IMG/VR virus record: IMGVR_UViG_3300027800_000351
Location: 1-28,552 of that record
Strand: one strand, 5' to 3'
Length of the DNA stretch: 28,552 nucleotides
Source of the DNA: a virus
Position 1 is the stretch's first letter. Every line of letters starts with the position of its first letter. The notes beneath the pieces are model-generated. The model saw only the letters and a program-made list of their open reading frames with translations. It was not told where the DNA came from and made no database searches. The position numbers and the translations under genes are program-made. Shown piece after piece: positions 1 to 28,552 of the stretch.

Positions 1-1500
1 CCGCCAGTGCAGCAGGTGCCAGATGTAGTCATCAATTTTTAGGTTGGTGAACCGCGTCCACCGTACCCCGCCGCCGTCATCCCCCTCGACCGAATAGAAA
101 TCGCGGATCCACACCGGCTGCTGACCGAGACGTTCCATCCGCGCTGCCGGTCCCTCGATTCGCATTTTCGCCCGGCCACCGTCCGCGCTCAGCTCCACGC
201 CTCCAGTGTGCATCCATCCCCACATCAGCACGTTTTCACGCCCGCTCACCGGTCCCAGACTGCCGGCAGATGTGCCGTACCAGTCCTCCGCAAACAACAC
301 GCATAACGCCCCCTCACGCACTGTTGCCGACTGGTGCAGGCGGAGATCCGCATACCAGCCGCCGTCATCCCGGTTGCCCGCAATCGTATTCACCTCAAAA
401 TCCGTCACAGGCGGATGGGTTGAATCATATACAAACACAAACCGTGTGCCGGTGGAACTGGCCCCGTTGGCCGCTGTTACCGTACACTGCACCCGGTAGG
501 TGCCTGCCGTTCGGTATCGGCTGGTAAAGGTTGCCCCGCTCCCGCTGGTGGTCAGTGCGCCAGGTGCGGACCAGGCATAACTGCTGACGCTGCTGCCCGG
601 TGCGTGACTCTCACTGGCGTCCCAGGCGATATCCAGCGTCCAGATAGATTCGGTCAGGATGTAGCGGTCAATAAAAATCGACGGCAGCGCACTGTGGACC
701 AGCTGCACCGTGTGCCAACCGGCAGTCATCGCTGCGCTCGTCCACGTCTCCAATCCGGCTGAGGTGCTGCAATCTACTTCCTCGATAAAGGCACCGTCGA
801 TGTACACGCTGAACTTACCCCGCGTCCCTCCGGTATAGGCCCAGTACACCACCGCAAACTGGGTGCCGTAGAAGCGGATGCTCACACTCTCGCCAACGTA
901 ATCGCTCCGCCAGCCGGTATCATCGTAGGTAAATCCGGCCCAGTAGTATCCGTACCAGTTTCCACTGTAAACCGCTCCAGTCCAATCTGGCCGGTATGGG
1001 TTAACCTCCGTGTCTGCGCTGGGAGACGTGAACCCCGCAGCCGGTGCGCCCATCACAACTACTGGGTCACGCACCTCATGCTGGTTGCTGTAGGCAATAT
1101 CCTCATCCATCAAATAATCAAAATCGCCGGTCAATACCGCCCGTTTGGCCCACAACCCGAACTCATCCACCACAGTCAGGTACAGGTTATCCGCCCAGGC
1201 AATATCACTGGTCGCCCCAATATACAGAGTAGTGGCATCCCCGGCTTTGCGGATCCGGCACTCGCCCAAATCTCGCCCTCCGGACGCAGAACCCACCCAC
1301 AGCGTCATGCCAGCCAGAACATCCGCAATCGTGCCCACACCCCCGTCATACGTCACCTGAGTCACATTATCCACGCTGCTGAACGTCTGGTTGACTCGTG
1401 CGCTGAATACCGTCACCGGTTCGTGAATGGCCAGATAGAGCTTGCTGAATTGCCCATCCGCCCGCAATTTCGCCAGTTCCTCACTCAGTATGGCTCTCAC
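1..1500 (-). CDS. Large modular tail protein with PKD-like domain (partial, cut by window edge)
   Basis: An uninterrupted minus-strand frame runs from a GTG at 1500 through the window edge, giving 500 residues with no stop. The GTG overlaps the stop of the preceding gene (GTGTGA), and GTGGAG just upstream serves as ribosome site. Residues about 180-265 look like a beta-sandwich carbohydrate-binding module (GESVSIRFYGTQF and GKFSVYIDG). Residues about 290-360 resemble a PKD/Ig-like domain (SYAWSAPG, AGTYRVQCTVTAANG). Its place after the tape measure, and the sugar-binding-like modules, suggest a distal tail or receptor-binding protein that contacts the host surface. The function is inferred; the open frame is directly visible. 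One ATACTCAGTAT-like site falls in its first codons. Confidence 0.8.
   Translation of the reverse strand, partial: MRAILSEELAKLRADGQFSKLYLAIHEPVTVFSARVNQTFSSVDNVTQVTYDGGVGTIADVLAGMTLWVGSASGGRDLGECRIRKAGDATTLYIGATSDIAWADNLYLTVVDEFGLWAKRAVLTGDFDYLMDEDIAYSNQHEVRDPVVVMGAPAAGFTSPSADTEVNPYRPDWTGAVYSGNWYGYYWAGFTYDDTGWRSDYVGESVSIRFYGTQFAVVYWAYTGGTRGKFSVYIDGAFIEEVDCSTSAGLETWTSAAMTAGWHTVQLVHSALPSIFIDRYILTESIWTLDIAWDASESHAPGSSVSSYAWSAPGALTTSGSGATFTSRYRTAGTYRVQCTVTAANGASSTGTRFVFVYDSTHPPVTDFEVNTIAGNRDDGGWYADLRLHQSATVREGALCVLFAEDWYGTSAGSLGPVSGRENVLMWGWMHTGGVELSADGGRAKMRIEGPAARMERLGQQPVWIRDFYSVEGDDGGGVRWTRFTNLKIDDYIWHLLHWR
1481..1491. promoter_or_regulatory. ATACTCAGTAT-like site 1
   Basis: TCACTCAGTAT followed by GG; 9 of 11 match. 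It lies at the first codons of the large tail protein gene. Confidence 0.5.
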
Positions 1501-1859
1501 ACGACCTCCACCATCTGTTCAAAGGTCAGGGTAAAGTCGAGAAGCACATCCCCGCGCCGCTCCCATTTTTCTGGCCACACCACCCGCCCGGAGTAGACCG
1601 GGTAGTCCCCTTCGCCATCACCGGTCTGGACATAGACTGCCGCGCTCTCTCCGCTGCAGAAGGTACGCAGTTCGGCAACCTCATCCAGGGTAATGGCTGC
1701 CCAGCGCCATTCACAGCTCAACCACCCCAGCCCGCGGGTACCGCCGTTCCCCATCCGCGCCCGTTTGGCATACCGCACTGGGCTGGCGTTTGGCAGCGGT
1801 AATCCCAGCAGTTCCAGGCTGTTTAACAGATCTGCGCTCGTGCCGATTTGATACCTCAT
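1497..1859 (-). CDS. Small tail protein of unknown family
   Basis: This 120-residue protein lies between the tape measure and the large tail protein. Its ATG overlaps the tape measure stop by 4 bases (ATGA), and its own stop overlaps the next start. In siphoviruses this place usually holds distal tail or tail-tip adaptor proteins. No family motif is recognised. The C-terminal half (SGRVVWPEKWERRGDVLLDFTL region) is rich in beta-type hydrophobic alternation. The C-terminal VEVV is encoded by GTGGAGGTCGTG, which doubles as the ribosome site of the next gene. The structural role rests on position only. Confidence 0.75.
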   Translation of the reverse strand: MRYQIGTSADLLNSLELLGLPLPNASPVRYAKRARMGNGGTRGLGWLSCEWRWAAITLDEVAELRTFCSGESAAVYVQTGDGEGDYPVYSGRVVWPEKWERRGDVLLDFTLTFEQMVEVV

Positions 1860-3442
1860 AATGCCTCCATGATCGTCCGGGCAGCAATACTCTCACTCTC
1901 ACCCCGCAATCGTGCCAGTTCATCCCGCGAGAACGCCCCGTGATATTCCACCCGGCCAATTTGTACGCTCCCCATCGCCCCCTGAGCTTGTCGAAGGGTC
2001 GAGGGGCCGAGGGTCGATAGGCTCTGCCGCATGATGCCGCTCACGGATCCAATTTGAGACTTAAATCCCACGCCAATACCGAGAGCGGCATTTTTCCCGA
2101 TTTCATCCGCAAACACTTTCGACGGGCTGGCTATCCCCAGCGCATTTTTCGCCGTCTTGACCATGTTCCCTACCAGGTCAGTGACCGATTTTTTCAGCCA
2201 TTCCCAGCCGCTTCGGATGCCATCCCCGATACCCTGCACAATCGACACGCCCACAGTTTTGAACCATGTCCGCGCTTTTTGCGCCATCTGCTGTGCCCAC
2301 ACCTTCTGGATCTCAACCAGCATCTTGACCGAATTCCACGCCTGCGGACCGAGTGTCAACAGGGCAACAATCAACAATCCAATGGCCCCGACCAATGCCA
2401 GAACCGGCACGCTGATTGCGGCCAGTGCCGCTCCTAATCCCCCCAGTGCCGGCAATGCCCCGGTAATCGCTGTTCCAACCCCTGCCAGCGCTCCACCCGT
2501 CCCAAACATGCTGACAACCCCCACAATGCCCAGCAGGCTCGGTCCCAACTGTGCCAGCAGACTGACCAATCCGGCCAGCGCCAGCAGCACCCACTGAACT
2601 GGCTCAGGCAGGTTTCCGATTCCCTCAGCCAGTTTTTGCACTGCAGGCACCACCTGGGTGACAATAAATTCCACCAACACCTTGAGATTGTCAATAAATG
2701 GGGTGGCCATCGCTTCCAGAATATTTCCGCCTGCGTTTTTCAGCCGCTCCAGTGCTCCCGCCAGTGTTTTCCCTTCCGCTTCGGCTGCCCCACCAACCGC
2801 CACAGATAACTGTTCCAGCAGGTATTTTTGTGCTTCGGCAACCCCGTTGGTCTGCAAAATGGATTTGTAAGTTTCTTCCTGCTGGGCGGTAAACTTCACC
2901 CCCGCGCGGGTGAGCGCACTGACGGCTTCGGCATCTCCGGCCAGAGCCTTGCTCATCAACTTTGCCGCGCTGGTAGCATCCATCCCCAACCGTGTGGACA
3001 GGTCCAGCACGGCCATGGTGGCCTGCGGCAGGACATCCTTGCCGATTTTGCCGGTCTGAATCAGCAGTGTTTCCACCGTGACAATCGCCTCATCCCCGTA
3101 GCGGGTCATCAGCGAGAATTCGTTCGCCAGCCGGTTCACATCCTCAGCCGTCACCCCCGCTGCCTGGCCGGTCGATTTCAGGACCGCATCCAGCTGCGCC
3201 GCCACTTTTTCAGCGTCCATTGCCTCGGCCAGCGCCTGCTGGTTGAATTGCTGAATTTTATTCAGCACATCCATAATCCCGGTGGACATAATCTGCCCAA
3301 CCGCAAACGTCATCTGCTGTTTCATCGCCGCGCCGATTCCGGACGTGGTTTGTTTGGCCATCGTCCCGGTTTCGGCCAGCTGCTGTTTTAGTTTGTCGTT
3401 ATTTCCACTAATCCAGAGGACCGCATCACCCAGTGTGATCAT
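1856..3442 (-). CDS. Tail tape measure protein
   Basis: A 528-residue protein that should set tail length and be ejected on infection. At roughly 0.15 nm per residue it predicts a tail near 80 nm. The N-terminal 280 residues are mostly helical and Ala/Gln rich. Two strongly hydrophobic stretches follow at about 284-315 and 339-365. The C-terminal part carries the typical tape-measure signature LGIASPSKVF at 435-444, followed by ADEIGKNAALGI. It follows the tail chaperone pair, as in most siphoviruses, and its ATG overlaps the stop of the chaperone -1 extension (ATGA), with GGAGG upstream. Residues 481-488 (STLRQAQG) are encoded by a dispersed palindromic repeat, an unusual insertion into a structural gene. 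Confidence 0.92.
   Translation of the reverse strand: MITLGDAVLWISGNNDKLKQQLAETGTMAKQTTSGIGAAMKQQMTFAVGQIMSTGIMDVLNKIQQFNQQALAEAMDAEKVAAQLDAVLKSTGQAAGVTAEDVNRLANEFSLMTRYGDEAIVTVETLLIQTGKIGKDVLPQATMAVLDLSTRLGMDATSAAKLMSKALAGDAEAVSALTRAGVKFTAQQEETYKSILQTNGVAEAQKYLLEQLSVAVGGAAEAEGKTLAGALERLKNAGGNILEAMATPFIDNLKVLVEFIVTQVVPAVQKLAEGIGNLPEPVQWVLLALAGLVSLLAQLGPSLLGIVGVVSMFGTGGALAGVGTAITGALPALGGLGAALAAISVPVLALVGAIGLLIVALLTLGPQAWNSVKMLVEIQKVWAQQMAQKARTWFKTVGVSIVQGIGDGIRSGWEWLKKSVTDLVGNMVKTAKNALGIASPSKVFADEIGKNAALGIGVGFKSQIGSVSGIMRQSLSTLGPSTLRQAQGAMGSVQIGRVEYHGAFSRDELARLRGESESIAARTIMEAL
1980..1998. repeat. Dispersed palindromic repeat inside the tape measure gene
   Basis: The 19 bases CCCTGAGCTTGTCGAAGGG have imperfect dyad symmetry (CCCT and AGGG arms) and are followed by related tracts TCGAGGGGCCGAGGGTCGATAG. 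Near-identical elements are known as abundant dispersed repeats in many bacterial chromosomes. A second copy with 16 of 19 matches is at 3496-3514. Confidence 0.75.
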
Positions 3443-4085
3443 GATCGCCTCCGCGTTTCTCTCAAAAATTCTGCCGCGCTGACCCGTCTTTCGCTCCCTG
3501 AGTTCATCGAAGGGCGCGAAGTTTCACTCACCCCGCCCCCCGAACCATCCAACGCCAGACTCAATGCCTTGACCACCTCTATACTCAGTATGGATGCCTC
3601 AAATCGCGTCCTGCGAATATAAGCAGCGGTGAGCTGTGTGACCTCGATTGGATCCAGTTCATCAGCCCACCGCCCCCATTGGGATAGTGCCAGTTCGTCT
3701 AGGTCTGCGGCTTCAGTTGGCCAATCAGGTGATAAATCCCGCCAAAAGGGTAGAGCTGTTTAACCACCTCAACGAATGCGGCAATGATTTCTTCATCCAC
3801 CGCGCTGTTCTCCAGCTCCTCGCTGTTGGCCGCGATTTCCGGGCTGTACTCACATACAATTTCCCAGACCAAATCCGGGGCACTGAGCACAACCTCTTTG
3901 ATCAGCCCCATCAACTGATTCAGCGTTTCAGCGTCATTCAATTTGATTTCGGGGGCACTCTCCAGCGCCGTGGCCAGATTGCCCAGCACCGACTTCAACT
4001 GTTCGCGGAATTTCCGCGCCTGGCGAATCGGCAGCGGTCGCAGTTTGTACTCTTTCCCACCCAGTTCGACGGTTGTTTCACTCAT
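3439..4085 (-). CDS. Long tail assembly chaperone made by -1 ribosomal frameshift
   Basis: The short chaperone frame (4085 to 3699) contains the heptamer C CCT TTT at 3750-3744, in the correct X XXY YYZ phase. A -1 slip there opens a frame of about 101 further codons (starting WRDLSPDWPTEAADLDEL) that ends at TGA 3441-3439, overlapping the tape measure ATG. The fused product would be about 215 residues. The downstream part looks like real protein (QLTAAYIRRTRFEASIL). This matches the conserved lambda G/GT-type arrangement, in which the long form recruits the tape measure and the short form coats it. No stable pseudoknot was searched for. The last third carries the 3496-3514 repeat. Confidence 0.85.
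3496..3514. repeat. Second copy of the dispersed palindromic repeat
   Basis: CCCTGAGTTCATCGAAGGG matches the copy at 1980-1998 in 16 of 19 positions. It lies inside the frameshift extension of the tail chaperone, encoding part of its low-complexity, probably flexible C-terminal tail (RPSMNSGSE). Confidence 0.65.
3581..3591. promoter_or_regulatory. ATACTCAGTAT site 2 (exact)
   Basis: Exact 11-base palindrome followed by GG, inside the -1 extension of the tail chaperone gene. Confidence 0.6.
3699..4085 (-). CDS. Tail assembly chaperone, short form
   Basis: A 128-residue protein between the tail tube and tape measure genes, the standard place of the lambda gpG-like chaperone. It starts MSETTVELGGKEYKLRPLPI, typical of the family, in which a short beta segment precedes a helical body. 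It is acidic and helical after residue 20. It ends at TAG 3701-3699, fifteen codons beyond the slippery site at 3744-3750. It should work in the cytoplasm, keeping the tape measure soluble during tail assembly. Family assignment rests on position, size, sequence character and the frameshift, not on a diagnostic motif. Confidence 0.85.
   Translation of the reverse strand: MSETTVELGGKEYKLRPLPIRQARKFREQLKSVLGNLATALESAPEIKLNDAETLNQLMGLIKEVVLSAPDLVWEIVCEYSPEIAANSEELENSAVDEEIIAAFVEVVKQLYPFGGIYHLIGQLKPQT
3744..3750 (-). promoter_or_regulatory. Programmed -1 frameshift slippery heptamer
   Basis: On the minus strand the heptamer reads CCCTTTT, phased C CCT TTT relative to the short chaperone frame. 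After a -1 slip the codons are CCC TTT, so both tRNAs can re-pair at two of three or three of three positions. The open -1 frame beyond it runs to the tape measure start. Confidence 0.8.
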
Positions 4086-4088
4086 GCG

Positions 4089-4688
4089 TTATGCTCCCGC
4101 AGGTTCGAGGATTTTGATCATCTTGAACAGCCGCTGGCCGTCCGTTTTGGACATATCCGCCAGCGCCTTGATTTTCAACGGGATGCCGGTGGTGGCACTC
4201 TTGCCAAATTCCAGTTTCCCGCCTGCGCTGGCAGTCGCTTTCCAGATTAGCATCCGGATCGGGAACGTGGCCCCGTCCTCATCCACATACTTGCCCTCAA
4301 TTCCGAACTGATATTCAGTCATGGCAGCGCTGCCGCCCATGGTCAGCTCATCCTTGCCGTACACTCCGCTTGATGCCGCGGTTGGGGTCACAGTCCCATT
4401 CCAGGCCAATCCCAACTGGGTCATATCCAGTTCCTTGAGGGTGGTTTCGAGGACCAGTTCCTCTTTAGTTTTGAAGCGCTTGACCGGGGCCAGGCTTTCT
4501 TGAATATCGGATTCCAGTTCTTCCCAGGTATAACTTGCGCTCAACGGGGTTTCCTGCCAGCCCAACAGCGTCCAGCCCGCGGGCCATGCGCCATCTGCAG
4601 CGACACTGTCAGCCGGTGCGGTGGTTCCCAGCGCGGATTTGTAAATCTTCGCCGGGGTCAAAATAATGTCACTCACAACATTTGCCAT
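4089..4688 (-). CDS. Major tail (tube) protein
   Basis: A 199-residue protein directly upstream of the tail chaperones, where the tail tube subunit is normally encoded. The sequence has the pattern of tube proteins: an N-terminal segment (MANVVSDIILTPAKIY) followed by a beta-rich body with GWTLLGWQETPLSASYTWEE, and a long central stretch KTKEELVLETTLKELDMTQL. These proteins stack as hexameric rings around the tape measure. Ribosome site GAGGATGGT precedes the ATG. There is no additional Ig-like domain in this chain; the preceding gene product may play that role. No diagnostic motif was verified. Confidence 0.8.
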   Translation of the reverse strand: MANVVSDIILTPAKIYKSALGTTAPADSVAADGAWPAGWTLLGWQETPLSASYTWEELESDIQESLAPVKRFKTKEELVLETTLKELDMTQLGLAWNGTVTPTAASSGVYGKDELTMGGSAAMTEYQFGIEGKYVDEDGATFPIRMLIWKATASAGGKLEFGKSATTGIPLKIKALADMSKTDGQRLFKMIKILEPAGA

Positions 4689-4697
4689 ACCATCCTC

Positions 4698-5072
4698 CTA
4701 TGCGTTCGCCAGTCGGAACGCCCCAGTAGTGACGGTGGTCACTGCCGAAAATACCGCCCACACATACCCATCGCTCTGATTGAACGTGTTGGTGAACGGT
4801 CCAATAAATTGCTTGTCCAGGCCGTTGGCATCCCCGGTCGCTTTGACGGTCACAACCAGGTCGGCAATCGCTTGCCCGTCCACGCTCCCTGGCGCTTCCA
4901 CGGTTACAGTGATATCTGCGGCACTGCCGTTGATCACATACAGGAAGGTTTTCCCGTCGTTCAAAAGTTTATTTCCGTGGGTCGCGGTCGGGGTAACCAG
5001 CGGCTTTTCAGACGCTTTTCCCGCCCGGCTAATTTCACTCACTGTTAAGGCAACTGCACTCGCGTATGCCAT
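4698..5072 (-). CDS. Small structural protein, possibly tail-associated beta domain
   Basis: A 124-residue protein of largely beta character (VALTVSEISRAG, LYVINGSAADITVTVEAPG, AVTTVTTGAFRLANA). It resembles small phage structural proteins with a single beta-sandwich. The start at 5072 is chosen because AAGGAG lies 7 bases upstream; a longer upstream frame has no support. It lies between tail terminator and tail tube genes. Proteins of similar look at 6686-7072 suggest a recurring fold used for decorating the virion. Function is not established. Confidence 0.75.
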   Translation of the reverse strand: MAYASAVALTVSEISRAGKASEKPLVTPTATHGNKLLNDGKTFLYVINGSAADITVTVEAPGSVDGQAIADLVVTVKATGDANGLDKQFIGPFTNTFNQSDGYVWAVFSAVTTVTTGAFRLANA

Positions 5073-5074
5073 AG

Positions 5075-5470
5075 TTACAACTCCTTGATAAAAAATCGGA
5101 TAAACACCAGACAGAACCACCAGCCGGTATCTGGTTCCTGCAGCGTGGTGGGCATCGTGCCTTCCTCCAGCCGTGACCACAATACGGTGTTGTGTACATG
5201 CTGCTTGTCATTCAGCGCATCCACCACACTCCGCCCGGCAGTCATTGCCGCTTGTTCAGTGGCCCCGTAGGCCTTGAACTGCATACTGACCTGATACACC
5301 CGGCTGGAGTAGTCCAACCGCCCACCCCGTTGTCGGATTTCCAGCATCGGCATATCCGCTGCCGTTTTTTGGGGTGGCAGATGTCCGCCGTACACCCGCT
5401 CCGCAAACGTTTGCCGGATCAGGGTCTCGCGGATGGTCACATCTCGCACCAGGGCAACAACATCAATCAT
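5075..5470 (-). CDS. Probable tail terminator/completion protein
   Basis: A 131-residue protein between the gp10-like tail protein and the tail tube, the usual place of the tail terminator (lambda gpU-like). It starts MIDVVALVRDVTIRETL, has a central beta segment (SSRVYQVSMQFKAYGATE), and a helix AAMTAGRSVVDALND, which fits the alpha/beta fold of this group. Its ATG overlaps the preceding stop (ATGA). Terminators cap the tail tube and join it to the head. The call rests on gene order and secondary-structure pattern. Confidence 0.7.
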   Translation of the reverse strand: MIDVVALVRDVTIRETLIRQTFAERVYGGHLPPQKTAADMPMLEIRQRGGRLDYSSRVYQVSMQFKAYGATEQAAMTAGRSVVDALNDKQHVHNTVLWSRLEEGTMPTTLQEPDTGWWFCLVFIRFFIKEL

Positions 5471-5913
5471 TTGTACACTCCGGTCACACTCGATTGGTTA
5501 CCCAACTGCTGCATATCTGCCGCGGTTTTCTCACCGGCAGGATACAGAAACGGCTTTTCATCTTCCTGGTAGATGGCGTATTTCGCGCCTACCACCACAC
5601 CGGCAACCGCGCCGGGAGCCAGGGCAACCTCATCGCTCATGTCACCCTCGTGATCAATAACCTCGCCGTCTCGATTGGTTTTCTGTGCCTCAGCGTTCGC
5701 CTTGGCAGATCCATATCCGGATTGGTCGCTGGTCACCGTGTAGATGCTGTTGACCATGAAGCCGGTATCAATCTGATCGTTCGTCCGGATGTTGAGTTTT
5801 GCGTATTCCTCCACCCGCAGCGCTGCTTTGGTCAGCAGCTCGTTGGTGGCGTTTTGCACTTCTAACAGCACCTCAGACAATCGCAAGGTAACAACTACAT
5901 CTACATCGGCCAT
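5467..5913 (-). CDS. HK97 gp10-like tail component
   Basis: A 148-residue protein with the look of the HK97 gp10 family: an N-terminal helix of 35 residues (EVLLEVQNATNELLTKAALRVEEYAKLN region), then RTNDQIDTGFMVNSIYTV, then a loop with KYAIYQEDEKPFLYPAGEK. Family members usually carry an ApVDTG-L-S motif and a YA-Y-E-G segment at these places, and both are recognisable here in altered form. It should act in head-tail joining or tail completion. ATG at 5913 is preferred over GTG 5916 because GGAG lies 7 bases before it. Confidence 0.8.
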   Translation of the reverse strand: MADVDVVVTLRLSEVLLEVQNATNELLTKAALRVEEYAKLNIRTNDQIDTGFMVNSIYTVTSDQSGYGSAKANAEAQKTNRDGEVIDHEGDMSDEVALAPGAVAGVVVGAKYAIYQEDEKPFLYPAGEKTAADMQQLGNQSSVTGVYK

Positions 5914-6305
5914 CACACCGCTCCTGTCCTGCCTCGGTAGCGTACATCCACCAGGATACCGGTCGGCCCCGCTTTGGGTTCACCGGCCAGTTCGAACGTC
6001 AGCTCTTGCGCTGGATCCTCGCCATATCGCCGGATAACCCGTACATGGTCAATCTGTGATAACTCAGTATTGGAGGGGAGCCGCAATTCTCCGTCGATCA
6101 TTTCAACTTGCGCATCACCCATCCCGCTCCAGCTCCGTCGTAGTTTCAACCCGCACTGACTGTAGGTCTCTGTGTTGGTCATGATCGGCTGTCCCCAGGC
6201 ATCGATTGCGCCTGTCTCCACAAACCGCACCAGGTAACACTCGTCCTGCATGTGGGTTGTTTGCGCTGCTCGCATCCATGTCAGGGTACGCTCATCAAAC
6301 GTCAT
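5913..6305 (-). CDS. Head-tail joining (head closure) protein
   Basis: A 130-residue protein starting MTFDERTLTWMRAAQTTHMQDECYLVRF, followed by a segment with DAWGQPIMTNTETYSQCGLKLR and a closing beta hairpin PTGILVDVRYRGRTGAV. This pattern (a small beta barrel with an N-terminal helix) fits the SPP1 gp16-like head closure group, and the gene sits between the adaptor gene and the gp10-like gene, as expected. Its ATG overlaps the preceding stop by ATGA. The family call is inferred from pattern and order. Confidence 0.7.
   Translation of the reverse strand: MTFDERTLTWMRAAQTTHMQDECYLVRFVETGAIDAWGQPIMTNTETYSQCGLKLRRSWSGMGDAQVEMIDGELRLPSNTELSQIDHVRVIRRYGEDPAQELTFELAGEPKAGPTGILVDVRYRGRTGAV
6060..6070. 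promoter_or_regulatory. ATACTCAGTAT-like site 3
   Basis: TAACTCAGTAT followed by TGG; nine-base core ACTCAGTAT is exact. It is inside the head closure gene. Confidence 0.5.
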
Positions 6306-6670
6306 GATTGCACATCCGTGATCAGGCTGATGGTGGCCGGTTTGCGCCGGGAACGGTAATGCCGGGCCATCTGCATGGCCTGCTGATACGCTTGACTGAC
6401 CGAGAAGTTCCCGCCGTCCGCGCTGTAGTCGTGTTGGTTGGCCAGATTGCCGGCCTTTTCGGTCCAGATGTCAGCGGCAGCAGCGTTCAAATCGTAGGTT
6501 GCTTCCCAGACAGTGTTGATTTCTCCACCCACTACCGGTAATTCATTGTGCTCATCCATCACCGGGTAACGCTCAATCGCTTCACCCAGTTCGGTGTCAC
6601 TGTACGTTCCACTGCCAATTTCTGCGACCATCCGGCGCAACTGGCTGATTTGTGCTGCTGTCGCTGTCAT
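6302..6670 (-). CDS. Head-tail connector/adaptor protein
   Basis: A 122-residue mainly helical protein (MTATAAQISQLRRMVAEIGSG, then LGEAIERYP, then AATYDLNAAAADIWTEKAGN, ending in a helix HYRSRRKPATI). This is the usual look of adaptor proteins of the HK97 gp6/SPP1 gp15 type that bind beneath the portal. The start at 6670 is chosen because GGAGGGGAT lies just upstream; an upstream GTG would add five residues encoded by that ribosome site. It overlaps the next gene by ATGA. Confidence 0.75.
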   Translation of the reverse strand: MTATAAQISQLRRMVAEIGSGTYSDTELGEAIERYPVMDEHNELPVVGGEINTVWEATYDLNAAAADIWTEKAGNLANQHDYSADGGNFSVSQAYQQAMQMARHYRSRRKPATISLITDVQS

Positions 6671-6685
6671 CTCATCCCCTCCCAC

Positions 6686-7072
6686 TTATGCGTGGACGTA
6701 ATCCAGGTACAGGGTAGCGTCCAGACCGGACGTATCTGCGGACCCGGTTACAGTCAGATATTCGCTCGCGCCCCACACATCCAGCTCAGCGTTGGCCGCT
6801 GGATTCAGGCCGTTATAGGCTTTGCCGGTGATCGCCCCGTTGACGGTCAATGCGCTGAACAGGGTGGTGACACTGGCACCGCTCGCCCCGCATCCAATGC
6901 CCAGGGTTGCAGCGCCGGTTGATGGGGTGTTGACCAGCACGACCGCCTTGGTAATCACCAGGGCAACGCCCTCAGGATTGGCAACGTTGGCCAGACCCGC
7001 AGCATCGGTATCGTTTTCACCGGTGATTTGGATCGCCAGTCTGCCTTTGCTCTCTAAAATAGTTGCAGTCAT
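6686..7072 (-). CDS. Small virion protein (beta-rich, possible capsid decoration)
   Basis: A 128-residue protein, rich in Ala, Gly, Thr and Val with alternating beta pattern (GRLAIQITGEND, VALVITKAVVLVNTPSTGA, SEYLTVTGSADTSGLDATL). It lies between the beta-helix protein and the adaptor gene. The GITGATLSIG-like middle (GAATLGIGCGASG) is typical of phage head fiber or decoration proteins. Ribosome site AGGAGTACCT precedes the ATG. There is no specific motif, and function is inferred from place and composition. Confidence 0.72.
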   Translation of the reverse strand: MTATILESKGRLAIQITGENDTDAAGLANVANPEGVALVITKAVVLVNTPSTGAATLGIGCGASGASVTTLFSALTVNGAITGKAYNGLNPAANAELDVWGASEYLTVTGSADTSGLDATLYLDYVHA

Positions 7073-7115
7073 AGGTACTCCTGGCGGGGATTTTCACCCC
7101 GCCCAATTTTGATGG

Positions 7116-8072
7116 TTAAGCAGCCGGGTTGACCGAGATACCGAATCCGGTTGCCGGTACAGGTTCAGCGCTCCAGATGTTGGTCAGCGTATCGGCAACG
7201 CCGGTGCAACCAACGAACTGGTTTTTGCCGCGCAGAATCACCTGGTGTTTTGCGCTCGAACTGTCGCCAAATGCGTTATCGATGCTCGCGCCGTCCGCCC
7301 CGCCTGCGCTCATGTCCAGATTGTTGAACAGGCAGTCCTCAAACTGGGTAGTCCACGGCACAGAAGCAGCTGCGAATTTCACCAGCAGTTTTCCGGCAGT
7401 CACGGACCAGCTCAGGAGTTCACACTGGATGAATTTATTGCGATAACATGCAGTGCCGCTGATCAGCAGCTCAGTATTGGCCTGGGCGCGGATGATGGTC
7501 TGGAGACCAATCGAACAGCGCTTGAATACGTTTTCCTCCCCGCTGACATTCAGCGAGTAGCAGCCCGCCCGCGCGCCCGGAGTGGCATGGGCCATACCGG
7601 CAAAAAAGCAATTTTCAAAGAGGTTCCGGCCCCCGGAGACAATGGCAGCGCCTGAATCGGCAGCCGCGTCGTTTCCGTTGTAGAACTGGATGTTCTTGAA
7701 AATACAGCCGTTGGCGCTGACGGTGATCACCTGGCTCAGGTCCAGCGCGGAGGTGCCCACAACCCGGCAGCGTTGGCCAACACCGGGTAACTCACAGCCA
7801 ACGCCAATCAGGTGGGTGTAATCTTTGTCCCAGGCAATGGCAGCCGCGGGGTTATCCGCAGTGTCACCGGCCAGGAACAAAACAACGTCATGCCGGTCGG
7901 CAACACACAGATCCTCAGCCGCGGTCAACGTCTTAAGGGGTGCCCCCCAGTTCGTGCCGCTGTTGCTGTCGGACCCGTTGACCGGGTCTACCAGGTAGAC
8001 TTTCGATAACGGCCCCCGCGGGATACCCATGGAAGCCACATATTCATTCAGATTTTTTGGATACAAACCCAT
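7116..8072 (-). CDS. Right-handed beta-helix virion protein
   Basis: A 318-residue protein that begins with a short helical head (MGLYPKNLNEYVASMGIPRG) and continues with YLVDPVNGSDSNSGTNWGAP, the hallmark entry strand of pectate-lyase-like beta-helices. Repeating turns with NGCIFKNIQFYN, GGRNLFENCFFAG, EENVFKRCSIG, YRNKFIQCELLSW and TQFEDCLFNN follow at about 25-35 residue spacing. Its place directly after the major capsid gene suggests a capsid-attached decoration or fiber rather than a tailspike. No catalytic residues were identified. Ribosome site AGGAGG is upstream. Confidence 0.82.
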   Translation of the reverse strand: MGLYPKNLNEYVASMGIPRGPLSKVYLVDPVNGSDSNSGTNWGAPLKTLTAAEDLCVADRHDVVLFLAGDTADNPAAAIAWDKDYTHLIGVGCELPGVGQRCRVVGTSALDLSQVITVSANGCIFKNIQFYNGNDAAADSGAAIVSGGRNLFENCFFAGMAHATPGARAGCYSLNVSGEENVFKRCSIGLQTIIRAQANTELLISGTACYRNKFIQCELLSWSVTAGKLLVKFAAASVPWTTQFEDCLFNNLDMSAGGADGASIDNAFGDSSSAKHQVILRGKNQFVGCTGVADTLTNIWSAEPVPATGFGISVNPAA

Positions 8073-8085
8073 AACAGACCTCCTG

Positions 8086-9027
8086 TTAGGCAGTCAGATG
8101 AGCGAACGGATACCGGGTAGCGCTGTCGCTGTTCACCCAGTTGATCGGGTTCGGCAGTGCGAAACCGAGACGCATGGTCATCATGATCGCGGCCATCCGT
8201 TGCTGGAGCAGGTTGTAGAGAATGTTCCCCGCGGCATCCTGAATGATGCCCTCAGTGAACACTTCAAATTCCATATCCTGACGCATGGCGTACACCAACT
8301 GCGACCAGTCACCCACGATCAGCGGGTAGGTGGCAGAACCGGCTCCGTTGAGCGGGAAGTAGATCGGTGAACCGTCCAGGTTGTACTGGGCAGCAACAGC
8401 CGGATCCTTGGTGAAAATCGGCTGACCTTCACTGTCACGGCATCCGCGCAGTTTGCCCTTCATGGTCAGGGCACCAATCGCGCCGGTCACACCAAACCCG
8501 TCCACTTCAACCTTCGAGAACACACCCGATTCGCCAAGGATGGCGTCATACAGGTCAGGGAACCCGGCAATGGATACGTTGTGAGCAGCGGCCAGAGACG
8601 CGGTGACAATCGCGGTCGGCCAGGCAGCCGGTTTATTGGTGCCGTACAGAATCGCGTTGTCGATGGCTTTACCGGCAGCGGTCGCCAGAATCGGCTTGAC
8701 CGAGTCCCACATCGGAATCCGGGCATCGTTGAGCACGTTCTTCGGGATGGGAACTAAAACCGCCAGGTCTTTTGCATAAACTTTGACGTTTTCCCAGTTG
8801 GTTTCCGTGGTCTGTACCAGACCGGTGTCACCATCCGGGAAGTAAGCGGTGGCCAGCGCACTCAGCACCGGCATATCATTTTCGTACACGGTCATATCCC
8901 GCAGCCGGCGTCCGAGACGCATCACATGACTGGATTCGTTGGCAACCGTGTTAATCAGTTCCAACGAGGTTTCTACGGGGATGGTACCGGCTGCATCAGT
9001 CCGGTTGATTACATTGTCATAAGGCAT
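8086..9027 (-). CDS. Major capsid protein, HK97 fold
   Basis: A 313-residue protein following the scaffold gene. It has the layout of HK97-type capsid proteins: an N-terminal arm with NTVANESSHVMRLGRRL, an E-loop-like strand pair with ETNWENVKVYAKDLAVLVPIPKNVLND (the conserved strand that precedes the spine helix), the spine helix DSVKPILATAAGKAIDNAILYG, and the A-domain with LIVGDWSQLVYAMRQDMEFEV. It forms the icosahedral shell. No protease gene is seen beside it, and the N-terminus is short, which fits a separate scaffold. Ribosome site GAGGAGT precedes the ATG. Confidence 0.92.
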   Translation of the reverse strand: MPYDNVINRTDAAGTIPVETSLELINTVANESSHVMRLGRRLRDMTVYENDMPVLSALATAYFPDGDTGLVQTTETNWENVKVYAKDLAVLVPIPKNVLNDARIPMWDSVKPILATAAGKAIDNAILYGTNKPAAWPTAIVTASLAAAHNVSIAGFPDLYDAILGESGVFSKVEVDGFGVTGAIGALTMKGKLRGCRDSEGQPIFTKDPAVAAQYNLDGSPIYFPLNGAGSATYPLIVGDWSQLVYAMRQDMEFEVFTEGIIQDAAGNILYNLLQQRMAAIMMTMRLGFALPNPINWVNSDSATRYPFAHLTA

Positions 9028-9041
9028 AATTCACACTCCTC

Positions 9042-9602
9042 TTAACCTTTAACTCCGGCTTGATTCCGAATGAAGGTATCCATCGAAAACGCCCCGGCAT
9101 TATTGCCCGCACCATTTCCCCCATTTCCCTTTGCGGGTGGGGGTTTTTGCGGTTCTGCGAACAGCTCAGGGAACTGCTCCTTGAGTTTCTTGAAATCCGT
9201 TTTGCCGTCATCACCGATCAGTTTTGCGTCCTGCGCCGCAATCCACGCCAGCCGTGGGTTTTTGACCCCGATCTCCGGAGCCATGGCCGACTCATAAAAC
9301 TGATTCTGACGCTCAACCATACTGAGTTTGTCGGCCAACTGGGTCAACTGGGTTTGCGTCTGGCTTCCCGCCTCTGCGCTTTTAGCCAGGTTTCTCACCT
9401 GTTTTTCCAGATCCGCCCGTGTGGACCGCTCAGTATCCAACGCGTTTTTCAACCCATGCGTATGGGTTTCATAAAGTTGCTTGACAGCATCATCCTGTTT
9501 GGATAACCAGGCCTCGAAGCCAGCAGGTTGCTGTTGTTGATTTTGCTGCTGCTGTTTTTGCTCATCATTTTGTTGCTGTTGCTGATTGTTTCCGTCCGGC
9601 AT
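9042..9602 (-). CDS. Capsid scaffolding protein
   Basis: A 186-residue acidic and glutamine-rich protein just before the major capsid gene. The first 25 residues are almost all Q and N. A coiled coil follows at about 45-115 (TERSTRADLEKQVRNLAKS, LADKLSMVERQNQFYESA). The C-terminal third holds FKKLKEQFPELFAEPQKPPPAKG, a Gly/Asn linker, and a short terminal helix (SMDTFIRNQAGVKG) of the kind that binds capsid subunits. This is the usual design of dedicated scaffolds that shape the procapsid and leave. Ribosome site GGAGG precedes the ATG. An ATACTGAGT site lies inside. Confidence 0.88.
   Translation of the reverse strand: MPDGNNQQQQQNDEQKQQQQNQQQQPAGFEAWLSKQDDAVKQLYETHTHGLKNALDTERSTRADLEKQVRNLAKSAEAGSQTQTQLTQLADKLSMVERQNQFYESAMAPEIGVKNPRLAWIAAQDAKLIGDDGKTDFKKLKEQFPELFAEPQKPPPAKGNGGNGAGNNAGAFSMDTFIRNQAGVKG
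9319..9329. promoter_or_regulatory. ATACTCAGTAT-like site 4
   Basis: ATACTGAGTTT preceded by CC, so the opposite orientation to most sites. It is inside the scaffold gene. Confidence 0.5.
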
Positions 9603-9610
9603 CTCGCCTC

Positions 9611-10018
9611 CTACTTCCGTCGCTTAATCGTGATGGGCGTCTCACCCTCTACGACCTCAAACCGTCCCAATGTTTTCCGTGCCCAGTTGTCGTGTTCCTT
9701 CATCGTGGTGACCAGTTCACCGAGAATTTTGCGGTCCTCGGCCCGTTGTTCATCCTGGGCAGTCTGCATTTTTGTGAAATAGGCTCTCCAGACCTCGTCC
9801 CGTTTATCCTGTGCCAGTTCGCGCTTGGTTTGCTCTGCGCTTTCCCAATCGCGCTGGGTCTGGCGTTCTTTTTCCCTCAGCGAATTTTGTTTGGTCAGCC
9901 AGTCGGTGAATTCCTTCCAGCCTTTGTACAAACCAATCCCAAGCAGGGAAATGACCAGCACGATGATTGCGATAATGGTGAATTGCAGCCAGATACTGGC
10001 TGGTGGCAGTGCGCTCAT
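9611..10018 (-). CDS. Membrane-anchored coiled-coil protein (spanin- or holin-accessory-like)
   Basis: A 135-residue protein with one membrane segment at about 12-32 (FTIIAIIVLVISLLGIGLY) followed by a long charged coiled coil (residues about 45-115, rich in E, K, Q and R). The ATG overlaps the holin-like stop (TAATG), so the two are translated together. A single N-terminal anchor plus a long coil resembles inner-membrane spanins (Rz), but no partner lipoprotein is seen. Its place between the portal block and the scaffold is unusual for lysis genes. A role in lysis is a guess. Confidence 0.7.
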   Translation of the reverse strand: MSALPPASIWLQFTIIAIIVLVISLLGIGLYKGWKEFTDWLTKQNSLREKERQTQRDWESAEQTKRELAQDKRDEVWRAYFTKMQTAQDEQRAEDRKILGELVTTMKEHDNWARKTLGRFEVVEGETPITIKRRK

Positions 10019-10398
10019 TATTTCGGATCTCCACTGCCCGCAGTGAACGGTAACCGGCTGCCGTATAATTCCTTGGCTGTATCAACAATCCGCCCGCCTA
10101 AACTCGCGACCACTGCCAGCCAGGCTAACCAGCTCACCATATTCCCTGCCAACATGCCGTACTCCGGTCCCAGAATGGCCTCACTCGCCAGCCGGGCAAG
10201 GACAACAAATCCCAGCCAGCCGATCAGCATCGGCAGGACCATGACACGGTAAAAATCTGCCAGTTTTCTCCAGGCAAATTTCTTCTGGCGGACCGCCAGC
10301 GCACAGGCCAGCAGCACCTGCAGAGCGATCAAACCGATCAATGCGGCAATCTGCGGACCAATAACAGTTTTGATAACGTCTAACGATAACCAACTCAT
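10018..10398 (-). CDS. Small multi-pass membrane protein, holin-like
   Basis: A 126-residue protein with three likely membrane segments (about 12-36 IGPQIAALIGLIALQVLL, 55-75 MVLPMLIGWLGFVVLA, and 86-108 LAGNMVSWLAWLAVVA), a size and layout common in phage holins. The start at 10398 follows GGAGGGC; an upstream extension would read through the leader terminator and is rejected. It is the first gene of the head/tail operon, directly behind the leader hairpin at 10417-10478. The lysis role is inferred and no endolysin is in view. Confidence 0.75.
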   Translation of the reverse strand: MSWLSLDVIKTVIGPQIAALIGLIALQVLLACALAVRQKKFAWRKLADFYRVMVLPMLIGWLGFVVLARLASEAILGPEYGMLAGNMVSWLAWLAVVASLGGRIVDTAKELYGSRLPFTAGSGDPK

Positions 10399-10416
10399 AC
10401 GCCCTCCAAACAGTAA

Positions 10417-10478
10417 GTTAAAAACAAAAACCGCCCGACACACATCTGTGCATCTTGGGCGGTAAACTCCAAATTCCC
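10417..10478 (-). terminator. Leader terminator/attenuator A, upstream of the head/tail operon
   Basis: On the minus strand the leader holds GGAGTTTACCGCCC (10470-10457), then a stem closing CCGCCC (10462-10457) on GGGCGG (10436-10431), then TTTTTGTTTTTAAC. This is a complete intrinsic terminator placed 20 bases before the ribosome site of the first gene and about 91 nt from the start codon to the predicted transcription start. The same box and the same U-rich tail recur in leader B (16054-16119). Confidence 0.75.
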
Positions 10479-10489
10479 TATTCAGTTAT

Positions 10490-10500
10490 ATACTCAGTAT
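10490..10500. promoter_or_regulatory. ATACTCAGTAT site 5 (exact, on a promoter)
   Basis: Exact palindrome in the intergenic region, overlapping the -10 box of the head/tail promoter. Confidence 0.65.
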
Positions 10501-10527
10501 AACATGGGCTGTAAGGGATGTGTCCAA
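10490..10527 (-). promoter_or_regulatory. Promoter of the head/tail operon overlapping a palindromic site
   Basis: On the minus strand TTGGAC (10527-10522) is followed 20 bases later by an extended -10, TGTTATACT (10504-10496 region). The spacer is long for a classical pair, so the extended -10 probably matters most. The 11-base palindrome ATACTCAGTAT at 10490-10500 overlaps the -10 box, which would let a bound repressor block polymerase. Confidence 0.55.
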
Positions 10528-10549
10528 TTATGATCCTAATCTCATTCCC

Positions 10550-10579
10550 TTGAGCCTCCCTTGCCCCCCGTGCTATACT
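10550..10579 (+). promoter_or_regulatory. Promoter of a short plus-strand RNA
   Basis: TTGAGC (10550-10555), an 18-base spacer, and TATACT (10574-10579) preceded by TG at one base distance (TGCTATACT). It is back to back with the minus-strand head/tail promoter. There is no open reading frame between it and the terminator 55 bases on. Confidence 0.6.
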
Positions 10580-10585
10580 GATCTC

Positions 10586-10662
10586 GTCTCTTGTTTCAGC
10601 AGCGTCTCTGTCCTGAGATCTCCTTTGTCGGTCGGGCAGCTCCCCAGGCTGCCCTTTTTTTT
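10586..10662 (+). ncRNA. Candidate small regulatory RNA of about 75 nt
   Basis: A promoter at 10550-10579 and a strong intrinsic terminator at 10634-10662 bracket a short stretch with no ATG-started frame. No plus-strand gene lies upstream, so the terminator has no other obvious client. Bases 10618-10630 (ATCTCCTTTGTCG) are complementary to Shine-Dalgarno sequences and could form 12 pairs, with one bulged U, with the recT ribosome site (24979-24990). GATCTC at 10580-10585 and GAGATC at 10615-10620 form an inverted repeat, the left arm of which is at the predicted transcription start. RNA existence is inferred from signals only. Confidence 0.5.
10634..10662 (+). terminator. Intrinsic terminator of the candidate small RNA
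   Basis: GGGCAGC (10634-10640), a 7-base loop, and GCTGCCC (10648-10654) form a perfect 7-bp stem followed by eight T. The T-run exists only on the plus strand. Confidence 0.85.
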
Positions 10663-10723
10663 ATCCCAAAAATAGAACAATAGAACATTAAATAATATTT
10701 TCGCCGCTTTATATATTGGGGGA

Positions 10724-10752
10724 TTGTATATATCACGCTAACGTGATATTAT
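10724..10752 (+). promoter_or_regulatory. Promoter of the plus-strand helix-turn-helix island
   Basis: TTGTAT (10724-10729) and TATTAT (10747-10752) are separated by exactly 17 bases. The spacer holds the palindrome listed at 10730-10749. The first ribosome site (AGGAGG, 10771-10776) follows 19 bases after the -10 box, giving a leader of about 20-25 nt. Confidence 0.65.
10730..10749. promoter_or_regulatory. Operator palindrome in the promoter spacer
   Basis: ATATCACG and CGTGATAT form perfect 8-base arms around CTAA. It fills the spacer and touches the -10 box, the classical place for repression. The likely ligand is the regulator encoded just downstream, or another phage repressor. Confidence 0.7.
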
Positions 10753-10781
10753 AGATACATCAAACAAATAAGGAGGAATGA

Positions 10782-11002
10782 ATGAAACAGCTTGACGAAG
10801 AAGATAAAGCACGGACGGACGGCATGGATTTTTAACAACCGCTGAGGTAGCCGCGCTGTTGGGTATAACAGACTCAGGAGTACGGCGAATGGTCCTGACC
10901 GGAAAATTACCCGCAAAGAGAGTTGGTAAGCGACTGCTGCTTATCAAACGAGCGGACCTGGTAGGGGTGCAGCGGAGCAAAGCAGGGAGACCGAAGAAAT
11001 AA
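10782..11002 (+). pseudogene. Excisionase-type helix-turn-helix protein, split by a -1 frame change
   Basis: An ATG at 10782, with AGGAGG five bases before it, opens MKQLDEEDKARTDGMDF and stops at TAA 10833. The -1 frame then reads on from the same T-run: LTTAEVAALLGITDSGVRRM, then GKLPAKRVGKRLLLIKRADL, then SKAGRPKK, ending at TAA 11000. This is a clear MerR/excisionase-type winged helix-turn-helix (TAEVAALLGI-S-VRRM-GKLPA-RVGKRLLI). The break is at TTTTT (10829-10833), where Phe-tRNA could slip from TTT to TTT before the stop. It may be programmed slippage, a real one-base loss, or a homopolymer sequencing error. The full product would be 73 residues and probably controls the nearby promoters. 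Confidence 0.8.
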
Positions 11003-11047
11003 AGCAACCTTCCCCGCACCTGGGGATATACGCGAATAGGAGTAACA

Positions 11048-11254
11048 ATGGAAATTTTATGGCAGGCTTTTTTGGACTTGATTCTTGTCGGTCATGTGAC
11101 TGACGAGACACGGGATGCTGCAAACACACAGGCGGTTTGCGGTACAAAGGACGAACAAACCATCGATATGCTCCGGGCCGTGGCCGGTTCGACCGACCAG
11201 ATGACCATGGAAGATTTTATTTTTGTGATCAAAAGTTTAGCACAGGAGGAATAA
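11048..11254 (+). CDS. Small acidic protein of unknown function
   Basis: A 68-residue protein, second in the plus-strand island. It begins MEILWQAFLDLILVGHVTDE and ends FIFVIKSLAQEE, with an acidic middle (DEQTIDMLRAV and DQMTMEDF). AGGAG lies 7 bases before the ATG, and its stop directly abuts the next ATG, so the three island genes are probably one operon. No family is recognised. The helical, acidic look would allow a regulatory or inhibitory partner role, but nothing shows it. Confidence 0.7.
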   Translation: MEILWQAFLDLILVGHVTDETRDAANTQAVCGTKDEQTIDMLRAVAGSTDQMTMEDFIFVIKSLAQEE

Positions 11255-11692
11255 ATGCCAAACACCATCGCGACCATCAAAGTTTCATTCGTTGGATTGA
11301 TTTTGCTGGCTGTGGCGGTGTTAATTTTGCCAATCGCACAAACCGCCGCGTGGGATATATCCATGCAAAGCGAACTCAATGCAGTGTTTGCTGCGCTCCC
11401 CGGAGTCATCCAGCACGAACACGCTGTGATTAGACACGGCACAGACGCCGAGGCAATCCGGGATACGTTGTGCAAAACCGGCGCGTACCAAACTTGGCGC
11501 ACTAAAGACAACAAATATTTTAACATCTGCCAGCTCCCCGATGGCCGCTGGGGGTTTCAGATCATGGTACAGGATGCAGCCCGGAAATGGCACGAGGTAA
11601 CGGCGTTTGTCAAAGGTAATGGTTCATGGAGCGAACTGGTTTCCTATCTGATCCGCAACGGCGCGGCAAAGTGGACAGGCGTTATCAAATAA
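11255..11692 (+). CDS. Membrane-anchored or secreted protein of unknown function
   Basis: A 145-residue protein with an N-terminal hydrophobic segment at about 9-30 (VSFVGLILLAVAVLILPIA) that could be an anchor or a signal peptide. The rest is soluble in look, with two Cys (about 73 and 88), a YFNICQLPDGRWGFQI strand pair and a basic C-terminus. AGGAGG precedes the ATG, which directly follows the upstream stop. It closes the plus-strand island before the terminator at 11715. If the island is expressed in a lysogen, this could be an envelope-changing protein such as a superinfection-exclusion factor, but that is speculation. Confidence 0.72.
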   Translation: MPNTIATIKVSFVGLILLAVAVLILPIAQTAAWDISMQSELNAVFAALPGVIQHEHAVIRHGTDAEAIRDTLCKTGAYQTWRTKDNKYFNICQLPDGRWGFQIMVQDAARKWHEVTAFVKGNGSWSELVSYLIRNGAAKWTGVIK

Positions 11693-11714
11693 AAAAGACA
11701 AATAATAACAATCA

Positions 11715-11740
11715 CCCCCGGTTTTCCGGGGGATTTTTTT
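11715..11740 (+). terminator. Intrinsic terminator of the plus-strand island
   Basis: CCCCCGG (11715-11721), loop TTTT, and CCGGGGG (11726-11732) are followed by A and seven T. It lies between the convergent ends of the island and the MuF gene and has no T-run on the minus side. Confidence 0.9.
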
Positions 11741-12752
11741 ATTTACCTGCCACCAGCTCGCTCAAAGGTGTAATCCCCACCGTTGGACCCCATACTTCAT
11801 GCTCATGCACCTTTGCCAGGTCTCCGAACCCAAACTGGCCGTCCTTCCATGCCGCAAATCGTTCCTCCCCCATCATCGATTTTTGTGTAGCGTCATCCTG
11901 CCGGGCAAACCACGCCGCCCCGCTCTCCACCTCCACCGGTGGTAGACCATCAATCACCGGCGTGATAAAGCACCTGCAGCACGGATGGTTTTCAAACAGA
12001 TCCTCGGTCGCCTGTATTTTCCCATCCAATGCCAGGCACGCCAGGCAGGTTCTTTCTTGTTTTGCTGCATTGCGCCGGTAGCTTTTTACCACCCCGCTCG
12101 CTTTGTACTGCTCGCTGGTTGCCTGCCGGTACGCCCGAATCTGTTCGGTTCGTGCCACCACCAGGCTGTGCTGTAACCCCGCCCCCAACGCATTCAGATA
12201 CCGCGCGGTCTCCCGCGGGTTGATTCCCTGCGCCAGGCTGTCGATAATTTGCCGGGTCATCCCTGCTGCTGCATCCGGATACCGGTCAGTCAATAACTTT
12301 TTCAATGGAGTGCCGTCCGCCGCAAACCCGATTCCTGCGTTGATCGCTTCCACCGGCAGGATATCAAACCGCGCTCCGACCATCCCCGCGTCCATGTACT
12401 GCGCCCGAATCAGGTCCGTTGCCGACCGGATGCCAAACGCGGCCAAATCCCCCTGTTTGCGCTCGATCATCTCCGCCGCCCACCGGCTGTAACTTTTATA
12501 CTCAGTATGGGTCTGTGCCAGCAGTGCCTGGTAACGCTCCATCTGGAATAATTTGGACTGGCTGACAGTCTCCCCGCGTGCCTGCCGGGCGGCAATATCA
12601 TCCAGCAGCAGCTGCAGCTTGTCGGTCATCCCGCGCTCCACATCCCGCCAGCGCCGGGTCATCTCACCGAACTGGCTGATTTCCCCGGCGTTCAATTCAC
12701 TCCGGAACTCGTTGAGCCGGGCGATCACCTGCGGGGTGCTGCCGCTGCTCAT
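11739..12752 (-). CDS. MuF-type minor head protein (SPP1 gp7-like)
   Basis: A 337-residue protein directly after the portal, overlapping it by ATGA. The N-terminal 100 residues are helical (ISQFGEMTRRWRDVERGMTD). The MuF domain spans about 165-270: TRQIIDSLAQGINPRETARYL, then SLVVARTEQIRAYRQATSEQY, then the zinc-like signature TCLACLALDG and HPCCRCFITPVID (two CxxC-type pairs). Such proteins are packaged in the capsid, bind the portal, and can be ejected into the host. No toxin domain is fused here; the C-terminal 70 residues (ESGAAWFARQDDATQKSMMG) match the ordinary ending of the family. It is the last gene of the terminase operon. Confidence 0.9.
   Translation of the reverse strand: MSSGSTPQVIARLNEFRSELNAGEISQFGEMTRRWRDVERGMTDKLQLLLDDIAARQARGETVSQSKLFQMERYQALLAQTHTEYKSYSRWAAEMIERKQGDLAAFGIRSATDLIRAQYMDAGMVGARFDILPVEAINAGIGFAADGTPLKKLLTDRYPDAAAGMTRQIIDSLAQGINPRETARYLNALGAGLQHSLVVARTEQIRAYRQATSEQYKASGVVKSYRRNAAKQERTCLACLALDGKIQATEDLFENHPCCRCFITPVIDGLPPVEVESGAAWFARQDDATQKSMMGEERFAAWKDGQFGFGDLAKVHEHEVWGPTVGITPLSELVAGK
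12498..12508. promoter_or_regulatory. ATACTCAGTAT site 6 (exact)
   Basis: Exact palindrome followed by GG, inside the MuF gene. Confidence 0.6.
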
Positions 12753-14077
12753 ACAACCCCGTTCCCCTGGTCAACATTCCCCTGGTCAAACTGCCGTTGC
12801 TGTTCCAGCAGTGCCTTGGCCAGATTGCTGTTCGCCGCGGTTTGTTCGGCAACGATATCCGCTTCCACGTCGGCAATCTCCTGATCACTCCGCCCTTCCC
12901 AGCGTAAGGTGCTGCGCAGTGGAATGCCGGCAGATTTATTCTTTACCCGGATGTCTGCCTGTGTCACTGGCTGGACGCTCTCAACCGAGTCCCAGATGGG
13001 TTTGGCCTCACCGGTAATCCCTGCGCATTGCAGCGCAAACGCCATTGCCTGTTGCCAGGTGGGTTCAATCCGTTCGATTCTGGATTTCACTCGCTTGATC
13101 AACGGGGCCTCCATGGCCATCAGCGCCTCACCGCTCGGATCCCCGCCCTGGCTGTAGAAATAGTGCTTCGGCAATCGGGTTACCCTGGCGATATCTCCTG
13201 CCAGCCGGTCGATGGCGTTCAGGTAGTTGCCCAGGTCTGTTGGGCTGAACTCGCCCACCTGCGTCTGCTGGCCAACCCCATCCCCACCCGGTAGATTCCA
13301 GATTTCGTTGGGTGCGTTTCTCAATTTAGTGATATCCGAATTGCTGATAATCCAGCGCTGTCGAAACGCGCCGTACTCTGCCGCCACCATCATATCCCCC
13401 AGCAGTTTGTTGATCCCGTTCTGGATTTTGATCACATTGGAGAGATCAGATTTCTTCTGCCGGTTGCCGCAGAACTCAAACAGCGGGATGCCGCCAGTTT
13501 CATTGACCGCCGTTCCGGTCTCGCTGATGCTGGTATCCAGTTCAAACGCTCCAGCTTCAGTTACATCCGTTCCTTTTCCCCGGCTGATGTAGTATTCAAA
13601 CCGGTCGGGGTAATACAGCGTGATGTGTGCCCGTTCATCCGTCCAAAGTTTGGCCGCGTAGGTCCGTATCCGCGGGCGTTGCGGGTCGTAGAATATAACA
13701 CACTGTCTCGGGTCATTAAAGTAAATTTCTACCCCGTTGCCTTCGTCCCAGACATGCAGATAGGCATGACCGGCAGCCAGTACCATCTCGTGCAGGTCGG
13801 CAGCCTCCAGATAGAGCTGGTTGGCCTCAATGATTTTATCCAGCGTAGCCTGGGCAGCGCCAGCGTCAAACGCCTTGAGGGTCATCCGCTCCTTGATGCT
13901 GTCTACCACGACCCCGCACCAGTTCTCGGTGAAGTCTTCCATGGCACTGCCGAATACATCCACCAGGCGTTTGCTGGTGTACACCATCGGCTGTTCGCCG
14001 TGGTAATAGTTGATCAGTTGGGTCAGCGGTTTCTGTTTGGCCGTGATGGCATCGAACGCTTTTTTTAAGTCACTCAT
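12749..14077 (-). CDS. Portal protein (SPP1 gp6-like)
   Basis: A 442-residue protein between the large terminase and the MuF protein. It opens with a helix and LTQLINYYHGEQPMVYTSKRL, has the typical wing segment (NWCGVVVDSIKERMTLKAF), and a conserved core with NDPRQCVIFYD, GIPLFEFCGN, SDLSNVIKIQNGINKLLGDM and later RVTRLPKHYFYSQGGDPSGEALMAMEAPLI, a hallmark of portals of the SPP1/HK97 group (P-H-Y plus GEAL). Twelve subunits form the DNA entry channel at one capsid vertex. Ribosome site AGAGGTAGG precedes the ATG. Confidence 0.95.
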   Translation of the reverse strand: MSDLKKAFDAITAKQKPLTQLINYYHGEQPMVYTSKRLVDVFGSAMEDFTENWCGVVVDSIKERMTLKAFDAGAAQATLDKIIEANQLYLEAADLHEMVLAAGHAYLHVWDEGNGVEIYFNDPRQCVIFYDPQRPRIRTYAAKLWTDERAHITLYYPDRFEYYISRGKGTDVTEAGAFELDTSISETGTAVNETGGIPLFEFCGNRQKKSDLSNVIKIQNGINKLLGDMMVAAEYGAFRQRWIISNSDITKLRNAPNEIWNLPGGDGVGQQTQVGEFSPTDLGNYLNAIDRLAGDIARVTRLPKHYFYSQGGDPSGEALMAMEAPLIKRVKSRIERIEPTWQQAMAFALQCAGITGEAKPIWDSVESVQPVTQADIRVKNKSAGIPLRSTLRWEGRSDQEIADVEADIVAEQTAANSNLAKALLEQQRQFDQGNVDQGNGVV

Positions 14078-14092
14078 TTCCTACCTCTATTT

Positions 14093-15475
14093 TTATCCCT
14101 GATAACTGTTCGCGCTGCGGACAACAGCGTGGGTCAAATCTTCAAACGCACCGGCTGCCGCGTCCATGATGTCATCGTGCGGCAGTTCCGGCTGTCCGTG
14201 CATGTGGGTCAGAAACCGCTCATTCCATGCGCCCGGCAGCAGATACACGTTGCCCGTCTCGGTCTGGGTGGCCAGCGGTTTGGCTCGCACCAGTTTGTCC
14301 TGGTTGGACGCGATCCCCTTGGCATCAATCCCCGCCATTCGCTTGGTCATTCGCCAGCTCTCCCGCTTGCCAGCGCTCCCCGGCTCCTGCTCCCACCTGG
14401 ACAAATATTGCCGCTTTTCCAGCTTGCACCGCGCCGCGTCCTGCCGGGTGATGTTTTCGTAATAGCTGTCAATCTTGCTGGGCGGCAGTTGTTCAGCGGT
14501 CACATCCAGCACATAAAAAACACCGTCCGCTTTGAGCATCAAACAACTGGCCGTGTAATCCGGGTCGGATTTGTTGAGCTGCTTTTCCGTCGCGGCAAAG
14601 TCCCAACGCCGGCACACCACGCCACCGGCAGGGATGGAATCGGCAACCCTGAACCACGCCCGGTTGAAAACTTTGCCCGCCGCGGGCTTGATTTTCCAGT
14701 TTCCACCTCTGGCGCTGTCCCCCAACAGCCGTTCACGGTCCACCAGTGGCAATGATCGCAGGTTCGCCAGGTAACCCGGGTTGCTGGCCAGCAGCACTTT
14801 ATTGTCAAACACGGTCGCAGGGATGAACGTCACCGACAACGCGCCGCAGTCCACACCGAACCGCGTTTCTATTTCATCCCTGGAATCACCCCAGTACAGG
14901 TCATCCCCTCGCCGGACCATCCAGCGCACCTGTCCAGCACGGGATAGATCCGCGTAACCGTCCTCCGCAATCCACCAGCTCAAAAAGTCGGCCAGCCAGC
15001 CCGGCTCCGGGTTGCAGCTCGCCCGGATGTAGGGCCGCACGCCGCACATGGTTCTGTTTCGGCTGAGCATATAGAAAAATTGATGTTGGGTAAACGTTTC
15101 CAGCTGGTCGAATTCGATCAGCGCAATCTGCGCCCCGCGCCAGTCTGTCACCGTGTCCTCGTGCTGCAGGTGCGCAAACGATACCCGCATCCCGCTCGGA
15201 AAACGCCAGTACAGGTCTCCCTTTACATCCCGCCCGTTGAGCTGGGAATAGATTCGCTTGCTCTCATCCCACAGGCCGCCTTCGTTGGTTATCTCCGGAT
15301 ACGAACGCCGGAATATGACCGCGCCAAAATTGCCGTTGCTCATGTGTCTCAACGGTTCAATCAGCAGGGACCATGTTTTTCCACCGCCCGCGCTCCCGCC
15401 GTAGATGGCGATATCAGCCGGGGTGGATAAAAACTGCTCTTGCCGTCCTGCCTGGGGACGGATGCTGTCACTCAT
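14093..15475 (-). CDS. Terminase large subunit
   Basis: A 460-residue DNA packaging motor. The ATPase part has Walker A GGSAGGGKT at 26-34, Walker B-like IALIEFDQ at 117-124, and the coupling motif region ASCNPEP at 152-158. The RNase H-like nuclease part has RRWDFAATEK (first acidic site), DPDYTASCLMLKADGVFYV (second) and HDDIMDAAAGAFEDL near the end (third). Length is normal for the family. It cuts concatemeric DNA and drives it through the portal. Its ATG overlaps the end of the small subunit gene by 8 bases. Confidence 0.95.
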   Translation of the reverse strand: MSDSIRPQAGRQEQFLSTPADIAIYGGSAGGGKTWSLLIEPLRHMSNGNFGAVIFRRSYPEITNEGGLWDESKRIYSQLNGRDVKGDLYWRFPSGMRVSFAHLQHEDTVTDWRGAQIALIEFDQLETFTQHQFFYMLSRNRTMCGVRPYIRASCNPEPGWLADFLSWWIAEDGYADLSRAGQVRWMVRRGDDLYWGDSRDEIETRFGVDCGALSVTFIPATVFDNKVLLASNPGYLANLRSLPLVDRERLLGDSARGGNWKIKPAAGKVFNRAWFRVADSIPAGGVVCRRWDFAATEKQLNKSDPDYTASCLMLKADGVFYVLDVTAEQLPPSKIDSYYENITRQDAARCKLEKRQYLSRWEQEPGSAGKRESWRMTKRMAGIDAKGIASNQDKLVRAKPLATQTETGNVYLLPGAWNERFLTHMHGQPELPHDDIMDAAAGAFEDLTHAVVRSANSYQG

Positions 15476-16040
15476 GTGGCTCCCCTGGTAACTCAGGTTT
15501 TGGGGTATCCCGCTGGTTATCCGGCATGTACAAAACTACCTGAGGGGTTTTCACGTCCTCTACCCGGTCGGTAAACAGCCCATGCGCCCGGCCAATCTGG
15601 ACCAGTGCGCCCTGGGCGTCGTACATCTCCAGTTTTGGATTCCCGGAGCGGTCATAGGTCAGCGATTTGATCAGATACCCGCGCTCCCGGACTGCCTGAA
15701 AATTGACCTTGACTGTCTCCCCCATGACTGGATTGCCGGCACTATCCAGCACTGGTTTTCCGCGCCGGTTCAGCGGTATTTGCTCGATGGTGATGAAATC
15801 TGCCAGGTTGCCCCGCGCCATCTGTGTCAGGCGCACCAGTGCCTCATCCGTCTGCATCTGGATGGATCTCATCCGCTCGTCAATCGCCGTTTTAATATCC
15901 GGATTTTTGACCAGCCGGGCACCCAGGTTGTCAGCGTGCCTGAACCCCGCTTTCCGCGCCGCGTCGCAGGCGTTCCAGCTTTGAAGATAATATTCGATAA
16001 ATAACTGCTGCCTGTTCGTCAACCCTTTTGGCCTTACCAC
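15468..16040 (-). CDS. Terminase small subunit
   Basis: A 190-residue DNA-recognition subunit. It begins VRPKGLTNRQQLFIEYYLQ, followed by WNACDAARKAGF (helix-turn-helix) and ARLVKNPDIKTAIDERM, the typical opening of the Terminase_2 family. The C-terminal half is more variable, with a Pro-rich tail (PDNQRDTPKPELPGEPHE) that is likely the large-subunit contact. The start is GTG 16040, with GAGGT 5 bases upstream; an ATG four bases before it is in another frame. It is the first gene behind leader B, so its expression is likely attenuated by the same device as the head/tail operon. Confidence 0.92.
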   Translation of the reverse strand: MVRPKGLTNRQQLFIEYYLQSWNACDAARKAGFRHADNLGARLVKNPDIKTAIDERMRSIQMQTDEALVRLTQMARGNLADFITIEQIPLNRRGKPVLDSAGNPVMGETVKVNFQAVRERGYLIKSLTYDRSGNPKLEMYDAQGALVQIGRAHGLFTDRVEDVKTPQVVLYMPDNQRDTPKPELPGEPHE

Positions 16041-16053
16041 TCATACCTCTATC

Positions 16054-16119
16054 GTTAAAAACAAAATCCCGGCGCATTCCATTTCTGGCTATACGCCGGG
16101 CGGTAAACTCCGGAATCCC
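16054..16119 (-). terminator. Leader terminator/attenuator B, upstream of the terminase operon
   Basis: On the minus strand GGAGTTTACCGCCC (16111-16098) runs into a stem of CCCGGCG (16100-16094) with CGCCGGG (16074-16068), then ATTTTGTTTTTAAC. Box and U-tail are identical to leader A over 14 and 13 bases, while the stem and loop differ. It ends only 14 bases before the start codon of the terminase small subunit. Confidence 0.78.
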
Positions 16120-16136
16120 AATATGTGATTAACTCT

Positions 16137-16185
16137 ATTATACCAACCCCTGTCAGGGTGTTCCCACTTAAGACTCTACGGGAAC
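16137..16185 (-). promoter_or_regulatory. Promoter of the terminase operon with upstream palindromes
   Basis: On the minus strand a perfect -10 (TATAAT, 16142-16137) is extended by TGG. The -35 place is occupied by GGGAAC, one arm of an inverted repeat GTTCCC (16185-16180) and GGGAAC (16165-16160). A second palindrome, CCCTGACAGGG (16158-16148 region), lies between. A strong -10, a poor -35 and upstream dyads suggest dependence on an activator or control by a repressor. Predicted start near 16130 gives a 90-nt leader. Confidence 0.65.
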
Positions 16186-16213
16186 AGACTGGTAAGAACG
16201 GGGTGCACAGCGT

Positions 16214-16474
16214 TCATGCTAAACAATTATGATCATAATTTGTTTCATCACCCTGCTTCTTGATTTCTGCAAGTTTCCCCCGCAGATCAACGTTCCCATC
16301 AGGAGAACAAGTGGCAATCAAAACAAGTTTTCCAAACATTTTTATGTTATCGTCATCGTTGAATCCATTTGTGATAACAATATTCTGATCGTCAAAAACA
16401 TAGGTTGTTTTCCCATGCTGCACCGCCATTTTCTTTGCACTTTCAAGCGCGAGAAGATAATCGCTATCATTCAT
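16214..16474 (-). CDS. Small protein of unknown function
   Basis: An 86-residue protein that begins MNDSDYLLALESAKKMAVQHG and includes the strand pair TTYVFDDQNIVITNGF, then LVLIATCSPDGNVDLRGKL. Its ATG overlaps the preceding stop (ATGA). It is the last gene before the terminase leader. The coding end contains a perfect 16-base palindrome AATTATGATCATAATT (16225-16240), whose half recurs near the other leader. No family is recognised. Confidence 0.7.
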   Translation of the reverse strand: MNDSDYLLALESAKKMAVQHGKTTYVFDDQNIVITNGFNDDDNIKMFGKLVLIATCSPDGNVDLRGKLAEIKKQGDETNYDHNCLA

Positions 16475-16686
16475 TCATGTACCTCCACATTTACCATCGT
16501 TTTCAGCAGCTGTTCCAGCGCCCGGTCAGAGACCGAGTAGTAAAACGGCTCCCCGCAATTTTTACAGCGCCCGCGGGCTTCACGCAATATCAACCCACCA
16601 TATTCAAACAGCTCGATTTTATCCACAATTATGGCCCGGCCCAGTTCGTTTCCACATCGTTTGCATCTGATAATTTCTTCTGCCAT
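16471..16686 (-). CDS. Small zinc-ribbon protein
   Basis: A 71-residue protein starting MAEEIIRCKRCGNELGRAII and containing a second knuckle GRCKNCGEP, so two CxxC pairs 33 residues apart that could bind one zinc. It is Com-like in outline (the Mu Com protein is a small zinc-binding translational activator), but nothing else supports that job. ATG 16686 is chosen because GAGGT lies 5 bases upstream. The C-terminal VEVHE is written by GTGGAGGTACAT, the ribosome site of the next gene. An ATACTCAGTAT-like site lies just upstream (16718-16728). Confidence 0.75.
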   Translation of the reverse strand: MAEEIIRCKRCGNELGRAIIVDKIELFEYGGLILREARGRCKNCGEPFYYSVSDRALEQLLKTMVNVEVHE

Positions 16687-16717
16687 AAAATACCTCATTT
16701 TCAGTTCGGACTTTTAC

Positions 16718-16728
16718 CTACTCAGTAT
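16718..16728. promoter_or_regulatory. ATACTCAGTAT-like site 7
   Basis: CTACTCAGTAT, 10 of 11, at the junction of the primase stop and the next small gene, ahead of its ribosome site. Confidence 0.55.
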
Positions 16729-17645
16729 TAGGGTAACAGCATCCCCAACGCATGAATCGCATCCACATTCGTCAACCCGTTCAGCCTGGCGTACAGGTTG
16801 ATCACATCCAACGGCTTGGGCGTACACCCCGCAAAACACCCGCAGATTTGTTTCTGCGTGTCCAACCAGAAAGAAGACGACTGGTCATCATGCAGCGGAC
16901 ACAACCCCACCATCCAGTGAGATCCACTCTGGCGCATATCAGCCAAAAAATCCTCACACTTGAAATGCTTGCGGATGGTCGTCACCAGGTCATCCCCGCT
17001 GCTGCTGTTTTTGGTCGAATACAGTTTCGGGTTCATCGCCGCCGCCCATGGATCCACCGGCTGAGCTGGAGCTGCCGGTTGTGACTGAGTATTGGTTACT
17101 TTTGCCGCATCCTGAATCAACAATGCCGTTGGAAGAACATCACTCAGCGCGTCCACCATCGGAAAATTCCATACATCCCGCAATGGCGTATAAACCGCTC
17201 CGCTTGGGTGGGTTGAATCTGGGCCTAAAACATACCCATTTGCTTTGATTTCAAGTTTGCCTTTATCACCAAGTTTTCGGTTTCGTTCTTGGTGTGGGAG
17301 ACGGATATACACATGCACTCCCCGACTGGTCAAAACTTGAAACGCAAACCGGGAAACATAACCAGCCTGCCCGCCCACTTTCGTACACCATGACTGCCAG
17401 CGCAGATATTCACTGGCGTCGTCAAAATCCAAAATCGTCAACCCGGTCCAACCAGCTAAAACTCCGTAGTTATTTAACTGCGAGTGCAAAAACCACTGTT
17501 CCAATTCCGCCTGTGTTGGCAGGGTAGTTTTATAGGCCTCCCACCCAGGTATTTTGCTTAGATCGGGTTTCTTATCCTTATACCGCACCGGGATAACACC
17601 AATGCCGCACAGGACAAAACTTAAGGCTTGTTGATAAATCGTCAT
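16728..17645 (-). CDS. Primase-polymerase with C-terminal CHC2-like zinc domain
   Basis: A 305-residue protein that should make primers for phage DNA replication. The N-terminal half is a bifunctional primase-polymerase domain: GIGVIPVRYKDKKP at 15-27, the metal-binding TILDFDD (DFD 73-75), TSRGVHVYIRLP at 106-117, and EIKANGYVLGPDSTHPSG at 132-149. After a Pro/Ala linker a zinc domain follows (about 235-290) with LCPLHDD and CGCFAGC, like the CHC2 finger of DnaG. This layout is common in phages and plasmids beside VapE-type helicases, and here the helicase gene is just upstream. Start 17645 follows AGGAGCTGAAATT. Two ATACTCAGTAT-like sites lie in and at the end of the gene. Confidence 0.9.
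   Translation of the reverse strand: MTIYQQALSFVLCGIGVIPVRYKDKKPDLSKIPGWEAYKTTLPTQAELEQWFLHSQLNNYGVLAGWTGLTILDFDDASEYLRWQSWCTKVGGQAGYVSRFAFQVLTSRGVHVYIRLPHQERNRKLGDKGKLEIKANGYVLGPDSTHPSGAVYTPLRDVWNFPMVDALSDVLPTALLIQDAAKVTNTQSQPAAPAQPVDPWAAAMNPKLYSTKNSSSGDDLVTTIRKHFKCEDFLADMRQSGSHWMVGLCPLHDDQSSSFWLDTQKQICGCFAGCTPKPLDVINLYARLNGLTNVDAIHALGMLLP
17082..17092. promoter_or_regulatory. ATACTCAGTAT-like site 8
   Basis: TGACTGAGTAT followed by TGG, 9-base half exact, inside the primase linker coding region. Confidence 0.45.
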
Positions 17646-17672
17646 AATTTCAGCTCCTAAAAAGGTAACGGT

Positions 17673-17758
17673 TAACAGCATTAACGGCATTTTGCATTAA
17701 ATACCCCCACCCTATATACTGTAGGGGTATTTAATGGAATTTGATGTTAATGCTGTTA
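17673..17758. repeat. Long two-part inverted repeat between helicase and primase genes
   Basis: Outer arms TAACAGCATTAAC (17673-17685) and GTTAATGCTGTTA (17746-17758) pair perfectly over 13 bases. Inner arms ATTAAATACCCC (17696-17707) and GGGGTATTTAAT (17724-17735) pair over 12. Between them are two opposed 10-base unpaired stretches, and the loop is 16 bases. A further GTTAAC motif flanks each side. There is no U-run, so it is not a simple terminator. An origin, a regulator site or an RNA processing element are possible. Confidence 0.8.
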
Positions 17759-17779
17759 CCTGTTAACCAAATCCTTTCT

Positions 17780-19258
17780 CTATGGGATAGTTGGCATTTT
17801 CTGAATACCATAATAGCCTCTAACAATCTGACTATTAACCTTTCTTTGGCCAGGCTTCCCCAACCCCATCTTGGTTAATGCAGCCGCTAACCGTCTGGCG
17901 TCCACCTCAGTCCCCGCCCGCAGATTGCCCCGAATCGGGTCTTTGAGGGTTTCGAGAATATCCACCGTACTCAACCAGGTGGTTGTGTTGGCCGGGTCAA
18001 TCGTGAACAGTTTTTTGATCGTCTCCTCGACCACGTCCACCGTCTGGTAGTATTCGTTAATTTCCTCCGCCCGGACAAGCTCAGCGCCCACCAGGTTCCA
18101 CGATTCCCCGCTCATGTACAGTTCGTAGGCCTGCGCCCAGAGCTGATCCACATCAATCCGGGTGTAGCTCCAATCAATACTGAGTAGATGGGAGATCATG
18201 AATCGCCGGTTGCCGGTCGGGTCGGTCAAGATGCCGATCTCGTTGTTGACCGTTCCCACAAACGAACTCATTGCCGTCCCCCGGATATCGTACCGTCCGT
18301 AGGGTTTGCGGTCCCGAACTTCTTGAGTAGTAATAAATGCCTTCAGCGCGTCGCGGTCCGCCCGTCGGCTGGTGGCTCCGAACTCGGTCACATCCCAGAT
18401 CCACGTCCACATGCGCCGTAACCGGCAGTCCTTATCATCCGGCATGATTGGTCCCTCGTAGAAATATTCCGACCGGCTGGAACATAACCAGCGGGCAAAA
18501 TAGTCTTTGCCGATACCCTGGGCACCGTCCAGGACCAGCACCCGGTTTTGCTCCCCTGCCATCACCCGCGCCACAGCGCCAATTAACCACCGGCGCAGCC
18601 ATGTCTGGAACATGCCGTACTCGTCCTGGAAACAATTGCCGACCTCGGTAATCGGGTCTCCCCCCTCGAATTTTAGACCCATCAGGTAATTTTTAATCGC
18701 ATGATAGCGGTGCTGCCAGGCGTCCGCCATATATACATCTTCAGCCACGTTTACCTCCCATACTCCAGCATCTCGTAACTTGCCCCGAATTTCTGCTGCC
18801 CGGCTGTCGGTGATCGGTTCGCCGTTCACCTCGATATCGTTGGTGCAGATGTTCGTTGCAAATTTATAACCCAGATTGCGCATGATTTTCAGGTAATCCG
18901 CTGTCTTTTTGCGCTTGCCAGGCTGTAATGCGGATTGATTCTGCCATGCCAGCAGATCCCGCTTGCGCACGTTGACCGCTCCGCTCAGCGCCACCTGTAC
19001 CGGGGTTGACCAGGTTGCCAGCGCGGTTAGAAACGCGGTTTCCGGGTCTCCGATCAGCAGCATAGACTGGTGGACAGTCGCCCATGGCTCGGACGGGGGA
19101 ACGACCAGCCCGGGTGGCTCATTGAACGCCAGGCGCCGGGCAATCGTCTCCAACCCGTCCAGGAACAGATCCTCGGGCACGGATCCAAACTCGTTGGCCA
19201 GAATCTGTGCATCATGGGGCAGTATCCCCGAATTCAACAATGTATTCAGCAGTGTCAT
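17780..19258 (-). CDS. VapE/VirE-type replicative helicase (P-loop ATPase)
   Basis: A 492-residue protein. The N-terminal third is helical and unlike known domains. The ATPase part has VLDGAQGIGKDYF (Walker A 244-252), a Walker B-like WIWDVTE at 286-292, FVGTVNN (sensor 1) near 333-339, and PTGNRRF (arginine finger) at 347-353. These are the marks of the virulence-associated E family, superfamily 3-like helicases that pair with primase-polymerases in phages and satellites. It should unwind DNA at the replication origin. It follows the VWA gene, and the long hairpin and primase follow it. Length is in the family range. Confidence 0.9.
   Translation of the reverse strand: MTLLNTLLNSGILPHDAQILANEFGSVPEDLFLDGLETIARRLAFNEPPGLVVPPSEPWATVHQSMLLIGDPETAFLTALATWSTPVQVALSGAVNVRKRDLLAWQNQSALQPGKRKKTADYLKIMRNLGYKFATNICTNDIEVNGEPITDSRAAEIRGKLRDAGVWEVNVAEDVYMADAWQHRYHAIKNYLMGLKFEGGDPITEVGNCFQDEYGMFQTWLRRWLIGAVARVMAGEQNRVLVLDGAQGIGKDYFARWLCSSRSEYFYEGPIMPDDKDCRLRRMWTWIWDVTEFGATSRRADRDALKAFITTQEVRDRKPYGRYDIRGTAMSSFVGTVNNEIGILTDPTGNRRFMISHLLSIDWSYTRIDVDQLWAQAYELYMSGESWNLVGAELVRAEEINEYYQTVDVVEETIKKLFTIDPANTTTWLSTVDILETLKDPIRGNLRAGTEVDARRLAAALTKMGLGKPGQRKVNSQIVRGYYGIQKMPTIP
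18177..18187. promoter_or_regulatory. ATACTCAGTAT-like site 9
   Basis: ATACTGAGTAG, 10 of 11 to the reverse orientation, inside the VapE gene. Confidence 0.5.
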
Positions 19259-19268
19259 GGTTTACCTG

Positions 19269-19835
19269 CTATGCGTGCAACAGAATCTGTTCGATGTTTG
19301 CTTTCAGTTCCTTCGCCCGGTCGGCTGTAACAGCCTGTCCGCCGCTGACTTTTGCCAGGTGCTGTAAAAACTCCCAACCAGAGCGGTCTCCTTCTGGACC
19401 GACATAAATCGTATCAATTTTGTTTTTGAACTTCTTGGCTTCCGTCAACGCTCCCAGACTATCATCCGGATCACCGTCGCTGATGACAATAAAGCGCATC
19501 CCCGGTGTATCCGCTACCCGCACGAATTTCAACGCTCCGGTCAAATCGGTTGTTCCTCCAAAATAGGTTGGAACACCGGACGGGCAATATAGAACATTAG
19601 ATGAGAACGCGATAACCGCGATTTTACCCGGCATGTTCGCCTGTAACCCCGCCAGTTCCTCACAGGCGATTGCATAGCGGGATTTCCCGCCCCGGCTGTC
19701 GTTTCGGTCCATGCTTCCGGATGTGTCCACCACGATGACGCAATCCACACCGATGAAGGTCTCGGCCAGGCTTTTTCCGGTCTGGTTGGCAATTTGGCGA
19801 ACACTGCCAATTACGATTGATTTGCTGTCTGTCAT
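19269..19835 (-). CDS. Von Willebrand factor A domain protein
   Basis: A 188-residue protein that is essentially one VWA domain with an intact metal-ion-dependent adhesion site: DTSGS at 37-41, a Thr in GGTTDLT at 93-99 and ISDGDPDD at 118-125. No signal peptide or membrane segment is present, so it should be cytoplasmic. It overlaps the preceding gene by ATGA and is 10 bases before the VapE gene. VWA proteins often act with AAA+ ATPases (MoxR, cobaltochelatase); a link to the neighbouring helicase is an attractive but untested idea. VWA domains are unusual in a phage replication block. Confidence 0.88.
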   Translation of the reverse strand: MTDSKSIVIGSVRQIANQTGKSLAETFIGVDCVIVVDTSGSMDRNDSRGGKSRYAIACEELAGLQANMPGKIAVIAFSSNVLYCPSGVPTYFGGTTDLTGALKFVRVADTPGMRFIVISDGDPDDSLGALTEAKKFKNKIDTIYVGPEGDRSGWEFLQHLAKVSGGQAVTADRAKELKANIEQILLHA

Positions 19836-20158
19836 TTCTTCACCTCACACGTCTCTCGGATCCACCAGGCGTTTTGTTCGTTATACTGCCAGCATCCCGC
19901 GGGCCGTAACCCCGTTTCTTTGGCATCCGGCACATCGGTTGTTGCTTTGATGATGACCGGCGTGTTGAGATACCGATACCCAACATCCGGAAGATTGACC
20001 GCCAGTCCATCTGGCAGCGGCAGGGGTGTCAGGTCGTTTTCTACCTGGACAATCCCCACCGGCTGCCCGACCAGCGTCCACGCCAGTCCTATCAGGGTGT
20101 AGTACGCCAGCAGCCCGACTACGGCAATCAGAACACAGATGAAAAGGATTTTCTTCAT
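19832..20158 (-). CDS. Exported or membrane-anchored small protein
   Basis: A 108-residue protein with an N-terminal hydrophobic stretch at about 4-28 after two Lys (FICVLIAVVGLLAYYTLIGLA), either a signal peptide or an anchor. The rest has IVQVENDLTPLPLPDGLAV and a Cys-Trp-rich end (GCWQYNEQNAWWIRETCEVKK) with two Cys that could form a disulphide outside the membrane. The ATG overlaps the preceding stop (ATGA). Family unknown. The final CEVKK is encoded by GAGGTG, which serves the VWA gene start. Confidence 0.72.
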   Translation of the reverse strand: MKKILFICVLIAVVGLLAYYTLIGLAWTLVGQPVGIVQVENDLTPLPLPDGLAVNLPDVGYRYLNTPVIIKATTDVPDAKETGLRPAGCWQYNEQNAWWIRETCEVKK

Positions 20159-20370
20159 GATTTCACCTCAACAGGTTTCGCTTTGTACTGGTCCCCACGC
20201 CAGCAGTGTTTACATGATGGAGAGTCTGTATCCAGTGATTTGTTGTCACATGATTCACAGGGACGGTCATCTAATTCATAGACGAAGTGCGTTGTTCCGT
20301 CGCAAACTGCGCACGGGTCGTCTTCCATCGGTGCCAGTTTGAACCAACATATTCGGCATTTGACGGTCAT
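20155..20370 (-). CDS. Small four-knuckle zinc protein
   Basis: A 71-residue protein with CxxC-type pairs: CRIC (5-8), CAVC (20-23), CESC (38-41), CKHC (53-56). Eight Cys would bind two zinc ions, in the manner of DnaJ-type or zinc-ribbon repeats. Together they make a compact scaffold without an enzyme domain. It overlaps both neighbours by ATGA. A role in protein or nucleic acid binding is likely, but the target is unknown. Confidence 0.75.
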   Translation of the reverse strand: MTVKCRICWFKLAPMEDDPCAVCDGTTHFVYELDDRPCESCDNKSLDTDSPSCKHCWRGDQYKAKPVEVKS

Positions 20371-20873
20371 GGTTGCACCTCTGGCATGTCAGGATATTCA
20401 GTCCAGCAGGTATTAGACGTGGTTCTGTGATATCCACATCCATCGCTGGTCAAGTATAAAATCTGGTCTCCTGATTTTTCAAACAAAGTTTTTATGATGC
20501 CATGCCAATCTTTTACCAAAACAAAGCAATTCAGCGGCGGTGTCACTTTCAGTGCCCGCTTCCACGTCACCCGCGCCTTCAAATCGTGTACCTGCTGAGC
20601 CATTATCGCGTTTGCCTCACGCAGGTTTTCAACATCCTTCGGCAACATTCCCTCAGGCAGACCGGCTGCCAGCTTGTCACAATAGGCTTCAAGCTCGACG
20701 ATGCGTTCTCGCAGGGCTGTATCAACTGGACGGAGCTCCAATTCAGATTCAGACGCTAAACAACTGTGCATGGAGCAATTTCCGTTTGAGCATGAATAAA
20801 ACAGCTCACCGTCATAGTGATCCATGTTTTCCATCTCTTCCCCGCAAACCGGGCAGGTGATTTTGTCGCTCAT
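20367..20873 (-). CDS. Zinc ribbon plus coiled-coil protein with DUF551-like tail
   Basis: A 168-residue protein: an N-terminal zinc ribbon (ITCPVCGEEME, then YSCSNGNCSMHSC), a coiled coil at about 55-115, and a tail with TPPLNCFVLVKDWHGII and TCWTEYPDMPEVQP that recalls DUF551, a domain of unknown function common in phages, which ends in a W-x-P-x-P pattern. Start 20873 is fixed by the ATGA overlap with the preceding gene and by AGAGGTG upstream; a longer frame has no ribosome site. Function unknown. Confidence 0.75.
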   Translation of the reverse strand: MSDKITCPVCGEEMENMDHYDGELFYSCSNGNCSMHSCLASESELELRPVDTALRERIVELEAYCDKLAAGLPEGMLPKDVENLREANAIMAQQVHDLKARVTWKRALKVTPPLNCFVLVKDWHGIIKTLFEKSGDQILYLTSDGCGYHRTTSNTCWTEYPDMPEVQP

Positions 20874-21193
20874 TTTGACACCTCTGGGATATAGCACCAA
20901 CGAATTACAAGAGGTGGCATTTCGCCGTCAAATACATCTATCGAACGGTCCTCGCATACGTCTCGGTATTCAACTAACACCGGCCACCGCTCCGGTTTTT
21001 CACTCTTTGGATACCATTCAATACCTTTATTCTGTGCCTTGATAACATCCTCTCGTAAGTACACGATCTGTGTATCACGATCAGTAACCATCCGTTCCAG
21101 GTTACCGATCCGATCCCGCGCCGTTGCCAATTCAGTGCTTACTGTTTCCAGCATGGAAAGATAGACATTGGATAACTCAGTAATGACACTCAT
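20870..21193 (-). CDS. Coiled-coil protein with DUF551-like tail
   Basis: A 107-residue protein with a coiled coil over about 10-55 (LETVSTELATARDRIGNLER) and a C-terminal segment GIEWYPKSEKPERWPVLVEY and VIRWCYIPEVSK that fits the DUF551 outline (W-P-S-E-x-P, then a final W-x-x-P). It looks like a shorter relative of the next gene product, without the zinc ribbon. Both are joined by ATGA overlaps. Function unknown. Confidence 0.75.
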   Translation of the reverse strand: MSVITELSNVYLSMLETVSTELATARDRIGNLERMVTDRDTQIVYLREDVIKAQNKGIEWYPKSEKPERWPVLVEYRDVCEDRSIDVFDGEMPPLVIRWCYIPEVSK

Positions 21194-21672
21194 CCCTGCA
21201 CCTCCACGCTCTCCGGAATGTAGATATGCCGGGTAAAAAATACATACCCCGCCTGTCGCCGGTGGACCATCATGTACCCGCGGATGCCGTTGCTGAATTC
21301 TCCCAGTTCCAGATAATTGCCGGTGACGGGGGCAGTAGTCCCCGGTTTCTGCCAGCCAGCTGCTTCCAGTGCCGCGACTTTCGCCTCCAGCGCGGCCAAC
21401 ATCTCATCACAGGCTGAGGTGATTCCATCATCGCCTGATTCCAGTTCGGCAATCCGCTGCTCAGCCTCAGCCAGCTTAACCCGCAGTTCGCCAACTTCCT
21501 CAATCAGGCATTTTTTCTCGTCTCTTAGATCCAACTCGGATGCCTGGCTGAGTTCCCCAGTATGAAGGTGATCCGCAAGCTCCTCACGCAAAAATTCAAT
21601 CTCTCCCCTGAGAATTTGAATCGTCGCTTTCATTCGTCCGAATGTCATGTTATCAATCGTCCTGATACCCAT
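21190..21672 (-). CDS. Coiled-coil protein of unknown function
   Basis: A 160-residue protein, mostly coiled coil from about 12-100 (LRGEIEFLREELADHLHTG, LIEEVGELRVKLAEAEQRI), followed by a beta tail (YLELGEFSNGIRGYMMVHRR, GYVFFTRHIYIPESVEVQG). Two genes that follow share the plan of coil plus a hydrophobic tail ending in IPE or MPE, so the three may derive from one ancestor. The ATG follows GAGGTAAGAAA. Function unknown. Confidence 0.72.
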   Translation of the reverse strand: MGIRTIDNMTFGRMKATIQILRGEIEFLREELADHLHTGELSQASELDLRDEKKCLIEEVGELRVKLAEAEQRIAELESGDDGITSACDEMLAALEAKVAALEAAGWQKPGTTAPVTGNYLELGEFSNGIRGYMMVHRRQAGYVFFTRHIYIPESVEVQG

Positions 21673-21676
21673 TTTC

Positions 21677-21832
21677 TTACCTCACATTCGCTACTCTGCG
21701 ATTGCCGCAGATGTGATGATTCCATTCACCGTATTGATCCTGACTGTAGAGCGGTTTCCCGCACCAGGTGCAGGTACAAGTGCAAAATTTGTATGGCTTC
21801 CCGCACAACAGGCATTTGTATTTCGCGGTTAT
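21677..21832 (-). CDS. Cysteine-rich 51-residue protein with an apparent ATA start
   Basis: The frame from 21832 to TAA 21679-21677 encodes a dense zinc knuckle: YKCLLCGKPYKFCTCTCT, then WCGKPLYSQDQYGEWNHHIC. Its first codon is ATA, in ATAA that overlaps the stop of the preceding gene, exactly where neighbouring genes use ATGA. No ATG, GTG or TTG lies before the first Cys pair. Either AUA is used as a start, or a G-to-A change has crippled the gene. The GAGGTAAG at its end serves the next gene. The coding nature rests on the regular CxxC pattern and the tight fit between genes. Confidence 0.65.
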   Translation of the reverse strand: MTAKYKCLLCGKPYKFCTCTCTWCGKPLYSQDQYGEWNHHICGNRRVANVR

Positions 21833-22314
21833 GGTTGACCTGCTTTTTTCTCGGACGGGTCGAAAGGGGCGGGGTCTTCGTCTTCTTTTTCGACCGATTC
21901 AACCGCTTTGCCGGGCTTGTTCTTCTTCGAATATTCCGCCCAGTAATTTTTCATGTACTCGGCTTTTTGCTTTTTGACACATTCTGGTTCACCGCAGCTT
22001 TTCGCTTTCCCCTGCAGGGGTTTTCCGCAATAGCAAAGACGATCAGATTCCGGCTGATCATCGACCTTGACCGGTTCCTTCCGGATGCGGCTTTGCAGCG
22101 GCCCCGGCTGGACCAGCTCAGGCGCGGGGACAACCGGCGCAATTTCATCCTTGCCTACCAGCTGCCCTACAATACTGAGTAATGCGGGGGACGCACTGAA
22201 CACCACCATGCGGGTTTCCACACGAGCATCCACACCCATGTACGCGCTCAGCGATTCCACCAGGGCAACCAACCCTTTGTTTACTTTCTCCGAATCAATC
22301 ATCATCGAGTCCAT
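21829..22314 (-). CDS. Protein with C-terminal zinc-binding motif
   Basis: A 161-residue protein. Residues 1-60 form an alpha/beta region (KVNKGLVALVESLSAYMGVD, TRMVVFSASPALLSIVGQLV). A linker with PVVPAPELVQPGP follows, then a zinc motif CYCGKPLQGKAKSCGEPEC, a typical treble-clef-like CxC-x12-C-x4-C arrangement, and a basic helix KKQKAEYMKNYWAEYSKKN that could bind nucleic acid. The end is acidic (EKEDEDPAPFDPSEKK). Start 22314 is chosen because AAGGAG lies 7 bases upstream and the preceding stop is 10 bases before. An ATACTGAGT-like site lies inside (22172). Function unknown. Confidence 0.75.
   Translation of the reverse strand: MDSMMIDSEKVNKGLVALVESLSAYMGVDARVETRMVVFSASPALLSIVGQLVGKDEIAPVVPAPELVQPGPLQSRIRKEPVKVDDQPESDRLCYCGKPLQGKAKSCGEPECVKKQKAEYMKNYWAEYSKKNKPGKAVESVEKEDEDPAPFDPSEKKAGQP
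22172..22182. promoter_or_regulatory. ATACTCAGTAT-like site 10
   Basis: ATACTGAGTAA, 10 of 11, reverse orientation, inside the zinc-motif gene 21829-22314. Confidence 0.5.
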
Positions 22315-22324
22315 TTCAATCTCC

Positions 22325-23197
22325 TTACGCCCAAATCTTTGTCGGGGTTTTATCCCCGTACACCCAGCTGCTGACCAGTGTCTGGCCAAAACCATTAATA
22401 ATGTCTTCCCAGGCTAAAATTTTTGTAACGTGAAATCTACCCAGATTGACCGCACCCTCTGCCAGAATCATCCCGCAGCGCAGCGGGGCGCGGTAACCGC
22501 TGATATCGTTGATGCCGGTATCCTGCTGTTTGTTGCGGTTCAGACTGCGTTCCAGTGCCAGTCCGGCGTCATATCGCCCCCGTTTCCCCGCGTCACTCAG
22601 TATGGAATAGGCTTCCTTCACCCGCAGGAACACATCCGCCGCGTTGATTTCCTTGCAGTGGTCCGGGTGCCAGGTCAACGCCATGCGCCGGTATGCCGCC
22701 TTGATCGCGTCCGGAGCTGCATCCTGACGGATACCCAGCAGGCCGTACAGTGTCAGTGCCTCGGTCGGGTTGGTGTCCGCACAGAACCACGCCCGCAGGA
22801 CCGATTCGGGGAACACAAACGACCAGGTATTCCCCGCGTCCATGCCCAGTGCAATCCGTTCATCCCCACCCTTATCTTTCGCGGTGGCCAGATAATGGAC
22901 CTCTAAAATATTCATGCTGGACTGGGGCATTCCCGACACTGCCGCGCAGCGTTCCACGATGGGTTGTTCGCCAAAATAGGCGTCAATCCAGCTCAGCACC
23001 AGGTTCTCATGCCGCGGGTTGACCACCCACGATTTTTCATTCGGATCAAACCGCCGCTCTGTACTCGGCAGGGTTTTGATCATATCGACCATAACCCGGT
23101 GGAACGGGGTTTTGACAATCAGACCATTATTTTCGACCCGCACGCTGCATTGATTTTTCTGAAACTTCCCTACGGTAAACAGCGTTGTTTGTTGCAT
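22325..23197 (-). CDS. J-domain protein with HARP-like N-terminus
   Basis: A 290-residue protein. Residues 1-80 (VGKFQKNQCSVRVENNGLIV, then MIKTLPSTERRFDPNEKSWVV) resemble the HARP domain of annealing helicases, with the P-x-R-x-FDP-x-K-x-W pattern. A complete J domain spans about 148-211 with HPD at 177-179 and KEAYSILSDAGKRGRYD closing it. The middle is unknown. J domains stimulate the ATPase of host DnaK, so it may recruit host chaperones to the replication complex. A HARP-J fusion is unusual. Start 23197 follows GGAGG; the earlier frame start at 23242 lies inside the preceding gene. An ATACTCAGTAT-like site lies in the J domain (22593). Confidence 0.87.
   Translation of the reverse strand: MQQTTLFTVGKFQKNQCSVRVENNGLIVKTPFHRVMVDMIKTLPSTERRFDPNEKSWVVNPRHENLVLSWIDAYFGEQPIVERCAAVSGMPQSSMNILEVHYLATAKDKGGDERIALGMDAGNTWSFVFPESVLRAWFCADTNPTEALTLYGLLGIRQDAAPDAIKAAYRRMALTWHPDHCKEINAADVFLRVKEAYSILSDAGKRGRYDAGLALERSLNRNKQQDTGINDISGYRAPLRCGMILAEGAVNLGRFHVTKILAWEDIINGFGQTLVSSWVYGDKTPTKIWA
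22593..22603. promoter_or_regulatory. ATACTCAGTAT-like site 11
   Basis: TCACTCAGTAT followed by GG, inside the J-domain coding region. Confidence 0.5.
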
Positions 23198-23198
23198 T

Positions 23199-23432
23199 TC
23201 AACCTCCAGAAAACGGATAAATCCTGCCGGCATCATCTTCACTCACCAGAAATCCGGCAAACTCCAACGATGCCAGCAGTCCGTCTGCGTCCTTCACCCC
23301 CGCCAGTTTGGCCAGCTGTCCCTTGAGGATACCGGTATCCCCTGCAGGGACAATGAGCTGGTTGTACAGCCGTTCCAGTCGTCCAGGACACGGCTTATGC
23401 ACAAACTGGCGGGCGGTGGAAGGTTCACTCAT
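23199..23432 (-). CDS. Small protein, possible winged-helix
   Basis: A 77-residue protein beginning MSEPSTARQFVHKPCPGRLE. LERLYNQLIVPAGDTGILKG, then LAKLAGVKDADGLLASLEFA and a beta hairpin FLVSEDDAGRIYPF have the pattern helix, helix, hairpin of a winged-helix fold. The ATG overlaps the nuclease stop by ATGA. It lies between a nuclease and the J-domain protein, so an accessory DNA-binding role is plausible but unproven. Confidence 0.7.
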   Translation of the reverse strand: MSEPSTARQFVHKPCPGRLERLYNQLIVPAGDTGILKGQLAKLAGVKDADGLLASLEFAGFLVSEDDAGRIYPFSGG

Positions 23433-24199
23433 TTTTGATACTTTCCCCTGCAGTTGGCAAAAAAGTCGCAGTATTGTTCGTTACAGCGCCAGCCGGTCGG
23501 GTTGATCGGGTACACATCCAGCTCGATGGCCTTCCATACCCGGGCAACGATATCCATCAGGAAGAAAATCTCAGCCGGTTTGTGGCTGTGTTCCAGCATC
23601 TGGAACTTTGGTTCCTTGGTTTTCACGAACACCAGGTGCTTGAATTTCCAGTTGACCGGAATTCCCATCTGGTTCATCGCCGCCAGGTAAAACAGGGTTT
23701 GCAGTGAATCACTGGCTTTTGCTTCTGTCCAGCTCATTTTGGACGTTTTGAAATCTGCCGGGGTGCCGTCATCCAGAATAGCGTCGATGTAACCAATGAC
23801 CGGAATCGGTACGCCCGGAACACGCAGCTCCACTTTGCGTTCGATTTTGTACCCGGCTTCATCTTGCCCTGGGTGGATATCGGCAATCGCGGTTTTGATG
23901 GTTGGGTGAGTCAGCATCCGCAGCCCATCGTTGTAATGCTGTTCCGGAGTATCCAGACCCCACTCGACGGCATCCTTCGCAGTCGCTTTCTTGAATTCCT
24001 CATCCCAGATTTTGACTACATCCCCATCGGTGACCTGCACCAGGCGCTCAACCGTGCCGTGGAACGCGGATCCAACCACCAGGGCTGGAGAGGATTTCAC
24101 CGGATCCTTGAGAATGTACTTGCGCCGCCAGGCTTCCGGACAATCCAGATACAACGTGATGCTGGAATAGCTTAGGTGATCAATTGCTGGGGCGGTCAT
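23429..24199 (-). CDS. RecB/Cas4-type PD-(D/E)XK nuclease
   Basis: A 256-residue protein with the family layout: YSSITLYLDCPEAWRRKY at the start (first Cys at 20), VGSAFHGTVE at 42-51, the catalytic IGYIDAILDDG and ADFKTSK (D139, D149, K151), and a QTLFYLAAM helix in the QxxxY role at 167-171. Three C-terminal Cys (239, 244, 250) with Cys20 could hold an iron-sulphur cluster, as in Cas4 and AddB. It should process DNA ends to give single strands for RecT, whose gene overlaps by ATGA. Length fits the phage version of this family. Confidence 0.92.
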   Translation of the reverse strand: MTAPAIDHLSYSSITLYLDCPEAWRRKYILKDPVKSSPALVVGSAFHGTVERLVQVTDGDVVKIWDEEFKKATAKDAVEWGLDTPEQHYNDGLRMLTHPTIKTAIADIHPGQDEAGYKIERKVELRVPGVPIPVIGYIDAILDDGTPADFKTSKMSWTEAKASDSLQTLFYLAAMNQMGIPVNWKFKHLVFVKTKEPKFQMLEHSHKPAEIFFLMDIVARVWKAIELDVYPINPTGWRCNEQYCDFFANCRGKYQK

Positions 24200-24972
24200 T
24201 TTGCACCGGCCATTTTTGCGGCAACCGCTGCAATTTCGTCATCCGTCCCCGGAATTTTGCCTTCATTCGCTGTCAGGATGGCCTCAGCTCCAAACATGGA
24301 AAGCAGGTCATCCAGGCTGATTTTCGGCTGCTGTGGGGGCACGTCTACGACTGCCGGGGTTGTGTAGGCAGGCTGCGCAACGGCATCGATGATGTTTCCG
24401 CTGTCATCAATTGCTGCGCCATATTCTTCCGGCATTTTCATCATGGCCGACATACCGCAAATGATATCCGGGGCGACCATATCCGCCACAAATCCGATTG
24501 CCCGCCATCGGCACATGTTTTCAGGGTAGGTTGCCCAGCCCGAATCTACTTTCACAACTCCGGCCCGTTTGGCGTCATCCATCGTGAACTGTGCGGTGAA
24601 CTGGAATCCGTTCTTTCGGACCATCGTACACTCGTACCCGTAGAAACTGCCGTCAGTCTTGGTCAACCGTTTGACATCAATTTTTGTGATTTCCGGATGA
24701 TTGACCAGCAGCGCCAGGGCTCCCCGTGGGGACAATCCCGGCTTACCCAGAACAACCTGGACAAACTCGAAACTGGCGGTCAGTCCCATCCCCAGTTCAA
24801 ATCCCTTGAGCATGATCACCGCGGCCTGTTCCGGGCTGCTGACCCCAAATAAACGGCTTTTGTAGATGATCGGAGATAATTCCATCACCATCTGCCACAT
24901 CTGCGGGGTTAACTGACGTTGAAACCCCAGTGCGCTTGATCCAGTGGTCTGCGTTGCTAATGCTGTCTCCAT
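24196..24972 (-). CDS. recT: RecT-family single-strand annealing protein
   Basis: A 258-residue recombinase. It contains the family core: AAVIMLKGFELGMGLTASFE, GLSPRGALALLVNHPEI, CTMVRKNGFQFTAQFTMDDA, then KAGVVKVDSGW-like and YPENMCRWRAIGFVADMVAP, all conserved in phage RecT proteins. The C-terminus has a low-complexity linker and a helix. It coats single-stranded DNA and anneals complementary strands. It works with the adjoining Cas4/RecB nuclease, and an SSB-like protein lies four genes upstream. Ribosome site AAGGAGAT precedes the ATG by 7 bases and matches a stretch of the candidate small RNA at 10618-10630. Confidence 0.93.
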   Translation of the reverse strand: METALATQTTGSSALGFQRQLTPQMWQMVMELSPIIYKSRLFGVSSPEQAAVIMLKGFELGMGLTASFEFVQVVLGKPGLSPRGALALLVNHPEITKIDVKRLTKTDGSFYGYECTMVRKNGFQFTAQFTMDDAKRAGVVKVDSGWATYPENMCRWRAIGFVADMVAPDIICGMSAMMKMPEEYGAAIDDSGNIIDAVAQPAYTTPAVVDVPPQQPKISLDDLLSMFGAEAILTANEGKIPGTDDEIAAVAAKMAGAK

Positions 24973-24990
24973 AAATAAATCTCCTTGTCG

Positions 24991-25767
24991 CTAGTTGAAA
25001 ATATTGACCAGTTCGGATTCACCGTTCTGGTTGGTAACAAATTCGAGTTTGGATTTCCCCCTCAAACCGAGAAAATCGCGGATCCGGTCGCGGGTGATTT
25101 TGCCAATCCCTTCAACCGGGCAGGCAATGTCCAAATCTGTCAAACCGACCAATACCTCCGACAACCTCCCTCCGCCCCATTGCAGCAGGGCTATGGATTT
25201 CTCTACCCCGATTCCGGGTAACGATGCCAGAAATTGCTCCTTTGCTCCCAGTGCCAGCGCCTGGCGTGCGGGGAGAATCGGCAGGACATCCGCCCGGTCG
25301 CGCCGTCCTATACTCAGTATGGAGGGGGCATATTCGCTGTCTCCCCCGCAATTCACAATAAAAATCCCCATTTCCTGAGCAGTGGTCAACGCCCCCATCA
25401 GTGCGCTGTAACTCCAGCCGGTTTCCCCACGCTCCGGGGTGATGACCTTTCCCGCCTTGCTGCATCCCAGTGCGCCGGTGATGACCAGGTAAGGCCACCA
25501 GGTAGGCCGTTGTCCCTGTTCCAATTGGACGTGGCGCTGTTCGGAGATTTTCAGCATCTGCGGGAACAGCCGTTCGTCTCGCAGGGTGGATAACAGGTCG
25601 TCCGGGGTTTTACGTTCAGCGCAGATCATGTGCCCGTCGCTGGTCACGGCCAGCAAATCCCCGGCATCCAGCATGGTGACCGATGACGGGCATCCGAATG
25701 CGAGTTTTTGAACCCAGTCGGGTTCCCGGCTGTCGATGATCACTGCGGTTATCGTTGCTGTTGTCAT
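24991..25767 (-). CDS. XPF/ERCC4-type structure-specific nuclease
   Basis: A 258-residue protein. The nuclease core has IIDSREPD (DxRE at 12-15), LDAGDLL (GD at 36-37) and ERKTPDDLL (ERK at 51-53 and DD at 56-57), the GDx-ERKxxxD signature. A C-terminal double helix-hairpin-helix follows (LASLPGIGVEKSIALLQ and CPVEGIGKITRDRIRDF). These enzymes cut branched or flap DNA near junctions. In a RecT-type recombination system it can resolve or trim intermediates. Start 25767 follows GAGGTGACC; an upstream GTG at 25773 lies in that ribosome site. An exact ATACTCAGTAT lies inside (25310-25320). Confidence 0.92.
   Translation of the reverse strand: MTTATITAVIIDSREPDWVQKLAFGCPSSVTMLDAGDLLAVTSDGHMICAERKTPDDLLSTLRDERLFPQMLKISEQRHVQLEQGQRPTWWPYLVITGALGCSKAGKVITPERGETGWSYSALMGALTTAQEMGIFIVNCGGDSEYAPSILSIGRRDRADVLPILPARQALALGAKEQFLASLPGIGVEKSIALLQWGGGRLSEVLVGLTDLDIACPVEGIGKITRDRIRDFLGLRGKSKLEFVTNQNGESELVNIFN
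25310..25320. promoter_or_regulatory. ATACTCAGTAT site 12 (exact)
   Basis: Exact palindrome followed by GG, inside the ERCC4 nuclease gene. Confidence 0.6.
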
Positions 25768-25795
25768 GGTCACCTCAGGTTATCTACTGAAAAAA

Positions 25796-26008
25796 TTAAA
25801 CTGACTTTTTTTTGTCGATATGGTTGGCTGCTTGTCGCAAATTCAAAGCAAGATCGCGGGCCACAGCAGGGGTTAATGAATAGCGACCATTGCCAATGAT
25901 CAAAATGATGAATTGATTTGAATATTCAACACTAACAGGGATATTTCTCGGTTTAACTACAGTTGGAGTTTGTGTATCGCCGTCCTGTTCCAATTTCTGA
26001 TTTTCCAT
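25796..26008 (-). CDS. Small protein of unknown function
   Basis: A 70-residue protein. The N-terminal 25 residues are polar, followed by VSVEYSNQFIILIIGNGRYS and LTPAVARDLALNLRQAANHI, a strand-strand-helix unit. The sequence pattern of NGRYSLTPAVARDLALNLR is common in small phage and actinobacterial proteins of unknown role that end in a helix. AGAGGTG precedes the ATG. It lies behind a 270-base gap and ahead of the nuclease gene. Confidence 0.7.
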   Translation of the reverse strand: MENQKLEQDGDTQTPTVVKPRNIPVSVEYSNQFIILIIGNGRYSLTPAVARDLALNLRQAANHIDKKKSV

Positions 26009-26278
26009 AACACCTCTGATCTGATTTGCAGTTATTAAGTGCCGTCTCTCCGGCTGTCACGTACATTCTGGTAAGACGTTTACCCTGGTTGCTGCCCGTT
26101 TATATGGTCGGTTTTGAACCAGAAAGTCAACTCATCCATGTTGGGTGTTGGGATTTGAACCCTGATCGTAGTTTTCGAGTCGTAGCGTCGGGAGTTAGTT
26201 GTTAGCCCGATATTTGATCAGTCACTCGGTACCGCGCTGTGTGTCCCACCACACCGCCACCCAATTTGGAGAACTGCC
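26009..26278. other. Intergenic gap of 270 bases with a tRNA T-arm-like motif
   Basis: No reading frame with a ribosome site spans this stretch. The minus strand contains GGGTTCAAATCCC (26162-26150), which looks like a tRNA T-arm, and GGTTCAAAACC (26121-26111). The matching acceptor, D-arm and anticodon arm could not be built. A hairpin TCGGG (26200-26196 side) with CCCGA lies upstream of it. It may be a decayed tRNA, an attachment-site remnant, or chance. Confidence 0.4.
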
Positions 26279-26470
26279 TTATCCGGGGCAGCAGGCTCCA
26301 ATCAAAAGTGCATCTTCCTGCAAATTCCCAGCCGCCTCAGCATCCCGGGCCAGTGCCAGGTGGAGAGCCTCATCATGGCTCATAATTTCCGCATCCGGCA
26401 CGTAGGCCGCAATCAACTCATCTTCGGCAATCTGCTGCCATACGCTGGACATGGTTGTCATCGTTGCCAC
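26279..26470 (-). CDS. Small acidic protein of unknown function
   Basis: A 63-residue protein, start GTG 26470, six bases after AGGAGG (the ribosome site is strong and decides the start). It reads ATMTTMSSVWQQIAEDELIA, then DAEIMSHDEALHLALARDAE, and ends LLIGACCPG, mainly helical and acidic with two adjacent Cys near the end. It directly follows the SSB-like gene by 10 bases. No family is recognised. Confidence 0.7.
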   Translation of the reverse strand: MATMTTMSSVWQQIAEDELIAAYVPDAEIMSHDEALHLALARDAEAAGNLQEDALLIGACCPG

Positions 26471-26480
26471 AGTACACCTC

Positions 26481-27251
26481 CTAGAACGGGATCTGTTCCT
26501 GGACACCCTTGGACATGACCTGTAGAGTCAATTCAATGACCTCCGGGCTGTCCGCGGTGAAGAATTCCCCCACCATCGGCATGGTGGACAGGTTCAGCGC
26601 AATCGTCTGACGGATAACGTTCAGGTCCGTTTGACCGCGGCAGGCATTTTCGACAATCACCGGCAGGAATTTCTTGGCGGTTTCCCGCTTGAGGTTGTTG
26701 CCATTGCCGTTGCCGCCGTTCGCGGGAGCTGGAGCCTGATAGACCGGCGCGGGTTGTGCTTCCGGAGCGGCAGGTCCGCCAGTGGAAGCAAAGTAGTCCG
26801 CCTGGCATTCTGCCTGACTGGTGAAGATCTTCACGAACGAGAACTGGGTCTTTTCGCGGGTCTCCCCGTTCTTTTCGTAGGTCTCACCGGTGGGGGTGGC
26901 AACCACATGAACATACTTGCCGGGCACCTGCGCCAGGCTGCTGACACCCAACTTCTTCAAGCTGTCCAGAGTGATATTGATCCACTCTTTGGATTCAGCG
27001 ATCAGATTGCGTTCAGTGGCTTTCGCGGGGATGTTCCCCATTTCGGCCAGCGGGTAGATGAAAATATCAATGGCGGTAACACCGCTTTTGTGGATGCCGG
27101 GGTCAAACGGCACCTTACCCACGCCCTTCACCAGGGCAACCTGCTGGACCTTGAGGTCAACCTGGCCCCAGAAATCACGGTTCGGCTCCGGCAGTTTGGC
27201 GTCCATCGCCGCATTCAGCAAATCGAAATCGTTCATCAATTGGTTTGACAT
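26481..27251 (-). CDS. Probable single-stranded DNA-binding protein with IPF tail
   Basis: A 256-residue protein. Residues about 25-150 could be an OB-like beta domain (WGQVDLKVQQVALVKGVGK, VTAIDIFIYPLAEM, WINITLDSLKKLG, KYVHVVATPTGE and TQFSFVKIF). A Pro/Ala/Gly/Asn-rich linker follows at about 165-190, then a helical part, and the chain ends EQIPF. A linker and a terminal IPF tip are hallmarks of SSB-type proteins that recruit partners. Its place beside RecT and the nucleases agrees. ATG 27251 is preferred over 27254 because AGGAG is 6 bases away. The family was not confirmed. Confidence 0.7.
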   Translation of the reverse strand: MSNQLMNDFDLLNAAMDAKLPEPNRDFWGQVDLKVQQVALVKGVGKVPFDPGIHKSGVTAIDIFIYPLAEMGNIPAKATERNLIAESKEWINITLDSLKKLGVSSLAQVPGKYVHVVATPTGETYEKNGETREKTQFSFVKIFTSQAECQADYFASTGGPAAPEAQPAPVYQAPAPANGGNGNGNNLKRETAKKFLPVIVENACRGQTDLNVIRQTIALNLSTMPMVGEFFTADSPEVIELTLQVMSKGVQEQIPF

Positions 27252-27260
27252 CATAAACTC

Positions 27261-27674
27261 CTAAAGTTCTCGTCTGAACATGACATGGGAAAATTCATTC
27301 CCGCATTGAGTAAATTCACCGGCATCAATCTTTGCCTGGTCAAAAGGTACAAATTCAACGTTGTAGGGGCTGATCAATTCCCACTTGGCAATGTTTTCTT
27401 CCCGTTTTTCAAGCCACTTCTCAGCCAGCGCTTTTTGTGGCCATTCCGCACGGATGATCCGGTTGACCAGGTCAAGGTGGAAATTTTCATAGCTGCCGTC
27501 ATGGTTATACACATAGCATTCGCGCAGGACAAACGCCGCTTCGCTTTCGGCTGTGGCAATCGCCGCTGTACGGCACTTAACCAGCTCTGGCATATCCGTC
27601 CAAACGATCACGCCGCGGTTGCTGTCTCTGTCAGCAGCGATATTCAAAATCATGACCTTTGGTAATACGCTCAT
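27261..27674 (-). CDS. Protein of unknown function
   Basis: A 137-residue protein. It opens with LPKVMILNIAADRDSNRGVI, continues VKCRTAAIATAESEAAFVLR, and holds a Trp-rich middle (AEWPQKALAEKWLEKREENI). The end has PYNVEFVPFDQAKIDAGEFT. It looks alpha/beta and soluble. GGAGTAGGG precedes the ATG, and its stop is 10 bases before the SSB-like gene, so the two may be expressed together. No family is recognised. Confidence 0.72.
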   Translation of the reverse strand: MSVLPKVMILNIAADRDSNRGVIVWTDMPELVKCRTAAIATAESEAAFVLRECYVYNHDGSYENFHLDLVNRIIRAEWPQKALAEKWLEKREENIAKWELISPYNVEFVPFDQAKIDAGEFTQCGNEFSHVMFRREL

Positions 27675-27683
27675 CCCTACTCC

Positions 27684-27893
27684 TTACGGTCTTGTCTGTG
27701 CCCCTTGCTGTTCCAGCAGGCGGGCGATTGTTTGCAGGCTGTTGATCGCGATTGCGATCCGTCTCATATCCTCGACGCGGGTCAGATCATTCAACATCGG
27801 CTCTAGTGTTCTGAGCGCTCTCACCGCTTCCTCAGCCGCCCGGTCCCGCGCCTCTTTCGCTCCGTTTGGCCACTCCCGCGCTTTTGTGCTCAC
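27684..27893 (-). CDS. Small helical protein of unknown function
   Basis: A 69-residue protein with GTG start in GTGA, overlapping the preceding stop. Residues 12-60 are one helical run (AKEARDRAAEEAVRALRTLE, DMRRIAIAINSLQTIARLLE), charged on one face and hydrophobic on the other, suitable for a helical hairpin. No zinc, membrane or enzyme motif is present. Function unknown. Confidence 0.7.
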   Translation of the reverse strand: MSTKAREWPNGAKEARDRAAEEAVRALRTLEPMLNDLTRVEDMRRIAIAINSLQTIARLLEQQGAQTRP

Positions 27894-28210
27894 TTCCCCA
27901 GCACCTCCTGTTTGATTTGTTGAATCATCTGATCCCGCCGTCGCATGTACCTCACCACACTACCGATAATCATGGGTAATCCGCTACCGATAAAAAACAG
28001 CAGGGCTATCACTGCTGACTGCCAGCTGATCACTGCCACACCGCCCAGGGTAATCAACACCCCGACCGCGACCAGCAGAGAAACATATCCATCCGCAAAC
28101 CCGCGCCGTTCCATCCACGAAACCAGCGCATTGAAACCAAATCCAAACAGCGCCAGTACACAGAACACGGCCAGAATGATGCTGAAATCGACCCTGATTG
28201 AGAAAGTCAT
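27890..28210 (-). CDS. Small membrane protein
   Basis: A 106-residue protein with three hydrophobic segments (about 10-32 FSIILAVFCVLALFGFGF, 43-63 SLLVAVGVLITLGGVAV, 66-86 AVIALLFFIGSGLPMII) and a basic C-terminal tail (RYMRRRDQMIQQIKQEVLGK). GGAGATAGCG precedes the ATG. It follows the 43-residue membrane peptide at 28213-28344. It could be a holin, a superinfection-exclusion protein or a membrane anchor of replication; nothing in the sequence decides. Confidence 0.72.
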   Translation of the reverse strand: MTFSIRVDFSIILAVFCVLALFGFGFNALVSWMERRGFADGYVSLLVAVGVLITLGGVAVISWQSAVIALLFFIGSGLPMIIGSVVRYMRRRDQMIQQIKQEVLGK

Positions 28211-28212
28211 CG

Positions 28213-28344
28213 CTATCTCCGTACAATGAAATTGAGAAGATCGGTTACCCAGAATGCCATCTGCATGGCAGCGCCAAACGCACCGGCTATCAGAGCGATA
28301 GCGGTCAGTTCCTGGCGTTCAACTGGGGTTAATTGCGGCTTCAT
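28213..28344 (-). CDS. 43-residue membrane peptide
   Basis: ATG 28344, preceded by GGGGGTG, opens MKPQLTPVERQELTAIALIA, followed by GAFGAAMQMAFWVTDLLNFI and VRR. It has one amphipathic-to-hydrophobic stretch at about 12-40 and positive ends. It overlaps the end of the RHH gene by 26 bases in another frame and stops two bases before the next ATG, the tight packing seen for real genes here. It is too small for ordinary gene callers. Function unknown. Confidence 0.6.
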   Translation of the reverse strand: MKPQLTPVERQELTAIALIAGAFGAAMQMAFWVTDLLNFIVRR

Positions 28345-28552
28345 TGGTCACCCCCAACAGCCGGTCAGCGACGGATTCAACTTCGCTGATGGTTACTGTA
28401 TCGGTCGGGCTGGAGATCAACCGCTTATGCAGCCAGTCAATCGCAACCTCAACCACAGTGCTTTGGGACCAGCGCATCACACCGGCGATTTGCTGGACTT
28501 GCTGGATGCTCTCTTGTGGGAGTACGGTCCCGTACTTGATTTTTTCGCTCAT
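28319..28552 (-). CDS. Ribbon-helix-helix DNA-binding protein
   Basis: A 77-residue protein whose ATG is the last three bases of the window, so upstream signals are not visible. IKYGTVLPQESIQQVQQIAG, then MRWSQSTVVEVAIDWLHKRL, has the strand-helix-helix plan of the CopG/Arc class with the conserved S-x-x-V-x-x-A turn. The tail is acidic. Such proteins bind DNA as dimers and often control their own operon or replication. It may be the regulator of the early operon on this strand, or the reader of the palindromic sites, but that is untested. Confidence 0.72.
   Translation of the reverse strand: MSEKIKYGTVLPQESIQQVQQIAGVMRWSQSTVVEVAIDWLHKRLISSPTDTVTISEVESVADRLLGVTNEAAINPS

Follow-up and report, generated by a model that had tools for sequence, protein, structure and literature searches.

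A short plus-strand promoter-terminator unit beside a conserved late leader RNA, and a proposed zinc-protein late switch, in an uncultured tailed phage

Most of what is known of late antitermination in phages comes from the Q proteins of lambdoid phages, with a few further cases. The Q protein of lambda is loaded at a DNA site, and in lambdoid phages the Q gene lies just upstream of the late promoter. Antitermination by overlap of hairpins is the principle of the BglG systems, and Ogr and Delta are small zinc proteins with which phages activate late promoters. Hairpin overlap also underlies ANTAR antitermination, in which the RNA motif consists of two small hairpins (PMC3369931). In HK022, the leader RNA put suppresses termination without a phage protein (PMC9378689), and Com, a small zinc protein of phage Mu, recognises a motif located in the loop of an RNA hairpin (PMC6483171). 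A zinc protein acting as late antiterminator was not found in the literature searched.

The window analyzed here is the whole stretch of 28,552 nucleotides of IMGVR_UViG_3300027800_000351. It is contained in IMGVR_UViG_3300027719_000019 (37,689 bases) and is 100% identical to it wherever compared. The longer record adds an integrase and a repressor-like gene, which mark the phage as temperate. By terminase, the nearest named relatives lie in Ornatilinea apprima and a further Anaerolineales genome. At the O. apprima locus (L093, strain P3M-1), a zinc gene, a leader of the second class described below, and TerS form one module; thus, Anaerolineae are the likely hosts. No cultured member of this phage group was found in the phage collection. 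Between 10,550 and 10,662, the plus strand carries a short unit with the following features.

10550-10579, plus strand: extended -10 promoter, with TTGAGC (10550-10555), an 18-nt spacer, and TGC before TATACT (-10 element, 10574-10579).
10634-10662, plus strand: intrinsic terminator, with a stem-loop at 10634-10654 and eight T at 10655-10662.
10586-10662, plus strand: predicted short transcript of about 77 nt, its start placed from the -10 element.

The promoter matches the consensus at 9 of 12 positions, plus the TG. A sigma-70 match alone is at chance level here (3 found and 2.9 expected in 3.5 kb); extended -10 sites of the form TGNTATANT number 4 in the window, against 1.13 expected. The terminator stem, GGGCAGC...GCTGCCC, has seven Watson-Crick pairs, or eight if one G-T is counted, and is one of only two strong short-loop terminators within the window. 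The 28.5-kb window was searched for TGNTATAMT followed by a strong terminator within 30-110 nt. Exactly three units were found (+10571, -10504, and -16145), while 299 of 300 dinucleotide shuffles contained none and the remaining one contained a single unit. The pairing of extended -10 and terminator is far above the shuffles; the plus-strand unit is therefore real as a sequence feature.

In these respects the region is as the original prediction described it, with an extended -10 at 10574-10579 followed shortly by a perfect 7-bp terminator with eight T, the distance from the -10 element to the stem being 54 nt. No plus-strand gene leads in from the left, where 10018-10443 is encoded on the minus strand. 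A start codon was said to be missing between promoter and terminator, which holds for ATG and GTG but not for TTG, of which there are two, neither with an evident ribosome site. The unit thus has its own promoter and intrinsic terminator without a coding region, as expected of a candidate small RNA. The predicted RNA of about 70-77 nt folds at -21.7 kcal/mol (z -1.5); most of this stability comes from the terminator, with little structure elsewhere.

The original prediction took this free-standing short transcript to be a candidate phage small RNA. The transcript is predicted by the sequence far above chance, but a small-RNA function gained no support, either as an Rfam match (none of the covariance models scored above its gathering score) or as a target signal. 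The unpaired part of the RNA paired with the translation starts of the phage no better than shuffles did (equalled in 60%), and pairing of the whole RNA with the divergent leader likewise did not exceed that of shuffles (17%). No match was found among 50,697 phage records, and nothing of note in 396 Anaerolineae genomes; a 39-nt match in one of these genomes lies inside a coding gene and was rejected. The sole other copy of the unit is the identical stretch of the same phage in the 37,689-base record. That the unit is a genuine trans-acting small RNA with no tie to the late leader is considered unlikely: the strong promoter-terminator pair speaks for it, as does its unpaired, pyrimidine-rich 5' part, a potential partner of ribosome sites, but the pairing stays at shuffle level, the RNA belongs to no Rfam family, and no independent copy by which to judge conservation was found among the phage records or Anaerolineae genomes.

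The divergent promoters proved to be the valuable part of the original interpretation. The minus-strand one belongs to a conserved regulatory leader. The two other units of the window are both on the minus strand, the one at -10504 being divergent to the plus-strand unit. GGAGTTTACCGCCC and a U run at the end are common to both, and late genes follow directly behind each. They are referred to as leader B (-10504) and leader A (-16145).

10496-10504, minus strand: extended -10 of leader B, TGTTATACT.
10454-10473, minus strand: antiterminator-type hairpin of leader B, TTTGG[AGTTTACCGC]CCAAG.
10420-10463, minus strand: terminator of leader B, stem ACCGCCC...GGGCGGT and T run, with a 10-nt overlap with the hairpin.
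10021-10401, minus strand: putative membrane protein without family match, predicted as the first gene read from leader B.
9611-10018, minus strand: gene following the membrane protein.
9042-9602, minus strand: scaffold-like protein of the leader B operon, role putative.
8086-9027, minus strand: major capsid protein of the leader B operon (Pfam).
16137-16145, minus strand: extended -10 of leader A, TGGTATAAT.
16096-16113, minus strand: hairpin of leader A, CCGG[AGTTTACCGC]CCGG.
16057-16100, minus strand: terminator of leader A, CCCGGCG...CGCCGGG, ATTTTGTTTTT, overlapping the hairpin.
15468-16040, minus strand: terminase small subunit (TerS), first gene behind leader A, followed by TerL, portal, and minor head protein.
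16471-16698, minus strand: zinc-ribbon protein of 75 aa, proposed antiterminator.

Scaffold and holin-like roles in the leader B operon are presumed.

The same leader is present in other phages. A scan of 2.9 million viral contigs returned 22 stretches, nearly all with one plan: an extended -10, 12-50 nt, a AAUAGGGA-like box, GGAGTTTACCGCCC, a terminator, and a start codon. Within the leader is a short hairpin with the loop AGUUUACCGC, the 3' arm of which overlaps the 5' arm of the terminator. Among relatives found through the terminase, the leader occupies the same two places in L020 and L022 and lies between terminase and portal in L005. Since the first scan had fixed GGAGTTTACCGCCC, two further scans were made with GCCC left open; every match in leader context had GCCC or AGCC, and the rest were without promoter or terminator. 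In total, 31 copies in about 25 phage contigs were tabulated; many contigs are partial and several leaders are near-copies, and independent phage lineages number perhaps ten to fifteen. The genes behind the leaders encode TerS, portal, scaffold, capsid-protease, and membrane protein (named by eye from translations unless a family search gave a match). Two copies, L137 and L138, have no evident promoter close to the leader.

Several candidates were set aside. The hits L133 and L171-L186 (except L182) have no promoter or terminator, lie in coding-like DNA, and were attributed to chance. The leader model gave only weak scores in the 396 Anaerolineae genomes, which were rejected. E-values of model R1 are rough. 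No leader was found in cultured phages, and none of the Rfam covariance models matched it above the gathering score. At its 5' end, a few nucleotides before GGAG, the class-1 leader RNA has a strongly conserved box, (AAU)AGGGA. In the window it is found on the minus strand near 10480 and 16120, and it pairs with nothing obvious; possibly it is a second contact for protein or polymerase.

The hairpin of the first class has the form NNNGG-[AGUUUACCGC]-CCN'N'N'. The bases outside GGAGTTTACCGCCC, fixed by no scan, covary: the first pair appears as C-G, U-A, or U-G, and the second as C-G, G-C, U-A, or U-G. A copy found without the scan pattern, CCAG...CUGG, differs at both bases of a pair fixed in that pattern. 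With identical arm pairs counted once, the 20 distinct ones of the two classes have 90 of 100 stem positions paired, against 72.5±3.0 when arms are swapped, and 90 was reached in none of 20,000 trials. Some leaders have only 3 perfect pairs. In all of the 31 leaders the conserved hairpin shares the terminator's 5' arm, the 3' arm of the hairpin lying within it by 3-10 nt (for G399a the script picked an over-long terminator, and the proper one was taken from the descriptor scan); hairpin and terminator thus exclude each other. A descriptor scan of 2.1 Mb gave 27 distinct sites, each of them a leader, and none in reversed DNA. It misses some weaker copies, leader B included, because four pairs and six T were required.

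The most widely shared protein in all reading frames of 18 leader-bearing phages is a zinc ribbon of 70-110 aa, present in 14; the 4 without it are partial contigs of 5-13 kb. At 13 loci the zinc gene lies directly upstream of the late promoter with its leader terminator, its stop codon being 17-64 nt before the leader hairpin. In the present phage, one 86-aa gene stands between the zinc gene and leader A, and in G406, G410, G415, G400, G402, and G405 the zinc gene is at least 1.5 kb from the leader. A narrow alignment scan with the zinc protein added four more phages, one of them (L217) with a clear leader of the second class. No leader follows directly behind four zinc genes from the last scan (L207, L208, L210, and L213), L012 has the zinc gene with a hairpin of another kind, and a relative of the zinc gene in another Anaerolineae genome (L220), with no leader behind it, was rejected.

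Apart from generic zinc ribbons, no known family was matched by the leader RNA or the zinc protein. Searches of Pfam, PHROGs, and NCBIfam with the protein gave generic zinc-ribbon matches only, with no Q or antiterminator family, and neither a CAT nor an ANTAR domain was indicated. The Com family was not matched either (E up to 1 in Pfam, and 0.1 in PHROGs and NCBIfam), although for such very short proteins distant kinship is possible. Cultured phages contained no convincing relative. The structure model is confident (pLDDT 88.9); its comparison with the PDB gave no useful match, which is not evidence for a new fold. In L131 (176-514) and L022 (before 8679), the zinc-ribbon gene just ahead of the TerS leader encodes an additional helix-turn-helix tail, KSYGEIAxxLxxPRxxVWRxFQ, joined to the ribbon.

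A diverged zinc protein is found in L217 and in the terminase relatives without a class-1 leader (L006-L010, L027). Directly behind its gene are a promoter, a hairpin with the loop UUUCCRC (also UUCCGC and AUCCGC), and an overlapping terminator, which define the second class. On the protein tree the loop classes require one change (support 93/94), and loop class is confounded with phage kinship. One reading is that the zinc protein recognises the hairpin loop, AGUUUACCGC in the first class and UUUCCRC in the second, and switches on several late operons at once, RNA and protein having diverged in matched pairs and thereby possibly giving switches without cross-talk; we lean toward this reading, with slightly less assurance than toward the late switch itself. 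In the second-class leaders of L006, L007, L009, L010, L027, and L217, a GCGG box lying upstream is complementary to CCGC of the loop and could base-pair with it. The box and the loop change together in L217, GTGG with CCAC being a matched change; thus, the class-2 hairpin may be a pseudoknot.

From gene order, covariation, and terminator overlap, the intergenic region 10420-10662 is probably a late-gene control region of this temperate phage, in which the zinc protein would hold the leader hairpin, block the terminator, and open the late operons. A leftward host-type extended -10 promoter would start the leader RNA, which would stop after about 65 nt at the intrinsic terminator unless the N3GG[AGUUUACCGC]CCN'3 hairpin formed. 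Late in infection, the zinc-ribbon protein (16471-16698) may bind the loop, stabilize the hairpin, and prevent the terminator, and polymerase could then enter the operon of membrane protein, scaffold, and capsid. Because of gene position and the matched RNA and protein classes, leader A before TerS (16057-16113) would be switched on together with leader B. Loop reading by a zinc protein has a precedent, since Mu Com does so (PMC6483171).

The minimum-energy folds of leaders A and B form the terminator, as would be expected of a switch needing help to turn on, and the leader RNA alone should therefore be off. This argues against late leaders that are put-like or ligand-dependent, with termination controlled by the hairpin itself or a host factor and the zinc protein having another job. 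The HK022 put RNA does suppress termination without a phage protein (PMC9378689), and the conserved AAUAGGGA box is left without an explanation; however, the gene order and the matching of loop classes with protein classes favour the zinc protein, and we judge such leaders to be improbable, somewhat more so than a small RNA acting in trans. Another target in the late region, or binding to DNA, is also conceivable for the zinc protein. As a DNA-binding activator of late promoters, it would leave only fine-tuning to hairpin and terminator. Ogr and Delta give this idea its precedent, but no common sequence was seen by eye upstream of the -10 of the leader promoters, near-consensus extended -10 sites should need no activator, and the conservation sits in the transcribed hairpin, which together make it very unlikely.

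The proposed zinc-protein antitermination resembles the lambda Q/pR'/tR' arrangement in its late promoter, short leader RNA, intrinsic terminator, and protein gene just upstream. Unlike in lambda, the leader has a covarying RNA hairpin in overlap with the terminator and stands before several late operons; the protein is a zinc ribbon of 70-110 aa with no match to Q. As in BglG/LicT (RAT) and ANTAR, a hairpin sharing the terminator's 5' arm excludes the terminator, with protein stabilization being proposed here. It differs from BglG/LicT in that no CAT RNA-binding domain was found and in concerning phage late genes rather than metabolism, and from ANTAR in its single covarying hairpin, with a loop of 10 or 7 nt, between promoter and terminator. 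HK022 put is likewise a phage leader RNA element acting against termination, as proposed here, but it belongs to early operons and needs no protein, whereas the present leader has terminator overlap and a linked protein gene. Unlike Com, which activates mom translation, the zinc protein has no Com family match and is proposed for transcription antitermination. If true, uncultured tailed phages would provide a further kind of late switch, built on an RNA hairpin and a very small zinc protein. Matched RNA-protein pairs for reading a recognition code would become available, as would compact parts for transcription control and a late-operon marker in uncultured phages.

The plus-strand unit is related to leader B through its promoter.

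10494-10518 and 10557-10581: 25-nt inverted copies, 80% alike, containing the -10 elements of both divergent promoters.

Neither the window nor the 37,689-base record contains this pair of 25-mers a second time. As a copy of the whole late leader the unit was rejected, since only this promoter core is common and there is no hairpin; the descriptor scan detected no conserved leader hairpin of either class in it. With the hairpin absent, the unit should not respond to the zinc protein. The rightward, inverted and diverged promoter copy would make a short plus-strand RNA ending at its own terminator, and this would stay a dead-end or small RNA of about 75 nt, with or without the zinc protein. Most economically, the unit is viewed as an inverted late-promoter copy with a transcript shortened by the terminator, which may serve as an insulator or attenuated leader of the adjacent cassette or as a small RNA.

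To the right of the unit lies a plus-strand cassette (10778-11692) with an HTH_17 protein and two small genes, absent from phages with leader B at the same place. The unit may insulate or attenuate this cassette, its terminator keeping the 10550 promoter out of 10778-11692. We regard this as a real possibility that falls short of an even chance, ahead of the small RNA acting in trans. It fits with the position of the unit directly before the cassette, with a second terminator at 11715-11732 that closes it, and with the lack of the cassette at the same place in L020 and L022; conversely, no conserved antiterminator hairpin precedes the plus-strand terminator, and relatives of the cassette genes were not found.

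The cassette is preceded on the plus strand by a good promoter of its own at 10724-10752 (TTGTAT-17-TATTAT). Its spacer is occupied by a perfect inverted repeat, ATATCACG-CTAA-CGTGATAT (10730-10749), which looks like an operator for an autoregulated cassette. The excisionase-like HTH_17 frame (10778-11003, plus strand) has no start codon of its own. The ATG at 10782 opens a 17-aa frame that stops at a run of five T (TTT TAA), and the HTH_17 frame continues in -1; the break is identical in both records, pointing to a mutation that shifted the frame or to -1 slippage on the T run. The 145-aa protein at 11255-11692 (plus strand), for which relatives outside this phage were not found, has an N-terminal hydrophobic segment, and its gene is possibly a moron gene closed by the 11715-11732 terminator.
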